Source: Alphaproteobacteria bacterium
GTDB taxonomy: Bacteria > Pseudomonadota > Alphaproteobacteria > SMXS01
NCBI GenBank assembly: GCA_028284945.1
Contig: JANQQJ010000025.1
Span: 1-64,000 of the forward strand
Reading direction: 5' to 3'
Length of the DNA: 64,000 bases
Shown: one piece after another, positions 1 to 64,000 of the stretch
How the letters are laid out: each line of letters opens with the position of its first letter
Numbering within the stretch: position 1 is the first letter of the stretch
Program-made: the position numbers and the translations under genes
The notes under the pieces: generated by a model
What the model saw: the letters and a program-made list of their open reading frames with translations, nothing else
What the model was told of the DNA's origin: nothing
The model's database searches: none

Positions 1-139
1 CTAGATCATCATCTGTTGAGTTGGAAGCGGATGGCGCTCCAGCTCAACAGATAAAGATGATCTAATCTATTGGTTTCTAGAGCAAATTTACCAGCTTAGT
101 TGGATCTCAGCGATTCCAACTAAGCTGGTTTTGCTCTAG
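1..139. repeat. 139-bp double-hairpin CTAG-bounded element, copy 1
   Basis: Same length as the element at 53008-53146, same orientation, and about 122 of 139 positions identical by eye. It holds two hairpins. The first (about 2-64) pairs TAGATCATC and TCTGTTGAG with their complements. The second (78-139) pairs CTAGAGCAAA with TTTGCTCTAG and ACCAGCTTAGTTGGA with its exact complement. Both ends are CTAG, and the right-hand CTA (136-138) is the TAG stop of the minus-strand response-regulator gene. It may act as a bidirectional terminator, a MITE-like element, or both. The window starts at its first base, so the left flank is unseen. Confidence 0.9.
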
Positions 140-879
140 CCAGCGGTAAACCGGTAACCCTGTCCCCGGACGGTTTGGATGACCGTCTCTGTGACGCCGA
201 TATCGCGTAGCTTCTGCCGCAGCCTTGAAATATGGACATCGAGGCTTCGGTCATCGGCCTGCCACGGGCGATTGAGCGCAGACTGGCTTAGCAGGTCCTT
301 GTCGATAATGTCACCTTTCGCGCCGGTTAGGATTGTTAGGATCAGCGATTCAATCCCCGTCAGCGGCCGGCTTAACTCGTCTGCGCCGACAAGCAGATTG
401 TTGACCTTATCAAGACTAAACGACCGGAAGTTGACAATGGTCTCCCGGGGAACGGAGCGGTTCTCCTGCGATCGGCGAATGACCGCCTGGACCCGTGCGA
501 GCAGTTCTTCCGGTGCGGCGGGCTTCGCCAAATAATCGTCGGCCCCTGTGTTGAGGCCCTGAACGCGGTCGTCTACGTCCCCCAGACCCGACAGAATGAT
601 CACAGCAGCGCCGCACACCGTCCTGATCTCTCTTGCGACCGCCAAGCCGTCCCCGTCGGGCAGGTTACGGTCGAGAATGAAAAGGTCAATCCCGCCTGCA
701 CGCGCCAGTGCCGTCGCATCAGCGCAAGAGGCACCGCGTTGCACCTCGAACCCCGATCCTTTCAGGTACCGAACCATCGCATCTGCGAGGGTCTGGTCAT
801 CATCTATCAGTGCGATAACGCTGTTGGCGTTCACGTTATTGCCGGCCCATGTTGCTGGTTTCAGGTCAAGTGCCTTCAA
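136..879 (-). CDS. OmpR/PhoB-family response regulator
   Basis: A two-component transcriptional regulator. The N-terminal receiver domain (about residues 20-135) shows the acidic triad D26-D28, the phospho-acceptor Asp70 in the segment LDRNLPDGDG, a switch Ser in ILSGLGD and the conserved Lys in YLAKP. The C-terminal winged helix (about 150-245) ends in the typical recognition-helix and wing signature SRLRQKLRD followed by RGQGYRF. The first in-frame start is a TTG with poor spacing to any Shine-Dalgarno. A GTG 15 codons later is an alternative, so the N-terminus is uncertain. No histidine kinase is in view. It lies downstream of the truncated haemoglobin gene on the same strand (48-bp gap) and its stop codon lies in the CTAG of the repeat. 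Confidence 0.9.
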   Translation of the reverse strand: MKALDLKPATWAGNNVNANSVIALIDDDQTLADAMVRYLKGSGFEVQRGASCADATALARAGGIDLFILDRNLPDGDGLAVAREIRTVCGAAVIILSGLGDVDDRVQGLNTGADDYLAKPAAPEELLARVQAVIRRSQENRSVPRETIVNFRSFSLDKVNNLLVGADELSRPLTGIESLILTILTGAKGDIIDKDLLSQSALNRPWQADDRSLDVHISRLRQKLRDIGVTETVIQTVRGQGYRFTAG

Positions 880-927
880 CCAATGGCTGAATCATAGCCA
901 ATCTAGCGTCGAACGCCAAGCGTCTCG

Positions 928-1311
928 CTAGTCTCTCTGGTTCTGAACCGTGCCGGCGATCATTTTGAAGGGTTGTTTTAGAAGGCCGCGGAGTTCGTCA
1001 TCGGCACCCACATCAACCAGCGCCTGATCCATGCAGGCCAGCCACTGGTCCCGCTCTTTACTGCCAATTTCGAAAGGGGCGTGCGGCTCGGTCAGGCAGA
1101 CGGTGCCGTATTTCTCCGAATAGAGTCTGGGGCCCCCCAGCCACCCGGAGAGATACTCGAACAATTTGTCTTTGATCTCATCCAGATTGTCCGCGTGCAT
1201 GGCGCGGATATCGTGTGCTGTTTCCATCCGGTCCATCGCGTTGTAGAACGCGCCGGCGAGGTCGCGAATGCCGGCTTCCCCGCCCAGCATCTCATAGGGT
1301 GTCTGTCGCAT
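928..1311 (-). CDS. Group II (TrHbO-type) truncated haemoglobin
   Basis: A 127-residue heme protein of the 2-on-2 globin family, probably binding O2, NO or other small ligands in the cytoplasm. Group II marks are present: GG after the N-terminus (residues 10-11), Tyr23 at the B10 position, proximal His77 in EPHAPF, and Trp90 at G8 in RDQWLACM. The length is normal for the family. The ATG is preceded by a GAGAGAG purine tract. It sits between an acyl-CoA ligase gene and the response regulator on the same strand, with 85- and 48-bp gaps, so the three may share a transcript. The physiological ligand cannot be told from sequence. Confidence 0.93.
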   Translation of the reverse strand: MRQTPYEMLGGEAGIRDLAGAFYNAMDRMETAHDIRAMHADNLDEIKDKLFEYLSGWLGGPRLYSEKYGTVCLTEPHAPFEIGSKERDQWLACMDQALVDVGADDELRGLLKQPFKMIAGTVQNQRD

Positions 1312-1396
1312 TACTCTCTCGGTTCAACGTTTGTCAGGTATCTTATTCTAGGCAATGGGCCTGTGCTGCCGCGTTGCGCTGAATCAACCTGTCTGT

Positions 1397-2986
1397 TCAA
1401 ACCACCTGACTGTTATGATCCTTCCAATACGGCTCCCGCAGCTCGCGTTTCAGGATTTTGCCGGACCCTGTACGGGGGATTTCTTCTCGAAATTCCAAGG
1501 ATCGCGGCATCTTGTAGCTGGCCAGATGTTCGCGCGCATAGGCCATCACATCGTCGTCCATTAGCCCGCTCGCAGGGCGGGCCACGATGACGGCGTGGAC
1601 GCTTTCGCCCCATTCCTCACTGGGAATCCCGAACACGGCGACATCCATAATGTCGTCGTGGTGCTCTAGCGCGTCTTCGATTTCCGCAGGATAGATGTTC
1701 ATCCCGCCTGAGATAATCATGTCCTTCTTGCGGTCGCAGATGAAATAGAAACCCTCTTCGTCGAAATAGGCGATATCGCCTACCGTCTGCATGTCGCCTT
1801 TGCGGTCTTTTTCGAACTGGTCATCGGCCTTGTGATAGGTGGTGAAGACGCTGGCGCTGCGGACAAACAATTCGCCTGGTTTGTGTGGTTCCTTTACTTC
1901 ATTGCCGTCGTCATCGAACAGGAAGATCTCGACCCCCGGTGCCGGCTTGCCGCAAGACCCGGGCTTCGACAGCTGATAAGGCGGCGTTAGAATCGTGTTC
2001 ACACCCAGTTCGGTGGAGCCATAGACCTCGAACAGGGAATCGTCGGGAAACTTGCTCAGATAGAGTTTCTTCAACGCGTAGGACCAGGGTGCGGCATTGG
2101 CGATCAGAATCCGCATCGAGCTGACGTCGTATTTTGCCAGAATTTCGTCATCCAACTGACAGATACGGCGGATGGGCGTGGGTGCCGAAAAGGTCGACGA
2201 GACCTTGTATTTGTCGACCAGCCGCAGCCAGTCTTCGGCATTGAACTTGCGCTGCAACACCACCGTCTGACCCATCATCAATCCTATGCCCATGAAGGAA
2301 GACGGGCCGGAATGGTAGAGCGGCCCGGTGGTGATATAGACGTCGTCGGGCGTATAGCCGATCAGCTCGATCATCTTCAGAAGCAGTTCCGGGTCCCCCG
2401 CATTTCCCCGCACGGCGCCCTTGGGCCGACCGGTCGTGCCCGATGTATAGATCATCGACAGGGCTTGACCGAGCTGCGGTGCAGGCGGCATTTCACCACT
2501 GTCCTGGCCCTCTACGAGGGCGTCGACCGACAGCATATCCGCACCGGGTTCGCCGTCGAAAATGACGATGGATTTAACCTGGGGGATGTCACCGCGGATT
2601 TCAGCGAAAAGTGGTGCATATTCAGCATCCGCGAATACCATTTCGGCATCGGAATTATCAACCACATATGCTGCTTCTTCCGGTGCGAGACGATAATTCA
2701 GCGGTACAGAGGTCGTGCCGATTTTGCGCGACGCAATCCCGAAGGCGACCAGCCAGGGTGAATTTCGTCCGCAACTGATCACCCTGGTTCCCGGCTTCAG
2801 CCCCGCCGCCAATAAGCCCCGCGCCAGCTGGTTCGACAGCGCCTCAACCTCGGCGAAGGTCCACTTGATCAGCGTGCCGTCCGGCCGGTCATCGATGACG
2901 GCAAGCTTGTCCGGCTGCATCGCCGCCACCATGGTCATCGGATCGGGCATGGCCTCCATGGCCTGCGGCTGGGTGTCTTCGCTCAT
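1397..2986 (-). CDS. AMP-forming acyl-CoA synthetase (class I adenylate-forming ligase)
   Basis: A 529-residue enzyme that should activate a carboxylic acid to its CoA thioester with ATP. The P-loop-like A3 motif YTSGTTGRPKG (around residue 185), the A5-type motif EVYGSTELG, the A8 hinge near CDRKKDMIISGG and the C-terminal catalytic Lys in RTGSGKILKREL are all visible. The start is supported by a GGGGAAG Shine-Dalgarno. It is divergent from the short-chain dehydrogenase at 3156, which resembles the 17-beta-HSD4 type used in side-chain or fatty-acid degradation. Together they suggest a beta-oxidation-like route. Substrate chain type (fatty, bile-acid or aromatic) is not determinable here. Confidence 0.92.
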   Translation of the reverse strand: MSEDTQPQAMEAMPDPMTMVAAMQPDKLAVIDDRPDGTLIKWTFAEVEALSNQLARGLLAAGLKPGTRVISCGRNSPWLVAFGIASRKIGTTSVPLNYRLAPEEAAYVVDNSDAEMVFADAEYAPLFAEIRGDIPQVKSIVIFDGEPGADMLSVDALVEGQDSGEMPPAPQLGQALSMIYTSGTTGRPKGAVRGNAGDPELLLKMIELIGYTPDDVYITTGPLYHSGPSSFMGIGLMMGQTVVLQRKFNAEDWLRLVDKYKVSSTFSAPTPIRRICQLDDEILAKYDVSSMRILIANAAPWSYALKKLYLSKFPDDSLFEVYGSTELGVNTILTPPYQLSKPGSCGKPAPGVEIFLFDDDGNEVKEPHKPGELFVRSASVFTTYHKADDQFEKDRKGDMQTVGDIAYFDEEGFYFICDRKKDMIISGGMNIYPAEIEDALEHHDDIMDVAVFGIPSEEWGESVHAVIVARPASGLMDDDVMAYAREHLASYKMPRSLEFREEIPRTGSGKILKRELREPYWKDHNSQVV

Positions 2987-3155
2987 TCGTCTTCCCCTGA
3001 TTTATTCCCTGAAAAGAGCAAAGCACTCGGACGCGGCTTCGACAACCACTTTCGAACGACGGCGACTTGGTCGGCTTTGCGACGCGTTTGGAGCACGCCG
3101 CACTTCTGACTAGGATGCATCCGGCAATAGCATCAACAAGGGCGGAGACGTAGAC

Positions 3156-4073
3156 ATGGCCTCGGAAAAACTGTTGCAGGACCGGGTGGTTCTGGTGACC
3201 GGCGCAAGCGGCGCGATTGGTTCCAGCATCGCCAGACTTGCCGCCGATCATGGCGCCCGGGTGCTGGTGAATGATCTGGGTGGGTCTCAGGCAGGTGAAG
3301 GCGCGGACTCAAGCGCGGCACAACAGGTCGCCGACGAGATTAGTGCCGCGGGCGGTACAGCCGCGGCCAATACAGGCAGTGTCGCCGACCCGGATGATGC
3401 GGCCGCCATGGTGCAGCAGGCGATCGACACCTGGGGCCGCATCGATGTGGTAGTCAACAATGCCGGGGTGCTGCGGGACAAGATCTTCCACCGCATGGAA
3501 TTAGAGGACTGGGATATTGTCGAACGGGTTAATCTGGCTGGCACGTTTTATGTCTCACGCGCGGCCGCGCCGCATTTCAAAGCGCAGGAAAGCGGCTGTT
3601 TCATCCATATGAGTTCGACCAGTGGGCTGATTGGCAACTATGCCCAGGTCAACTATGGGGCATCGAAAATGGGCGTGGCCGGTCTGTCCAAGTGCATCGC
3701 GCTTGATATGTCGCGCTTTGGGGTGCGGTCCAATGCCATTGCACCCTTTGCCTTTACGCGCATGGTCGCCACGATCCCAGAGACAGAAGACAACCGCGAC
3801 CGTATGGAGAAGATGCGGAGGATGAAGCCTGAAAAGATCGCACCATTCTGTGTCTCACTGATGACGGATCAGGCAAAAGACGTCACCGGCCAAATATTTG
3901 GCATCCGGCGTAACGAGATCTTTCTGTTCAGCCAGCCGCGGCCGATCCGTAGCGTCCATGATGGCGAGGGCTGGACGGTCGAAGGCTGTCTCGAGCGGGC
4001 GATTCCGACTCTGCGGCCCAGCTTTCATGAGCTGGAACGCTCGCCGGATGTGTTCACCTGGGACCCGGTTTAG
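3156..4073 (+). CDS. Short-chain dehydrogenase/reductase, HSD17B4-like
   Basis: A 305-residue NAD(P)-dependent oxidoreductase. The nucleotide-binding TGASGAIG (residues 15-22), NNAG (101-104) and the catalytic Ser154-Tyr167-Lys171 set (HMSS then NYGASK) are all intact. The acidic residue after beta-2 (VNDLGG, Asp40) favours NAD+. The early part resembles the dehydrogenase domain of multifunctional enzyme type 2, which oxidises 3-hydroxyacyl-CoA. The last 60 residues extend past the core fold. A GGAG motif precedes the ATG. Its last four bases overlap the end of the convergent MFS gene. Confidence 0.9.
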   Translation: MASEKLLQDRVVLVTGASGAIGSSIARLAADHGARVLVNDLGGSQAGEGADSSAAQQVADEISAAGGTAAANTGSVADPDDAAAMVQQAIDTWGRIDVVVNNAGVLRDKIFHRMELEDWDIVERVNLAGTFYVSRAAAPHFKAQESGCFIHMSSTSGLIGNYAQVNYGASKMGVAGLSKCIALDMSRFGVRSNAIAPFAFTRMVATIPETEDNRDRMEKMRRMKPEKIAPFCVSLMTDQAKDVTGQIFGIRRNEIFLFSQPRPIRSVHDGEGWTVEGCLERAIPTLRPSFHELERSPDVFTWDPV

Positions 4074-5368
4074 GTCTCTGGCGGACCAGCGGGCACTTCT
4101 GTTGACGGCCGGTCTGTAGACTGGATGTGCCAGAGCCCGGTGAAGAAGAACAGTCCCAGCCAGACGATAACCAGCAGCCCAGCCGGGACCAGTGCCGCAT
4201 CGAGCGGGCCCAGCCAGCCGATCAGATAGCCCATGGCGAATGAACCGATCGGCCCGCCTGCGAGTTGTGCCGCCTGAAAAATCGACAGAGACCGTGCCCG
4301 GTGGCTGGGCGGCGCCGAACTTTGAACGATGGTGCGGCTCATAGCGTTCGTGACGCCACCAACCAGGCCCCAGAAAAACACCGCCAGATAAAGGGCCCAT
4401 AAGGGCGGGCCAAAATGGATGAAGACCATGGCGATGCCGCCGGCCGACATGGCGATCATCAGCACCTTGCCCTGGTGCTTGATGGGCCGTTGCGCCAGGG
4501 TCGTCGCTGAAATGCCGATGCCGCCGAACAGGCAGAGAAAAACGAGCGAGAAATCCATCGCATCGCCGTCATAGATGTCGCGGATCATCACCGGCATCAG
4601 GACCATGATCGATCCCATGAAGAGCAGGCTGCCAAAAAACATCTGTAGCATCACAGGCCTGATGCGGGACATCCCCCAGACTTCCACGAGGCCTTCCTTG
4701 ATATCACCAAGCTGCGTGTGGAAGCGGGCCATGGCCCGCTCTGTGGCGTCGGGTTGATTGGTTGGTGGCGCGGGTGACAACCGGCTGATCAACGCAAACG
4801 CGATCAGAAAGTTTATCGTAATCAACGTCGGCAGGGCCGCGATGCCGATGCTGTCGGCGAATCCGGCAAAGGTAATGCCGATAAATTGAGCGACGGTCTG
4901 CGCCCCGATGGCAAAGCCCACGGCGCGCTGTATGCCACCGGGATGACTGCTGTCGGCAACCCGTGTCAGCAGACTGTCTCTGGTCGGTCCGGCGAAGGAC
5001 CCCAGCGAGGCCGCGCAGACCCCATAGAAAATCAGCAAAGGCAGGGTCAGGCTGTCCGTATAGAGCAGGACCGCGAGCATCGTCGGCGGCAGCAACTGAA
5101 GCAGATGGACTTTCATCATCCAGCTGCGCAGGTCGCTGCGGTCAGCCTTGGCTCCACCGAACAGTAGCAGGACGAGAAGCGGCAGCATGATCACGGCCTG
5201 GGTGGTGCCGACGAGTTCCGGCGGGGCATTGAGCACGCGGGTGACGATATAAGGCGTCATCACCATGCCAATGCCGATATTCAGGAAGTAGCAGGCGTTG
5301 TTGCCGAGGTACCAGAGAAACTCGCTGGGGCGCCGTTCGGCGTCGATGGCGGGGTCAAGTTGTGACAT
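4070..5368 (-). CDS. Major facilitator superfamily transporter
   Basis: A 432-residue inner-membrane permease with about 12 predicted hydrophobic segments and a long loop near the middle (around PAPPTNQPDATERA), dividing the protein into two six-helix halves as in the MFS fold. The loop between helices 2 and 3 (GGAKADRSDLR) matches the degenerate MFS motif A. It shows the general style of DHA/EntS-like exporters (MFS_3), but the substrate is unknown. No Shine-Dalgarno is seen before the ATG. Instead a TATAAT lies only five bases upstream, so the mRNA may be leaderless. It is divergent from the dehydrogenase gene at 5471. Confidence 0.9.
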   Translation of the reverse strand: MSQLDPAIDAERRPSEFLWYLGNNACYFLNIGIGMVMTPYIVTRVLNAPPELVGTTQAVIMLPLLVLLLFGGAKADRSDLRSWMMKVHLLQLLPPTMLAVLLYTDSLTLPLLIFYGVCAASLGSFAGPTRDSLLTRVADSSHPGGIQRAVGFAIGAQTVAQFIGITFAGFADSIGIAALPTLITINFLIAFALISRLSPAPPTNQPDATERAMARFHTQLGDIKEGLVEVWGMSRIRPVMLQMFFGSLLFMGSIMVLMPVMIRDIYDGDAMDFSLVFLCLFGGIGISATTLAQRPIKHQGKVLMIAMSAGGIAMVFIHFGPPLWALYLAVFFWGLVGGVTNAMSRTIVQSSAPPSHRARSLSIFQAAQLAGGPIGSFAMGYLIGWLGPLDAALVPAGLLVIVWLGLFFFTGLWHIQSTDRPSTEVPAGPPET

Positions 5369-5373
5369 TGTAA

Positions 5374-5379
5374 ATTATA
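5374..5379 (-). promoter_or_regulatory. Candidate -10 box (TATAAT) giving a leaderless MFS transcript
   Basis: Reading the minus strand, a perfect TATAAT is followed by TTACA and then the ATG at 5368, which puts the expected transcription start at or next to the A of the start codon. No purine-rich ribosome site is present. A convincing -35 box was not found, so this is a candidate only. Confidence 0.4.
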
Positions 5380-5470
5380 GTAGCGGCGGGAACCGGCTGC
5401 GGCTAGCGGCGCTGTCACTTATCCGGGAATCGGTTTATGACCGGGACCGGTAAATCAGGGAGAATTGTTT

Positions 5471-6241
5471 ATGGATCTGGGATTGGACGGCAAGGTCGTC
5501 TTTATTGCAGGCGCATCGCGCGGCATTGGTTATGCGATGGCCGAGGCTTTTGTAGGTGAAGGGGCCAAGGTCTGCATCACGGGCCGGACACAAAGCACGC
5601 TGGAAGAAGCAGCCGAAAGGCTGGGCGGTGACGTTCTCGCGGTTGCCGGTGACATGACCAGGTCCGCCGACGTGATCAAGGCGCTGGATGCGGCGGAGGC
5701 ACAGCTCGGGCCCATCTATTGCGCCGTCGCCAATGTGGGGATCGGCCGCGCCCCTTCAGGTTTTGATGTGACCGACGAAGACTGGGACGCCGATGTCGCG
5801 CAGAACCTGACCGGTTCCATGTTTGTCGCGCGAGAGGCTGTGCGGCGGATGATGAGACGGTCACCCGAGGAACGAGAGGGCGCTAACGTCATCATGATCT
5901 CGTCCATCGCGGGCGTCGATGCGCTTGGAACGTCGCTGACCTATAGCGCTTCCAAGGCGGCCATCAATCATGCCGGACGGTCGTTGGCAAAGTTTGTCGG
6001 CCCCGATGGCATCCGGGTCAATGTTATCGCTCCGGGCAACATCTTGTTTGAGGGCGGCAGCTGGGAGAGCATCATCAAGGACCGCAGGGACGTTTGGGAT
6101 AAATGGATTGAACGTGAGGTGGCGTTGCAGCGGTTCGGCAAAGTTGAAGAAATCGCCGACGCCGCGTTGTTCCTTGCATCCAAGCGGTCGGCTTTCACCA
6201 CCGGCGAGGTCTTTGTCGTCGATGGCGGTCAGGTGAAATAA
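5471..6241 (+). CDS. Short-chain dehydrogenase/reductase (3-oxoacyl-reductase type)
   Basis: A 256-residue classical SDR. The cofactor site GASRGIG (14-20) with the basic GRT at 38-40 suggests NADPH. The catalytic Tyr158-x3-Lys162 (YSASK) and the Ser pair at 144-145 are present. The usual NNAG is changed to ANVG (87-90). The C-terminus GEVFVVDGGQVK is typical of FabG-like enzymes. I chose the ATG at 5471 because an AGGGAG motif sits eight bases before it. A TTG two codons earlier lies too close to that site. It is divergent from the MFS gene and followed after 70 bp by a GNAT gene on the same strand. Confidence 0.9.
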   Translation: MDLGLDGKVVFIAGASRGIGYAMAEAFVGEGAKVCITGRTQSTLEEAAERLGGDVLAVAGDMTRSADVIKALDAAEAQLGPIYCAVANVGIGRAPSGFDVTDEDWDADVAQNLTGSMFVAREAVRRMMRRSPEEREGANVIMISSIAGVDALGTSLTYSASKAAINHAGRSLAKFVGPDGIRVNVIAPGNILFEGGSWESIIKDRRDVWDKWIEREVALQRFGKVEEIADAALFLASKRSAFTTGEVFVVDGGQVK

Positions 6242-6311
6242 GCGGGACTGTGCCGCATATCACCTGAATGAGCCGCACGACCGGCTAGAATGGGCCGCAA
6301 AGGAGCAAATC

Positions 6312-6905
6312 ATGACCGATGCAGCGAACGAGATCAGCAAGATCGCTACAAGTGACCAGGATGCGGCCTTAAAGACCGTCATGCTCGCTTTCTCGGGCGA
6401 CCCGGCGGCGCGTACCATGTATCCGGATGCCGTGGGATATTTGGCAGGATTTCCTGGGTTTGCCGAACGCTTCGGCGGCAAGGCGTTTGAACTCGGTACT
6501 GCCTATGGCACCGCATGCGGCGGTGGTGTCGCGCTTTGGCTCCCGCCCGGCGAGCATGTGGATCAGGACCCCATTGAACGCCACATGATGGCGACCGTCG
6601 ATCCCGAGCGGCTGGAAGAAATGGGTGCCGGGATGGCGGACATGGCCGCCTATCACCCGGAAGAGCCGCACTGGTATCTTGCCGTTCTTGGGGTCGATCC
6701 GGGCAAGCAGGGCAAGGGGCTTGGCGGTGCCTTACTGGCCCACACGCTAGCGCAAGCCGATGCAGAGGGCATGCCTGCCTATCTGGAATCATCCAATCCG
6801 CGAAACGTCTCGCTTTATCTCCGCTACGGGTTCGAGCCTTTGGGCACCATCGACATCGGCGGCCAACCGATTATGACGCCCATGCTACGGCCAGCGCGGG
6901 GTTGA
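6312..6905 (+). CDS. GNAT-family N-acetyltransferase
   Basis: A 197-residue acetyl-CoA-dependent acyltransferase. The acetyl-CoA pyrophosphate loop is seen in GVDPGKQGKGLGGALL (around residues 127-142, the Q/R-x-x-G-x-G/A pattern), and the C-terminal strand with NPRNVSLYLRYGF is the usual GNAT motif B region. The N-terminal half resembles GNATs that modify small molecules such as puromycin-type amines. GGAG eight bases before the ATG supports the start. The acceptor substrate is unknown. Confidence 0.87.
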   Translation: MTDAANEISKIATSDQDAALKTVMLAFSGDPAARTMYPDAVGYLAGFPGFAERFGGKAFELGTAYGTACGGGVALWLPPGEHVDQDPIERHMMATVDPERLEEMGAGMADMAAYHPEEPHWYLAVLGVDPGKQGKGLGGALLAHTLAQADAEGMPAYLESSNPRNVSLYLRYGFEPLGTIDIGGQPIMTPMLRPARG

Positions 6906-6975
6906 GTTTCCTCGGGGGGCCTTTTGATACATCCAGCGCTCTTGCGCCGGTCACTCTAGGCGGACGGACTTTAGC

Positions 6976-8100
6976 TTAGAGGCTCGAATACACCGCAGCG
7001 ATCAGACCCGCGCTGCGGGGGTCTCCCCGCAGATTGACGTCCATCTGGTTCATGACATAGCCGACCGATAGCCGGTTTTTCCGGTCGGCGAATCCCATGG
7101 ATCCGCCCCAGCCGCTGTGGCCGAAGGTGCCATCGGTCGGGCCATAGACGCCGCCTGTGTTACGGATAAAGCCGCAGCCCCAGCTGGTTTCCAGGCCTAG
7201 GTTGCGGTCTGTTCCAAAGCACTGCTCGGCGGTTGCCTGATCCAGCGCATCAGACCCTAAAAGGGGCGCGCCGCCCAGTGACATGGCGTTGTAGATCCGG
7301 GCCAGACTTTTCGCGGTGCCGTGACCATTGGCGGCTGGAATTTCCGCCCCCCGCCAACCGCGTGTGTTGGCGTCCTCGGGACGCATGACCGGATTCGCCA
7401 GTGCAGCGATCACATGATCTGACGGTGCATCGCCAGTCAGCGGCACTCTGGTTTTCGGTTTGATCATGGGCGCAATGCGAGAGTCTTCGCTTTCGGGCAG
7501 GCCAACCTGGAAGTCGGCATTCAACGGACCCGCGATTTCCTCGGCGATAAACCTGCCCGGGGTTCGGCCATCAATCCGCCGCAACAACTCCCCGGATAAA
7601 AAGCCGTAGGTGATGGCGTGATAGCCGCTGCCGTCACCCGGGGTCCAGAACGGTTCCATGGCGGCCAGCCGTTCGCACATGAAATCCCAGTCTTCGTACT
7701 TGTCGACGGTTATTGCCTCGCGCAGGCCGCAGACGCCGCCTTGGTGCGACATCAGTTGCGCAACAGTTATCTTGTCTTTTCCCGCAGCGCCGAATTCTGG
7801 CCAGTGCGTGGCGACCGGGTCGTCATAGGCAAGTTGCCCGCGGTCAACCAGCATGGCAATCGCGATGGCCATGGGGCCTTTGGTTGACGAAAAGACATTA
7901 ACGATGGTGTCTTCCTGCCAGGGCCTGGACTTGGCTTCGTCGGCGTATCCGCCCCAAAGATCGACGACGCACTCGCCGTCGCGATATGCCGCAACCCCGG
8001 CGCCAACCTCCAGCCCGTCGGCCAGATTCTTCGCAAAAGCGGCTTTTACCGCTTCAAAGCCGGGCGCGACGGTGCCCTCGACCAGGATTTCTTCCGACAT
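6976..8100 (-). CDS. Beta-lactamase-fold serine hydrolase (EstB-like)
   Basis: A 374-residue protein of the class C beta-lactamase/esterase group, probably hydrolysing an ester, lactone or amide. The nucleophile motif S71-S-T-K74 (SxxK) is intact and a Tyr-containing segment GYHAITYG near residue 160 can supply the YxN-type base. The late HSGWGG replaces the KTG box, as in EstB esterases. No signal peptide is seen, so it is likely cytoplasmic, unlike true beta-lactamases. It is divergent from the LLM oxidoreductase gene at 8208. Confidence 0.88.
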   Translation of the reverse strand: MSEEILVEGTVAPGFEAVKAAFAKNLADGLEVGAGVAAYRDGECVVDLWGGYADEAKSRPWQEDTIVNVFSSTKGPMAIAIAMLVDRGQLAYDDPVATHWPEFGAAGKDKITVAQLMSHQGGVCGLREAITVDKYEDWDFMCERLAAMEPFWTPGDGSGYHAITYGFLSGELLRRIDGRTPGRFIAEEIAGPLNADFQVGLPESEDSRIAPMIKPKTRVPLTGDAPSDHVIAALANPVMRPEDANTRGWRGAEIPAANGHGTAKSLARIYNAMSLGGAPLLGSDALDQATAEQCFGTDRNLGLETSWGCGFIRNTGGVYGPTDGTFGHSGWGGSMGFADRKNRLSVGYVMNQMDVNLRGDPRSAGLIAAVYSSL

Positions 8101-8207
8101 AATTTGATCTCCACACGTCCCGTTTTGGCTGAGCCTAGCATGGCCCCGGTAAGGCGGCTATGCTGCCGCGGGCGCAGGATGCGACGATTATTCAGGGGAG
8201 CGAAAGC

Positions 8208-9080
8208 ATGAAAATTGGCGTCTTTTCGACGTTTTTGTCACCGGTCTCGACGCCGGAAACCATGGTCAACTTTGCAACGAAATCCGAGGCGGCAGGCATC
8301 GATTCGATCTGGGTCGGCGAGCATGTGGTGCTGTTCGACGAGATGGAATTTCCCTATCCCGGCTCGCCGGACGGCAAGATTCCCGTTCCGGCCGGTGGTG
8401 GCGGCTTGATGGATAGTGTCGCCAGCTTCGGCTTCATGGCAGCCCATACCAAGACGGTCCGCTTCGGCACCGGCATCTGCCTGATCGGTCAGCGCAACCC
8501 GATCTATACAGCCAAGGAATTCGCGACACTGGATTACCTGACCGGTGGGCGCATGGACTTCGGAGTGGGGATCGGCTGGTGCAAGGAAGAGGTCATCGCT
8601 TGTGGCTACACCTGGGAAGACCGTGGCGCCCGCGCCAATGAATTCCTTGAGTTGACCCAGAAGCTCTGGACGGAAGAGGTCGTGCACTACAGCGGCAAAC
8701 ACTTTGATGTGCAGGGCGCCAAACTTGATCCCAAGCCAGCGCAGAAGCCGCATATCCCGATTATTGTCGGTGGCCACAGCAAGGCCGGGTTTAAGCGTGC
8801 CGCGCGGTTCGGCGCTGGCTGGTACGGTTTTGCGCTCAGCCCGGAGAACACTGAAGCGGTGCTGAAGGGGCTTGATGCCACGCTGGCAGAAGCAGGCAAG
8901 TCGCGCGGGCCTGATTTCGAACTGGTTATCACCCCGCCGGGCCGCGTAACCGAAGACGATGCGAGGGCCTATGCGGATCTGGGTGTCGACCGGCTGGTCA
9001 TCCAGATGCCCAACCACCGGCCCGATAAGCTGGACGGCATGCTGGACCACGCCAACACCCTTATGAACGTCACGGCTTAA
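8208..9080 (+). CDS. LLM-class flavin (F420-type) oxidoreductase
   Basis: A 290-residue luciferase-like monooxygenase with a TIM-barrel fold, of the type annotated as TIGR03619 F420-dependent oxidoreductases. It starts MKIGVFSTF, followed by the SIWVGEHVV segment, then the conserved LTGGRMDFGVGIGWCKEE loop and PKPAQKPHIPIIVGG before the C-terminal helices. The ATG at 8208 has GGGGAG upstream. An in-frame ATG 16 codons earlier has no such site. It leads a tight run with the GST-like gene (11 bp) and two VOC genes, which suggests one catabolic operon. Use of FMN or F420 cannot be decided. Confidence 0.9.
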   Translation: MKIGVFSTFLSPVSTPETMVNFATKSEAAGIDSIWVGEHVVLFDEMEFPYPGSPDGKIPVPAGGGGLMDSVASFGFMAAHTKTVRFGTGICLIGQRNPIYTAKEFATLDYLTGGRMDFGVGIGWCKEEVIACGYTWEDRGARANEFLELTQKLWTEEVVHYSGKHFDVQGAKLDPKPAQKPHIPIIVGGHSKAGFKRAARFGAGWYGFALSPENTEAVLKGLDATLAEAGKSRGPDFELVITPPGRVTEDDARAYADLGVDRLVIQMPNHRPDKLDGMLDHANTLMNVTA

Positions 9081-9091
9081 GGAGACCGGTC

Positions 9092-9874
9092 ATGGAATTC
9101 GTTGAAGCACGCGATGCACAACACATGGATGGCATGCGCCTGGCACTGACGATCAATGTCTGCGGCCCTTGGAGCGAAGCCGCCAAGAATATCCTGGAAG
9201 TCAAAGACATTCCCTATACGCCTGTCGCGCAATATGGCGGCGGGGAAAACCCGGACCTGGTCGCCTGGACCGGTCACGGCAACGCGCCGGTTGCGGTTTG
9301 GGAGAACGAGCCGCCGCGCGCAGGCTGGGCGGAAATTCTGATGCTCGCGGAACGTCTGGCGCCCGAGCCTGCGCTGCTGCCGGAAGATCCGGGGCTCCGT
9401 GCCCAGGTATTCGGGATTTCCAACGAACTGGCGGGCGAGTGGGGTTTTGGCTGGTGCCGCCGCATCATCATGTTCCCGCCGCCTGAAGCGCCGGAAGATG
9501 TCGGTGGCGAGACCATGCGTATGCTGCGCAAGCGCTATGGCCACACGCCGCAGCCCTATGAACAGGCGCCGCATCGGTGTGTCCAGATTCTGGATTTCCT
9601 GCGCGATACGCTTGACGCCCAAAAAGCCAAGGGCAGCCAGTACCTTGTTGGCGATGGGCTGACAGCGGCCGACATCTACTGGGCGACATTCTCGCAGCTC
9701 TTGGAACCTATGTCGGAAGACCGCAACCCGGTCTCCGGCCCCATGCGGGACGCCTATGGCAATGTTGGCGACATTGTTGAAGGGGCGAAGCACCCGATCC
9801 TCTATGCGCACCGGGATTTCATCTTCGATGAACATCTGACCCTCCCGCTCGATTTCATGGATACGCGCGCCTAA
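9092..9874 (+). CDS. Glutathione S-transferase-like protein
   Basis: A 260-residue two-domain protein. The first 80 residues look like a thioredoxin-fold GST domain (LTINVCGPWSEAAKNILEVKDIPY, with NAPVAVWENEPP as the cis-Pro segment, then a GWAEILMLAERLAP helix). The rest is helical like the GST C-domain, including LVGDGLTAADIYWATF, the typical N-capping box region. The normal Ser/Tyr catalytic position is not clear, so it may not conjugate glutathione. It lies 11 bp after the LLM gene and 42 bp before the first VOC gene. Confidence 0.82.
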   Translation: MEFVEARDAQHMDGMRLALTINVCGPWSEAAKNILEVKDIPYTPVAQYGGGENPDLVAWTGHGNAPVAVWENEPPRAGWAEILMLAERLAPEPALLPEDPGLRAQVFGISNELAGEWGFGWCRRIIMFPPPEAPEDVGGETMRMLRKRYGHTPQPYEQAPHRCVQILDFLRDTLDAQKAKGSQYLVGDGLTAADIYWATFSQLLEPMSEDRNPVSGPMRDAYGNVGDIVEGAKHPILYAHRDFIFDEHLTLPLDFMDTRA

Positions 9875-9916
9875 CCCGTTCTATCATCTCCTCCAGATGA
9901 CATTCAGGGGGAGATC

Positions 9917-10510
9917 ATGAGCGAACCAGTCGTTTACGGCATGCACCATGTCGGCATTCACGTACCGGACCTGGAGGCGGGCCGCAAATTCTATGAGGAC
10001 GTATTCGGCTTCGAGGTTATCGGCGTCGATAACTGGGATGAGGGCAACAAGGACGTCAACGCCTATGTCGGTATGGATGAAAGCTCGGCCGACAGCTACA
10101 TGCTGCGCGGTGCGAATATCTGCATCGAGATCTGGTGTTACCGCACGCCGGAGTCGCGATATGAACCGGGTGACCGGGTCGCGGCGGACCATGGATATAC
10201 CCATTTGTGCTTCACGGTCAGCGACTTTGAGGCAGTCCTTGAAAAGTTCCTGGCTGCCGGGGGTTCGATCATCAAGCCGCTGACCAATGCGCGGCCCGGC
10301 GGATCCCGCATCCATTATTGCCGCGATCCGTTCGGCAACATCATCGAAATCCTGCAAATGCCCAAGGGCGGTGGGTTGGAATCCTTGGAAGGGATCGCCA
10401 AGGAAGGCGTCTATGGGCCGCCGCCAGACCGCTACTACATCTTTGAAAATGGTGAGTTCGCGGGCATGCGCGACCGGTCCAAGCTTCCTTACAGACGAGA
10501 AGACGCATGA
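9917..10510 (+). CDS. VOC-family (glyoxalase/extradiol-dioxygenase fold) protein
   Basis: A 197-residue protein with paired beta-alpha-beta-beta-beta modules. Candidate metal ligands are His in MHHVGIH at the N-terminus, His in GYTHLCF in the middle, and Glu in DPFGNIIEILQ near residue 140. The last 50 residues are an extra tail. GGGGAG precedes the ATG. Members catalyse isomerisation, dioxygenation or epimerisation, and the precise reaction cannot be read. The stop overlaps the next VOC gene by four bases (ATGA), so the two are translationally coupled. Confidence 0.9.
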   Translation: MSEPVVYGMHHVGIHVPDLEAGRKFYEDVFGFEVIGVDNWDEGNKDVNAYVGMDESSADSYMLRGANICIEIWCYRTPESRYEPGDRVAADHGYTHLCFTVSDFEAVLEKFLAAGGSIIKPLTNARPGGSRIHYCRDPFGNIIEILQMPKGGGLESLEGIAKEGVYGPPPDRYYIFENGEFAGMRDRSKLPYRREDA

Positions 10511-10977
10511 TTAGAGGTGTTCACCACACATCGATCTCGACGCCGGATATGGACCGGGCTTTGCGCTTCTACCGCGACTTGTTGGGCGTTGAGGTGGTCT
10601 TCGAGGTGCCGTTTGACGGCGCGGAGATTGAGGCCATCACCGCCTTGCCGGGGGCCAAGGGCCGGGTGGCGATGCTGCGTGCGGCCAATTTGCACATTGA
10701 ATTGTTTGAATATGCTGCGCCGGAGGCAGCGCCCAATGTCACCACAACCGATGGACCGCGCCCGGTCAACAATCATGGTTTGACGCATCTATGCTTCGAT
10801 GTCACCGATCTGCCGGCTGAATATGAAAGGCTGAAAGCCGCCGGCGTCGAGTTCCACTGCCCGCCGACGCATCTGGGCCGCGGTGTGCGCACCACTTATG
10901 CCCGCGACCCGGACGGCAATGTGGTGGAGCTGCAGGAAATCCTGAACCCAAAAAGCCGCATGCGGATGGATTTTTGA
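10507..10977 (+). CDS. VOC-family protein (paralogue of the preceding gene)
   Basis: A 156-residue VOC domain protein sharing layout with its upstream neighbour: HHTSIS at the start, NHGLTHLCFDV in the middle, and RDPDGNVVELQEI at the end. These supply the expected His/His/Glu metal ligands. The ATGA overlap with the first VOC gene and their similarity suggest a local duplication, and the products may form a heterodimer. It is the last gene of the LLM-GST-VOC-VOC run. The next gene starts 13 bp later but encodes an unrelated secreted protein. Confidence 0.9.
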   Translation: MIRGVHHTSISTPDMDRALRFYRDLLGVEVVFEVPFDGAEIEAITALPGAKGRVAMLRAANLHIELFEYAAPEAAPNVTTTDGPRPVNNHGLTHLCFDVTDLPAEYERLKAAGVEFHCPPTHLGRGVRTTYARDPDGNVVELQEILNPKSRMRMDF

Positions 10978-10990
10978 GCTTGGTTTCGCG

Positions 10991-12739
10991 ATGAGCGCTT
11001 GTATTCGTCTTCTGTTGACCAGCGTCCTCTCGGTGACCCTATCGGCGGTCCAAGCCGAGGCGCGAAACTGGGCGCCGCCACACGAAGACGTGCTGGAGGC
11101 AGACATTTCCGGCTACGGAATCGTGCGGAAGATGCCCACTACGGAAGCGAACCTGGCGCTTCAGAAGGATCTGCGTGACAGGATCGCGAGCCTGCCTGCC
11201 GAAGATGCGCAACTTCGCGCGGACATGATCACCTATCACAACGAACTGTCGCCGTTCTACATGGCCTACATCGCGCGGTCGTTTCTTGCGGCGGGGGATC
11301 CGGATGCCGCGATCGAGTGGTATCTGCACGGTCAGATACGCCTGCTTTTTGACGGGCTCATCTGTATTGATACGACCTCTGCCGACGCTCGGTATTTCTA
11401 TGCCCAGAACGCACCTGACGTTGGAGCATATATCCAGAATCATCCGACACGGGCGGGAGAGATTCTTGAGAAACTTGTTGAGGACCCGAAGATTATCGCG
11501 GGAACCGCCACACCGCTCTGGATTTGCGGCGTGGGTGTTGGCCGACATCCAAAGGACGCACCCAAAGACGAATTCGGACGGACACTAAGGCTCCAACCTG
11601 TCGATGTCTGGCCTGGGGTCTATGCGTCTGTCATTGAGTCCCACCGTAGAATGGCGGCGCGTCTGCAGCAGTCGATGGACGATCCGGTCTCATTGGATGA
11701 GAGCATTGCGGCGCGTGTTGAGACGTTAGCAGACAACCAATTCAGCACGACGGAAGCCCATTGGCTTGATAATAAGCGCGCCGTGTGGCTCGGCTATGAA
11801 GACAAGACGCCGTTCGTGGAGATCTGGACAAAAGGGCACGGTGTCTCACGCGCGAAGATTGACGGGCCGATTAAAGAACTCCGATGCGCATCAAACGGGA
11901 ACATTCTCATCGTCACATCGCTTGAACGATATGATCGAGATACGAAGGAGCCCGGGGTCGTTTCGTATTTGCATGGACGTCTAGAGGACCTGCAATCCGA
12001 CCAGAAGACTTTTTTGCGCCGCATCGAAAAGCCGAGGCACCGATGGTACGGCGATGATGCCTACTACCAGACCGACCTTCGCCAAAGTCCATTCGATTGC
12101 GCCCTAATCCGCGCGCCCAAGTTCTTGCAGGATGTGCCTAGTGCGGCGCTCTGGTCCGACCTGGGCCGTGGAAGGGGCTACCTCCATACCGGCCGGGAGC
12201 GGGAAGGCGGCGATGTCGGTATGTTTTACTATACCGATGCCGGCAAGGGGCCGTTAAAGCTATCCGACAATCCCTACGGTGTATTTTGCCTTAAGGACTT
12301 GCCGTTCCGTGATGCTGTACTGCTGACAGGTTGCCGCGATATGGGCAAGAGCATGCCTGGTGCTCGCTATCGCGGTGAAGTGCCTGTGGTGTGGTTGGAA
12401 CTCGAAGGTGATACGCCACGTATTGCTACGACATCGCTGCCTTTGCACCCGCAGGAAAGCAGGATGACGCAACTATTCATGACTGCTCGCGGTTTTGTAC
12501 GGCTAATTCCTTACCGAAAGACTGCCATTGGTGACATGGCAGGCGGCGTCTATCTCTACCGGACTGATAGATCCATGAGGAAGCTGTGGGAGGGTGTCAC
12601 CGACGCAGGCGATTTATCGCCAGACGGATGCTCACTTGTCTTCAAGGGCAGGCCGACTGTGGGCGCGAGCTCCAATCCGCTACGCTACAATATCTATGCG
12701 CTTGACCTTTGCGTCTCCATTCCTGAGTCGGATGACTAG
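10991..12739 (+). CDS. Secreted protein of unknown function with beta-propeller-like C-terminus
   Basis: A 582-residue protein I do not recognise. It has a clear signal peptide: Arg near the N-terminus, a hydrophobic stretch LLLTSVLSVTLSAVQA, then a cut near AEA-R. Residues about 60-130 form helical pairs typical of TPR-like folds (FYMAYIARSFLAAGDPDAAI). From about residue 240 the sequence is strand-rich and contains GDLSPDGCSLVFKG, the sort of repeat motif seen in TolB/PD40 propellers. Several Cys residues in the mature part could form disulfides in the periplasm. Base composition is somewhat lower in G+C than its neighbours. Confidence 0.75.
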   Translation: MSACIRLLLTSVLSVTLSAVQAEARNWAPPHEDVLEADISGYGIVRKMPTTEANLALQKDLRDRIASLPAEDAQLRADMITYHNELSPFYMAYIARSFLAAGDPDAAIEWYLHGQIRLLFDGLICIDTTSADARYFYAQNAPDVGAYIQNHPTRAGEILEKLVEDPKIIAGTATPLWICGVGVGRHPKDAPKDEFGRTLRLQPVDVWPGVYASVIESHRRMAARLQQSMDDPVSLDESIAARVETLADNQFSTTEAHWLDNKRAVWLGYEDKTPFVEIWTKGHGVSRAKIDGPIKELRCASNGNILIVTSLERYDRDTKEPGVVSYLHGRLEDLQSDQKTFLRRIEKPRHRWYGDDAYYQTDLRQSPFDCALIRAPKFLQDVPSAALWSDLGRGRGYLHTGREREGGDVGMFYYTDAGKGPLKLSDNPYGVFCLKDLPFRDAVLLTGCRDMGKSMPGARYRGEVPVVWLELEGDTPRIATTSLPLHPQESRMTQLFMTARGFVRLIPYRKTAIGDMAGGVYLYRTDRSMRKLWEGVTDAGDLSPDGCSLVFKGRPTVGASSNPLRYNIYALDLCVSIPESDD

Positions 12740-12789
12740 ATGTCGCGGCTACGTGAGGATGGATACTTCTAAGCCAGTTTCAATTGAAG

Positions 12790-12857
12790 CGTCATACCGG
12801 CCCTTCTACACCGTCTGCAGGCGTCGCTCTGGACCCCGGTCTCCGCCGGGGTGACGA
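12790..12857. repeat. Dispersed intergenic repeat (GTCATACC ... GGGGTGACGA type)
   Basis: In the gap between two convergent genes. It contains the perfect hairpin ACCCCGG (12833-12839) with CCGGGGT (12846-12852), a preceding CTGG and a following GACGA. This pattern matches the short palindromic repeat often scattered between proteobacterial genes. Here it can also serve as a bidirectional terminator. Confidence 0.6.
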
Positions 12858-12879
12858 TAGTGGGGTGGCTAGATAAAGA

Positions 12880-13413
12880 CTATTCCGGTTTCGGATAGCT
12901 CGGCGGGATCGGGATATCCGGCACTCCCTGGACCTTTTTCAAATCGGTCACAAAGCCGCTGGCGGAGCCGTCTTGCAGCCAGCCTGACTGGGTAAGCTGT
13001 GCGGTATCCGCGCCCGTCAGCCTGAATGTGCCGTGGCCGACAATACCGGGAAAGTCGGCGCCCTCAGGCTGGTCGGCTTCGATGTAATAGAAGGTGTCGG
13101 CTGTTTCAGGCAGCAGCACCGCATATTCGGTCACGTTGTGCCCGGCGCTCACGTTCCACCAATTGATCTTGATCGTATAGGCGCCGCCTTTCTCGGTGAG
13201 AAAGTGGACGTAGAGATTCTTGCCAACCTTATGGTCCGTTGCCCCGGATTGGTTGATCGTCGCCCGCGTATGCGCCTCAAGGCTTTGCCAGATCGTACCG
13301 GCGAGCGGTGCGGCGTCAGCCGGCTCATCAGCGACAGCGGCGGGGGTGCCAGCGAGAATTGCGAAAACGCCGATCACATGGAGTAACGGGTGAAAACGTT
13401 TGTTCATGACCAA
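12880..13413 (-). CDS. Secreted hypothetical protein
   Basis: A 177-residue protein with an N-terminal signal peptide (basic start, hydrophobic HVIGVFAILAGTPAAVA, then acidic DEPADAA). The mature part begins LAGTIWQSLEA and has alternating strands, including YTIKINWWNVSAGHN and HGTFRLTGADTAQLTQSG. This suggests a small all-beta periplasmic domain. It ends with a Pro-rich tail. I do not recognise the family. It faces the unknown secreted gene at 10991 and lies just upstream, on the same strand, of nothing obviously related in function. Confidence 0.75.
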   Translation of the reverse strand: MVMNKRFHPLLHVIGVFAILAGTPAAVADEPADAAPLAGTIWQSLEAHTRATINQSGATDHKVGKNLYVHFLTEKGGAYTIKINWWNVSAGHNVTEYAVLLPETADTFYYIEADQPEGADFPGIVGHGTFRLTGADTAQLTQSGWLQDGSASGFVTDLKKVQGVPDIPIPPSYPKPE

Positions 13414-13444
13414 TACTCCATGCGATCTGGTTTTCTGTGAGCCG

Positions 13445-14044
13445 CTAGCGGGGGTCGAGACCCTTTTCGGCGCGGTACTTGTTCATGCGCTCCGCATCGC
13501 CACTCAGACGTTCACCGAGTTCTTCCTCGGAAATCGTGCCCGCCATGTGGCGGCCGGCATTCTTGCCATTATACATGATTTTCTTCACCGGCGTGACGGC
13601 GATGATCGTGCGCAGCGGCGAATCGAGTAGATTGTAGAAGAACTCTTCACCGGCCTTGTTGTCCGGGTTCAGCTTTTGCGACAGCGCGGTATAGAACCAG
13701 TGCTTGGTCTCATCGTCGTTGAAGAACTCAGCTGTCCCTTTAAAGGTGATCGCGCCGCCCGGCAGGTCATCCGTGACCGGCATGCCGACCGGATAGCCAT
13801 GGCTGGATACGTTGACCGACACCCGATTGTCGCGCTTGATCGCGACCGCGCGGTGGCGGTGCTCAGCAAAGGTGATCCAGATCTTGCCATCGTGCCAGAC
13901 GAAAGCGTGGGTCACGCCGACCGGCCAGCCGTCCTTGGTGCCCCACATCAGCACGCATTCGACGGATGTGTTCATAAGGGTGTCGATCTCTTCATCCGTG
14001 AACGGATAGATCGAAACAATTTCGTGGTCATGAGTCTGTGCCAT
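13445..14044 (-). CDS. Pyridoxamine 5'-phosphate oxidase-fold flavin protein
   Basis: A 199-residue split-barrel flavin-binding protein. After residue 20 it runs MNTSVECVLMWGTKDGWPVGVTHAFV and then IWITFAEHRHRAVAIKRDNRVSVNV, the common PPOX-class pattern for binding FMN or F420. The Lys/Arg-rich strand KRDNRVSV should contact the flavin phosphate. The chosen ATG has GGGGAGAC upstream. A longer in-frame version lacks one. It lies 99 bp downstream of an LLM oxidoreductase on the same strand, so both could handle one flavin/F420 redox step. Confidence 0.85.
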   Translation of the reverse strand: MAQTHDHEIVSIYPFTDEEIDTLMNTSVECVLMWGTKDGWPVGVTHAFVWHDGKIWITFAEHRHRAVAIKRDNRVSVNVSSHGYPVGMPVTDDLPGGAITFKGTAEFFNDDETKHWFYTALSQKLNPDNKAGEEFFYNLLDSPLRTIIAVTPVKKIMYNGKNAGRHMAGTISEEELGERLSGDAERMNKYRAEKGLDPR

Positions 14045-14143
14045 GTGTCTCCCCTGAGTTGGATGGCTTAAGTAAGTTACCTGCGGGATCAAGCAGTATC
14101 CGGCTTGCCTGCAAAAAACAAGCAGCTTGGATTGTTTTTGGCG

Positions 14144-15016
14144 TCACTTCTGGTAGGCCGCGATGGCATCTGCATGGGCATGCATCTGCTCAAAGGCGGC
14201 ATCGCGATTGTCGTTCGGCAGGTTGAGCACCATCCGCTCAACACCATGTTCTTCCAGAAAGTCGATAAACTTGGGCTCGGGTGGCAGGCCCATGGCACTG
14301 ATCGACGTGCGCGCCACGCCCGCTTCTTCTTCCAGCCTGCGGGTTTCTGCGTTTATCTCAGGCAACGCGTCGAGCGAATTCAGCTTGCCTGCAAGCGAAT
14401 CATGCCATTCGGTCGCAAAGACCGGTAGCCAGCCATTCCCCAGCGCAACAACCCGTTTGAGAATATTGGGGCCAGCCCCTGCAATCAGGATCGGTGGGTG
14501 GGGCTGCTGAACCGGTTTTGGCCATTGCCACGAGCGGGTGATCTTGACCAGGTCGCCATCATATTCGGCTTCTTCCTGGGTCCAGAACTGCTTCATGGCC
14601 GCCAACCGCTCGCGGGTAATTTTGAAGCGGTCTTGGAAGGCGACCCGGTGATTCTCCATCTCCGGCGGGTTCCACCCGGCACCGACGCCGAAAATCATCC
14701 GGCCGTTCGATATCTGGTCAATGGTGGAAACGGCTTTGGCACAGTTGATTGGATCATGTTGCGGGACGATGCAGATCGCCGTGCCCAGATTGATTTTGCT
14801 GGTCACTGCGGCCGCCGCGCCCAGAGCGACAAACGGGTCAAACATGCTGCGATAGGCCATCGGCACCTCGCCACCCAGGGCGAACTGTGTGTCGACCGGG
14901 ATATGCGAATGTTCCGACACGAACATTGATTCAAATCCTAGCCTCTCCGCTTCAATTGCTATTTCAGTAGGAGTTGCGCTGAAGTGGGTGGAAAAGATGC
15001 TGACGCCGAATTTCAT
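14144..15016 (-). CDS. LLM-class flavin (F420-type) oxidoreductase
   Basis: A 290-residue luciferase-like TIM-barrel enzyme, paralogous to those at 8208 and 53143. It begins MKFGVSIFSTHFS, has FVSEHSHIP, then ISNGRMIFGVGAGWNPPEM and PHPPILIAGAGP, all standard for the group. GAGGAAAC before the ATG at 15016 fixes the start. The extra N-terminal 32 codons seen upstream have no ribosome site. It is divergent from the ABM monooxygenase gene at 15163, with a 146-bp shared promoter region. Confidence 0.9.
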   Translation of the reverse strand: MKFGVSIFSTHFSATPTEIAIEAERLGFESMFVSEHSHIPVDTQFALGGEVPMAYRSMFDPFVALGAAAAVTSKINLGTAICIVPQHDPINCAKAVSTIDQISNGRMIFGVGAGWNPPEMENHRVAFQDRFKITRERLAAMKQFWTQEEAEYDGDLVKITRSWQWPKPVQQPHPPILIAGAGPNILKRVVALGNGWLPVFATEWHDSLAGKLNSLDALPEINAETRRLEEEAGVARTSISAMGLPPEPKFIDFLEEHGVERMVLNLPNDNRDAAFEQMHAHADAIAAYQK

Positions 15017-15162
15017 GGGTGTTTCCTCTGGCCGGGTGGTTTCGCGGCCAAGGTTCTGGATTTCAGTCGTCCGCACAAGAAAAATCACGCGTGCTGACTT
15101 TTTGTTTCCCACGGTCTAGGCTTTTGCGAGACTGAAGACATCAATCCAAGGGGGAGACTAAA

Positions 15163-15510
15163 TTGATCATCGTCGTAGCCAAGCTTGTATTCCAAGACCA
15201 GGCAGCCCGTGACCGGGCGGTCGAGCTTTCAACGCCTATTCAGATGGCGACACGGAACGAAGAGAAGGGCTGTCAGGACTATTGTTTTGCCCCCGATCCT
15301 GGCGTGCCTAACGTGATTCAGGTCTATGAGCTCTGGGACACAGGCAATGACCTGGTCGAGCATTTCAAGCACCCGAATTATACCGCCATGGTCGAGGTGC
15401 TGGGCAACGCCGGGATCGTCGAGTCGATCAACGCCGCCTATGACACCCATAAGAGCATGCCCGTCTATCTTGAAGACGGTAGCGCCCGTGACAAATTCTG
15501 GGACGACTGA
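15163..15510 (+). CDS. Antibiotic biosynthesis monooxygenase (ABM) domain protein
   Basis: A 115-residue ferredoxin-like dimeric alpha/beta-barrel protein. It opens IIVVAKLVF and carries the typical EEKGCQDYCFAPDPG and VIQVYELWD segments, with HFKHPNY as the usual His-containing helix start. It uses a TTG start preceded by GGGGGAG at good spacing. Members are cofactor-free monooxygenases or stress-related heme-like enzymes, and the specific reaction is not known. The next gene starts six bases after its stop, so co-translation with the amidohydrolase is likely. Confidence 0.87.
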   Translation: MIIVVAKLVFQDQAARDRAVELSTPIQMATRNEEKGCQDYCFAPDPGVPNVIQVYELWDTGNDLVEHFKHPNYTAMVEVLGNAGIVESINAAYDTHKSMPVYLEDGSARDKFWDD

Positions 15511-15516
15511 TCCATC

Positions 15517-16509
15517 ATGAATGACCTGGTGATCGACCTGCACGCCCACACGGTGTTCGAAGAAGGCTTCGGACAGGCGGGGAAATATGGGCCCGAACTC
15601 GCCAAGGACGAGCAGGGCGTGCCCTATTTCCGGTTCGGCGGCTATCAGATGAAGCCGATGGACTACACCGGCACCATCTTCATGGATGTGAATAAGCGGC
15701 TGGACGCGATGGAGCAGCATGGCTGCGATATGCAGATGCTGTCAGCCAACCCGCTGACCTGGTTTCACCATATCGATGCCGCGGATGCGATCCATTTCTG
15801 CAAGGTGCAGAACGACGCGATGGCGAAACTCTGCAGTGACCATCCGGACAAGTTTCTGGGATCGGCCTCGCTGCCGATGCAGGATGTCGATGCAGCGATG
15901 GAAGAACTGAACCGCTGTATCAACGATCTGGGCATGGTCGCGCCCTATGTCGGCACCAACTATCCCTATGATCTGGATGATGCGCGACTGGACGACTTTT
16001 ACCGGCTGCTGGTCGATCTCGATGTGCCGCTGTTCTTCCATCCGGCCTCGACCGGTGGTGTCACGGGTCCCGATGATCCGCGAATGAGCCGGTTCGACAT
16101 GACGCTTCTGTTGGGGTATCCGTATGAGGAAACCATGGCGATTGCCCAGCTGATCTTCGGCGGTGTGTTGGACCGGCATCCGGATTTGGATATCTGCATG
16201 TCGCATGGCGGTGGCGCCATTGCGTTCTTGCTGGCGCGCTTCGAGGGCATGTCAAAATTTCGCGACTGGGCGCCGGATTCGGTCAAGGAACACGGCTTTC
16301 AAGCAGTCCTTCAACGCATGTGGTTCGATGCCCATGTCGATGGCGAAGCCGCACACCAGATGCTGATCGACGTGGTCGGTGAGGACCGGCTTGTTTATGG
16401 AACAAATTTCGGTGGCTGGGATACGCCGCCTAAGGCCGACGCTTTCGCAGCCAGCCTGTGCGGCAATGCCCGCAAACTGCTGCGCATGGATAAGCAGCAA
16501 GCGGCTTGA
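15517..16509 (+). CDS. Amidohydrolase-2 (ACMSD-like decarboxylase/hydrolase) family protein
   Basis: A 330-residue TIM-barrel metalloenzyme. Metal ligands are visible as H9-A-H11 near the start, His175 in FFHPAS and His230 in SHGGG. The late Asp usually found in a GSD/GTD strand is here in GTNFGGWD (Asn297, Asp302), a variant arrangement. Family members decarboxylate aromatic or dienoic acids (ACMSD, gamma-resorcylate) or hydrolyse meta-cleavage lactones. It is tightly linked to the ABM gene before it and the imidazolone-type amidohydrolase after it. Confidence 0.88.
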   Translation: MNDLVIDLHAHTVFEEGFGQAGKYGPELAKDEQGVPYFRFGGYQMKPMDYTGTIFMDVNKRLDAMEQHGCDMQMLSANPLTWFHHIDAADAIHFCKVQNDAMAKLCSDHPDKFLGSASLPMQDVDAAMEELNRCINDLGMVAPYVGTNYPYDLDDARLDDFYRLLVDLDVPLFFHPASTGGVTGPDDPRMSRFDMTLLLGYPYEETMAIAQLIFGGVLDRHPDLDICMSHGGGAIAFLLARFEGMSKFRDWAPDSVKEHGFQAVLQRMWFDAHVDGEAAHQMLIDVVGEDRLVYGTNFGGWDTPPKADAFAASLCGNARKLLRMDKQQAA

Positions 16510-16524
16510 TTGAGGAGAATGGCA

Positions 16525-17835
16525 ATGACTGCTGAAAAACTGGTGCTGACAGGCGCCAAGCTGTTTACGGGAACCAGCGAAGAAGCGATCGAAGACGGTG
16601 CCGTCTGGGTCGATGGCGAGATGATCCGTTATGCGGGGCCTGCTGGAAACTTGCCCAAGGCAGCGGCTGACCTGCCGCATTACGATGTGGGCGGGCAGTT
16701 CGTCATGCCAGGGATGACCGAATCCCATTCGCACTTGTCGTTCTCCGACAATAGCCCGTTTGAATTGGGCCAGCCGACCTCTGAAGCCGCCATGATGGCG
16801 TCTGTTCGCAACGCACGCATGATGCTCGGAGCGGGCTTCACCTCGGCGATCAGCTTCGGTTCCGTGCACAAGGTTGACGTTCACCTCAAAGCAGCCATTG
16901 AAGCGGGCAAAATTCCAGGACCGCGCCTGCGGCCGGGCGGCAAAGACATTGGTACGACAGCCAGCAATGTGGATTCTCCGGGTGGCCTCAGCATGATTGC
17001 CAACGGCCCCTGGGACCTACGGACGATTGTGCGCAAACAGCGCGTTGATGGTGTTGAGATCATCAAGATTTTCTTGGACGGCGAAGGCTTCAGAAGCCAG
17101 TCACCGGCGGGCGAACTGTCCTTTACCGATGAGGAAGTGGCCGCTGTTGTCGATGAAGCGCATCGCCATGGCCAGCGCGTCGCCTGCCATTCGCGTGGCG
17201 CTGATGCGGTCAAACAGGCGGTGCGTCACGGCGTCGACCTGATCGGGCATGGCAATTATGTCGATGACGAAGGCATCGATATGCTGAAGAAGGTGCGTGA
17301 TAAGGTCTCTGTCGGCCCCGCCATCGCCTGGGAAGTGACTTTTGTCGAAAATATGGCGAGTTTTGGTTTTGGGCCCGACAGCGACAACTACAAACACTAT
17401 ACCGGTGAGATTGAGGCCACCAAGATCGCCATGAAGAAGTATCAGGCGGCGGGCATCAAAACGCCGATCGGCGGTGACTATGGTATTTCGATCGCGCCAC
17501 ATGGCGCTTATGCCAAGGACCTACAATATTATGTCGACCTGTTTGGGTTTACGCCCGGTTATGCATTGCTTTGCGCCACGGCGCAGGGCGGCGCGGCGGC
17601 TGATCCCGAAGGCATGATCGGCACTCTGGAAGAGGGCAAATACGCCGATCTGGTCATCGTCAATGGCGACCCGCTGGCCGACATCACTGTGCTGCAGGAT
17701 CACAGCAAGATTACCGCGGTGATGAAAGGCGGGCATCTCTATCAAGGGCTGACGGTTGAAGAGCCGTTCAACCGGCAGGTGGCGGATGTGCTGCCGGCGG
17801 CGGCCCCGGCGCCGGTGCTCGAACCCGCGCAATAG
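16525..17835 (+). CDS. Imidazolonepropionase/prolidase-like amidohydrolase-1
   Basis: A 436-residue metal-dependent hydrolase of the composite-domain amidohydrolase group. The HxH pair is H68 and H70 in MPGMTESHSHLSF. A Lys in VEIIKIFLDGEG may be the carbamylated ligand, followed by CHSRG and DLIGHGNY as the next His ligands, and GTLEEGKYADLVIVNGDPL closes the small beta-sandwich domain. GAGGAG seven bases before the ATG at 16525 decides the start. The last 20 residues are Ala/Pro-rich. Likely substrates are cyclic amides, dipeptides or similar. It lies 15 bp after the ACMSD-like gene. Confidence 0.88.
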   Translation: MTAEKLVLTGAKLFTGTSEEAIEDGAVWVDGEMIRYAGPAGNLPKAAADLPHYDVGGQFVMPGMTESHSHLSFSDNSPFELGQPTSEAAMMASVRNARMMLGAGFTSAISFGSVHKVDVHLKAAIEAGKIPGPRLRPGGKDIGTTASNVDSPGGLSMIANGPWDLRTIVRKQRVDGVEIIKIFLDGEGFRSQSPAGELSFTDEEVAAVVDEAHRHGQRVACHSRGADAVKQAVRHGVDLIGHGNYVDDEGIDMLKKVRDKVSVGPAIAWEVTFVENMASFGFGPDSDNYKHYTGEIEATKIAMKKYQAAGIKTPIGGDYGISIAPHGAYAKDLQYYVDLFGFTPGYALLCATAQGGAAADPEGMIGTLEEGKYADLVIVNGDPLADITVLQDHSKITAVMKGGHLYQGLTVEEPFNRQVADVLPAAAPAPVLEPAQ

Positions 17836-17846
17836 AGATTCAGATG

Positions 17847-17943
17847 CCCCTCACCCGGTTCTCGCTGCGCTACTAACCACCCCCTCCCCTGAGGGGAGAG
17901 GGAAGTGAGGCCGAGCAGCGCGACGGCCGATCAGGGTGAGGGG
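17847..17943. repeat. Dispersed hairpin repeat (CCCCTCACCC ... GGGTGAGGGG)
   Basis: Outer arms CCCCTCACCC (17847-17856) and GGGTGAGGGG (17934-17943) are perfect complements, and a second hairpin, CCCTCCCC with GGGGAGAGGG, sits inside. It fills the gap between the amidohydrolase and P450 genes. Such elements are typical multi-copy intergenic repeats. The P450 frame reads open back into it, which is why the upstream GTG at 17936 was rejected as start. Confidence 0.75.
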
Positions 17944-17977
17944 GCCGATACTTAGAAAGTCATTGAAGGATAACCCC

Positions 17978-19270
17978 ATGGCCCCCGTAAACCGCATGCT
18001 TGACCCGGTGGTGCCGGAACGTGTCGAGGATTTGAAGCTCGCTGATGTCGAGGTGCTGGAGTGTCCTTATCCCACCTATGACCTGATGCTGCGTGAGGCG
18101 CCGGTGTGGAAAGACCCGGTCACGGGCATGTACATCATCACACGGTATGAGGATTGCCGCACCATCATCCGCGATCCGGAGACGTTCTCTAATTGGCGGC
18201 CGACCAATGACTGGGACAATCTGACCGGTGTGGCCCGCAAGGCCTATCTGCGGTTCAAGGAACATGGCTGGGTGCCCGGTGTCTCGCTGGCGGGTCGGGA
18301 TGATCCCAACCACAAACAGATGCGCGCCATGTTCGATGAGGCATTCACCGCCAGCCGCATCCGCGAGATGGACCCGGACGTCAAAAAACTTGCCTATGAC
18401 CTGATCGACGATTGGATCGACGACGGTGAGTGTGAGTTCTTCTGGCAGTTCGCGGTGCCGCTGCCGCTGATCATCATCTGCCAGCAAATGGGCGCGCCGC
18501 GCGAAGATATCTGGAAAATCAAGGAATGGACCGATGCCTGGATGAAGGGCATTGGCTTTGGCCTCACCGAAGAAGAACAGATGTGGTGCGTCGACAAGGA
18601 AATCGAGTCGCAGCATTACTTCAAGAAGGTCTTCGACAGGCTACGGCAGGAGCCGGATGACACCTTGCTCTCTGAACTGGTCAACCGTGAGATCCCCGAA
18701 TGGGGCCGCACGCTCACTGATAATGAGCTGATGGCCGAAATGATGCAGGACACCTTTGTCGGCGGGTCGGAAACGACCACCAACGCGATCACCTCTGGGC
18801 TCATGCTCTTAGGCATGAACCGCCCGGTCTGGGAACAGCTGAAGTCAGACCCGGACAAATATCTGCGCACGTTCTGTGAGGAGGTCGTCAGGCTGGAAAG
18901 TCCGGCTCAGGGCATGAGCCGTCTGGTCAAAAAAGACGTGGAGATTCAAGGCGTTCAAATCCCGGCGGGCTCCATGCTCCACATGCGTTTTGCCGCGGCC
19001 AACCGGGACCCTGAAAAATTCGACTGTCCGCATGAGATCGATCTGGAACGAAAGAATGCCGGGGCCCATCTGGGCTTTTCCTCCGGCGTGCATCATTGCC
19101 TGGGCGCGCCGTTGGCCCGTCGCGAACTCTATTGGGCGTTCAAGGCGTTCACGGACCGGATCGAAGATTTCCGGCTGAAACCGGAAAACGACATGCGCCA
19201 CCAGCCCAATTTCGGCCTGCGCATCAAGACGAAGCTCCATATCGAGTTTGAGAAGAAGGTCACGTCGTGA
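17978..19270 (+). CDS. Cytochrome P450
   Basis: A 430-residue soluble bacterial P450. The heme-thiolate motif FSSGVHHCLGAPLARRE puts the axial Cys at 374. The I-helix GGSETTT (262-268) carries the acid-Thr pair for O2 activation, and the K-helix ExxR is at 302-305. The start at 17978 is preceded by GAAGGA. It hydroxylates an unknown substrate and needs external ferredoxin and reductase, none of which are adjacent. It follows the amidohydrolases on the same strand and precedes an NTF2-like protein. That arrangement resembles P450-steroid or terpenoid catabolic clusters, as an inference only. Confidence 0.95.
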   Translation: MAPVNRMLDPVVPERVEDLKLADVEVLECPYPTYDLMLREAPVWKDPVTGMYIITRYEDCRTIIRDPETFSNWRPTNDWDNLTGVARKAYLRFKEHGWVPGVSLAGRDDPNHKQMRAMFDEAFTASRIREMDPDVKKLAYDLIDDWIDDGECEFFWQFAVPLPLIIICQQMGAPREDIWKIKEWTDAWMKGIGFGLTEEEQMWCVDKEIESQHYFKKVFDRLRQEPDDTLLSELVNREIPEWGRTLTDNELMAEMMQDTFVGGSETTTNAITSGLMLLGMNRPVWEQLKSDPDKYLRTFCEEVVRLESPAQGMSRLVKKDVEIQGVQIPAGSMLHMRFAAANRDPEKFDCPHEIDLERKNAGAHLGFSSGVHHCLGAPLARRELYWAFKAFTDRIEDFRLKPENDMRHQPNFGLRIKTKLHIEFEKKVTS

Positions 19271-19300
19271 TCGTTCGCGGCGGAGCGGGGACTCTATCCC

Positions 19301-19419
19301 CGTCATTGCGAGCCCTCCATCGGAGGGCGCGGCAATCCAGAGGCAGTGCCGGTTGCACGAACTGGATTGCTTCGCTCTCGCCGCGCAAGCGCCTGCGCAG
19401 CGGGTCGCTCGCAATGACG
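19301..19419. repeat. 119-bp repeat with perfect CGTCATTGCGAG terminal inverted repeats
   Basis: CGTCATTGCGAG at 19301-19312 is the exact complement of CTCGCAATGACG at 19408-19419. The interior holds GGCAATCCAG and CTGGATTGCTTCG, the hallmark of a repeat spread through many proteobacterial genomes. It sits between the P450 and the NTF2-like gene. It has no coding capacity, so it is a palindromic (MITE-like) element. Confidence 0.85.
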
Positions 19420-19444
19420 CTTGAGGGAACAAAGGATACAAAAT

Positions 19445-19945
19445 ATGCCTTATACCAATGAACAACTCGCTGACATTCAGGCGATTGAAGATTGCGCCAA
19501 GCGCTATTGCCGCGGGGTCGACCGGCTCGACCCGGAGGTCATGAAATCCGCCTATTGGCCGGATGCCACCGACGATCACGGCGTCTTCGTCGGTAATGCG
19601 ATGGAATTCGTCGACATGTGCATGGTCAGCCATTTGAAATGGCGCGGCACCATGCACTGCATCTTCAACCACAAGATCGAACTGGGCGATGACGGTGTCT
19701 CGGCCACAGGCGAGATCTATAACGTCACCTATCTGTTCGGCGAAGGCGATGAAGGGATCGATACCTGGTGGGGCCGCTATCTCGACCGCTACGAAAAACG
19801 CGGCGACGAGTGGCGCATTGCTGAGCGGGTCTGTGTGCACGAAGGCACCCAGAACCGGGATGGCCCTGCGATGGAAATCGACTCGCCCAAGTTCCGCCAG
19901 GGTGATTTCGACCGCGGCACGCCCGGCCGGCCGATTGGGCCCTAA
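19445..19945 (+). CDS. NTF2-like (SnoaL-type) protein
   Basis: A 166-residue protein of the nuclear transport factor 2-like cone fold. The N-terminal helix IQAIEDCAKRYCRGVDRLDPEVM, then YWPDATDDHG, is the standard SnoaL/dehydratase opening. The candidate catalytic Tyr/Asp pair lies there, with His in MHCIFNHKIEL deeper in the pocket. AAAGGA before the ATG at 19445 decides the start over an upstream in-frame codon in the repeat. Members act as isomerases, dehydratases or hydrolases on ring compounds. Its placement after the P450 suggests a joint pathway. Confidence 0.86.
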   Translation: MPYTNEQLADIQAIEDCAKRYCRGVDRLDPEVMKSAYWPDATDDHGVFVGNAMEFVDMCMVSHLKWRGTMHCIFNHKIELGDDGVSATGEIYNVTYLFGEGDEGIDTWWGRYLDRYEKRGDEWRIAERVCVHEGTQNRDGPAMEIDSPKFRQGDFDRGTPGRPIGP

Positions 19946-19957
19946 GTATGCTGACCA

Positions 19958-20087
19958 AAAAGCCGTTCGGCCTGAGGAAGGGCTGAAAGCACCGTCTCGA
20001 AGGCTTCTTGCGAACGGCTTTTCCGACGGCCCGTTCGCAGGGACCCTTCGAGATGCCTGCGTTCGCAGGCTCCTCAGGGCGAACGGG
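19958..20087. repeat. Two adjacent inverted hairpin repeats between convergent genes
   Basis: Unit A has arms AAAAGCCGTTCG (19958-19969) and CGAACGGCTTTT (20011-20022), perfectly complementary over 12 bases with a U-rich end. Unit B has CCCGTTCGC (20030-20038) with GCGAACGGG (20079-20087), enclosing the perfect GCCTGCG-TT-CGCAGGC hairpin (20055-20070). The units share CCTGAGG/TCGAAGG modules in opposite order. They probably end transcription from both sides. Confidence 0.8.
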
Positions 20088-20104
20088 CAGGGATGAAATT
20101 AGGC

Positions 20105-21565
20105 TTAACTGCTCTTCAGCGCGTTCTTGCCGATCTGGAAGATCGCGCTCCACGCGGGTCCTGGGAACTTGTGGACCTTTTCCATCACATCCTCGAACGC
20201 GGTCAGGAACCAGTCGACATCGGCCTCGGAAATGGTGAGCGGCGGGATCAGCTTGATCACGTCCATATTGTAGCCGGACACCTGGGTCAAAATCCGGTGG
20301 TCGCGCAACAGCGGAATAGTGATCGCCTGGCAGAACAGGTCCTTGCTCAGCATATGCGCGGTTGACCAGGCCGATTTGAGCTTGAGTGACTTCGGCGCCT
20401 GGAATTCAATGCCGACCATGAGGCCGCGCCAGCGCACGTCACCGATGAATTCGAACCGGTCTTTCATGGCCAGCAGACCATTGCCCAGCCGGTCGCCCAT
20501 TTCCTGCGCGTGGGCGCAGGCGTCCATTTCATCGAGAGCATGAAGCGCGGCGAGGCCCGCTACCATCGCCATGCCGCCCTGCCCAAAGGTGGAGGAGTGG
20601 ACGACGCATTTTTCCAGGGAAGAGAACACCTTGTTGTAGACGGCCTCACGATAGAGCACCGCGCCCACCGGCACATAGCCGCCGGAAAGGGCCTTCGACA
20701 GCACCACAATATCGGCATCGACCGGGCCGCCATGCTCCATGGCCAGGAATGTGCCGGTGCGGCACAGGCCGGTCTGAACTTCATCCACGACCAGCAGGGC
20801 GCCGTGCCGATGGCAAAGATCGGCTGCCTGCTTCAGATAGTCATCGGCGGGGATCTGGACCCCCTTGCCCTGAATCGGCTCGACCACCAGTGCGGCGACA
20901 TTGTGTGCCTTAAGCGCAGCCTCAAGCGCGTCCAGATCGTCATAGGCGGTTTTGTGGGTGGCCGGCAACAGCGGGTCGAAACCCTCGCGGAACACGTCGG
21001 TGCCATTGAGCGCCAGCGCGCCGTTGGTCAGGCCATGAAAGGCGGAAGATGTATAGAGAATGTCCGGGCGGCCGGTCGCCTGATGCGCGAATTTGATCGC
21101 GGTCTCCACGCCCTCGGCACCGGAATTGGTGAAATAGACATAGTCGTAGCCGGGCACCCGCTCCTTCAGCTGTTCGGCCAGCACACCGGATAATACCGGC
21201 GCTTCCATTTGCGCGAGGCTGGCGGCATCGCGGCTGAGATAATCTGCCAACGCATCCCGCACGACCGGGTTGTTTCGGCCCATATTAAAAACGCCATAGC
21301 CTGCCAGCATATCGAGATAGCGGTTGCCCTCCGCATCCCAAAGATAGGCACCCTCGCCGCGCACATAGGTCTTGTCGAACCCGATCAGGCCCAACGATTT
21401 GGCAAAGCGCGGATTGATGTGCTCGGCATGCAGCGCATTGTTGGCGTTTGCTCCCTGCGCCAGCGCGGCGTCCAGATCGAAGGTGCCCGTGCGAGCCTCC
21501 GGCTTGCGCGCCGCGTCAATCGGCACGACGTCGGCGCCGCCTTTTGGCGATCCTGATGCAGTCAT
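20105..21565 (-). CDS. Class III PLP-dependent aminotransferase
   Basis: A 486-residue omega-amino-acid transaminase-type enzyme. The PLP Lys is K291 in VVLSKALSGGYVPVGAV, Asp261 in VVDEVQTG contacts the pyridine N, and NSGAEGVETAIKFA binds the PLP phosphate. Substrate may be ornithine, GABA, putrescine or a hopanoid precursor (it has some features of the HpnO group), but I cannot separate these. The ATG at 21565 is preferred because the upstream 16 residues (Pro/His-rich) look non-coding. A strong ribosome site is lacking. It is the first gene left of tRNA-Thr. Confidence 0.88.
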   Translation of the reverse strand: MTASGSPKGGADVVPIDAARKPEARTGTFDLDAALAQGANANNALHAEHINPRFAKSLGLIGFDKTYVRGEGAYLWDAEGNRYLDMLAGYGVFNMGRNNPVVRDALADYLSRDAASLAQMEAPVLSGVLAEQLKERVPGYDYVYFTNSGAEGVETAIKFAHQATGRPDILYTSSAFHGLTNGALALNGTDVFREGFDPLLPATHKTAYDDLDALEAALKAHNVAALVVEPIQGKGVQIPADDYLKQAADLCHRHGALLVVDEVQTGLCRTGTFLAMEHGGPVDADIVVLSKALSGGYVPVGAVLYREAVYNKVFSSLEKCVVHSSTFGQGGMAMVAGLAALHALDEMDACAHAQEMGDRLGNGLLAMKDRFEFIGDVRWRGLMVGIEFQAPKSLKLKSAWSTAHMLSKDLFCQAITIPLLRDHRILTQVSGYNMDVIKLIPPLTISEADVDWFLTAFEDVMEKVHKFPGPAWSAIFQIGKNALKSS

Positions 21566-21737
21566 GGAGTCTTCAGTCTGTTCGGCTGGCGGATGCGGCA
21601 CCCGGGCCCCCAAGAAACGTTATGCGTGCTCGGTGAATATCTTAACCCTCTTGTCTCTGTAAAGTAGTGTCGCCGCTGCTGATATCCAGAATGCGAGGCC
21701 TCGTCTGTATTGAAGGACAGATCGTGGGAGAGGGAAA

Positions 21738-21813
21738 TGGTGCCGCTGGGGTGACTCGAACACCCGACCCACGCATTACGAATGCGTTGCTCTACCACCT
21801 GAGCTACAGCGGC
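21738..21813 (-). tRNA. tRNA-Thr (anticodon CGU), CCA encoded
   Basis: On the minus strand the cloverleaf folds fully: acceptor GCCGCTG with CAGCGGC, D arm GCTC/GAGC, anticodon stem ACGCA/TGCGT around loop TTCGTAA (anticodon CGT), and T arm GGGTG-TTCGAGT-CACCC, followed by A and the encoded CCA. The anticodon reads codon ACG. The adjacent gene at 21901 has unusual base composition. Confidence 0.97.
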
Positions 21814-21900
21814 CCTTTAGAAGCGGGCGGCACCATACTTCGCGAACCCCGGTGCAGCAAGCCCTCTCGTTTATGTTCCCCATCGATGATATTTGTTGGT

Positions 21901-22491
21901 CTAATCGGCCTGTACCGAGGAACGCCAGTTTCGCTTTTCGATCCGTCGGACATTTGTGCAGTCTTTCAAAGTCCTGAGGTACTTCTTGAGAAGCTTGAGT
22001 TCATTGTCACAAGGATCCCCTAAGAATGGGCTTGGGTAGATTGCATTGCCATAGTTCCTACTCGATTTCGCCGGTGTGTCGTCAATGATCAATATCCGTT
22101 CTAAACGCCAGCCGTGTCTTGCAACTTTCTTAAGCGGTTTCAGATAATGCAGATGATCCGATCCGTACAATAAAGGTTCCTCTCCATGTTGGGATAAGGG
22201 GCGAAGGGTGGCCCTACTTCGTCCCCAGATGAAATTGAGCACTGAAGGGTCTGGAAAAATTCGTTCTACAACAGCTTCTACATAGTCGTCTGATGCTGAA
22301 GACCAGACAGCTAATTCGAACCAGCGTGCGCAATCCTGAAGGAACTCTTCAGCAAAGGGGCGAACATAGACGTGATAGTTGAACAACTGGAAACTTGGAG
22401 GGCGGTCGAGTTCAGTCTCAGTTGCATAAATGAGTGTCTCGTCAAGATCGACGATTAGTAAGATGCGATCTTTGTCAGGGCTTACAGACAC
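21901..22491 (-). CDS. NIF/FCP1-type HAD phosphatase
   Basis: A 196-residue haloacid-dehalogenase-fold protein of the NLI-interacting-factor/FCP1 group, better known from eukaryotic RNA polymerase II CTD phosphatases. The catalytic DLDETL motif (nucleophile Asp plus general acid Asp) is at residues 15-20, the VYVRPFAEEFL and AVWSSASDDYV segments follow, and the late IIDDTPAKS carries the metal-binding acid pair. It uses a GTG start with only a weak purine site. Base composition is clearly AT-richer than neighbours and it sits next to tRNA-Thr, which suggests acquisition by transfer. Bacterial members are of unknown target. Confidence 0.87.
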   Translation of the reverse strand: MSVSPDKDRILLIVDLDETLIYATETELDRPPSFQLFNYHVYVRPFAEEFLQDCARWFELAVWSSASDDYVEAVVERIFPDPSVLNFIWGRSRATLRPLSQHGEEPLLYGSDHLHYLKPLKKVARHGWRLERILIIDDTPAKSSRNYGNAIYPSPFLGDPCDNELKLLKKYLRTLKDCTNVRRIEKRNWRSSVQAD

Positions 22492-22525
22492 ACTCTTGCT
22501 TCATCTTCTAATCATCGAGGCGCTT

Positions 22526-23863
22526 CTAGGACCCGCTGGTCAATAGCGGCACCGGTTCCGATTGAAGTTGGTCCGGCGCCTTGCTGGGGGGCTTCAGTGC
22601 ACCGGTCAGCCCGCCCCAATGCAGGGTGGCAAAGGCACCGCAGCCGCCGCATAGCGGCTCCCACTGCGGTTCGCTGTGACCGCAAACATCACAGTGCCAA
22701 GCCGGGTCGGGCGCGGCATCAATGATGTTCTGTTCGGCAATCGTGGCCGATTCCTCGTGCCCCAGGGCACGCTCCAGGTCGGCCAGCAACTGATAGGCCC
22801 GCTGCTGCGGCGCGGCCTCAATCAGCGCATCGATATGCGTGCGCGCCGGGCCGGGCAGGTCCGCCTCCAGCGCCATTCGGGCGAGCGCGGCGTGGGCTTC
22901 CGGGTGGCCGCCGTCGCCAGCAAGTGTGCCCAGATGCCGGTACCGCAGCGCGGCGGTCTTTTCATCGGTTAACCGCATCCAGGCGTCGGCCAGGTCGGGA
23001 TGAGGGTCACGCCGCCAGCCGTCTTTAAGTGTGGATTTGGCGCGGCGTTTTTTGCCGGCATCAATCAGCAGATTGGCCAGCAGCGCCCGCGCCGGGATCA
23101 ACTCGGGGTCCAGATCGAGGGCCTTGCGGGCCAGGTGCATCGCGGTTTCCTTGTTACAGGCGTCGCGCGCCATGCACAGATTGAGGATGGCGCTCTGCCT
23201 CGCTCCTTCGGCGGGGCCGACGCGGCCTGACTTCATTGCCGCGCTGAGCGCGGTTTCTGCTGCTTTCCAGTCATTCAGCGCCAGTGCGCTTTCGAACAGG
23301 CCGGATTGCGCCCATTCGGCCTTGGGCAGGCGTGCCGCGGCCTGCTTGGCCGTGCCGAGCATGGCGCCCGTATCGCCTTCACGGGCATCGGCGGCCATCA
23401 GCCCCCGTAAGGCCAGCGCCTGGGTCCGGCGGTCGCCTTCCAATGCGGCGAAATGCTGTCTTGCGGTCCTGATGTCGCCCTGGGCCAGGGCGGCCTGGCC
23501 GGCCAGAACGTTGGACAGGGGCGTCGTGCCGACCAGTTTTTCAAACTTCTTCGCGTGGCGCTTGGCCCGCGCGCCGTCGCTTTCCAGAAGGGCAGACAGG
23601 CCCCAGGCCAGCTCGTTGTAGCCGCGCCGGTGGCGGCTCAAGGTGCGGTGCTCCCAATATCCCTTGCGCAGCCAGCGCCAAAGCTGGGTCGCGGCAACGG
23701 TCACGACGATCAGCAGCCCAGCCAGCAGCATCAGCACGGCCGCGGATGTTTCGACGGTGTAACCCTCGAAAGCGATCGAGACCTGTCCTGGATTATCCGC
23801 CAGCCACGCGGCTGCCGCCGCGAGCAGCAGCAGGATCGCTAAGCCGAATAACAGGCGGATCAT
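22526..23863 (-). CDS. hemY: HemY-type membrane TPR protein with C-terminal zinc ribbon
   Basis: A 445-residue inner-membrane protein. Two transmembrane helices lie at about 2-20 and 41-60 (HemY_N), followed by TPR-like helices in the cytoplasm or periplasm, and finally a CxxC...CxxC ribbon (CDVCGHSEPQWEPLCGGCG). The HemY N-terminal family is linked to late heme biosynthesis genes, but its exact role is not settled. The start overlaps the stop of the prpE gene by four bases, so translation is coupled. Here it is the last gene of the hemC-hemD-mitofilin-prpE-hemY run. Confidence 0.9.
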   Translation of the reverse strand: MIRLLFGLAILLLLAAAAAWLADNPGQVSIAFEGYTVETSAAVLMLLAGLLIVVTVAATQLWRWLRKGYWEHRTLSRHRRGYNELAWGLSALLESDGARAKRHAKKFEKLVGTTPLSNVLAGQAALAQGDIRTARQHFAALEGDRRTQALALRGLMAADAREGDTGAMLGTAKQAAARLPKAEWAQSGLFESALALNDWKAAETALSAAMKSGRVGPAEGARQSAILNLCMARDACNKETAMHLARKALDLDPELIPARALLANLLIDAGKKRRAKSTLKDGWRRDPHPDLADAWMRLTDEKTAALRYRHLGTLAGDGGHPEAHAALARMALEADLPGPARTHIDALIEAAPQQRAYQLLADLERALGHEESATIAEQNIIDAAPDPAWHCDVCGHSEPQWEPLCGGCGAFATLHWGGLTGALKPPSKAPDQLQSEPVPLLTSGS

Positions 23864-25755
23864 GTGGCCCCCCGCTTGATATCGGCCAACGCAACCTCGA
23901 TTTCGCCGATAATTGCCGGGTCGTCGATGGTGGCGGGCATGGTAAAGGCTTCGGCGTTGGCAATCTTTTGCATCGTCCCGCGCAGGATTTTGCCGGACCG
24001 GGTCTTCGGCAGCCGGTCGACCACCTGCGCGGTCTTGAACGCCGCCACCGGGCCAATCAGTGTACGCACCCGCGTGATCAGTTCAGCGATAATGTCGTCA
24101 TGGGGCTTGTTGACCCCGGCTTTCAGCACTACCAGTCCCAGCGGCACCTGGCCCTTCAGCGCGTCGTTCACCCCGAACACGGCGCATTCGGCCACGTCAG
24201 GATGGCCGCTTAGTGCTTCCTCGATGGCTCCGGTCGAAAGCCGGTGTCCCGCGACATTGATGATGTCGTCGGTGCGGGTCATCACCCAGAGGTAGCCGTC
24301 GTCATCGATGTAACCGGCATCGCCGGTCTTATAGTAACCGGGATAATCGGCCAGATAGCTTTCAATATAGGCGTCGTCATTACCCCACAGGGTCGGTAGG
24401 CAGCCTGGCGGCATCGGTGTTTTGATGACGATCGCCCCGGTTTCGTTGGCGGCGATGGGTTTTGCGGCCTCGTCGACGACTTGAATGTCATAGCCCGGGA
24501 CCGGCTTGCCGGTTGACCCGTGCTTGACCGGATAAAGACCCAGCCCCTTGCAGTTGGCGGCGATGGGCCAGCCTGACTCGGTCTGCCACCAATGGTCGAT
24601 GATGGGCACGCCCAGCACGTCTTCGGCCCACTGGATGGTGTCCGGGTCGCCGCGTTCACCCGCGACATAGAGGGCTTCGAAATGGGACAGGTCGAACTGT
24701 TTGATCAACTTGCCGTCCGGGTCCTGCTGTTTGATCGCGCGCAGGGCGGTGGGCGCGGTGAACATGACCTTGACGCCATGCCGCTCGATCAGCCGCCAAT
24801 AAGTTGCGGCATCGGGCGTGCCGACCGGTTTGCCCTCGAACAGGATGGTGGTGTTGCCGTTCATCAGCGGGCCATAGGTGATGTAGGAGTGACCGACCAC
24901 CCAGCCGACATCGCTGGCGGCCCAGAAGGTCTCGCCGGGTTGGACGCCATAGACATTGCGCATGCTCCATCCCAGCACGACAAGATGCCCACCATTGTCA
25001 CGGACAATGCCCTTCGGTTGCCCGGTCGTCCCGGATGTATAGATGATGTAGAGCGGGTCGGTGGCGGCAACGGAGATGCAATCGGCCGGCTCGGAACCCG
25101 CTTCCCAGCCGGCCCAGTCCAGGTCCCGATTTTCGATCAGATCGCATGGCTGCTGATCTCGTTGCAGGATCACGCAATGTGCAGGCTTGGCCGTGCTGAT
25201 TTCGATGGCCTCGTCCAGCAGTGGCTTATAGGCAACCACTCGGCCCGGCTCGATGCCGCATGACGCTGACAGAATCACCTTGGGTTCAGCATCGTCAATG
25301 CGGGTCGCCAGTTCATTGGCGGCAAACCCGCCAAAGACCACCGAATGCACCGCACCGATCCGCGCGCAGGCCAGCATAGCGATCGACGCTTCGGGCACCA
25401 TGGGCATATAGATGATCACCCGGTCACCGGTTTCGACACCCAGCGCTTTCAGACCGCCTGCGACCTTGCGGACCCGTTCCAGAAGTTCGGAGTAGGTGAA
25501 CTTCTGGACATTACCCGTGATTGGGCTGTCATAGATCAGAGCGGTTTGGTCGGCTCGTCCACCAGCCACATGCCGGTCCAGGCAATTGTAACAGGTGTTC
25601 AGCTTTGCGCCGGTGAACCAGCGATAGAATGGCGCGTTGGTGTCGTCAAAGACCTTGTCCCAGGGCCGGTCCCAGTCGACCAGCCCGGCGGCTTCAGCCC
25701 AGAAAGCCTCCGGGTCAGCGGCCGCGCGGTCATATGTCGCCTGATAGTCGGTCAT
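23860..25755 (-). CDS. prpE: Propionyl-CoA synthetase
   Basis: A 631-residue AMP-forming ligase of the PrpE type, which turns propionate (and probably acetate or acrylate) into the CoA ester. Signature parts: NTCYNCLDRHVAGGRADQTA near the N-terminus, YTSGTTGQPKGIVRD as the A3 loop, WWQTESGWP as A5, and the C-terminal [13 protein letters not shown] with the acetylatable Lys. It overlaps both neighbours by four bases (mitofilin-like and HemY), so it is fully integrated in the heme operon. A separate acetyl-CoA synthetase (AcsA) lies at 33529. Confidence 0.93.
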   Translation of the reverse strand: MTDYQATYDRAAADPEAFWAEAAGLVDWDRPWDKVFDDTNAPFYRWFTGAKLNTCYNCLDRHVAGGRADQTALIYDSPITGNVQKFTYSELLERVRKVAGGLKALGVETGDRVIIYMPMVPEASIAMLACARIGAVHSVVFGGFAANELATRIDDAEPKVILSASCGIEPGRVVAYKPLLDEAIEISTAKPAHCVILQRDQQPCDLIENRDLDWAGWEAGSEPADCISVAATDPLYIIYTSGTTGQPKGIVRDNGGHLVVLGWSMRNVYGVQPGETFWAASDVGWVVGHSYITYGPLMNGNTTILFEGKPVGTPDAATYWRLIERHGVKVMFTAPTALRAIKQQDPDGKLIKQFDLSHFEALYVAGERGDPDTIQWAEDVLGVPIIDHWWQTESGWPIAANCKGLGLYPVKHGSTGKPVPGYDIQVVDEAAKPIAANETGAIVIKTPMPPGCLPTLWGNDDAYIESYLADYPGYYKTGDAGYIDDDGYLWVMTRTDDIINVAGHRLSTGAIEEALSGHPDVAECAVFGVNDALKGQVPLGLVVLKAGVNKPHDDIIAELITRVRTLIGPVAAFKTAQVVDRLPKTRSGKILRGTMQKIANAEAFTMPATIDDPAIIGEIEVALADIKRGAT

Positions 25756-26906
25756 CGTGGTGCATCCTCGGCCAGGGCGGCTTCCAAAGTGTCCAGCGCC
25801 TTGAGCGACGCGAGCCTTATGCGTGCCGTATCCAGCCAGGGGGCCGCGACGTTGGCCGGTCGGCCGGTGAGTTTGGAGAGTTCATCTGCGGCAGCGGCCA
25901 GGTCGTTGCGTTCCATGTCCTGTTCGGCCCGCGCGACAATGGCGTCGACGCTGTCGCCTTCAATTTCACCGGTCTGGCGGACGGTGACGGCGTTCTGGAC
26001 TGATGCCCAGGTGCGGTCCAACCAGTCCGCCTCTTCCGGCAGGGTTCTGGCCGCCATGATTTCGGGCACCAGCGTTTCGAACTCAGTCTTCACGCTGGTC
26101 ATGGAGGGAATGCCGGTGGCGCTGGAGGCACCGAGTTGATCAACCGCCTGTTGACCGCTGCGTGTAATGCTGCCCCGCGCCTCAAACAGCCGTTTGACGC
26201 CGGTTAGCGCCGCCTCATAGGGAACGCTTGCTTCGACGGCCTGGCGCAGTCTGGACAGGGCCAGAATAGAGACCGGTTGAAATATGTCCTGCGTCCCGGC
26301 GCGTTCCAGCGCCGTAATGCGCTGCTGCTGCGCGATCTGTTGGTCAAATAGCGAAGAAAGCTGGTCCGTGAGTGCCTGAACCTCAGCTTCGGATGCATCG
26401 TTCGGGACAGGCGTAGGTTTGTTTTCAGCAGCCGTCACCCGGGATGAAAGCTGGGCGACCTGTTGGGCCGTGGTGTTGAGCTGTTGGGCGATTTGGCGTT
26501 GCTGATCCTGCAGTGGCTGCAAGTCTACACCGGCGGTCACGCCGGATGGCGGCGCAGTTTCCAAGGCGGAAATCCGGGTCTCCAGCGGTTGAAGATCGAC
26601 GGCGGGCGACGCTTCGGGTGCGGGGCTGTTTTCCAACTCTGCAAGCCGCTGTTCCAAAGCTTCAATCTGTTTCAGAAGCGCGGGGTCAGGGGCTGCGTTG
26701 GTCGTCGCCTGCTCCGGTGCCGGCAAACCCAGAGCGGTCAAAATATCGGACTTGAAGTACACTCCACCCGCCACGCCACCGATCAACACAATCAACAGCA
26801 ATATGATCACGAACCGGCCGCGGCGCGGCTTCTCCGGGTCCTTCTTTGGCGTTTCTTCCGGCTCGGGGTCCGGCGTGACGTCGATGATGTCGGGATCGTC
26901 TGTCAT
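25752..26906 (-). CDS. Mitofilin/Mic60-like inner-membrane protein
   Basis: A 384-residue protein with an acidic and Pro-rich cytoplasmic start, one transmembrane helix at about 32-51 (FVIILLLIVLIGGVAGGVYF), a long predicted coiled coil (about 80-215) and a C-terminal helical module (from about 225), in the order of alphaproteobacterial Mic60 homologues. Such proteins bend intracytoplasmic or inner membranes and are commonly encoded by the heme gene cluster. The start overlaps the hemD stop by four bases and its own stop overlaps the prpE start, showing tight coupling. Confidence 0.87.
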   Translation of the reverse strand: MTDDPDIIDVTPDPEPEETPKKDPEKPRRGRFVIILLLIVLIGGVAGGVYFKSDILTALGLPAPEQATTNAAPDPALLKQIEALEQRLAELENSPAPEASPAVDLQPLETRISALETAPPSGVTAGVDLQPLQDQQRQIAQQLNTTAQQVAQLSSRVTAAENKPTPVPNDASEAEVQALTDQLSSLFDQQIAQQQRITALERAGTQDIFQPVSILALSRLRQAVEASVPYEAALTGVKRLFEARGSITRSGQQAVDQLGASSATGIPSMTSVKTEFETLVPEIMAARTLPEEADWLDRTWASVQNAVTVRQTGEIEGDSVDAIVARAEQDMERNDLAAAADELSKLTGRPANVAAPWLDTARIRLASLKALDTLEAALAEDAPR

Positions 26907-27604
26907 GCAATCAGGTTCAGCAACGCGTCCTGGGTTGGTTCTTTGGCGATATGCATTTCACGGTTTGCCAGCCCGTTCAATCCGCTTGCCACAGCCTCGC
27001 TCAGGCAGATCATGGCAACCGCCTTGCAGGCCGGCTCCAGCCCTGCATTGCGGACGACCTTAGCAAAGGTGCCGGCGGTTCGTGGGGAAAACAACAAAAC
27101 GGCATCAATCGTCCCCTCAGCAAGGGCCTTGCGCCCTGCGGGTGACAGGGTGGTCACGGTTTCGGCCTCATAGAGCACCGCCCGTTCCGTCGTGTAGCCA
27201 AGCCTTTCCAGGTTGCCGGCAAGATCCCCGGCAATGGCGGTCCCGGCGACATGAACCAATGTGCCCTCGTCCGGGGTGCAGTGGGCGTCGACGAGCTTCA
27301 CCAGGGCTGGCACATCGCCATTTGCGCTCCTGACCGTCTGAAATTTAGCGGTCTTCGCTGCACGGGCGGTGGCGTCGCCCACACAAAGCGCTGGCAGAAC
27401 CCGGTTATCGGTCGCTTTTGCGGCCGCGCGAACCCCATTCGCACTGGTAAACAGCAAGGCTTGCGCCCCCTTGATATCGAGCTTTGGCCGTGCACCGATC
27501 TTGATGGTCAGCATGGGCTCGATCAGTGGCTCATGGCCCTGGCCGCGTAGCATATTAGCCAGCGGTTCGGCGTCATCATGGGGGCGGGTGATTAAAATCC
27601 GCAT
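26903..27604 (-). CDS. hemD: Uroporphyrinogen-III synthase
   Basis: A 233-residue two-lobed enzyme that closes hydroxymethylbilane, with D-ring inversion, to uroporphyrinogen III. The family diverges strongly, but the opening ILITRPHDDAEPLANML, the ALLFTSANGVRAA segment and VLLFSPRTAGTF in the second half are typical. It lies six bases after hemC on the same strand, which supports the assignment, and overlaps the mitofilin-like gene by four bases. Confidence 0.93.
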   Translation of the reverse strand: MRILITRPHDDAEPLANMLRGQGHEPLIEPMLTIKIGARPKLDIKGAQALLFTSANGVRAAAKATDNRVLPALCVGDATARAAKTAKFQTVRSANGDVPALVKLVDAHCTPDEGTLVHVAGTAIAGDLAGNLERLGYTTERAVLYEAETVTTLSPAGRKALAEGTIDAVLLFSPRTAGTFAKVVRNAGLEPACKAVAMICLSEAVASGLNGLANREMHIAKEPTQDALLNLIA

Positions 27605-27610
27605 CGGTGG

Positions 27611-28549
27611 CTAGCCATCGAAGAAACCGGGGCCCGCGCGGCGTTTAAGCTCTTCACCGGCATCGGCGCCCATGGCGGCGGCATCACTCGGCAGCCCGGT
27701 GCGTTCGGTTGTGAACGCCTCGCTGCCATCAGGGCGCAGCACTTCACCGCGCAGGGTGAGCTGTCCATCCTTGATCCGTGCCAATCCGGCAATCGGCGTG
27801 CGGCAGGACCCATCCAGCATGGCCAGCATGGCGCGTTCGGCGGTCACGCAGGTCATGGTCTCGGCATGGGCAAGCGGGGCGAGCAGGGCATTGGTCGCCT
27901 CGTCATCAATCCTGGTCTCGATGCCGATGGCGCCCTGTGAAACCGCTGGCAGCATCTGATCGGTTTCGATGATCTGCGTCGCTTCGCGCTCCAGCCCCAA
28001 CCGCCTAAGTCCGGCCATGGCGAGCAGCGTGGCATCGGCGACACCGTCCCGTAGTTTCTTCAGCCTTGTTTGAACATTGCCTCTGAAGATATCGACGCGC
28101 AGGTCTGGGCGCATGCGCCTGATTTGCGCCTGCCGCCGCAGTGAGGCAGTTCCGACCAGCGACCCGGCAGGCAGGCCGCTGATGCTGGCGGCCTTAGGGC
28201 TCAAAAAGGCATCGCGAACATCCTCACGTTCCAGCATACAGGCCAAATGTAAACCGTCGGGCAGCACGGTCTCCAGATCCTTCATGGAATGCACAGCCAT
28301 GTGCAGAGAGCCGTTCAAAAGCCCGGCCTCGATCTCTTCCGTAAACAGGCCTTTGCCGCCGAGGTCAGCGAGCGGCCGGTCGAGGATCCGGTCACCCTTG
28401 GTCGACATGGTCACGATCTCGACCTGGTCGCCTGTCAGGCCGGGATGGGACGCCAGCAGCCCATCGCGCACCATATGGGCCTGAGCCAAGGCAAGCGGGC
28501 TTCCCCGCGTGCCAATCTTGATGATGTCGGTTCGTGTGTCAGTCGGCAT
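27611..28549 (-). CDS. hemC: Porphobilinogen deaminase (hydroxymethylbilane synthase)
   Basis: A 312-residue enzyme that polymerises four porphobilinogens. The start IKIGTRGSPLALAQAHMV, the segment SMKDLETVLP and the ALS-site-like ILDRPLADLGGKGLFTEEIE are diagnostic. The dipyrromethane cofactor Cys is in DGSCRTPIAGLA. The length is normal. It is the first gene of the heme operon. The 51-bp gap to the divergent tsaD gene holds a 16-bp perfect palindrome. Confidence 0.97.
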   Translation of the reverse strand: MPTDTRTDIIKIGTRGSPLALAQAHMVRDGLLASHPGLTGDQVEIVTMSTKGDRILDRPLADLGGKGLFTEEIEAGLLNGSLHMAVHSMKDLETVLPDGLHLACMLEREDVRDAFLSPKAASISGLPAGSLVGTASLRRQAQIRRMRPDLRVDIFRGNVQTRLKKLRDGVADATLLAMAGLRRLGLEREATQIIETDQMLPAVSQGAIGIETRIDDEATNALLAPLAHAETMTCVTAERAMLAMLDGSCRTPIAGLARIKDGQLTLRGEVLRPDGSEAFTTERTGLPSDAAAMGADAGEELKRRAGPGFFDG

Positions 28550-28560
28550 GAATGACGCTA

Positions 28561-28576
28561 TAACAGGCGCCTGTTA
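28561..28576. promoter_or_regulatory. 16-bp perfect palindrome between hemC and tsaD
   Basis: TAACAGGCGCCTGTTA reads identically on both strands and is placed in the 51-bp gap between the divergent hemC and tsaD starts. It could be an operator shared by both promoters, or the stem of a small hairpin. No known regulator consensus is recognised. Confidence 0.45.
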
Positions 28577-28600
28577 AGACTTAAAGGGGCGTTCGCAACC

Positions 28601-29740
28601 ATGCGCGTTCTGGGCATTGAAACAAGCTGTGACGAGACGGCGGCCGCGGTGGTCAGCGGGGAGGGAGAAATCCTGTCCAATGTGATCCGCAGCCAGATCG
28701 ATGAGCACAGCCCCTATGGCGGGGTGGTGCCGGAAATCGCTGCACGTGCGCATGTGGAAGTGTTGGACGGATTGATCGAACAGGCGATGGCAGAGGCGGG
28801 CACAGGCTTTGCCGACCTGGATGGCGTCGCAGTCACCAGCGGGCCGGGATTGATCGGCGGCGTGATGGTTGGGTTGATGACCGCCAAGGCGATTGCCAGC
28901 GTGCACCAGAAACCTTTGATTGCGGTAAACCATTTGGAAGCCCACGCGCTTTCCGCCCGGCTCACGGACGGCGTGGCGTTCCCCTATCTGCTGTTGTTGG
29001 TCTCTGGTGGGCATTGCCAGTTGTTGATCGTGCGCGGGGTCGGTGATTTCACACGATTGGGCACAACCATTGACGATGCGGTCGGCGAAGCGTTCGACAA
29101 GACCGCCAAACTGCTTGGTCTGGGATATCCCGGCGGGCCTGCGGTAGAAGCAGCGGCGGTAGATGGCGATCCAGACCGTTTCGATTTGCCGCGCCCCTTG
29201 CTCAATCGAGATGATTGTCACTTTTCGCTGTCGGGCCTCAAGACCGCCGTCCGGCGTGAGGCAGAAAAACTCGAACCTATGACAGATAAGGACAGGGCCG
29301 ACCTGTGTGCCTCGTTTCAAGCAGCTATCGGCGACGTGCTGGCCGCCAAGACCGGCCGGGCGATGGAGACCTTCGTGTCCGAAGAAAAAGTTGCCGGTGC
29401 GGCCATGCTTGGGGAGGGGGGCGCGCACCGGCAACAGGGTCCAGTTGGGGACCTGGGAACCAAAACCGCCCTTAGTCCGCGGCCTGTTCTGGTGACGGCG
29501 GGAGGGGTTGCCGCCAATCAGTTCCTGCGAAACCGTTTGTCAAACCTATGTGCCGACAAGGGTTTCAATCTGGTTTGTCCGCCCCCGGCGCTATGCACCG
29601 ACAATGCGGCAATGATCGCCTGGGCGGGGGTTGAGCGGTTGCGGCTGGGGCTGGTCGACGATGTCTCGGCACCGGCCCGGGCGCGCTGGCCGCTCGACCC
29701 CGGCGCACCGCCTGTTGGCGGGGCTGGGGTGAAGGCTTAA
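28601..29740 (+). CDS. tsaD: tRNA N6-adenosine threonylcarbamoyltransferase
   Basis: A 379-residue Kae1/Gcp-family enzyme that transfers threonylcarbamoyl to A37 of ANN-decoding tRNAs (with TsaB and TsaE). The [14 protein letters not shown] opening, the metal His pair in VNHLEAHAL, the VSGGHCQLL and [10 protein letters not shown] phosphate loops and the late [10 protein letters not shown] are present. A stretch of about 25 residues between [12 protein letters not shown] and the GGVAAN strand (around 268-292) looks longer than usual. It is divergent from hemC, the common alphaproteobacterial arrangement, though gpsA is separated here by a TetR gene and a micro-ORF. Confidence 0.95.
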
Positions 29741-29744
29741 GGGG

Positions 29745-29834
29745 TTAAATCAGGATGACGACCAGGGCGAGCGCCAGGCTGCCAGCCGCGAAATCCTGAA
29801 TCAGGCTTCCGATATTCAGCTCGAAATTGCTCAT
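29745..29834 (-). CDS. 29-residue hydrophobic membrane peptide (new small-protein candidate)
   Basis: Reading the minus strand, an AGGAGA motif six bases before ATG opens a 29-codon frame. Residues 1-12 (MSNFELNIGSLI) are amphipathic and 13-29 are a hydrophobic stretch ending LALALVVILI at the very C-terminus. It looks like a tail-anchored single-pass peptide, possibly a toxin-like, regulatory or small-subunit peptide. I know of no family. It faces tsaD with only four bases between stops. The upstream 209 bp to the TetR gene is AT-rich from about 29945-29990 and can hold a promoter. Confidence 0.6.
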   Translation of the reverse strand: MSNFELNIGSLIQDFAAGSLALALVVILI

Positions 29835-30043
29835 CTCTTTTCTCCTACTCGACCGGCATGCTCGGGGAGGGGCGGTGGCCGGTGCGTTGCTGCGATGTCT
29901 CGCCGTTTTCAGTCTCGTCTTACGCAACACTATGTGGGATGGATGAATGCGTGATCAATAAATTTTTTCATTTTTATTCATTATTTTGCGCACAATAGCT
30001 GTGCACGAATGCGCAGGTTAAAAACATCAATAAATGGAATGGG

Positions 30044-30643
30044 TTAAGAGCTGCGTAGACCCTTCAGAATCAGGTCGATGACGCCTTCGGCATTCTTCTC
30101 AAGCTCTGCTAGAGGCACATCTGAGTGCATTTGCGGGAAGCGGAACTTGAATGTCGCATATTGGATATAGGCGGCTGCGGCCGTTGGGTCGTCGATGGTG
30201 AACTCACGGGTCGCGGCGCCAGAGGCCAGGATTTCCGCCATCAGAACCCGCGACCGTTCCATATATTCCTGCGACAGCAAGGGGCCGTGGGCATCGGGGT
30301 CGCGCACCTGTTCCATCAGGGTCGGGTAGGTCTCAAGCTGCTCATAGGTATAGCGCAGCTCATGCATCAGAAATTCACGAAGCTGTTCGGATGCCGCCAT
30401 TTTTCGTGAGCCAAGCACCGCGCGAAGCTCGCCCAGCACTTCCTCCAGACCCTCGCGCATGATCGCTTCGGCGATCTCAGCCTTGTTCCTGAAATAGCGG
30501 TAGAGATTGCCGGGCGACATGCGGCAGTCGCGGGCAATTTCCGCCACATTGGTCTTGCCGTATCCGAACCGGCTGAATCGTTGCGCCGCCGCATCGATGA
30601 TGCGTTGCTTTGTCTCTTCCAGCGATTTCAGGGCCGTCGCCAT
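30044..30643 (-). CDS. TetR/AcrR-family transcriptional regulator
   Basis: A 199-residue one-component repressor. The helix-turn-helix is at about residues 25-60 (AAQRFSRFGYGKTNVAEIARDCRMSPGNLYRYFRNKAEI), matching the TetR_N pattern with the YRYFRNK recognition end. The C-terminal ligand-binding region is variable and gives no inducer hint. It is divergent from gpsA with a 120-bp gap. Its regulon may include the membrane peptide downstream, but gpsA is a housekeeping gene and an unlikely target. Confidence 0.9.
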   Translation of the reverse strand: MATALKSLEETKQRIIDAAAQRFSRFGYGKTNVAEIARDCRMSPGNLYRYFRNKAEIAEAIMREGLEEVLGELRAVLGSRKMAASEQLREFLMHELRYTYEQLETYPTLMEQVRDPDAHGPLLSQEYMERSRVLMAEILASGAATREFTIDDPTAAAAYIQYATFKFRFPQMHSDVPLAELEKNAEGVIDLILKGLRSS

Positions 30644-30763
30644 GCAGTAAAGATTAGTCAGCCCTGCTGAAAAATCAAAGCAAGATTCACTGTTTAGTTA
30701 CGTGACAGGGCGGTTGCGCCGCTGTGGGCGGGCGGGCATAACGGCGGTCAGGAGGTTGGTCGG

Positions 30764-31759
30764 GTGATGCAGAAAATCGGTGTTATCGGCGGTGGCGCCT
30801 GGGGTACAGCGCTTGCGGCAACGGCTGCGACCGCCGGCCGCGATGTGGTCATCTGGGCCAGGGAAGCCGACGTCGTCGGAGCGATTAATGACCGTCACGT
30901 CAACGACGTGTTTCTGCCCGACATTCCGTTGGACCCGGCGATTCGTGCGACTCGGGATCTGCCTGAGGCGTCCGATGCCGATGCGATTCTGCTGGTTTCT
31001 CCAGCACAGCATCTGCGTGAGGTAGGAAAACAGGTGGTAGAGGCGGCCGGTCCGGTGACGCCGCTGGTCATCTGTTCCAAGGGCATCGAGCAAAACACCT
31101 TGATGGTCATGAGCGAGGTTCTAAGTGACGTCGCTCCGCGCCAGCCGCTCGCCGTGTTGTCGGGCCCGACATTCGCATCGGAGGTGGCCCGGAATCTCCC
31201 CAGCGCGGTGACCTTGGCCGCCGATGACAAAGGCATAGGAAATGCGCTGGTAGAAGCACTTGGCCATTCGCGCTTTCGCCCTTATCAGTCCCATGATGTG
31301 GTCGGCGCACAGGTTGGCGGGGCGGTCAAAAATGTGTTGGCGATTGCTGCCGGCATTGTTGCCGGTGCGCGATTGGGCAGCAATGCAGCGGCGGCGCTGA
31401 TTACCCGCGGCCTGGCGGAAATGGTCCGCCTGGGGCTGGCTCTTGGCGGCGAACGGGAAACCATGATGGGCTTGTCCGGCCTGGGCGATCTGGTGCTCAC
31501 CTGCAGCAGCACCCAGTCGCGCAATATGTCTTTGGGCAAAGCTTTGGGGGAAGGCCGGGACCTCGGCGATATTTTAGGGGAGCGGAATTCTGTCGCTGAA
31601 GGTGTATTCAGCGCCAGTGCTGTCGCGGCCCTGGCTGAAAAACACAGCATCGAAATGCCCATATGCACGGCGATGGACCGGGTCCTCAATCAGGGCGCCA
31701 TGGTCAGCGCAGAAATCGACGCGCTGCTCAGCCGGCCCTTTAGAACGGAAACGCTTTAG
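30764..31759 (+). CDS. gpsA: NAD(P)H-dependent glycerol-3-phosphate dehydrogenase
   Basis: A 331-residue enzyme reducing dihydroxyacetone phosphate to sn-glycerol-3-phosphate for phospholipid synthesis. The dinucleotide loop IGVIGGGAWGTALA is at the N-terminus, the catalytic Lys is in GGAVKNVLAIAAG, and the SGPTFASEVA and LGDLVLTC segments are family marks. AGGAGG is eight bases from the GTG at 30764. An ATG at the next codon (30767) is an equal alternative. The YciI gene follows by nine bases, so it is likely co-transcribed. Confidence 0.95.
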   Translation: MMQKIGVIGGGAWGTALAATAATAGRDVVIWAREADVVGAINDRHVNDVFLPDIPLDPAIRATRDLPEASDADAILLVSPAQHLREVGKQVVEAAGPVTPLVICSKGIEQNTLMVMSEVLSDVAPRQPLAVLSGPTFASEVARNLPSAVTLAADDKGIGNALVEALGHSRFRPYQSHDVVGAQVGGAVKNVLAIAAGIVAGARLGSNAAAALITRGLAEMVRLGLALGGERETMMGLSGLGDLVLTCSSTQSRNMSLGKALGEGRDLGDILGERNSVAEGVFSASAVAALAEKHSIEMPICTAMDRVLNQGAMVSAEIDALLSRPFRTETL

Positions 31760-31768
31760 GAGACAAAG

Positions 31769-32068
31769 ATGCACTACATCGTTTACGCGCCGGATAAGCC
31801 GAATTCGCTGGAGCGGCGGATGGAGGTTCGGCCGCGCCACTTGGCTTATTGGAACGACGCGCCGATAAAGACCGTGGTGGCCGGGCCGATGTTGGATGAA
31901 GAGACCGGCGATCTGAAAGGCAGTATGCTGATCCTTGAGGCCGACGACATGGCGACGGTTCGCAAATATGCTGAAGCCGATCCATATTGGCTGGAGGGCG
32001 TGTTTGAAAAACTCGAAATCAATCGCGTCCGGTTAATCTTGGGCGAATTGGCGCAGGAGACTCCATAG
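31769..32068 (+). CDS. YciI-family protein
   Basis: A 99-residue ferredoxin-like fold protein of the YCII group. It carries the expected His near RPRHLAYW, DEETGDLKGSMLILEADDM as the central strand-helix, and ADPYWLEGVFEKLEI at the end. The family includes chlorinated-phenol and muconolactone enzymes, but most members are of unknown function. It is sandwiched between gpsA (9 bp) and the EVE-domain gene (2 bp), the usual conserved neighbours. Confidence 0.93.
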   Translation: MHYIVYAPDKPNSLERRMEVRPRHLAYWNDAPIKTVVAGPMLDEETGDLKGSMLILEADDMATVRKYAEADPYWLEGVFEKLEINRVRLILGELAQETP

Positions 32069-32070
32069 CG

Positions 32071-32484
32071 ATGCAATATTGGCTGATTAAATCTGAACCC
32101 AACACCTGGTCGTGGGACGATCACGTCAAGGCCGGCACGGCGGAATGGGACGGGGTCCGCAATCACCAGGCCGCTAACAATATGAAGGCCATGAAGCTGG
32201 GTGATAAAGCCTTCTTCTATCACTCGGTCAATGAGAAGCGGATCGTTGGCATTGTCGAGGTCGTGAAGCTCTATTATCCAGATCATACGGACTCATCAGG
32301 CCGGTTTGGCATGGTCGATTTCAAGGCCATCGAGCCGCTGGGCACGCCGGTGACATTGGCCGAGATCAAGGCCGATGAGCGTCTTTCCGAGCTTCCTTTA
32401 GTGCGCCACTCGCGCCTGTCGGTCAGCCCGGTGGATGCCAAATCCTGGAAGATCATTTGTAAAATGGGCGGTGTGAAGCCCTGA
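32071..32484 (+). CDS. EVE-domain protein
   Basis: A 137-residue PUA-like fold protein. It begins YWLIKSEPNTWSWDDHVKAG, followed by WDGVRNHQAANNMKAMKLGDKAFFYHS, the standard aromatic-lined pocket of EVE domains that bind modified bases such as 5-methylcytosine. The last segment LVRHSRLSVSPV is conserved as well. It follows the YciI gene by two bases. The role in the cell is not settled for free-standing EVE proteins. Confidence 0.93.
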   Translation: MQYWLIKSEPNTWSWDDHVKAGTAEWDGVRNHQAANNMKAMKLGDKAFFYHSVNEKRIVGIVEVVKLYYPDHTDSSGRFGMVDFKAIEPLGTPVTLAEIKADERLSELPLVRHSRLSVSPVDAKSWKIICKMGGVKP

Positions 32485-32488
32485 CCTA

Positions 32489-32869
32489 ATGAAGCCGCCC
32501 AAGCCACTCAATCTTGACGATGTGCCCGGCGCGCCACCGCCGGGCAGTGTGCTGTGCGATGTCAGCGAACTCGGCCCCCGCGACTCCAAGAGTTTCGTTT
32601 TCAAGGATGGAAATCTGCGGTTCGAAATGTTCCTGCAGCGTTGGGACGACGAGGTGTTTGCGTACAAAAACTCTTGTCCGCATGTCCGGTTACCGCTGGA
32701 TTACCGGCCGGGAAAATTTCTCGATTACGACAAGAAGCATATACACTGTGCCAACCACGGTGCCTTGTTCCGGGTCGAAGATGGTTACTGCATCAAGGGG
32801 CCGTGCAAAGGCAAATTTCTGACGCCGGTCGATGTCATCCGGCGGGGAGACGAGATCATCGTGGGGTAG
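32489..32869 (+). CDS. Rieske [2Fe-2S] protein
   Basis: A 126-residue single-domain Rieske ferredoxin-like protein. The cluster ligands are C-x-H in NSCPHVRLPLDY and C-x2-H in IHCANHGALF, with the short spacing (about 17) of naphthalene-dioxygenase-type and NirD-like soluble forms. It could pass electrons to an oxygenase or reductase. It follows the EVE gene by four bases and a damaged lipoprotein gene follows directly, so it is part of a gpsA-led operon. Confidence 0.92.
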   Translation: MKPPKPLNLDDVPGAPPPGSVLCDVSELGPRDSKSFVFKDGNLRFEMFLQRWDDEVFAYKNSCPHVRLPLDYRPGKFLDYDKKHIHCANHGALFRVEDGYCIKGPCKGKFLTPVDVIRRGDEIIVG

Positions 32870-32873
32870 GTAG

Positions 32874-33459
32874 ATGGGTTTTCGCCGGGGTTTTGGCACT
32901 TGCCGTGATCGGCTGTGCCCGGTCTTCCACCCTGCTTTTGCTCAGTTTCCCAGAACCGAAAAGTGCCGCGGCCGCCATGATGCAGAAAATTGCGGTTCGC
33001 GATGCCAGGCCTTCTGAAGACCTGCTGATCAGGGGGGCGGCAGACGAGGCGCGTTACCGGCTGTTTCCTGACGCGGCGGCGGTCTTCAAGCTCTATATGG
33101 TTGACGTTATTGAACAACAGGCACCGGGGTTTGGCGTCTGGTTATCAGATGCACCGGTCAGTATTGACGTGCGGATTGAAAATATCTCGGGTGTCGCAGA
33201 AACCCGCCGGAGTGCGGATATCTTCATGCGCTACCATATCTCTGCCCGTATCGATCCAAGTGGACCATCCGCAATCAATTGCCGCCAGGCCAGCATGACT
33301 CAATCGAGCAGTGGGGAGCCCGAGGCGCTTCTTGCGGCGGATATTGCAGACAATTTGCGCCAATGCGCAGAGACGATCTTGCAGGCGATGATCCGTCAAA
33401 CCGCACCGCAACGCCCGTCGCCAGCGGGGTCGCCGCCTTTGCCGCAAATAACCTCGTGA
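32874..33459 (+). pseudogene. Putative outer-membrane lipoprotein gene with a frameshift in its signal peptide
   Basis: The main frame carries VLALAVIGC, an excellent lipobox, then about 170 residues of soluble sequence, but it has no start codon upstream. The ATG at 32874 opens MGFRR in another frame. Removing one G from the run GGGG at 32887-32890 joins MGFRR to VLALAVIGCA and gives a perfect lipoprotein signal peptide. So a single-base insertion (mutation, sequencing error or recoding) seems likely. The soluble part shows no family I recognise. It contains an internal repeat-free alpha/beta pattern and a Pro-rich tail. It begins right after the Rieske stop. Confidence 0.6.
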
Positions 33460-33528
33460 ACCGGGTTGTCCGCGCCACCGCGCGGCCCCTATCATCAGCG
33501 CTGAAACTTTGTCAGGGGATTCGCTTCG

Positions 33529-35466
33529 ATGTCGGAAGAGCAAGTCTTGCCCGTGCCCGCAGAATGGGCCTCGCGGGCGCTGGTCGATAACGACCGCTAT
33601 CTGGAAATGTATCAGCAGTCGGTGGACGACCCTGAAGCGTTTTGGGGTGAACACGGCCGGCGGATCGACTGGATCAAGCCTTATAGCCGCGTCAAGAACA
33701 CCTCGTATGACGGTGATGTCAGCATCCGCTGGTACGAGGATGGCACGCTCAACGTTTGCGCCAATTGTGTCGACCGGCATCTGCCCGAACGGGCCGGCCA
33801 GACCGCGCTGATTTTTGAAGGCGACGACCCGGCTGATTCCCGGCACATCACCTATCAGGAGCTCTATGACGAAGTCTGCCGGTTCTCCAATGTGCTCTAC
33901 GGGCGCGGTGTCGGCAAGGGCGACCGGGTGACGATCTACATGCCGATGATCCCCGAAGCGGTCTACGCCATGCTCGCCTGCGCGCGGATCGGGGCGATTC
34001 ACTCTGTGGTGTTCGGCGGGTTCTCGCCGGACAGCCTGGCCGGGCGCATTCTCGATTGCGAATCCACTTGTGTGATTACAGCCGATGAAGGCGTGCGGGG
34101 TGGCCGCCCGATTCCGCTCAAAGCCAATACGGACGAGGCACTGAAACAATGCCCGGGCGTCAACTCGGTGATCGTGGTGCAGCGCACCGGCGGCGAAATC
34201 GAATGGAGCGCGGGCCGCGATGTCTGGTACCACGAGGCTGCCGAACAGGTGGAACCGGAATGCCCGCCGGAAGAAATGAACGCGGAAGACCCGCTCTTCA
34301 TCCTCTACACATCCGGGTCGACCGGCCAGCCCAAGGGCGTGTTGCACACGTCAGGCGGCTATCTGGTCTATGCGTCGATGACCCACCAATATGTCTTCGA
34401 TTATCACGAAGGCGATGTCTATTGGTGTACCGCCGATGTCGGTTGGGTGACCGGCCACAGCTATATCGTCTATGGGCCGCTGGCCAACGGCGCACAGACC
34501 CTGGTGTTCGAAGGGGTGCCAACCTATCCGGACAGTTCGCGCTTCTGGCAGGTGATCGACAAGCACAAGGTGAACATCTTCTACACCGCGCCGACGGCGA
34601 TCCGTGCGCTGATGCGCGATGGCGAAGACCCGGTGAAGAAGACGTCCCGGTCGTCGCTGCGCCTGCTGGGCTCGGTGGGTGAGCCGATCAATCCAGAAGC
34701 CTGGCTTTGGTACCACCGGGTGGTGGGTGACGAACGCTGCCCCATTGTGGATACGTGGTGGCAGACCGTGACCGGCGGCATCATGATCACGCCGCTGCCC
34801 GGTGCGACAGCGCTGAAACCCGGTTCGGCGACACGGCCCTTCTTTGGGGTGAAGCCGGCGCTGGTGGATGCCGACGGCAACACGCTGGAAGGCGCGACCA
34901 GCGGGAATCTGGTCCTGCTTGATTCATGGCCCGGCCAGATGCGCACCGTCTATGGCGATCATCAGCGATTCAAGGACACCTATTTCTCCGCCTATCCCGG
35001 CACCTATTTCACCGGCGACGGCTGCCGCCGTGACGAGGATGGTTACTACTGGATTACCGGGCGCGTCGACGACGTGATCAACGTCTCAGGCCACCGTATG
35101 GGTACGGCAGAGGTGGAATCGGCGCTGGTCGCCCATGAAAAGGTCGCCGAGGCGGCCGTGGTCGGTTATCCGCACGACATCAAAGGGCAGGGCATCTATG
35201 CCTATGTCACCCTCAATGCGGGCGAGGCGATGACCGACGACCTTCAGAAGGAACTGATCACCTGGGTGCGCAAGGAAATCGGCCCGATTGCCGCACCCGA
35301 CCTGCTGCAGTTCGCGCCCGGCCTGCCCAAGACACGGTCTGGCAAGATCATGCGGCGCATTCTGCGCAAGATCGCTGAAGACGATTTCTCCAATCTGGGT
35401 GATACGTCCACCCTTGCCGATCCAGCGGTCGTCGACGACCTGATCGACAACCGCCAGAACCGGTAG
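33529..35466 (+). CDS. acsA: Acetyl-CoA synthetase
   Basis: A 645-residue AMP-forming ligase. The opening [24 protein letters not shown], the A3 loop [15 protein letters not shown], the A5 [11 protein letters not shown] and the C-terminal [15 protein letters not shown] with the acetylated Lys match AcsA. It converts acetate to acetyl-CoA for assimilation. It stands alone between the frameshifted lipoprotein gene and the convergent MAPEG gene, whose stops are 8 bp apart. A paralogue, PrpE, is at 23860. Confidence 0.96.
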
Positions 35467-35474
35467 GCGAAGGG

Positions 35475-35873
35475 TCAGGCCAGAAAGCCCCGTACCACGC
35501 CGACCAGAACGATGATGGTTAGGACACCTGTCGCCGCGACGGTCAGTATCGCGCCGGTGCCCCGTTTGGCCGGGTCGCTCATATAGGCCGTGGCATAGAT
35601 CACCCGGCCCAACAACCAGGCAACGCCCAGAAGCGCAGCCCATAGATCGCCGGCAACGCCGACTGCCAGCCACATGACCGGCAGGACAAGGATCAGATTC
35701 TCGATCGTATTGTAATGGATTCGATAGGCACGCTCGAATTCGGGGTCGCCGGTTGTGGCAGGTGCTTCGATGCCCTTGCTGCCGCGCAGCGCGCCGACCC
35801 GGCCACTGAGAATGAAGGTATAGGCCACCATGGCCACGGTCACGAGGGCTGTCAGCTTGGCGAAAATAATCAT
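35475..35873 (-). CDS. MAPEG-family membrane protein
   Basis: A 132-residue four-helix inner-membrane protein of the microsomal glutathione transferase/MAPEG family. Helix 1 is MIIFAKLTALVTVAMVAYTFILSGRVGALRG, then RAYRIHYNTIENLILVLPVMWLAVGV carries the typical E-N charged motif and Arg/Asn of the glutathione site, and two further helices follow. GGAGG upstream decides the ATG at 35873 against a longer frame. It follows the SDHAF4-like gene by 74 bp on the same strand. Confidence 0.9.
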   Translation of the reverse strand: MIIFAKLTALVTVAMVAYTFILSGRVGALRGSKGIEAPATTGDPEFERAYRIHYNTIENLILVLPVMWLAVGVAGDLWAALLGVAWLLGRVIYATAYMSDPAKRGTGAILTVAATGVLTIIVLVGVVRGFLA

Positions 35874-35947
35874 GAATGGTCCTCCCATTGAAAGTCGGGA
35901 AAACCATAGAAAGCCGTGTGATGGCTGTCGACCAGCCAATAAAGGGG

Positions 35948-36112
35948 CTAGAAGTCGACGGCGATGCCCTTGCGTTCCCAGTCGCCATAGCGTGTGGGTT
36001 CTGGGCCTTTTGGACCGCCTTGCTCTACAGCCTGTTTCTTCGGCTTTTTCTTGCCGTCTGCCGGGGCTTTATCTGCCGGGTTTTCGGCCTTTTGTTCAGA
36101 TGCTTCGCTCAT
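35948..36112 (-). CDS. SDHAF4/DUF1674-like succinate dehydrogenase assembly factor
   Basis: A 54-residue protein whose C-terminus GPEPTRYGDWERKGIAVDF carries the full DUF1674 signature, known from the mitochondrial complex II flavoprotein chaperone Sdh8/SDHAF4. The N-terminal half is Lys/Pro-rich and disordered. I chose the ATG at 36112. The upstream codons read through Cys/Arg-rich unlikely sequence. It is divergent from htpX. It would help flavinated SdhA assemble, in the cytoplasm. Confidence 0.9.
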   Translation of the reverse strand: MSEASEQKAENPADKAPADGKKKPKKQAVEQGGPKGPEPTRYGDWERKGIAVDF

Positions 36113-36201
36113 GGCCGGATTCCGTGAAACATTGATTGGCGCTGATCGCTTCTTACATAAGACGTCGAAACACCATCGACAATCGTTAGGACGCATAACA
36201 G

Positions 36202-37044
36202 ATGAACTGGTTCCGCACATCCCTGCTCATGGCCGCGATGACAGGGCTGTTTTTGGGGATTGGCTACCTTTTGGGCGGCATGGGCGGCGCTGCGATCGCT
36301 TTCGTGATCGCCGCAGGTATGAACATTTTTGCCTATTGGAACTCCGACAAGATGGTCCTGCGGATGCACAACGCGCAGCAGGTCGACCGGAATTCTGCGC
36401 CCGATCTTGTCGAATCGGTTGAAACGCTGGCCAATCATGCCGGTCTGCCGATGCCGGCGGTCTACATCATTCATGAAGACCAGCCGAACGCATTCGCCAC
36501 GGGCCGAAACCCGGAGAATGCAGCTGTTGCCGTGACCACCGGCCTGATGCGCATTCTGACCCATGAGGAGCTTGCCGGCGTGATTGCGCATGAGCTGGCG
36601 CATATCAAGAATCGCGATACGCTGGTCATGACCATCACCGCGACCATCGCCGGGGCGATTTCAATGCTGGCCAGCTTTGCGTTCCTGTTTAGCGGCAATC
36701 GTAACAACCCGTTGGGTATTATCGGTGTCATTCTCGTTATGTTTCTCGCACCGATCGCGGCGGCGCTGGTCCAGATGGCGATTTCGCGAACGCGTGAATA
36801 TGCCGCAGACAAAACCGGTGCGGAGATTTGTGGGCGGCCGCTCTGGCTGGCCTCGGCCTTGCAGAAATTGGAGCAGGGGTCAAAGCGCCTGACCAATCAG
36901 GCCGCGGAAGACAACCCGGCAACCGCGCATATGTTCATCGTCAACCCGCTCAATGGTCAATCGATGGACAAGCTGTTTTCGACCCACCCCAATACGGCGA
37001 ACCGGGTTGCCGCGCTTCAGGCCTTGGCCGATGGCAGGGCGTAG
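36202..37044 (+). CDS. htpX: Zinc metalloprotease HtpX
   Basis: A 280-residue inner-membrane M48 protease for turnover of damaged membrane proteins. The zinc motif is H130-E131-x2-H134 ([14 protein letters not shown]). The third ligand is Glu in [15 protein letters not shown]. Hydrophobic helices at about 5-45, 147-167 and 175-200 fit the family. It starts 89 bp from the divergent SDHAF4 gene and precedes rsmB. Confidence 0.96.
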
Positions 37045-37099
37045 CTTTTTCGTAACCGCGTGCTTGCCTTCGTAACATTCAGGGACTAGGAGGGCGCGC

Positions 37100-38392
37100 A
37101 TGGATGCGCCCCGCCAGACCGCTCTTGAACTCCTGGAAACCGTGCTTGAAAAACGCCGGGCGCTGGACGATTCCTTCGCCCGGGCGGTTGAGCCGCTGGA
37201 CGACCGCGACCGGGCCTTTGTGCGTCAGCTTGTTGCAACCACGCTTCGCCGACTTGGGCAGATCGATGATCTGATCGACGGCTGCCTGAAGAAGCCGCTA
37301 CCCCCCAAAATGGTCACCCCCCGCAATATTTTGCGGCTTGGGGTGGCTCAATTGCTCTTTATGAATACGCCCGCTCACGCTGCGATCGACAGCGCGGTCG
37401 ACCTGGCGAACAATCAGCGCGACAAGCGGGTGCAGGGATTCAAGGGGGTGGTCAATGCGGTATTGCGCCGCCTCTCGACAGAGGGCGCAGAGCGGCGGTC
37501 GCGCCAAAACAGTGCCAAACTCAATACGCCGCGTTGGTTATGGGATAGCTGGGCCAGGGCCTATGACGGGCGCACTGCCCGGCAGCTCGCGGCAGCCCAC
37601 CTGCGCGAAGCGCCGCTGGATCTGACGCTAAAGGCAGGTGAAGACCCGGCGGCCTGGGCCCGAAAACTGGGCGGCGAGGCGCTCCCGACTGGTACGGTCC
37701 GCTTGCGTGGTGCGGGCCGCGTTGAAGCCCTTGAGGGCTATCGTGACGGAAAATGGTGGGTTCAGGACGCGGCAGCCGCGCTACCGGCTTCACTACTGGG
37801 CGAGATTGGCGGGCAGCAGGTCGTCGATCTGTGCGCTGCACCGGGTGGAAAGACTGCGCAGTTGGCCTCCGCTGGTGCGTCTGTCATCGCGGTCGACCGA
37901 TCCGGCGGACGTCTGAAACGGCTGAACCAAAACCTTAAACGGCTGAATCTGGAAGCAGATGTTATTCAGGCGGATGCAGCGCAATGGTCGCCAGACCAGC
38001 CGGTGGACGCTGTATTGGTCGATGCGCCGTGCTCGGCGACAGGAACCATCCGCCGGCATCCGGATGTCCCCTGGCTGAAATCCCAGCGGGATATCAAAAC
38101 CGTCCTGCCGGTCCAGAAAGCCATTCTGGAAAATGCCAGCGCCATGCTGAAGCCGGGTGGTGTGTTGGTCTATTGCGTGTGTTCGCTGCAGCCTGAAGAG
38201 GGGCCGAAACAAATCGCCAGGTTCTTGCACGAGCATAAGGACTATTCTTGCGAACCCGTCACCTCGGATGAGGTTGCCGGACTTGATCAGTTGATCGACT
38301 CGGGCGGCCACCTTCGCACGCTGCCGATCCATTTGGATGAATTAGGGGGGCTGGACGGGTTTTTTGCCGCCCGATTGCGCAAAGCAGGCTGA
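37100..38392 (+). CDS. rsmB: 16S rRNA m5C967 methyltransferase
   Basis: A 430-residue RsmB/Sun protein. The NusB-like RNA-binding domain occupies about the first 140 residues (RQTALELLETVLEKRRALD onward) and the Rossmann methyltransferase follows, with VVDLCAAPGGKTAQLAS as the SAM loop, DAPCSATGTIRRHPDV with the active Cys and VYCVCSLQPEEG with the second Cys. A GGAGGG motif precedes the ATG. It lies between htpX and rpe, the usual alphaproteobacterial order. Confidence 0.95.
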   Translation: MDAPRQTALELLETVLEKRRALDDSFARAVEPLDDRDRAFVRQLVATTLRRLGQIDDLIDGCLKKPLPPKMVTPRNILRLGVAQLLFMNTPAHAAIDSAVDLANNQRDKRVQGFKGVVNAVLRRLSTEGAERRSRQNSAKLNTPRWLWDSWARAYDGRTARQLAAAHLREAPLDLTLKAGEDPAAWARKLGGEALPTGTVRLRGAGRVEALEGYRDGKWWVQDAAAALPASLLGEIGGQQVVDLCAAPGGKTAQLASAGASVIAVDRSGGRLKRLNQNLKRLNLEADVIQADAAQWSPDQPVDAVLVDAPCSATGTIRRHPDVPWLKSQRDIKTVLPVQKAILENASAMLKPGGVLVYCVCSLQPEEGPKQIARFLHEHKDYSCEPVTSDEVAGLDQLIDSGGHLRTLPIHLDELGGLDGFFAARLRKAG

Positions 38393-38455
38393 CTTTCCTT
38401 CCGGCAACGGTGTGCGGTGCTTGCAGCCGCACAGGCAAGTTGCTAATCACGATCC

Positions 38456-39124
38456 ATGCAGCAACCCGTCAGGATCGCGCCCTCTATTTTATCCGCAGAC
38501 TTCGCGGCCCTGGGCCAAGAGGTCCGTGCGATTGCGGCAGCCGGTGCCGATTACATCCATGTCGACGTGATGGACGGGCACTTTGTTCCGAATCTGACAA
38601 TCGGTCCAGGCGTGGTTAAAGCGCTCAGGCCGCATAGCGGCCTGCCTTTCGATGTGCATCTGATGATCGCGCCCGTCGATCCTTATGTGCAGGATTTTGT
38701 CGACGCTGGTGCTGACATCATCACGGTGCACCAAGAGGCCGGACCGCATCTGCACAGAACCCTCCAGTTGATCAAAAATGCCGGGGTGAAGGCAGGGGTT
38801 TCGCTCAATCCGTCAACGCCCGCGTCGACGCTCGATCATGTCATTGAGGACCTGGATCTGGTTCTTGTGATGAGCGTCAATCCGGGCTTTGGCGGGCAGT
38901 CGTTTATCACCAGCCAGTTGAAGAAGATCGAACAACTCCGTGCGATGATCGATCAGACGGGCCGCAACATCGATCTTGAGGTTGACGGCGGTATCGATGC
39001 CGAGACCGCACCACTTGCGATTTCCGCCGGCGCCGATGTGCTGGTCGCGGGCACGGCCAGTTTCAGGGGCGGACCGGACAAATACGCCGAAAACATCCGC
39101 GCGCTTCGCGGTTCGAAGGGCTAG
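38456..39124 (+). CDS. rpe: Ribulose-phosphate 3-epimerase
   Basis: A 222-residue TIM-barrel enzyme of the pentose phosphate and Calvin routes. The [17 protein letters not shown] start, [16 protein letters not shown] with metal-binding His and Asp, [12 protein letters not shown] and [11 protein letters not shown] are the full set of active-site segments. It follows rsmB by 63 bp and is followed by the heparinase-like gene after ten bases. Confidence 0.97.
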
Positions 39125-39134
39125 ACATCAACGC

Positions 39135-40814
39135 ATGCCGGACCGCCCCAAGGACAGCAAATTTGTCGATCCGGCCCGCGCCCTGTCCCGCAACATGCGG
39201 CAGCGGCTACAGCATGCCTATTACGGCACGGCAATCTACCGCCGTGTGCTCAAGGGCAGCCATCCGGTCCAGATCAAATACAGCCCCAAGAACCATTGGG
39301 GCGGCGAGGCAGAAACGGCCAATGCGCTGTTTCGCGGGGAGTACCGATTTGCCGGGCAAACCGTCAGCGCGCTCAATCAAAATCCCTGGCGCCTACCGCC
39401 GCCCAGCCAGGCCTGGGCGGATTCGCTGCATGGCTTCCGCTGGCTGCGGCACTTTCAGGTGCATGGCGGAGAGAGCGCCCAGCGGCATGTGGAAGCGCTG
39501 ATCAAGTCGTGGCTGGAAGATTACGACAATTGGCACCCGATGGCCTGGCAGCCAGAGGTCATTGCCGCACGGTTGATCTCGTGGATGAGCAACGCCCAGG
39601 TTGCGGTAAATCGGCAGGACCTCGTCCACCACAGCGCAGTGATGAACAGCATGGCCCGCCAGGCCCGGCATCTGGCCCGCACGGCGGAACACACACGCGA
39701 TGGATGGCCCAGGCTGCAGGCACTGATCGGGCTGGTCTATAGCGGGTTCTGCCTGCCAGAAGGCGCCAAACGATTTGACAAAGGCATGAAGCTGCTTTCG
39801 CGCGAACTGGACCGTCTGATCCTACCCGATGGCGGCATCGCAAGCCGTAGCCCGTCTGATCAGTTCGAGGCGCTCAAGGCGCTGGTCGCGCTGAAGATCG
39901 ATCTGCGCAGCGCCAATCAGGATATTCCATCGACAATCCAGCGATCGATCGACCGGATGGCGCCCATGCTGCGCTTCTTCCGCCACAATGATGGCGGGCT
40001 CGCATTGTTCAATGGCAGTTTCGAGGAAAAGCCCGAGGAGGTCGAACAGGTACTGGTCGCCGCGGAAGCCGAAGGAAAGCCTTTGGGCGGGGCGATCTAT
40101 ACCGGCTTCCAGCGGGTGCAGAGTCAGGACCTGCTCTTGATCATGGATGCCGGTGGCCCGCCTGAAGATGATCTGAGCATCGGTGCCCATGCCGGCGTCA
40201 ACAGCTTCGAACTGTCGGTGGGCGATAACCGGGTGATCGTCAATTGCGGATCCAGCGAGCAATTGACCACGGGTGACGGCTGGCAAAAGGTCAGCCGGAC
40301 GACAGCCGCGCATTCGACGTTGGTGATCGACAACCGGAATTCCAGTTCGATCCTGGATAATCAGCGTATTGGCCGCCCGCCAAAGCGCGTGACCGCAATC
40401 CGAGACGAGATGGAGGAACTGGTTTCTCTGGACGTCACCCACAATGGCTACGCGCCGCTTTACGGCTATGAACATGAGCGCGTGGTGCGCGTCTTCCGCA
40501 ACGGCAAGGAAGTCGAAGGCACTGACGCTTTAAAAGCTGTTTCGCGCGTTAAGGGCAAGAACCTGAAATTCGATATCCGGTTTCATCTTCATCCGGATAT
40601 CGAGGCGACACCGACAGTCGATGGCGCCGCGGTGGGCTTGGTGCTACCCAGCGGCGCCGCCTGGCGGTTCGAGTCGACCCAAGGGGTTTCCGTAGAGGAG
40701 AGTGTCTATCTGGGCGAACGCGGGCACATAAAGCGGACAAATCAGATCGTCGTCAGCGGCGATGCAGGCCAGCAGACTCACCAAGTCAACTGGCACCTTC
40801 TCAAGATAAGCTAA
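39135..40814 (+). CDS. Heparinase II/III-family protein
   Basis: A 559-residue protein. The N-terminal alpha/alpha toroid covers about residues 80-330 (WADSLHGFRWLRHF, WHPMAWQPEVIAARLISW, DGGIASRSPSDQFEAL). The heparinase II/III beta domain then follows with AHAGVNSFELSVG, which carries the His near the active site. The ATG at 39135 follows rpe directly. The longer frame upstream overlaps rpe and was dropped. No signal peptide is seen. Its real substrate in alphaproteobacteria is unknown, though it neighbours purH in many genomes. Confidence 0.9.
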   Translation: MPDRPKDSKFVDPARALSRNMRQRLQHAYYGTAIYRRVLKGSHPVQIKYSPKNHWGGEAETANALFRGEYRFAGQTVSALNQNPWRLPPPSQAWADSLHGFRWLRHFQVHGGESAQRHVEALIKSWLEDYDNWHPMAWQPEVIAARLISWMSNAQVAVNRQDLVHHSAVMNSMARQARHLARTAEHTRDGWPRLQALIGLVYSGFCLPEGAKRFDKGMKLLSRELDRLILPDGGIASRSPSDQFEALKALVALKIDLRSANQDIPSTIQRSIDRMAPMLRFFRHNDGGLALFNGSFEEKPEEVEQVLVAAEAEGKPLGGAIYTGFQRVQSQDLLLIMDAGGPPEDDLSIGAHAGVNSFELSVGDNRVIVNCGSSEQLTTGDGWQKVSRTTAAHSTLVIDNRNSSSILDNQRIGRPPKRVTAIRDEMEELVSLDVTHNGYAPLYGYEHERVVRVFRNGKEVEGTDALKAVSRVKGKNLKFDIRFHLHPDIEATPTVDGAAVGLVLPSGAAWRFESTQGVSVEESVYLGERGHIKRTNQIVVSGDAGQQTHQVNWHLLKIS

Positions 40815-40832
40815 CAAGAGAAATCGAGACCT

Positions 40833-42413
40833 ATGACAGACCAACCGATAAGGCGGGCGCTACTTTCCGTTTCCGATAAGAACGGGTTGATTGAACTGGG
40901 GCAATTTCTGGCGGACCAGGGGGTGGAAATCCTCTCGACCGGCGGGTCGGCTAAGATGCTGGCAGGGGCCGGTGTACCGGTGCAGGAAGTGGCCGACTAT
41001 ACCGGTTTCCCCGAAATGATGGATGGCAGGGTTAAAACCCTGCACCCCCGCATTCATGGCGGTCTGCTGGGGCTGCGCGACAAACATGCTGACCAGATGA
41101 TGGCGCATGACATTGGCGGGATCGATCTGCTGGTGGTTAATCTTTACCCGTTCGAAGAGACGGTGGCGCGCGGCGCCGGTTTTGACGAGTGCATTGAGAA
41201 TATTGATATCGGCGGCCCGGCGATGATTCGCTCGGCGGCCAAGAACCACGCCTTCGTGACGGTTGTTGTCGAGGCAGACGACTATCAGCCGGTAATCGAC
41301 GATATGAAAGCGCATGACGGCGCAACCACGCTGGACCTGCGCCGCCGCCTCGCCGCGCGCGCCTATGCCCGCACCGCCAGTTATGATGCGGCGATATCAG
41401 GCTGGTTCGCCAGCCAATTGGGCGAGGCGTTCCCGGACCGGATGACCGTATCGGGCCAACGCCGCCAGACGCTGCGCTATGGCGAAAACCCACATCAGGA
41501 AGCGGCCTTCTATGTTTCCGGCGACGACCGCCCGGGTGTGGCATCCGCGGCGCAGGTGCAGGGTAAGGAACTCAGCTACAACAATCTGAACGACACCGAT
41601 GCAGCTTTCGAGCTGGTGGGTGAATTCGATCCGTCGGAAGGCGCCGCAGTGGCGATTATCAAGCATGCCAACCCGTGCGGCGTTGCAACGGCAGCCAGTC
41701 ATGTTGAGGCCTATCAGCGGGCGCTGGCCTGTGACCCGGTCAGCGCTTTTGGCGGGATCATCGCCCTCAACGGCACGCTGACAGGGGAAACAGCAGAAGA
41801 GATCGCCAAGATCTTTACCGAGGTGATCATCGCGCCCGACGCCGACGAGGACGCCAGGGCGATCCTGGCAAAGAAGAAGAACCTAAGGCTATTGCTAACG
41901 GGAGGTTTGCCCGATCCGACGGCGTCAGGTCAGATGATCAAGTCGGTATCCGGCGGGTATCTGGTTCAGAGCCGTGATGCGGGCCGTGTTGAACGGGGTG
42001 ATCTTAAAATTGTCACCAAACGCCAGCCGAGCGATCAGGAACTGGCCGACATGTTGTTCGCATTCCGGGTCGGCAAACATGTGAAGTCGAACACCATCGT
42101 CTATGCCAAGGATGGCGCGACGGTTGGCGTCGGCGCGGGGCAGATGAGCCGGCTGGATTCGGCCCGGATCGCCGCCCGCAAAGCCGAAGATGCAGCGGAA
42201 GCAGCAGGGCAGTCAGAACCGTTGACCAAGGGATGTGTGGCCGCGTCCGATGCATTCTTTCCGTTTGCAGACGGATTGCTGGCAACCGCGGCCGCCGGCG
42301 CCACCGCGGTGATTCAGCCTGGGGGCTCAATGCGCGACCAGGAGGTGATCGATGCTGCGGACGAGGCGGGCCTCGCCATGGTCTTCACCGGCATGCGCCA
42401 CTTCCGGCATTAG
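40833..42413 (+). CDS. purH: Bifunctional AICAR transformylase/IMP cyclohydrolase
   Basis: A 526-residue purine biosynthesis enzyme performing the last two steps to IMP. The MGS-like cyclohydrolase domain covers about residues 1-200 ([43 protein letters not shown]). The transformylase part has the KHANPCG motif with its catalytic Lys-His, [11 protein letters not shown], and [10 protein letters not shown]. It has a four-base convergent overlap with the NAD-glutamate dehydrogenase gene. Confidence 0.97.
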
Positions 42414-45400
42414 ACAGACGCGAACACCCCGCGCAGTTGGCGCGCCACGTAACCCAGCTTGCTGACAGTGAGCGTCCCGCCGGTCTGCAACTCGGCAACA
42501 AGCTGGCGAACCCTGCTAAGCGCGGCCTTGTGGGTGCTGCGCCACGCGTCCGTCCCGCCTTGCGCCATCGCCTGCGCTGCAAGGTCGCGTTGTTGATCGA
42601 ACAGGTCTTCCACGATGCTGTTAACGGCAAGCCGGTCCCAATGCTCTGCCGTCGGGACTTCTTCGCCTGCTGCGCGCAACCAGTCGAAGCCGACAAGTTC
42701 TCCGATGTGGAAATAGGCACGCGCGACCGTATCGAGGTCATGATCGCATTGCTCATGCAGCAATACTATATCGCAGGCGGACGCTAGCGGCGACAGATTG
42801 GCCACACGGTTCGCAAGATCTTGCGGGACGCCGGCCTTTTGGAGCGTTTTGGCCGCTTTTTCGACCCCGTTATGCGCGGCCTGCTGCTGCAGGGCCTGAG
42901 ATTTTGCCAGGTCCTCAGTCGCGGGCTCAAAGCGCCTGATGGTTGCTTCGATGTCCAGCGGCTGTTCCAGGTGGGTCAGAAACCAGGTGGCTTTGCGATG
43001 CAGCAGCTCCTTGGCTTCCAGGAACATGTCGGTTTGCACGGAAGCCGGCACCTTATTGTCCAGTGCGTCGATTTCGTTCCAGATTGGCTCGAGCGCCATC
43101 ACCTCGCGCGCGATGATATAGGCTGCGGCGATCTGATCGACGGTCGCACCACTTTCTTCAGCAACGCGGGTGACATAGGTGATGCCCGCCCGGTTGATGA
43201 TCTCGTTGGCGACCATGGTGGCGGCCAATTCGCGGTGCAGGCGGTGATCGCGAATTTGCCTGGTGAATTTCTTCTGCAGCTGGGGCGGGAAGTAGGTCAC
43301 CAGGTCCTTGTTGATCCAGGGATCGTCAGGCAGGTCGCTGCGCATCAGCCGGTCGTAGAGCGAATTCTTGGCATAGGCCAGCAACACAGCCACTTCCGGC
43401 CGCGTCAGCCCCTCGCCATTGCTTGCGCGGCTGGCAAGCTCATCGTCTGCGGGCAGGAATTCCACCTCACGGTTTAATGCGCCTTCCTGCTCCAGCCGGC
43501 GCATGAACCGCGCTTGCGCATCCAGCAAGTCAGGCGCGCGGGCGCAGGTGGTCGATAGGGTTTCGGTCTGCCGGTAGTTGGTCTGGAGCACCAGGTCGGC
43601 CACCTCGTCAGTCATGTCTTCAAGCAGGCTGTTGCGCTGCTTGGCCGTCATGTCGCCTGCCGCGACTACACCACCCAGCAAGATCTTGATGTTGACCTCG
43701 TGGTCTGAGCAGTCGACGCCGCCGGAATTATCGACCGCGTCCGTATTGATGAGGCCGCCGCCTCTGGCAAATTCAATGCGGCCGCGCTGGGTCAGGCCCA
43801 GATTGCCGCCCTCGCCAACGACTTTGACGCGCAGGTCGGCGCCGTTGACCCGAAGACCGTCATTGGCGCGGTCGCCGACCTCGAGATTCGTTTCCCCGGC
43901 TGCCTTCACATAGGTGCCGATCCCGCCGATCCAGAGAAGATCAGCTTTTGATTCCAGAATCGCTTTGATCAGTTGGTTGGGTGTCGGGGCGTCTTCGGCA
44001 ATGCCGAACCGTTCCTTCAGCTTAGGCGTCAACGGGATCGACTTTGCCGACCGTGAAAAGACCCCGCCACCTTCTGAAATCAGGCTGGACTCATAATCCG
44101 CCCATGAGGAACGAGGCAGATCGAATAATCGTTGACGCTCTGCGTGGCTGCCCGAGGGATCTGGGTCAGGGTCGAGGAAGATATCCCGGTGGTCGAAGGC
44201 CGCGATTAGTTTGATGGCGCTTGATGCCAGCATACCGTTACCGAACACGTCACCGGACATGTCGCCAATCCCGATAACCTCAATCGGATCGGTCTGGACA
44301 TTTTTTCCCAATTCGCGGAAATGCCGCTGGACGCTGATCCATGCGCCCCGCGCGGTAATGCCCATCTTCTTGTGGTCATAGCCCTGGCTGCCGCCCGAGG
44401 CGAAAGCGTCGTCAAGCCAGAAGCCATAGTCATGCGCGACGTCGTTGGCGATGTCGGAAAAGCTGGCCGTGCCCTTGTCAGCCGCGACCACCAGATAGGG
44501 GTCGTCACCGTCATAACGGACCACCTGTGCGGGCGGCACCGTCTTGCCGCCATCGATATTGTCGGTGATGTCGAGCAGCCCGGATATGAAGGATCGGTAG
44601 CAGCGTATACCTTCTGCCTGGATTTCTTCACGGGTGCCGTCGGCCGGTAGCTCTTTGGGCACAAAGCCGCCCTTCGCGCCGCCGGGCACGATAACCGCAT
44701 TCTTAACCATCTGCGCCTTCATCAGGCCAAGAATTTCAGTCCGGAAGTCTTCCGGCCGGTCAGACCAGCGCAGCCCACCCCGTGCCACGGCAGCGCCCCG
44801 TAGGTGGACGCCCTCGACGGACGGCGAATAGACGAAGATTTCGACGGCGGGCCGGGGCAGGGGGAGTTCTTCAATACTACCGCTATCGAGTTTGAAAGAC
44901 AGTTGCGCCCGCGCGTCACCCGACGCATCCGTCTGGTAGTAGTTGGTCCGCAGGGTTGATTCGATCAGGTTCACAAACCGACGGATAATCCTGTCTTCGT
45001 CAAGGCTTTGGACATCATTGAGTTTGCCGTCGATCCGGCGGGCGATCTCAGCGGTTTCATCTCTGTCATGGGAGTCCGGATCGAACCGGCTGGCGAACAG
45101 CGCGACAAGGTCAGCGGCGATCCCGGGATTGTTGATCAATGACCGGCGGATATAGGTTTGTGAAAAGGTGATGCCGGCCTGGCGGAGATATTTGAGATAG
45201 CCCCGCAGCACTGTGACCTGGCGCCAGTCGAGCCCGGCACTCAATACAAGCTGGTTAAGGCTATCATCCTCAGCGCGCCCGGCCCAAAGCTCGGCGAGGG
45301 TTTCTTCGACGGGACCCTTGATCGCGCTTAGATTGAGCGGTTCTCCTGACGTGTCTACGGCATAGAAATCATGGACCCACAGATGCCGCGCCTCGCCTGG

Positions 45401-47197
45401 TGGTGACACGGCATAGGTCTGCTCCTCAACAATCTGAAGGCCCAGATGCTCCAATTTGGGGACGCAGTCACTGAGGGGGACCAGCCTGCTGCCATGGAAA
45501 ATCTTGATCCTTATACCGGTGCGGTTGTCTTCAAGGCGGCGCCAGACGTTGAAGGCCATTGAGTCGGTGGTCTCAAGACGCTCCAGATAGCCGATATCAA
45601 CCGCAGCCAATTCGGGCCTGTAGGTATCCCGATAAGCGACGCTGAAACCGCGGCCATATCGGCCCGCCAGTCGATTGCCAGCTTCTTCACCATGGCGGTC
45701 GACAAGCTGATCTTTCAGATGATCGAACCAGCTTCGGGTCAGCGCGGCAATTTGCCGGTCCAGTTCATCTTCGTCGACCTTGGGGGTTCGGCCCGGTTCG
45801 GTGCGGATCAAGAGCTGCAGCCTCGCCAGCGGCGAATCGTCCAACCGGGTGTGAAAGGCAACGCTGGTGCCGCGATAGGCTTCGGCGATCAACGCCTCAA
45901 TGCGTTGCCTAAGCTCGGTATCGAAGCTTTCGCGTGGGACGAAGATCAGCGCGTTGAGGAACTGACCGTAACGGCCCCGCCGGACAAACGCCTTGGATCG
46001 TGGACGTTCTTCGAGACGCAGGATTGCGATTACTGTCGGGTAAAGTTCTTCGGCGCTGGCCTGAAACAGTTCGTCGCGGGGAAATGTATCCAGGATTTTG
46101 ATCAGCGCCTTGCCGTCGTGGCTGCCGCGGGGAAATCCGGACCGTTCAATCACCCGTGAAACTGTGCGCCTGACCAGCGGAATATCGTGCGGCCGCATGC
46201 TATAGGCGAGGGAGGTGAACAGGCCGACAAACCGATGTTCGCCAATCAACGCGCCGGCCGCGTCGTAACGCTTCACCCCGATGTAATCCATTTGCGACCG
46301 GCGGCTGACGGTCGAAGCGCGGTCGGCTTTCAAGATCACGAGCGGATCCGGGGTTCTCAGAACTGATTGCGGCCGCCTGGTCGCCGGGCCCTCACCGTCC
46401 CAGCCACGCAGGACGTGGCAATCTGGATCGCGTAGCAGACCCAAAGCAGCGGACATATCGACGGAGCCCGAAATTTGCCCATCCTTAACCGTGTAATCAT
46501 AGGCGCGGTAGCCCAAAAACGTGAAGTTGTTGGCACCGAGCCATTCCAGGAAGGCAACGGCTTCGTCGACGTCTTGTCCGGCTGCCGGGCCAGGGTTCTT
46601 TTTGAGGGCGTCGACCGCGGCATCGAGCTGGCCCAGCATCGGACGCCAATCGGCAACAGCGCACCGCACGTCGGATAGGACCGTGCTCAGGCGTTCTTCT
46701 ATCGACCGCATGACCTCTGGTTCCGACAACCGGTCGATTTCGAGATAGATGTAAGATTCGTTTGCCGTTGCTGGCCCGTCGATGCGTTGGCCATCAGCAT
46801 CGCGGGCCACCTTCAGAATCGGATGGGCGACCATATGCAGTTCGCGGCCCTGGTCCGTCAGTTCGGCCGTCACTGAGTCCATCAGGAACGGCATGTCGTC
46901 GTTGATGATCTCGATCGCTGTGTGATGGGATTGCCAGCCATTTTCTTCCAGCGAGGGATTGAATACGCGCAGCTTCGCGGTTCCGGGCTCCCGCTTTGCG
47001 GCAAAGCGCCACATCGACAGGGCCTGGGCGAACAGCATGTCAGGTTCTCGCGGTAACATGTCTTCTGGCGCAACGCCGGCATAAAACGAGCGGATGAAAT
47101 CAGCGCATGGTTCCTTGTCATCTGCCTCAAGCCGCGCCGTCGCGACATCGACCACGAGATTGAGGTGATGCTGCCTGCGCTCCCAACGACTGGTCAT
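42410..47197 (-). CDS. NAD-specific glutamate dehydrogenase (large, 180-kDa type)
   Basis: A 1595-residue protein, the longest gene of the window and close to the usual 1600 residues. It deaminates glutamate to 2-oxoglutarate with NAD+. N-terminal ACT-like regulatory segments precede the catalytic core (about 700-1200), which contains [38 protein letters not shown] with the substrate Lys. [17 protein letters not shown] is the nucleotide region. The C-terminal part is helical. Such enzymes work in glutamate and arginine catabolism and are often allosteric. It is divergent from the CPA2 antiporter gene. Confidence 0.96.
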
Positions 47198-47341
47198 GAA
47201 TTGTCCTGCCTTTTCCTTTTTGCGTCACAAACTATAGACGCTGCATGACAAAATGGGGACGGCTGACCAAGCAAGGTTCTTGTCAGCGCGTTCGTGTTCT
47301 ATAGTGCGATGCAGCATTGATTTGATTTTCAGAGGGCTCGG

Positions 47342-49063
47342 GTGCCGCACGAAGTCCACATTCCCTACATCAACGAGTTTCTGACCTTTCTCGTTACGGC
47401 CGTCGTTGTCGTGCCGCTCTCCAAGGTGCTTCGCGTCAGCCCGATCATCGGGTTCCTGATCGTTGGCATGGCGGTCGGCCCAACCGGGTTTGCCATTGTT
47501 ACCGATGTGGAGGGTATCAATGCGCTGGCTGAACTGGGCGTGATCTTCCTGCTTTTTACAATTGGTCTTGAGCTATCGCTCGACCGGGTCATTCAGATGC
47601 GCCGCTATGTTCTCGGCCTGGGGTTGCTCCAGGTGCTGATCTGCGGCGGTGCGATAGGCGGCATTTTGTTGGCGCTCGGTGTTCCCGGCCCGGCCAGTCT
47701 GCTGATCGGCCTCAGCCTTGGCCTGTCGTCCACGGCGGTTGTGGTGCAGCTGCTGGTCGAACGCGAGCAGATATCGTCCCGGCATGGCCGTGTCACCTTC
47801 TCGGTCTTGTTGTTTCAGGACTTGGCTGTGGTGCCGCTGCTGTTCCTGGTCGGGGCCATGGGGGCCGAGGCGTCAGAATCGCCCATCGCCGACTTTGGTA
47901 TCGCCATGGCTGAAGCGGTTGTCGCCGTTGCCGTGATATTGATTGTCGGCCGCCTGATCCTGCGGCCGATTTTCCGGCTGGTGGCTAGTACACGCAGCCC
48001 TGAAATTTTTGTTGCCGTGACGCTGCTCGCGCTTCTGGGCACGTCGCTCGCGACCGGTGTGGCGGGGTTGTCGATGGCGCTGGGCGCATTTCTGGTCGGC
48101 TTGCTGTTGGCCGAGACCGAGTTCCGGCATCAGATTGAAGCCGATATTCAGCCCTTCAAGGGGTTGCTTCTGGGCCTGTTTTTTATCTCGGTCGGCCTTC
48201 GCATCGATCTGGGATTCCTGGTTCAGGAATGGGTCTGGATCGCAGTGGCAGCAGTCGGTCTTTATCTGCTTAAGGCGTTGATCACATCAGGGCTTGCCAT
48301 GGCATTTAAATTGCCCGCCGCGTTGTCTGTTCGGGTCGGGCTGTTGTTGGGTCAGGGTGGTGAATTCGCCTTTGTGATCATTTCAGCGGCAATTGCCAGC
48401 GCCATTGTCGATAGTTCGGTCGCTCAATTCGTGCTGATCGTCACCGCGATCACCATGCTGGCAACGCCTTTTGCAGCCGTGTTCAGTGAGTGGGTGGGCG
48501 AACGCCTACGGCCCAGGCGTGACTTCTCCGAGATCGCGGCATCGCCGGAAGAGCTCGATGAACTGGAAGATCACGTGATCATCGCCGGCTTCGGGCGGGT
48601 CGGCCGAACCATCGCCCGGTTGTTGAGCGCGCAAAAAGTGCCGTTCGTCGCCCTGGATTTGAATACGGCTAATCTGGCCCGGTTGCGATCTGAAGACATG
48701 CCTGTATTTTTTGGCGACTCCCGCCGCCAGGATGTTCTGGAGCGCGCCGGGGCCGACAGAGCCTCGACGCTGGTCATTACCCTGGACGATCCCCAGGGTG
48801 CCCGGCAGGTACTTCAGGCTGCAACGCAGAACTGGCCCGGGATCGACATTTATGTGCGCGCCAAGGATTCATCAGATGCGCTTGACCTGCAGACCATCGG
48901 CGCCTGCCATGCCATCCCGGAAACGGTGGAATCGAGCCTGCAACTCGGCGCTTCGGTCCTGGAGTCCCTTGGCACGCCGGTCGAAGCGGTGAGCACCATT
49001 ATCGACGGTGTCCGGGGCGACATCTATGAGGGTCTGCGCCACAACCAGAACCCGGTTAATTAG
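47342..49063 (+). CDS. Cation:proton antiporter-2 family protein with RCK domain (KefB/YbaL-like)
   Basis: A 573-residue inner-membrane transporter. About 12-13 hydrophobic helices cover residues 10-390, with DLAVVPLLFLVGAMG as the ion-path helix typical of CPA2. A TrkA-N/RCK NAD-binding domain begins at HVIIAGFGRVGRTIARLL (about 413). Such proteins move K+ or Na+ against H+. The GTG start lacks a strong ribosome site. It lies between the divergent glutamate dehydrogenase and the convergent DksA-like gene. Confidence 0.93.
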   Translation: MPHEVHIPYINEFLTFLVTAVVVVPLSKVLRVSPIIGFLIVGMAVGPTGFAIVTDVEGINALAELGVIFLLFTIGLELSLDRVIQMRRYVLGLGLLQVLICGGAIGGILLALGVPGPASLLIGLSLGLSSTAVVVQLLVEREQISSRHGRVTFSVLLFQDLAVVPLLFLVGAMGAEASESPIADFGIAMAEAVVAVAVILIVGRLILRPIFRLVASTRSPEIFVAVTLLALLGTSLATGVAGLSMALGAFLVGLLLAETEFRHQIEADIQPFKGLLLGLFFISVGLRIDLGFLVQEWVWIAVAAVGLYLLKALITSGLAMAFKLPAALSVRVGLLLGQGGEFAFVIISAAIASAIVDSSVAQFVLIVTAITMLATPFAAVFSEWVGERLRPRRDFSEIAASPEELDELEDHVIIAGFGRVGRTIARLLSAQKVPFVALDLNTANLARLRSEDMPVFFGDSRRQDVLERAGADRASTLVITLDDPQGARQVLQAATQNWPGIDIYVRAKDSSDALDLQTIGACHAIPETVESSLQLGASVLESLGTPVEAVSTIIDGVRGDIYEGLRHNQNPVN

Positions 49064-49065
49064 GG

Positions 49066-49395
49066 TCAGGTTCCCGCACAGCCACCGCAGACCGGGGTGC
49101 TGGGATCTGCGTCCAGGCGCCGGTCCTCGATCTCGTCACCGCAGGTCACGCAGTAGCCGAAATCGTCTTCGTCAATACGCCGCAGCGCCGCCTTCAGCCG
49201 GGTAATCCGGGTCTGACGGCGTTTTTCAGCGGCCAGCGCCATGCTCTGTTGCTGCATGGCATCCATGCGTGACAGCCTCCCGACGCTTTGCTGGTCAAGT
49301 GTGACGCTGCTGCGCGACGCCGCGCTGGAGGCGCTGGTCGTCTCCAGTTCAGTGATCTCATCCGCCAGACGTTGTCGTATACTGTCCAAATCCAT
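49066..49395 (-). CDS. DksA/TraR-type zinc-finger protein
   Basis: A 109-residue protein with a helical coiled-coil N-half (about 1-78) and a zinc finger C82-x2-C85...C103-x2-C106. It resembles the short TraR-like DksA relatives that bind RNA polymerase secondary channel. The Asp pair expected at the coiled-coil tip is not clear, so its activity may differ from DksA. It is convergent with the antiporter gene (2 bp between stops) and divergent from the reductase at 49449. Confidence 0.88.
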   Translation of the reverse strand: MDLDSIRQRLADEITELETTSASSAASRSSVTLDQQSVGRLSRMDAMQQQSMALAAEKRRQTRITRLKAALRRIDEDDFGYCVTCGDEIEDRRLDADPSTPVCGGCAGT

Positions 49396-49448
49396 GCGGG
49401 GTACCCTAACCCAAGCAGGACAGACTGCAAAAAAGAGGCGGGAAGCAA

Positions 49449-50726
49449 ATGAATCAGGTGGATGTCGTCGTTCTGGGCGCGACCGGATATACCGGCCGGC
49501 TTGTCAGTGAATATCTCGGTGGCAGGGCCGGAGAGGCCGAGCGAACCTGGTCCGTTGCCGGCCGGCGCAAAGAGGCGCTTGATGCGCTGGTAGAGCAGCA
49601 CGGCGCCTCAAGCGCGATCGTTGTCGATTGTGAAAACAACGATGATTGCGCCGAACTCGCCGAGACCGCCAAAGTGGTCGTCAATATTGCCGGACCCTAT
49701 TTTGAGCGGGCAGAGAAGATCGTCGGTGCTTGCGCGCGGGCGGGCACCCATTATTTCGACCTGACCGGTGAGTTGGTGTTCGTGCGCGGGCTGATCGATC
49801 AATTTCACGACGAGGCTGTTAAGTCCGGTGCCAGAATCGCGCCGATCTCCGGCTATGAATCCTTGCCATTTGATTTGCTGGCGCTGGGCTTGGCGGAAGG
49901 GTTCATCGAAGAATTCGGCGAGTCCCCCACGCGGATCGATGTGCTGGCGATCAGCGGCACCCCGCCGGAAGGCGCCAAGGGCATGAGTGAGATGATCTCC
50001 GGTGGCACGGCAGAGACCATGCGGGTGATGCTGGAGAAAGATAAATCCGGCCTGTCTGCCGACCCGGCAGTGCTCAACCCCGCCGATGATCCGGCGCTCG
50101 AGACGGTGCGACGGGTGATGCGCCATGATCTGATGCCCAAACCCGAAGACCTTGAGCCCTATACGATGCCCATGGTGCCATCGCCGTTTTTGACTCCGGC
50201 GGTGATCAACCGGACGTTCTCTTTGCTGCGGCAGGAAGGCGTGCCGATCAACGCCGATATCCTCTACCGCGAACGGATGAGCACGGCTGCGTTCGGGTCA
50301 GACTGGCTGCGGGCCCCGACAGCCATGATGGCTGCGGCCGGAAATAGCATGATGGGCTGGGTCGCCAACACGCCGCTCGACTTTCCGCGTCAGATGATGC
50401 GGGCGATGATGGATCGCATGGCGCCCAAACCGGGCGAAGGCCCCTCACTCGAATTATTGGACGGGTGGGACTGGGGGCTTGAGGGCCGGGCGCGCGATGA
50501 TGCGGGCAATGAAGTCACCATGTCCTTGAAGGGTGCCGGGCACCCAGGCTACCGCACCACCGCCAATATGATCGGCGAGGCGGGGATGATCCTGTCCGAC
50601 CCTAACGCCGATGTCCCTGATCGTGCTGGTATTCTCACGCCCGCATCAGCGCTGGGCGTCAAGGAATTGAAGCGCTTTGCCCGTGCTGGCATGGAATACA
50701 GTGCGCTGGAGGTGATGCGAGCCTAA
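49449..50726 (+). CDS. Saccharopine dehydrogenase-like (trans-acting enoyl reductase type) oxidoreductase
   Basis: A 425-residue protein with a Rossmann opening DVVVLGATGYTGRLVSEYLGGR, then the SGYESLPFDLLALGLAEGF segment typical of the trans-acting enoyl reductase family (as in mycobacterial Rv2953-type proteins and lysine pathway relatives). It probably reduces a double bond or imine using NAD(P)H, but the partner is unknown. It is convergent with the cupin gene by four bases. Confidence 0.87.
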   Translation: MNQVDVVVLGATGYTGRLVSEYLGGRAGEAERTWSVAGRRKEALDALVEQHGASSAIVVDCENNDDCAELAETAKVVVNIAGPYFERAEKIVGACARAGTHYFDLTGELVFVRGLIDQFHDEAVKSGARIAPISGYESLPFDLLALGLAEGFIEEFGESPTRIDVLAISGTPPEGAKGMSEMISGGTAETMRVMLEKDKSGLSADPAVLNPADDPALETVRRVMRHDLMPKPEDLEPYTMPMVPSPFLTPAVINRTFSLLRQEGVPINADILYRERMSTAAFGSDWLRAPTAMMAAAGNSMMGWVANTPLDFPRQMMRAMMDRMAPKPGEGPSLELLDGWDWGLEGRARDDAGNEVTMSLKGAGHPGYRTTANMIGEAGMILSDPNADVPDRAGILTPASALGVKELKRFARAGMEYSALEVMRA

Positions 50727-51073
50727 CCCTCCAGCGCCTCGGGTGGGTTGTTGACGATTTCGTCGCGCCGGACGGGCCGGTCGAAACAGACGAGGAACGT
50801 CACGGGTGTCGGCGCTTCGACCGCATGAAGCGATCGCGCTGGCACATTAATGATGTCGCCGGGCGTCGCGTGGACAAGTTCCTGATCCGCGCCCGCATAG
50901 AAATTCGCTTCGCCTTCGATCACCAGGATCGTGTTGTCATAGGGGTGCCAGTGCGGCGTCTCCCGCTCCAGAAAGGCATTGCACGATGTCATCGGCCATA
51001 GTTTGCGGGCCTTCAACACGTCATAGGCTTCATCCATTCCTGAAAACGCATTTTTCTCTACGCTCACCGCCAT
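50723..51073 (-). CDS. Cupin-domain protein
   Basis: A 116-residue single cupin barrel. Motif 1 is HWHPYDNTILVIEGEANFYAG, which supplies the His-x-His-type metal site, and motif 2 is PGDIINVPARSLHAVEAP. It may bind Fe or Mn or may be a sugar/small-molecule isomerase. Its neighbour at 51145 on the same strand (71 bp away) also carries cupin domains. Confidence 0.88.
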   Translation of the reverse strand: MAVSVEKNAFSGMDEAYDVLKARKLWPMTSCNAFLERETPHWHPYDNTILVIEGEANFYAGADQELVHATPGDIINVPARSLHAVEAPTPVTFLVCFDRPVRRDEIVNNPPEALEG

Positions 51074-51144
51074 CTCAGTCTCCCCTGAATTTCGTCGCTT
51101 GAGACTAAACAGCGTATGGGCCGCTGTCCAACCACAGCACCTGG

Positions 51145-52761
51145 CTAGCGTGCTCTCATTTTTCGCAAGGCCTTGCCGGCAAACCGGCGTGCACGGCCCT
51201 TAAGGCGTCGGGCCTTGCGCAGCCATGGCGGCATATCGCGTATGAAGGCGTTGTTGCGGTGCAGCTCGAATACCAGATAGCGCGCCGGCACAGTGCCTTT
51301 ATTGCGGATGCCGTGGGGCTCGCCAGCTGCGATGGCCGCCACCGTGTTGGCTGGGGCCTGCGAGCCCAGAATTTCGATCGTGCCGGACAAGGTCAGGATG
51401 ACGGCGTCATAAGCGTCGATATGTGGTTCATAACCCTCGCCTGGCGCCATCTCGGACAGATGAATATGCAGTTTGCTCAACATCCCGGTCGGTTCGTCGG
51501 CTAGAACCGTGAGGGCAAGGCCGGGTTGATAGGGTTTCGGGTTAACCGAGGCGTCATAGCGTTTGGTCTCCAGCGGCCACTGCGCGCCTGACGGAGAGCC
51601 GCGCCACCGCAACATCAGATAGGTGACGGGCTTGTCGCTGGTATTGCGGATCGTATGGTGTTGTCCTGCGGGATAGTAGGCAAATTGATGCGGAGACAGG
51701 CGCTCCACTTTGGGTGCAGGGTCGTTGGGGGACGTCGCAAGCAGGGCCTCGGCTTCCCCGTCCAGCACAATCAGGATTTCTTCTTCTGGATGAATATGTG
51801 GCGGGTGCGGGCAATGGCCGGGCCTCAAAACAGACGTGTGGCAGCCAATCACGTCCAGTGCCGCGGTCTGAGCGAAGAAGGCGTTATAGGCTTTCCAGCC
51901 GCTCTCCGGGTCTTCCTCCAGCGGAAGATGATATTCGTGCAGCAGCGTGGAAAGCGATTGCATGTCTCTGTCCTTCAGGGCCGGTGGCGGCACGATTCGA
52001 TTAGCTTGTCCCGATGTCTGGCCGGAAACCAGAATCGACGGTGGGCGCGGCACCGCCTTCAGTTTCAGGGGCCAGTCGAGAACGTCCATGTCGGGGATGT
52101 GGATGGCCGTCTCGGCTGAAGCGTATTGCAGCAAAAGGGCACGGCGTATTCTTGTGGCGAACTTGTTTTCCGACCTATGCCACAGCCGGCCATCAAAGAA
52201 GACGGCATCCCCGTCTGCTGCATCGGGCGTCACTAAAGTTGCGCCGGGATCAAGCAGGTGTGCCCATGCGAGAACCTGATCGTCGGCGGCCGCGGCATAA
52301 GGTGTTTCGTCTTCGCTTGCCATTTGCTGCAGGATTTTTGGGAACCGGTGTGAACCGCTGACCATGGTCAGGCCGGAGCGGGCTGAAGTTTCTTTCAGGC
52401 CGATCCAAACACTAACGCAGGGACCGTCAGCCAGGCCGGACTCGATATCGACGTGCCAGGCGTGGCGTTGCCCGGGTTTCAGTGAAACGAAGTCCGCGCC
52501 CCACAGCACAATGTCGTCGCCCAATAAAGGTTGCAGACGGCGGACAATGGCATCGGATTGCGCGAGGCGGAAAATCGTCGGATCTATGACGGCTTTCGCT
52601 TTTCGCCAGTCTGGGGCCCGCACCGAATTTGTTCGACATAGATGTTGCGCAAGCCAGTGCGCATCCGCCGTAGGCATCAGATGTACCGGTTCCGAAAAAC
52701 CGTGTTCTTTGAAACCCGGCAGCGCTGCCGCTTCAATGGTGTCGTGAGATAGCTTGTTCAC
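51145..52761 (-). CDS. PhyH-like dioxygenase fused to a double cupin
   Basis: A 538-residue fusion. Residues 1 to about 235 follow the phytanoyl-CoA dioxygenase fold with the Fe ligands H103-x-D105 in HAWHVDIESG, the distal His195 in LWHRSENK and the 2-oxoglutarate Arg206. Residues 305-385 are a first cupin (H322, H324, E328 region, H368/H369) and 425-500 a second (H434, H447, H483), ending in a very basic tail. It is likely a regulator-like or chain-acting oxygenase that binds three metals. I know no assigned function for this exact layout. It is divergent from the small Cys-rich gene at 52835. Confidence 0.85.
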   Translation of the reverse strand: MNKLSHDTIEAAALPGFKEHGFSEPVHLMPTADAHWLAQHLCRTNSVRAPDWRKAKAVIDPTIFRLAQSDAIVRRLQPLLGDDIVLWGADFVSLKPGQRHAWHVDIESGLADGPCVSVWIGLKETSARSGLTMVSGSHRFPKILQQMASEDETPYAAAADDQVLAWAHLLDPGATLVTPDAADGDAVFFDGRLWHRSENKFATRIRRALLLQYASAETAIHIPDMDVLDWPLKLKAVPRPPSILVSGQTSGQANRIVPPPALKDRDMQSLSTLLHEYHLPLEEDPESGWKAYNAFFAQTAALDVIGCHTSVLRPGHCPHPPHIHPEEEILIVLDGEAEALLATSPNDPAPKVERLSPHQFAYYPAGQHHTIRNTSDKPVTYLMLRWRGSPSGAQWPLETKRYDASVNPKPYQPGLALTVLADEPTGMLSKLHIHLSEMAPGEGYEPHIDAYDAVILTLSGTIEILGSQAPANTVAAIAAGEPHGIRNKGTVPARYLVFELHRNNAFIRDMPPWLRKARRLKGRARRFAGKALRKMRAR

Positions 52762-52834
52762 CGGCGCGTTTAACTTCGATCAGTCATCAATGGCCTCTAC
52801 TATGCCATGGATTGGCATCGGAAGGCGTTCGATT

Positions 52835-53011
52835 ATGGCAGATATCACCATGTGCATGGGCGTTGACTGTCCACTGCGTGAAAACTGTTTTCGTTTCCGC
52901 GCGACATCTGAGCGGGAGAATCAGACCTATTTCATGGTTCCGCCGTTCAAGGACGGTGATTGCGACATGTTCTGGTCGATGGACGGACCGGTCGATAATT
53001 TGGGGCCCTAG
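52835..53011 (+). CDS. Small Cys-rich protein (58 residues)
   Basis: A 58-residue protein beginning MADITMCMGVDCPLRENCFRF, with four Cys in the pattern C-x4-C-x5-C...C (the fourth in DGDCDMFW). It fits a single metal (Zn or FeS) site and looks like a family of tiny proteins seen in varied bacteria and phages with unknown function. I chose the ATG at 52835 because the longer frame upstream has no ribosome site. Its TAG stop is made by the first CTAG of the 139-bp repeat. Confidence 0.75.
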   Translation: MADITMCMGVDCPLRENCFRFRATSERENQTYFMVPPFKDGDCDMFWSMDGPVDNLGP

Positions 53012-53146
53012 ATCATCATCTGTTGAGTTGGAAGCGCCCGGCGGTTCAACTCAACAGATAAAGATGATCTAATCCATTGGTTCCTAGAGCAAATTTACCA
53101 ACTCAGTTGGAGTTTCTGGATGCCAACTAAGCTGGTTTTGCTCTAG
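53008..53146. repeat. 139-bp double-hairpin CTAG-bounded element, copy 2
   Basis: The counterpart of 1-139, same orientation and exact length. It lies between a plus-strand gene (stop TAG at 53009-53011) and a minus-strand gene (stop TAG at 53143-53145), and both stops lie within its terminal CTAG. Substitutions versus copy 1 cluster in the hairpin loops and the second stem, while the terminal arms are unchanged. Both hairpins could terminate transcription from both sides. Confidence 0.9.
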
Positions 53147-53946
53147 GACAGGGCGGTCTGCATGGCTTCAAGACCGGCAGAAAACTCATCAGCCGTATCG
53201 TAGGGGATGCTGGCGATAATCAGGTCGACGCCGGCATCCTCCAGCGCCTGCACCTTGTCGCGATAGGTGACGGGGTCGTCCATCCGGGCAAAGGTCGTCA
53301 CGCTGGCGGGCCTGCTCGCTGCGTTGGCCTGACCCTTGTAGGCCTTGATTTCGGGCGCCAGGGCGACCGGATCGTTGCTCATGGGGAACCAGCCGTCGCA
53401 GAGCCGCACCGCCCTATCCGTTGCATGGGGCGCTGACCCGCCGATCAAGATGGGCGGCCGCTTGGGCCTCGGCTTGAACAGGAAGTCCTGGCCGTTGGCG
53501 GTCATCACATCGCTGGCAAAGCCATCGTTCAAAAACTGGATCGCGTCTTCGCTGATTTTGGCGCGGTCTTTCAGGGGTACGCCAAGCGCGTCGAACTCCG
53601 GCTTCATCCAGCCGATTCCGACGCCCAGGATGAGCCGTTCACCGGTTAGTTCCTGGACTGTCGCAATCCATTTCGCGAGGGGCAGCGCCGGGCGATAGGG
53701 CAGGACCAGAACACCGGTGCCCAGCATGATGTCGGTTGTCTGTGCGCCCAGCCAGGCCAGGGTGGCCAGCGGATCGAGATAGCGCCCGCCTGAACCCTCC
53801 GCATCATCCGGGGGAATCGCGATGTGGTCGGTCACCCAGATCGAGTGCAGCCCGGCTGCTTCAGCCTCAGCCGCGCAATGCGCCAACAGGCCGGGCGTCG
53901 ACTCTTTGCCCATATTGCGCAGCGTAATGCCGATAGGAATGCTCAT
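53143..53946 (-). CDS. LLM-class flavin (F420-type) oxidoreductase
   Basis: A 267-residue luciferase-like barrel protein, the third of the window. It shows SIWVTDHIAIP, ATLAWLGAQTTDIMLGTGVLVLPYR, the LTGERLILGVGIGWMKPEF loop and PKRPPILIGGSAP. It is slightly shorter than the other two because the C-terminal segment is trimmed. It is divergent from the photolyase gene at 54017, and its stop TAG is provided by the 139-bp repeat. Confidence 0.9.
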   Translation of the reverse strand: MSIPIGITLRNMGKESTPGLLAHCAAEAEAAGLHSIWVTDHIAIPPDDAEGSGGRYLDPLATLAWLGAQTTDIMLGTGVLVLPYRPALPLAKWIATVQELTGERLILGVGIGWMKPEFDALGVPLKDRAKISEDAIQFLNDGFASDVMTANGQDFLFKPRPKRPPILIGGSAPHATDRAVRLCDGWFPMSNDPVALAPEIKAYKGQANAASRPASVTTFARMDDPVTYRDKVQALEDAGVDLIIASIPYDTADEFSAGLEAMQTALS

Positions 53947-54016
53947 GCGCGACAGCCTAGGCGGATTCGAGAACAGAACAAAATGTCATCTGCTAGACCT
54001 TCGGCACCGTTAAAAG

Positions 54017-55537
54017 ATGGTGACTGAAAAGGCGCGCAAAATCATTCTGGTGCTCGGCGACCAACTGTCGGCCGACCTGGCCGCTTTAAGGGCGGCGGAC
54101 AAGGCACGCGACGTTGTGCTGATGGTCGAATGGCCGGCGCCCGCAATCCGCGTCAACCGGCACAAGCAGAAGATCGTGTTGGTGCTCTCAGCAATGCGCC
54201 ACTTCGCCGATGCGCTGCGTGAGGGCGGATGGACAGTCGACTACAGCGAACTCGGCGGGTCATCATCATTACAGGGCGCTATCAAGGATAGCGTCGCCCG
54301 GCATGACGCTGAAGCAGTCTGCGTTACCGAACCAGGCAACTGGCACCTGCGGCAAGCGATCAGGGCGTGGGACATAGGTGCGCCGGTAACCGTCCTTGAA
54401 GATGACAGGTTCCTCTGCACCCACGCTGAATTTGAGGCCTGGGCAGAGGGCCGCAAAGAGTTGCGTATGGAATACTTCTATCGCGACATGCGCCGGCGGA
54501 CCGGGTTGTTGATGGATGACGGCGATCCGGTCGGTGGCCAGTGGAATTTCGATAAGGAGAATCGTAAGCCGCCGGATACGGCGCGCCGCTATCCGCCGCC
54601 CTACTCCGTGTCACCGGATCGGACGACCGCCCAGGTGATCGAACTGGTTGAGGCTGAGTTCCCGGATAATTTCGGCGCGCTTGACGGGTTTGATTGGGCC
54701 GTGACCGCGACCCAGGCTGAGGCCGCGCTTGATGATTTTATCACCCACGCCTTGCCCGACTTCGGCACCTATCAGGACGCCATGGTCGGCGGCGAAAACT
54801 ATCTGTTTCATTCCCGGTTGTCCGCTTATCTGAATATGGGCCTGCTCGAGCCTCTTGCGGTATGCCGCCGAGTGGAAGCGGCCTTCCAATCCGGGCACGC
54901 GCCGCTCAATGCGGTGGAGGGATTTATCCGCCAGATTATCGGCTGGCGCGAGTTCGTGCGGGGCGTCTACTGGCTGAAAATGCCGGATTATCTGTGCAGC
55001 AATGCGCTGGGGCACGGTCGGCCGCTGCCGGATTTTTACTGGACCGGCGAGACCGATATGGCCTGCCTGAAATCAGTGATCAGCCAGACCATAAGCGCTG
55101 CCTATGCGCACCACATCCAGCGGCTAATGGTGACGGGAACCTTTGCCATGCTGGCCGGGGTCGATCCCCACGAGGTGCATGAATGGTATCTGGGCGTCTA
55201 TGCCGACGCCTTCGACTGGGTCGAGGTGCCCAATACGTTGGGTATGAGCCAGTTTGCCGATGGCGGCGTTCTGGCCTCCAAGCCCTATGCCGCCAGCGGG
55301 AATTACATCAACAAGATGTCGAACTATTGCAAAACCTGCCGTTACGACGTGAAACAAAAGACCGGCCCCGATGCGTGCCCCTTCAACGCGCTCTATTGGG
55401 ATTTTCTGGACCGACACCGTGACACACTGAGCGACAATATGCGGCTGCGTATGCCCTATAGAACATGGGACAGGATGGCGCCGGACCAGCAAGAAGACAT
55501 TCGGCGCAGTGCGTCGGCGTTCCTTGAGCGTCTTTGA
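54017..55537 (+). CDS. phrB: FeS-containing (6-4) photolyase/cryptochrome PhrB type
   Basis: A 506-residue FAD-binding protein. The Cys residues C350, C438, C441 and C454 fit a [4Fe-4S] cluster, and their positions match those reported for Agrobacterium PhrB. The N-terminal part (KIILVLGDQLSADLAAL) is the photolyase antenna fold, and the FAD-binding core has EGFIRQIIGWREFVRGVYW and WVEVPNTLGMSQFADGG. It repairs (6-4) photoproducts using blue light. It starts 71 bp after the divergent LLM gene. Confidence 0.95.
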   Translation: MVTEKARKIILVLGDQLSADLAALRAADKARDVVLMVEWPAPAIRVNRHKQKIVLVLSAMRHFADALREGGWTVDYSELGGSSSLQGAIKDSVARHDAEAVCVTEPGNWHLRQAIRAWDIGAPVTVLEDDRFLCTHAEFEAWAEGRKELRMEYFYRDMRRRTGLLMDDGDPVGGQWNFDKENRKPPDTARRYPPPYSVSPDRTTAQVIELVEAEFPDNFGALDGFDWAVTATQAEAALDDFITHALPDFGTYQDAMVGGENYLFHSRLSAYLNMGLLEPLAVCRRVEAAFQSGHAPLNAVEGFIRQIIGWREFVRGVYWLKMPDYLCSNALGHGRPLPDFYWTGETDMACLKSVISQTISAAYAHHIQRLMVTGTFAMLAGVDPHEVHEWYLGVYADAFDWVEVPNTLGMSQFADGGVLASKPYAASGNYINKMSNYCKTCRYDVKQKTGPDACPFNALYWDFLDRHRDTLSDNMRLRMPYRTWDRMAPDQQEDIRRSASAFLERL

Positions 55538-55556
55538 TCGCTGACAGCAAGCAACC

Positions 55557-56405
55557 TTACCGAAAATAAAAGTCAGGCGCGGGCAGGCGGTTGGGATTAA
55601 CCGCGACGGTTTCATCGACTTCGCGGTAGAACAGCGCGCTGAACAGATCCTTCTCGATCGCCTCCAGGCTGGCCCCCAGATCGGTGCCGCTGCGGGCCGC
55701 CACCAGCTGTTCCGGTGTGTCGAACCACAGCTCAGCCATGCCGTCCCAATGGCTGAAGAAATGATCGCGCCGAACCTTGCCTTCCGGCGTAAAGGCCTCT
55801 GCCGTGGGCGGAAAGAACCCAGTCATCACGTCCAGATCGGTACGGAAATTGATGATATGGCCGCGCAGGCCATCCATCTGGTTCATCTTATCGGCGTAGT
55901 CTCCGGTCCACGCGGTTTTGAAGTCCGCCTCGCTCATGCCCTCGGGGCGCTTGCCGAACTGGGCCAGCTTGAACAGTTTGCGTTCGGGCCGGCTGACCTC
56001 CATGGCGACATGTTCATCGATATTGAATTGGAAGGGCGAGCCTGAATAGAGGTAGTCACCGTCTCCGCCGACATCGCCGACCAACGGGTCGTCGATCAGG
56101 CCACCCGGCCCGGCCCGGTCGCGCGACGGCGATTTGGCGCTCAGGTAGTGGTCGAGTGAATCAAACATCAATTGGCCCCAACCATCCCATTCGTCATCGA
56201 AGCCGTCCGGCATATCGCGGGACATGGCCACGCCAAGATCGCCCAGCGTATCCGTAAGGCTTCGATTGGCGTGCACATTCAGTAGATAGCCGCGAATATT
56301 CGGTAAACGCCGTCCATAGGAATTGTGATAGCCCACATGGGCGGTGCGGTACTCGTCATGTGTCAGATCGGCATTGCGCCGGACAAATCCAAAAACTTTC
56401 AGCAT
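55557..56405 (-). CDS. EthD-domain protein
   Basis: A 282-residue protein with two ferredoxin-like EthD repeats. The first is MLKVFGFVRRNADLTHDEYRTAHVGYH and the second begins near RKLFKLAQFGKRPEGMSEADFKTAWTGDYA, with RGHIINFRTDLDV as its second strand. EthD proteins are dimeric barrels associated with ring-degrading oxygenases or polyketide cyclases, of uncertain reaction. The GGGGGAG before the ATG at 56405 decides the start. It is divergent from the guanidine operon. Confidence 0.82.
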   Translation of the reverse strand: MLKVFGFVRRNADLTHDEYRTAHVGYHNSYGRRLPNIRGYLLNVHANRSLTDTLGDLGVAMSRDMPDGFDDEWDGWGQLMFDSLDHYLSAKSPSRDRAGPGGLIDDPLVGDVGGDGDYLYSGSPFQFNIDEHVAMEVSRPERKLFKLAQFGKRPEGMSEADFKTAWTGDYADKMNQMDGLRGHIINFRTDLDVMTGFFPPTAEAFTPEGKVRRDHFFSHWDGMAELWFDTPEQLVAARSGTDLGASLEAIEKDLFSALFYREVDETVAVNPNRLPAPDFYFR

Positions 56406-56519
56406 GATCAATCTCCCCCCTGACGCCATCATAGGCATCTGGCGGACGTTCGGGCAATCGCATGTCTCGGCGGCTAGGCTGATGAAAAATTATGCGTAAT
56501 TACTAATTGTTTAAAATTT

Positions 56520-56534
56520 GTGCATATGCTGCAC
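56520..56534. promoter_or_regulatory. GTGCA-N5-TGCAC palindrome upstream of a sigma-54 promoter
   Basis: The arms GTGCA and TGCAC are five bases apart and lie about 75-90 bp upstream of the -24 element, a usual distance for an activator (enhancer) site. Orientation differs from the standard NtrC site, so the protein is unknown. Confidence 0.4.
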
Positions 56535-56608
56535 GAATACGGTCCGTCTACTCGCGTCTCGGGATGGCGGTTTGACCAAAAACCCCAGATTTCCGCCATT
56601 TTTGCCAC

Positions 56609-56625
56609 TTGGCACGGATGATGCA
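56609..56625 (+). promoter_or_regulatory. Near-consensus sigma-54 promoter
   Basis: TTGGCACGGATGATGCA matches the sigma-54 consensus YTGGCACGRNNNTTGCW at 16 of 17 positions, with GG and GC at the correct -24/-12 spacing. The expected start is near 56636, about 12 bases before the aptamer core begins. Sigma-54 control fits a nitrogen-assimilation operon. Confidence 0.72.
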
Positions 56626-56647
56626 TCTCCTGTTTTGTGAATGGCGG

Positions 56648-56744
56648 CTAGGGTTCCGGCGCTTCTGAAGCGTGACTGGTCCGAGAGCCGCCGCCGGTCC
56701 GGTCAACAGCGGGCAGGTACACGGCGGGACAAAAGCCCGGGAGG
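56648..56744 (+). promoter_or_regulatory. Guanidine-I riboswitch (ykkC class)
   Basis: The sequence contains the class hallmarks in order: CTAGGGTTCCGGC, ACTGGTCCGAGAG, ACACGGCGGGACAAAAGCC and CCGGGAGG. These are the conserved strands that bind free guanidinium in the ykkC aptamer. It precedes the ABC-transporter gene by about 90 bp. Flanking bases on both sides likely complete the P1 stem. Confidence 0.94.
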
Positions 56745-56759
56745 TCACGGTGGTGCAGT

Positions 56760-56793
56760 GGATTGGCATCACACATCAGTGCCTCGCCAATCC
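56760..56793 (+). promoter_or_regulatory. Hairpin after the guanidine-I aptamer (possible expression platform)
   Basis: GGATTGGC (56760-56767) is fully complementary to GCCAATCC (56786-56793) and only TTCT follows. That is too short a U-run for a strong intrinsic terminator. The mode of control (anti-termination or translation) stays open. Confidence 0.4.
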
Positions 56794-56834
56794 TTCTACC
56801 GAGACCGGTAACAACGCGTAGAGAGGAATGCGAG

Positions 56835-57905
56835 ATGCCAAAACTGACGAAGATTCTATCACTGGCCATGGCGGCCATTGTTGCGGTCACCATGGTGACA
56901 ACGCCGGCCGCGGCGGAAAAGAAAGAGAGCTTCAAGCTTGCCTGGTCGATCTATGTCGGCTGGATGCCTTGGGGCTGGGCCTCTGATCAGGGGATCGTCA
57001 AGAAGTGGGCCGACAAATACGACATCGAGATCGAGGTCGTGCAGTTCAACGATTATATCGAATCCATCAATCAATACACGGTCGGCGCGTTTGACGGCGT
57101 GACCGCGACCAACATGGATACGCTGGCCATTCCGTCGGTGGGTGGTGTCGACACAACGGCGCTGATCGTCGGTGACTTCTCCAACGGCAACGACGCGATC
57201 ATCCTGAAGGACAAGAGCGAACTGACAGATATTGAAGGGCAGACCGTCAATCTGGTCGAACTTTCTGTGTCCCATTATCTGTTGGCCCGGGCGCTTGAAA
57301 GCATCGGCAAGTCCGAAAAAGACGTCAGTGTGGTCAACACGTCTGATGCTGACTTGGTCGGCGCCTATCAGACCGATGATGTCACGGCCGTGGTGACCTG
57401 GAACCCGCTGGTCGCTGAGATCGCGGCGATGCCCGGCGCCAACAAAGTGTTCGACTCCAGTGACATTCCCGGTGAAATCATCGATTTGACCGTCGTCAAT
57501 ACCGAGGTGCTTGAGGCCAACCCTGACTTCGGCAAGGCGCTGGTTGGTGCCTGGTACGAAACCATGGCGATCATGGCATCGGACACGCCTGAAGGCGCGG
57601 CGGCCCGCGCAGCCATGGGCGAGGCCTCCGGTACCGACCTGGCCGGCTATGACATGCAACTGGCCTCGACCCAGATGTTCTATGACCCGGCAGCCGCCGT
57701 TGAATTCGCCAAGAGTGACGGCCTGACAGACACCATGGAAGCGGTCCGCACCTTCCTGTTCGACCACGGCTTGATGGGCGACGGCGCGCCGAGTGCTGAC
57801 ATTGTCGGCATCGAATTCTCCGACGGGACCATTCTTGGCGATGAGAACAACGTCAAATTCCGCTTCGACTATGAGTTTATGGCGGGTGCGGTCGCGGCTG
57901 AATAA
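56835..57905 (+). CDS. ABC-transporter substrate-binding protein (guanidine/urea-type, SsuA-NMT1 fold)
   Basis: A 356-residue periplasmic binding protein. The signal peptide is Lys-rich then AMAAIVAVTMVTTPAAA, with cleavage before EKKE. The mature part shows YVGWMPWGWASDQGIVKKW at the start and an SsuA-like lobed pattern with the pocket motif GVTATNMDTLAIPSVGG. In databases such proteins are often named urea-binding, but the ykkC leader and the neighbouring carboxylase suggest guanidine. The ATG is preceded by AGAGGAA. It is the first gene of the operon. Confidence 0.9.
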   Translation: MPKLTKILSLAMAAIVAVTMVTTPAAAEKKESFKLAWSIYVGWMPWGWASDQGIVKKWADKYDIEIEVVQFNDYIESINQYTVGAFDGVTATNMDTLAIPSVGGVDTTALIVGDFSNGNDAIILKDKSELTDIEGQTVNLVELSVSHYLLARALESIGKSEKDVSVVNTSDADLVGAYQTDDVTAVVTWNPLVAEIAAMPGANKVFDSSDIPGEIIDLTVVNTEVLEANPDFGKALVGAWYETMAIMASDTPEGAAARAAMGEASGTDLAGYDMQLASTQMFYDPAAAVEFAKSDGLTDTMEAVRTFLFDHGLMGDGAPSADIVGIEFSDGTILGDENNVKFRFDYEFMAGAVAAE

Positions 57906-57941
57906 AGCCTGATTCAGCGTCCAGGACGGGGGAGAACGTCT

Positions 57942-58766
57942 GTGCGTCAACGTCTGATCAATCGCCGCCCTGAGCGGCGGGTGGGGGTTTTCCTCGCAGC
58001 GTTGCCCTTCGTCCTGTTGCTGATCGCCTATAGTTTGGGGTCGGATGCCCGGCTGGCTGAAAACCCTAGCGATAAGCTGCTGCCATCATTTTCAAGCATT
58101 GGCGATGCTATCGAGCGGATGGCGTTTACGGAAAACAAGCGCACGGGCGAGATCCTTCTGTGGGTCGACACCTCGGCGAGCCTCATCCGATTTGTCAGCG
58201 GGCTGCTGATCGCCACATTGGTTGGTGGGTTCTTCGGCATCATCACCGGGCTCTTACCCTATATGCGGGCCAGCCTGGGCACGTTTTTCAGCGTGCTCTC
58301 GGTCATTCCCCCGCTGGCGATCCTGCCCATTCTCTTTATCGTTCTCGGGTTGGGTGAAACGTCAAAAATCGCGTTGATCGTGCTGGGTATCGCCCCCTTT
58401 ATCATCCGGGACATGATCCTCCGGGTTGAGGAAATCCCCAGCGAGCTGATGGTGAAAGCCCAGACATTGGGGGCCTCCACCTGGCAGATCGCCTGGCGTG
58501 TCGTGGTGCCTCAAATGCTGCCCAGGCTGATCGATGCGCTGCGACTATCGCTCGGCGCGGCATGGCTGTTCCTTATTGCCGCGGAAGCCATCGCCTCGCA
58601 AAGCGGGTTGGGGTACCGCATCTTCCTGATGCGCCGGTATCTCTCGATGGACGTTATCCTGCCCTATGTTGCGTGGATTACATTCCTGGCCTTCTTCATC
58701 GACTGGTGCCTGCTCAAGCTGCAGCAAAAGGCCTTCCCCTGGTTCGCCGCGAGCCGGAGTGGCTGA
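57942..58766 (+). CDS. ABC-transporter permease (guanidine operon)
   Basis: A 274-residue inner-membrane permease of the binding-protein-dependent (SsuC/TauC-like) type with about six helices. The EAA loop is AQTLGASTWQIAWRVVVPQMLPRLIDALRLSLG, which docks to the ATPase. The GTG start is preceded by GGGGGAGA. It lies 36 bp after the binding-protein gene and shares one base with the ATPase gene (TGATG). Confidence 0.93.
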   Translation: MRQRLINRRPERRVGVFLAALPFVLLLIAYSLGSDARLAENPSDKLLPSFSSIGDAIERMAFTENKRTGEILLWVDTSASLIRFVSGLLIATLVGGFFGIITGLLPYMRASLGTFFSVLSVIPPLAILPILFIVLGLGETSKIALIVLGIAPFIIRDMILRVEEIPSELMVKAQTLGASTWQIAWRVVVPQMLPRLIDALRLSLGAAWLFLIAAEAIASQSGLGYRIFLMRRYLSMDVILPYVAWITFLAFFIDWCLLKLQQKAFPWFAASRSG

Positions 58767-59545
58767 TGACTGCTGTAACCCTGCGCAACATCTGGAAGGA
58801 GTATGGCGACAACGTCGTGCTCGAGCGGATCGACCTCGACGTTGAACCACATTCCTTTGTCGCGCTTGTCGGTCCGTCCGGTTGTGGCAAGTCGACCTTG
58901 CTGCGCATGCTGATGAGCGCGGAGGTGCCGACGCGCGGTGAGATCCTGATCGAAGGCGAACCGCTGCCGGCGGACCCGACGGCCGAACGCGGGGTCGTCT
59001 TTCAACGCTACTCTGTTTTCCCGCATCTTACGGTCGAGGAAAATGTTCTGCTTGGCCTGGAGCTGCAGACCTCGCGGTTGAGCTGCAAACTCTTTGGTGG
59101 TGCAAAGCGAACGGCCATGGATCAGGCGCGGTCGATGCTTGAAGAGGTCGGTCTTGGACATGCCCTGAAGCAATATCCCAGTGCGCTTTCCGGCGGCATG
59201 CAGCAGCGTCTTGCGATCGCCCAGGCGCTGATTATGCGGCCCAAGGTCTTGCTGCTGGACGAACCTTTTGGGGCGCTCGATCCTGGTATCCGGGCGGAAA
59301 TTCACGTGCTGATGCGCCGTCTTTGGCAGGAAACGAAGATGACCGTCTTCATGGTTACCCACGATCTGTCAGAGGCATTTCACCTGGGCACCCGCGTGAT
59401 CGCGCTCGAAAAAGACCGGACTCGGCCAGAGGAACTGGAGCGCTATGGCGCTGTCATCAAACACGACCTCGATGTCTGGCCGCCGAAACTGAGTGATTTG
59501 GAGGCCCATGAAACTGTTGATTCAGAGGCCACAGATGATATCTAA
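58766..59545 (+). CDS. ABC-transporter ATPase (guanidine operon)
   Basis: A 259-residue ATP-binding subunit. Walker A is G36-P-S-G-C-G-K-S-T44, the Q-loop follows in VFQRYSVFPHLTVEEN, the signature is LSGGMQQRLAIA, and Walker B is VLLLDEPFGALDPG with the H-loop in FMVTHDLSEAF. Its TGATG junction with the permease gene couples translation. After its TAA there is a 98-bp gap holding the guanidine-II riboswitch. Confidence 0.95.
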   Translation: MTAVTLRNIWKEYGDNVVLERIDLDVEPHSFVALVGPSGCGKSTLLRMLMSAEVPTRGEILIEGEPLPADPTAERGVVFQRYSVFPHLTVEENVLLGLELQTSRLSCKLFGGAKRTAMDQARSMLEEVGLGHALKQYPSALSGGMQQRLAIAQALIMRPKVLLLDEPFGALDPGIRAEIHVLMRRLWQETKMTVFMVTHDLSEAFHLGTRVIALEKDRTRPEELERYGAVIKHDLDVWPPKLSDLEAHETVDSEATDDI

Positions 59546-59558
59546 CGCTCACAGCCCC

Positions 59559-59622
59559 GGCCGGGACGACCCGGCCCGCACTAAGGTGCATCCCATGGGG
59601 CGTGTAGCCGGGACGGCCCGGC
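59559..59622 (+). promoter_or_regulatory. Guanidine-II riboswitch (mini-ykkC), inside the operon
   Basis: Two GC-rich hairpins with ACGR loops: GGCCGGG-ACGA-CCCGGCC (59559-59576) and GCCGGG-ACGG-CCCGGC (59607-59622), joined by a 30-base linker. This is the diagnostic architecture of mini-ykkC, in which the two loops pair and bind guanidinium. It lies between the transporter and deiminase genes, 21 bases before the ATG of the first DUF1989 gene. Confidence 0.92.
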
Positions 59623-59635
59623 GCAGACCATGGGA
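59591..59635 (+). promoter_or_regulatory. Possible anti-Shine-Dalgarno helix around guanidine-II hairpin 2
   Basis: TCCCATGG in the riboswitch linker (59591-59598) is the exact complement of CCATGGGA (59628-59635), which overlaps the start of the GGGAGAGG ribosome site at 59632-59639. Pairing would enclose the second hairpin and hide the site. Loop-loop contact on guanidine binding could disfavour it. Confidence 0.5.
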
Positions 59636-59643
59636 GAGGCGAT

Positions 59644-60471
59644 ATGAGCACTCTCGATGAATTGAGCCCGGACGAATACCGGGCTCGCTATGAAACCCTA
59701 AAGGCCAAGGGGCAGGGTAAATCCTTTGCCGATCAGGCTGAAGGGGCACTGGCCCCCGCCTCGATGGCGGAAAACCTGATCATCCATACCGAGACCATTC
59801 CAGGCGGCTGGTATTGGGCAACGGAAATCCCCCGTGGCCAGACACTCAGAATTCTGAACAGCGGTGGGACCGGCGCCGTCTCTGCGGTGTTGTGGAACGC
59901 CGACGATATCTCGGAGCGGTATAACGCTGGTGACACGGTCAAAATCCAATGGACGGCGAAGCTTGGTAAAGGCCGGGTGCTGTTGTCGGATATGGGCCGG
60001 GCGCTTGCCTCAATCACGGATGATACCTGCGGTGCCCATGACGCGATTGCCGGTTGTTCCACACCCTTCAGCAATCAGCGCAAATATGGCCAGGCCGGGC
60101 TGCGGAACAGCCGTGATAATTTCCGCCTGGCGGCTGCGAAATTCGGCATGGGTGTCAAAGACGTGCCCCCTGTGATGACGTTCTTTGCCGGTGTCGGCAC
60201 GGACGATGCTGGCGGACTTGTCTGGCAACCCGGTGCAACCAAGCAAGGCGATTATGTCGATCTTCGCGCCGAGATGAACCTGATTGTGGCGCTGTCGAAC
60301 TGCCCGCATCCGCTCGACCCGTCACCGGACTACGCGCCCCAGCCGGTTGAGGCGATTGTCTGGCAGTCGCCGCCACCTGGGCCGGATGATCTGTGCCGCA
60401 CCGCGACGGACGAGGCTGTGCGCGCATTCGAAAACACCGATCCGTTGTTCAACTCAGGGAGGGCGATATGA
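59644..60471 (+). CDS. DUF1989 protein, carboxyguanidine deiminase subunit (urea amidolyase-associated protein 1)
   Basis: A 275-residue protein of the UAAP1 type. Paired with UAAP2 it forms the CgdAB deiminase that turns carboxyguanidine into allophanate plus ammonia. Likely metal/active residues sit in SITDDTCGAHDAIAGCST, with Asp, Cys and His. LRAEMNLIVALSNCPHPLDPSP is the second conserved segment. The ATG at 59644 follows GGGAGAGG. The last four bases overlap the second DUF1989 gene (ATGA). Which CgdA/B letter applies was not assigned. Confidence 0.92.
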   Translation: MSTLDELSPDEYRARYETLKAKGQGKSFADQAEGALAPASMAENLIIHTETIPGGWYWATEIPRGQTLRILNSGGTGAVSAVLWNADDISERYNAGDTVKIQWTAKLGKGRVLLSDMGRALASITDDTCGAHDAIAGCSTPFSNQRKYGQAGLRNSRDNFRLAAAKFGMGVKDVPPVMTFFAGVGTDDAGGLVWQPGATKQGDYVDLRAEMNLIVALSNCPHPLDPSPDYAPQPVEAIVWQSPPPGPDDLCRTATDEAVRAFENTDPLFNSGRAI

Positions 60472-61100
60472 CTCACCTAATCGAACGTGATTTTGACGCC
60501 GCCATTTTGGACGAAACGGTTCCGGCGCGCGCGCCCTGGTCGGTCACCCTCAGAGCCGGTCAGGTGCTGCGGATCATCGACCTGGAAGGCCAGCAGGCGG
60601 TCGATACGTTGCTCTATAACCCGCATAACACGGTGGAGCGCTACAGCGCGCAAGACACGGTGCTGGCCCAGAGTAAGGCCTATGTCGAGACCGGGACCGA
60701 GTTGATCTCCAACGAAGGCAATGTGATGGCGACCGTGGTGGCCGATAGCTGCGGCAACCACGACACATCCGCCGGCGCGTGCAGCTGCGAGGCCAATACG
60801 GTCCGCTTTGGCCATGACACCAAATATATGCATGCGTGCCGCGAGAACTTCCTGATAGAGGTCGGGAAATACGGCATGTCCAAACGCGATATCGTCAGCA
60901 ACATCAACTTCTTCATGAACGTGCCGATTACACCGGATGGCGCGCTCGCTATCGTCGATGGCTTGTCGGATCCGGGTGGCTATGTTGACCTGAAGGCCGA
61001 GATGGATGTGCTGGTGGTGATCTCGAACTGCCCGCAGGTGAACAATCCGTGTAACGGCTTTAACCCGTCGCCGATCCGAACCCTCGTCTGGGACCAATAG
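60468..61100 (+). CDS. DUF1989 protein, carboxyguanidine deiminase subunit (urea amidolyase-associated protein 2)
   Basis: A 210-residue partner of the preceding gene. It shows SCGNHDTSAGACSCEANTVRFGHDTKYMHACRENFL with the conserved His/Cys set and DLKAEMDVLVVISNCPQVNNPCNGFNPSPIRTLVWD at the end, parallel to UAAP1. The four-base ATGA overlap and AGGGAGGG upstream support the start at 60468. It lies three bases before the carboxylase gene, so the deiminase and carboxylase are made together. Confidence 0.92.
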   Translation: MTHLIERDFDAAILDETVPARAPWSVTLRAGQVLRIIDLEGQQAVDTLLYNPHNTVERYSAQDTVLAQSKAYVETGTELISNEGNVMATVVADSCGNHDTSAGACSCEANTVRFGHDTKYMHACRENFLIEVGKYGMSKRDIVSNINFFMNVPITPDGALAIVDGLSDPGGYVDLKAEMDVLVVISNCPQVNNPCNGFNPSPIRTLVWDQ

Positions 61101-61103
61101 GTC

Positions 61104-64000
61104 ATGTTCGATAAGGTTCTGGTCGCCAATCGCGGCGAGATCGCTTGCCGTATTATCAAGACGCTGAAGCGCATGGGTATTGGCTCGGTCGCGGTCTACT
61201 CGGACGCCGACCGTTATGCCCGGCACGTCCAGATCGCTGATGAGGCGGTCCGGCTGGGCCCGGCGCCTGCGGCAGAGAGTTACCTGAATATTCCTGCGTT
61301 GCTGGATGCATGTGCGGAGACGGGCGCGCAGGCGGTGCACCCCGGCTATGGCTTCTTGAGTGAGAACGCCGACTTTGCCGAAGCGCTGGCGGCAGCCGGT
61401 GTGCGGTTCATCGGCCCGAACCCGGATCATCTGCGCGACTTTGGCCTGAAGCACACGGCGCGTGCCCTAGCCGATGCGAGCGGTGTGCCCTTGCTGTCTG
61501 GCAGCGACTTGATTGACACGGTCGATCAGGCGCTCTCGATCGCCGACAGCATCGGCTATCCGGTGATGCTGAAAAGCACGGCCGGTGGCGGCGGCATTGG
61601 TATGCGGCTTTGCCATGACGCAGGCGAACTCGCCAACCAGTTCGAAGCGGTTCGGCAACTCAGTCAGAACAATTTCGGCAATGCCGGGCTTTTTCTTGAA
61701 AAATTCATCGCCCAGGCGCGCCATATCGAGGTGCAGATTTTCGGCGATGGCGCTGGGCATGTCGCCGCGCTGGGGGAGCGCGACTGTTCGCTACAACGGC
61801 GGCACCAGAAAGTTGTCGAAGAAACGCCGGCCCCGAACCTGCCGGACGGCGTCCGCGTGGAGCTTCACCAGGCGGCCATCGCGTTGGGCGAATCGGCCAA
61901 CTATGAGTCAGCCGGTACGGTCGAATTCCTCTATGACGTTGCCGACGAAGGCTTTTATTTCCTCGAGGTCAACACCCGTCTCCAGGTCGAACATGGCGTC
62001 ACCGAGGAAGTGTTCGGCGTCGATCTGGTGGAATGGATGGTGCGCCAGGCGGCGGGCGATCCGATAGATTTCAACGAGGCGAATGGTCCGGTAGGGGCGG
62101 CGATTGAGGTCCGGATCTATGCTGAAGACCCCGCCCGTGATTTCCAGCCCAGCGCGGGCACATTGACCAAAGTGGAATTTCCAAGCGACGTGCGCCTTGA
62201 TGGCTGGGTCGAAACCGGGACTGACGTCTCACCCTATTACGATCCGCTGCTCGCTAAGCTGATCGTGGCGGCCCCCAGCCGCGACGCGGCGGTGACCGCT
62301 ATGGCCGATGCGCTGGCCGCATCCTCGATCTACGGCATCGAGACCAATCTGGGATATCTGGCAGAGATCATCGATTCGAAAGCGTTCCGGGAGGGAACTG
62401 CAACCACCTCAACGCTGAACGGGTTTGAAGCCACAGCGGCTGTTGTCGAGGTGCTGACACCGGGCGCACAGTCCAGCATTCAGGACTGGCCCGGACGTCT
62501 GGGCTATTGGGAAGTCGGCGTGCCGCCGAGCGGCCCGATGGATGCGCTGTCGTTCCGCTTAGCCAATCGCCTTGCCGGCAACCCTGAAGGCGCGCCTGGC
62601 TTAGAACTGACGTTGACCGGGCCGACGCTGCGGTTCGGCTGCGATACCACCATTGTCTTGGGTGGCGCGCAGATGGCCGCGACGCTTGATGGTGACGCAA
62701 TTCCATATTGGCAGGGAGTCGAGGTTAAAGCCGGCCAGACGCTGGCTTTGGGACAAATCGAGGGGCCGGGCAACCGGACCTATCTCGCCGTAGCGGGTGG
62801 TTTCGACGCGCCACTTTACCTGGGGTCCGCGTCCACCTTCAGTCTGGGCAGATTTGGCGGTCACGCGACAGGCGTTCTCAAGACCGGCGACGTGTTGCGG
62901 CTGGCCGACCCCGAGGCATCCGGTTCGAGGCAGATGCTGCCGACCGACCTGATCCCGGACTACACAAACGAATGGGATATTGATGTCCTCTATGGTCCCC
63001 ATGGGGCGCCGGATTTCTTCCTCGAGAGCGACATCGATACGCTGTTCTTTGCGTCTTATGAGGTGCACTACAACAGTTCGCGCACCGGTGTCCGGCTGAT
63101 CGGCCCGAGCCCGGAATGGGCCCGGCCTGACGGCGGCGAGGCAGGGCTGCATCCCTCTAACATTCACGACAATGCCTATGCCGTCGGCGCTATCGACTTC
63201 ACGGGCGACATGCCGATCCTGCTGGGCCCCGATGGGCCCAGTCTGGGCGGATTCGTCTGTCCCGCGGTGGTGACGCAGGCTGACCTTTGGAAACTGGGTC
63301 AGTTGAAGCCAGGAGACAGTGTCCGGTTCAGGCCGGTTTCGCTCGGCGCCGCCGACCAGCAAAAGGCGGCGCAGGATCAGATGATTGAAAGGCTGGAGGT
63401 TGGCCAAAGACGGCCGCCCTCGATTACCCATCGGTCGGATGCGGTGCTGGCCCGGTCAGAAGATGGGCCTGTATCCGTGTGTTACCGTCAGACGGGCGAC
63501 GATAATCTGCTCATTGAATTCGGACCGATGATCTTGGACATTGGTCTGCGAATGCGCGTCCATGCGCTAATGCAGGCGATTGTGGCGGCTGATCTGCCGG
63601 GCATCATCGATCTGACGCCGGGCATTCGTTCGTTGCAGGTTCACTTCGACAGCAGCCGCTTGAAACAGGTCGACCTGTTGCGCGTTTTACAGCAACTGGA
63701 GCAGGAGCTTGGGGCCGTTGACGATCTAAAAGTCCCGTCACGGATCGTGCATTTGCCACTGTCATGGAATGACGAGGCGGCGCAGTTGGCCATGACCAAG
63801 TATCAGGAACTGGTCCGCCCGGATGCGCCCTGGTGCCCATCCAACATCGAGTTCATCCGCCGGATCAACGGGCTTGAATCGGAAGAGGACGTCTATCGCA
63901 CGGTCTTCGATGCCAGCTATATGGTGCTTGGTCTGGGGGACGTCTATCTGGGCGCTCCCGTCGCCACGCCTGTCGACCCCCGGCACCGCCTGGTCACCAC
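61104..64000 (+). CDS. Urea/guanidine carboxylase, 3' end beyond the window
   Basis: The frame stays open to the last base (965 codons seen). Residues 1 to about 450 form the biotin carboxylase with ATP-grasp loop KSTAGGGGIGM (about 157-167). About 448-760 is a KipA-like carboxyltransferase lobe (SIQDWPGRLGYWEVGVPPSGPMD). From about 790 a KipI-like lobe follows (LLIEFGPMILDIGL). The rest of that lobe and the biotinyl domain should follow past 64000. With ATP and bicarbonate it carboxylates guanidine (or urea). Asp702 in FTGDMP lies where I expect the guanidine/urea selector residue, to be confirmed by alignment. Confidence 0.95.
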   Translation, partial: MFDKVLVANRGEIACRIIKTLKRMGIGSVAVYSDADRYARHVQIADEAVRLGPAPAAESYLNIPALLDACAETGAQAVHPGYGFLSENADFAEALAAAGVRFIGPNPDHLRDFGLKHTARALADASGVPLLSGSDLIDTVDQALSIADSIGYPVMLKSTAGGGGIGMRLCHDAGELANQFEAVRQLSQNNFGNAGLFLEKFIAQARHIEVQIFGDGAGHVAALGERDCSLQRRHQKVVEETPAPNLPDGVRVELHQAAIALGESANYESAGTVEFLYDVADEGFYFLEVNTRLQVEHGVTEEVFGVDLVEWMVRQAAGDPIDFNEANGPVGAAIEVRIYAEDPARDFQPSAGTLTKVEFPSDVRLDGWVETGTDVSPYYDPLLAKLIVAAPSRDAAVTAMADALAASSIYGIETNLGYLAEIIDSKAFREGTATTSTLNGFEATAAVVEVLTPGAQSSIQDWPGRLGYWEVGVPPSGPMDALSFRLANRLAGNPEGAPGLELTLTGPTLRFGCDTTIVLGGAQMAATLDGDAIPYWQGVEVKAGQTLALGQIEGPGNRTYLAVAGGFDAPLYLGSASTFSLGRFGGHATGVLKTGDVLRLADPEASGSRQMLPTDLIPDYTNEWDIDVLYGPHGAPDFFLESDIDTLFFASYEVHYNSSRTGVRLIGPSPEWARPDGGEAGLHPSNIHDNAYAVGAIDFTGDMPILLGPDGPSLGGFVCPAVVTQADLWKLGQLKPGDSVRFRPVSLGAADQQKAAQDQMIERLEVGQRRPPSITHRSDAVLARSEDGPVSVCYRQTGDDNLLIEFGPMILDIGLRMRVHALMQAIVAADLPGIIDLTPGIRSLQVHFDSSRLKQVDLLRVLQQLEQELGAVDDLKVPSRIVHLPLSWNDEAAQLAMTKYQELVRPDAPWCPSNIEFIRRINGLESEEDVYRTVFDASYMVLGLGDVYLGAPVATPVDPRHRLVT

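Follow-up and report, generated by a model that had tools for sequence, protein, structure and literature searches.

The 139-bp double hairpin that occurs twice in the window, the 64,000-nucleotide stretch of DNA analyzed here, is very probably a non-coding, non-autonomous mobile element that targets the TA within YTAR and is of the same kind as the CIR, RIME and Bru-RS repeats. Its two halves are related palindromes that are arranged head to head, and the inner arm of each has a bulge of three bases (Table 1). The two window copies, at positions 1-139 (the start of contig C21) and 53008-53146, are equal in length, alike in orientation, 89% identical and bounded by CTAG, which agrees with the earlier note on this DNA that had estimated an identity of about 88%. 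Are these two copies part of a larger family? The genome-wide copy count suggested in that note gives about 19 copies in the 3.56-Mb source genome, a number that was obtained by a sequence search of a 44-contig draft and is approximate because the hairpins probably break the draft assembly.

Among the approximately 19 copies, two have an internal deletion (L015 and L018), six touch contig ends, and the remaining ones are full length or nearly so. In L018 (contig C35, around 81531-81617), hairpin 2 is mostly deleted and TTT lies opposite the AAA bulge, so hairpin 1 becomes a nearly perfect palindrome. Almost every intact end of the family reads CTAG, with rare one-base departures; unequal ends are found at L003 (CTAG...CTAA) and L005 (TTAG...CTAG). 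The diverged copy L019 may sit in a terminator loop (GGGGCTGCA...TGCAGCCCC-ATTTTTTT), the copy being too diverged for proof. Ten draft contig ends stop inside or at copies of this family and of a sibling family.

The sibling family is 117 bp long, shares the anatomy of the 139-bp repeat and is represented by approximately 12 copies in the source genome, likewise at stop codons. Over its full length it aligns, at 82% identity, with repeats of the Sinorhizobium meliloti plasmid pSymB, which in strain 1021 holds 18 matches, of which about ten are close to full length; we take these pSymB repeats to be, very probably, RIME1. The 117-bp family is present in seven of the 374 sampled genomes of the class, the source genome counted. 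One 117-bp copy directly follows the 139-bp copy L004, with a single CTAG common to both. A chimera at C43:20415-20523 (L151) combines a hairpin 1 of the 117-bp type with a right end of the 139-bp type, and ORFs stop on both of its terminal TAGs.

Table 1. Positions of the repeat, its parts and the adjoining stop codons in the window, with contig ends at repeat copies
Feature	Position	Strand	Basis
Element proper, copy 1, start of contig C21	4..136	+	Boundaries by analogy, as for copy 2
TAG stop of response-regulator gene 136-879 (OmpR-type)	136..138	-	ORF and profile match
Left copy of putative duplicated TA target (the flanking C at 53008 derives from the target)	53009..53010	.	Inferred from sibling family
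TAG stop of ORF 52754-53011	53009..53011	+	ORF list
Hairpin 1: 9+14 pairs, unpaired AAA on inner arm	53009..53071	+	Fold and alignment of copies
Element proper, copy 2 (first base G, last base C; 133 bp)	53011..53143	+	Boundaries by analogy with TA duplication in sibling family
Hairpin 2: 10+14 pairs, unpaired TTT on inner arm	53084..53146	+	Fold and alignment of copies
TAG stop of luciferase-like monooxygenase gene 53143-53946 (PF00296)	53143..53145	-	ORF list and profile match
Right copy of putative duplicated TA target (the flanking G at 53146 derives from the target)	53144..53145	.	Inferred from sibling family
Contig ends at copies of the 139-bp/117-bp families	Starts of C21, C43, C28, C15, C29; ends of C44, C22, C17, C16, C4		

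Filled and empty sites of the sibling family define how such repeats insert. At one site in Sinorhizobium, the flanks joined via one CTAG align in one piece to S. kummerowiae and to strain K101, and at a second site, the CTAG-joined flanks align whole to S. meliloti LMB1 and to strain C101; most S. meliloti are filled at both of these sites. At a third site, an empty TTAG, found in three genomes, corresponds to a filled TTAG...CTAG, and at a fourth site, an empty CTAA corresponds to a filled CTAG...CTAA. Insertion of the sibling family is real, and a 2-bp TA duplication within a YTAR target is the only fit because the ends at the third and fourth sites are unequal and a duplication of TAG or CTA fails one of the two; these two sites of the 117-bp family in Sinorhizobium are the decisive cases. 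In genome G037, an element is located at the stop of a gene for a Bcp-type peroxiredoxin, where the sister genome G404 has an empty CTAG and G403 has TGA. The locus L224, also tried, yielded no clean empty allele. Empty CTAG sites in sister strains, for which the earlier note had proposed a search, thus exist for sibling families, and the 139-bp family itself contributes as its sole empty site the stop of one flanking gene's ortholog (TTC-TAG in two relatives). The 139-bp family most likely duplicates TA rather than CTAG by analogy, and L003 and L005, which each depart from CTAG at one end only, point in the same direction, although these departures could also be point mutations.

We propose that the 139-bp family uses the same chemistry as its sibling, so that two head-to-head palindromes would insert at the TA of YTAR, mostly CTAG, and duplicate the TA. 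With a TA duplication, the first base of the element is G and the last is C. Because TA followed by the terminal G reads TAG on both strands, a TAA or TAG stop would always be rebuilt, and insertion into such a stop would leave the protein unchanged. Insertions inside genes would instead create stops and be lost, and the survivors would be those at gene ends, often between convergent genes.

The ends of the neighboring genes are consistent with this mechanism. Genes that read into the 139-bp copies end on the terminal TAG at all 16 of 16 ends, a result with a probability of (1/3)^16 = 2e-8 at random phase, where one third is expected; genes were told apart from mere ORFs by ORF length and codon score. 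As the earlier note had correctly described, the left CTAG of copy 2 provides the TAG of the plus-strand gene and its right CTAG that of the minus-strand gene, and the right CTAG of copy 1 ends the response-regulator gene. The idea that every copy lies at a gene end with a TAG stop applies to these read-in ends, whereas at other copies the neighboring genes end 3 to 32 bp off. The proteins encoded next to the copies appear complete: the response regulator contains Response_reg and Trans_reg_C domains, the latter matched to the profile end, and the other flanking proteins appear, on our reading, to include the Der GTPase, ATP synthase b', a biotinyl protein and SDRs. For four genes (LPKHLH*, GGWL-L*, KLRF/RISF* and AVMDG*), the orthologs without an element finish at the identical residue, and for two further genes the difference is 1-3 residues; their stops in relatives are TGA, TAA or TAG. 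The hits for the acyl-CoA ligase, the seventh gene compared, are probably paralogs and uninformative. Because the proteins end at or close to the same residue where the element is missing, the 139-bp elements are judged to sit on native stops and to truncate nothing in the tested cases. Stops are used by 12 of the 19 copies and by eight of the 23 tolerated CTAG sites of the window, i.e. those at a stop or between genes (p = 0.12), and therefore survivorship at the CTAG target explains most of the stop-codon pattern. Double stops are found at four of 13 copies versus none of the 23 tolerated window sites (p = 0.012); both comparisons use simple gene calls of our own.

Alternatively, the host could maintain the repeat between convergent genes as a conserved module with built-in stops, in the role of a bidirectional terminator or 3' end, a reading that we consider unlikely. 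It draws on the stability and conservation of the fold: copy 2 forms two hairpins on both strands (z = -8.8 and -10.0 against shuffles), stem pairing is kept in 97% of the paired cells of 13 aligned copies, and eight stem pairs exhibit compensated changes on both sides, a signal that collapses in slid controls. It also draws on the frequent convergent context, in which both stops lie inside the element at four copies. However, hairpin-templated DNA repair could likewise keep palindromes, and compensated stems are no proof of an RNA role. Furthermore, the hairpins are not followed by the U-tract of an intrinsic terminator, sister genomes have empty sites in the sibling families, stop-site use is only modestly above that of tolerated CTAG sites, and the distribution is species specific. 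Among the genomes searched, the 139-bp sequence is confined to the source genome: BLAST of 59 relatives detected no copy, a GTDB-wide pattern scan gave a single chance match in an unrelated MAG, and plasmids including pSymB contained no match. Of the module with built-in stops envisaged by the earlier note, one part stands, given that the terminal G completes TAG on both strands and the stop is in this sense partly built in; the empty sites and the missing U-tract speak against the remainder. A mobile element may nevertheless serve as a terminator after insertion. The 139-bp element has no match in Rfam. The Rfam matches elsewhere in the window are a Guanidine-I riboswitch (56637-56745, plus strand, 92.5 bits) and a tRNA gene (21741-21813, minus strand).

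A MITE with a 4-bp CTAG duplication, the other explanation in the earlier note, would account for the CTAG at both ends of most copies, and its insertion into CTAG and landing in stop codons are upheld by the empty CTAG sites of the sibling families. A 4-bp duplication predicts equal ends, whereas the off-consensus sibling sites have unequal ends that fit TA duplication within YTAR. The 4-bp version is thereby refuted for the sibling family, and it is highly improbable for the 139-bp family, where L003 and L005 are likewise unequal. Least probable of all is a REP/REPIN-type element that depends on a Y1 tyrosine transposase (RAYT) for its movement, given that TA duplication at YTAR, as in the sibling family, is not expected of Y1 transposases, that Y1_Tnp is absent from the source genome, and that the end motif is CTAG rather than GTAG (or GGAG) and lies within the pairing. 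Its paired inverted palindromes with asymmetric bulges resemble the 139-bp repeat, and GTAG REPs and REPINs, too, often supply their neighbors with TAG stops (PMC3733652).

The mobile-element reading places the 139-bp repeat, as a new sequence family, within a known kind; the earlier note had not recognized it as a named family, whereas it matches the published double-palindrome kind of CIR, RIME and Bru-RS, with CIR and Bru-RS likened by description and not by sequence. CIR, the Caulobacter CcrM-associated intergenic repeats that also occur in Brucella, are said to go back to Chen and Shapiro in 2003, and the RIME of rhizobia reportedly go back to Osteras in 1995. Literature searches, with the 1995 RIME and 2003 CIR papers outside their scope, found no CTAG palindrome family described. 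CIR consist of two stem-loops and a linker, with terminal TA and GANTC in one terminal loop, and are intergenic in alphaproteobacteria (PMC2229807). Similarly, the 139-bp repeat has two long inverted-repeat arms with a linker, TA at both termini, many intergenic copies and an alphaproteobacterial host, and it carries GATTC in the hairpin-2 loop of 11 of the 13 aligned copies (GANTC is expected by chance 0.29 times per 139 bp), the copy at 53008-53146 lacking it. CIR differ in length, at about 110 bp. Bru-RS1 and Bru-RS2 of Brucella are also palindromic intergenic repeats, of 103-105 bp (PMC2267715), and act as hot spots for the associated IS711, which uses a YTAR target and duplicates TA (PMC2266754). 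RUP and other TA-duplicating MITEs with an IS630 partner are, like the 139-bp repeat, short and non-coding and use a TA target (PMC2229807). RUP has terminal inverted repeats in common with its IS, whereas the 139-bp element consists of two palindromes, and the search for a partner IS was negative. The link to RIME runs through the 117-bp sibling, which matches the pSymB repeats; the 139-bp family has no such sequence match.

Which enzyme moves the repeat? IS630-type elements duplicate TA. Transposases of the DDE_3, DUF4096, DDE_Tnp_1 and Y1_Tnp families were not found in the 44-contig draft, and IS200/REP, IS630 and IS4/IS5-type transposases were rejected as a resident enzyme, being absent from the source genome. 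A search for an IS whose terminal repeats match the 139-bp element found none; ISs of other genomes share its target, not its ends. IS5-type elements with DUF4096 are flanked by C-TA and TA-G in genomes G037, G250, G301, G304 and G316, and in G037 three of them lie inside the CTAG ends of small palindromes (L186, L199 and L202). The likely enzyme is a TA-duplicating DDE transposase of the IS5/IS427 type, or of the IS630 type, which would have acted in trans and would now be absent from the genome.

Of 387 genomes of the class, 29 contain palindromes of the form CTAGAGC...GCTCTAG, in part by chance and in part as clear families, with nine in G037 and seven in G320. At 40 of these palindrome loci, 45 ends have an ORF of at least 150 codons; the ORF stops precisely at the terminal TAG in 27 cases and elsewhere inside in seven. 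A tentative extension is that the G...C ends and the YTAR target constitute a selected, stop-neutral strategy, by which a class-wide palindromic superfamily would enter stop codons, frequently those of convergent genes, and restore both stops while its sequences turn over from genus to genus; we regard this as possible rather than probable.

The YTAR target and the TA duplication are newly worked out here, on the sibling family. A review lists the target duplication of CIR as unknown and leaves the movement of CIR-type repeats unexplained (PMC2229807), and the comparison of empty and filled sites supplies a target, a duplication and a likely enzyme class. The YTAR/TA target also gives a simple reason for the location of such repeats at stop codons. 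Moreover, the mobility of widespread alphaproteobacterial repeats becomes testable in S. meliloti, where a site varies between strains.
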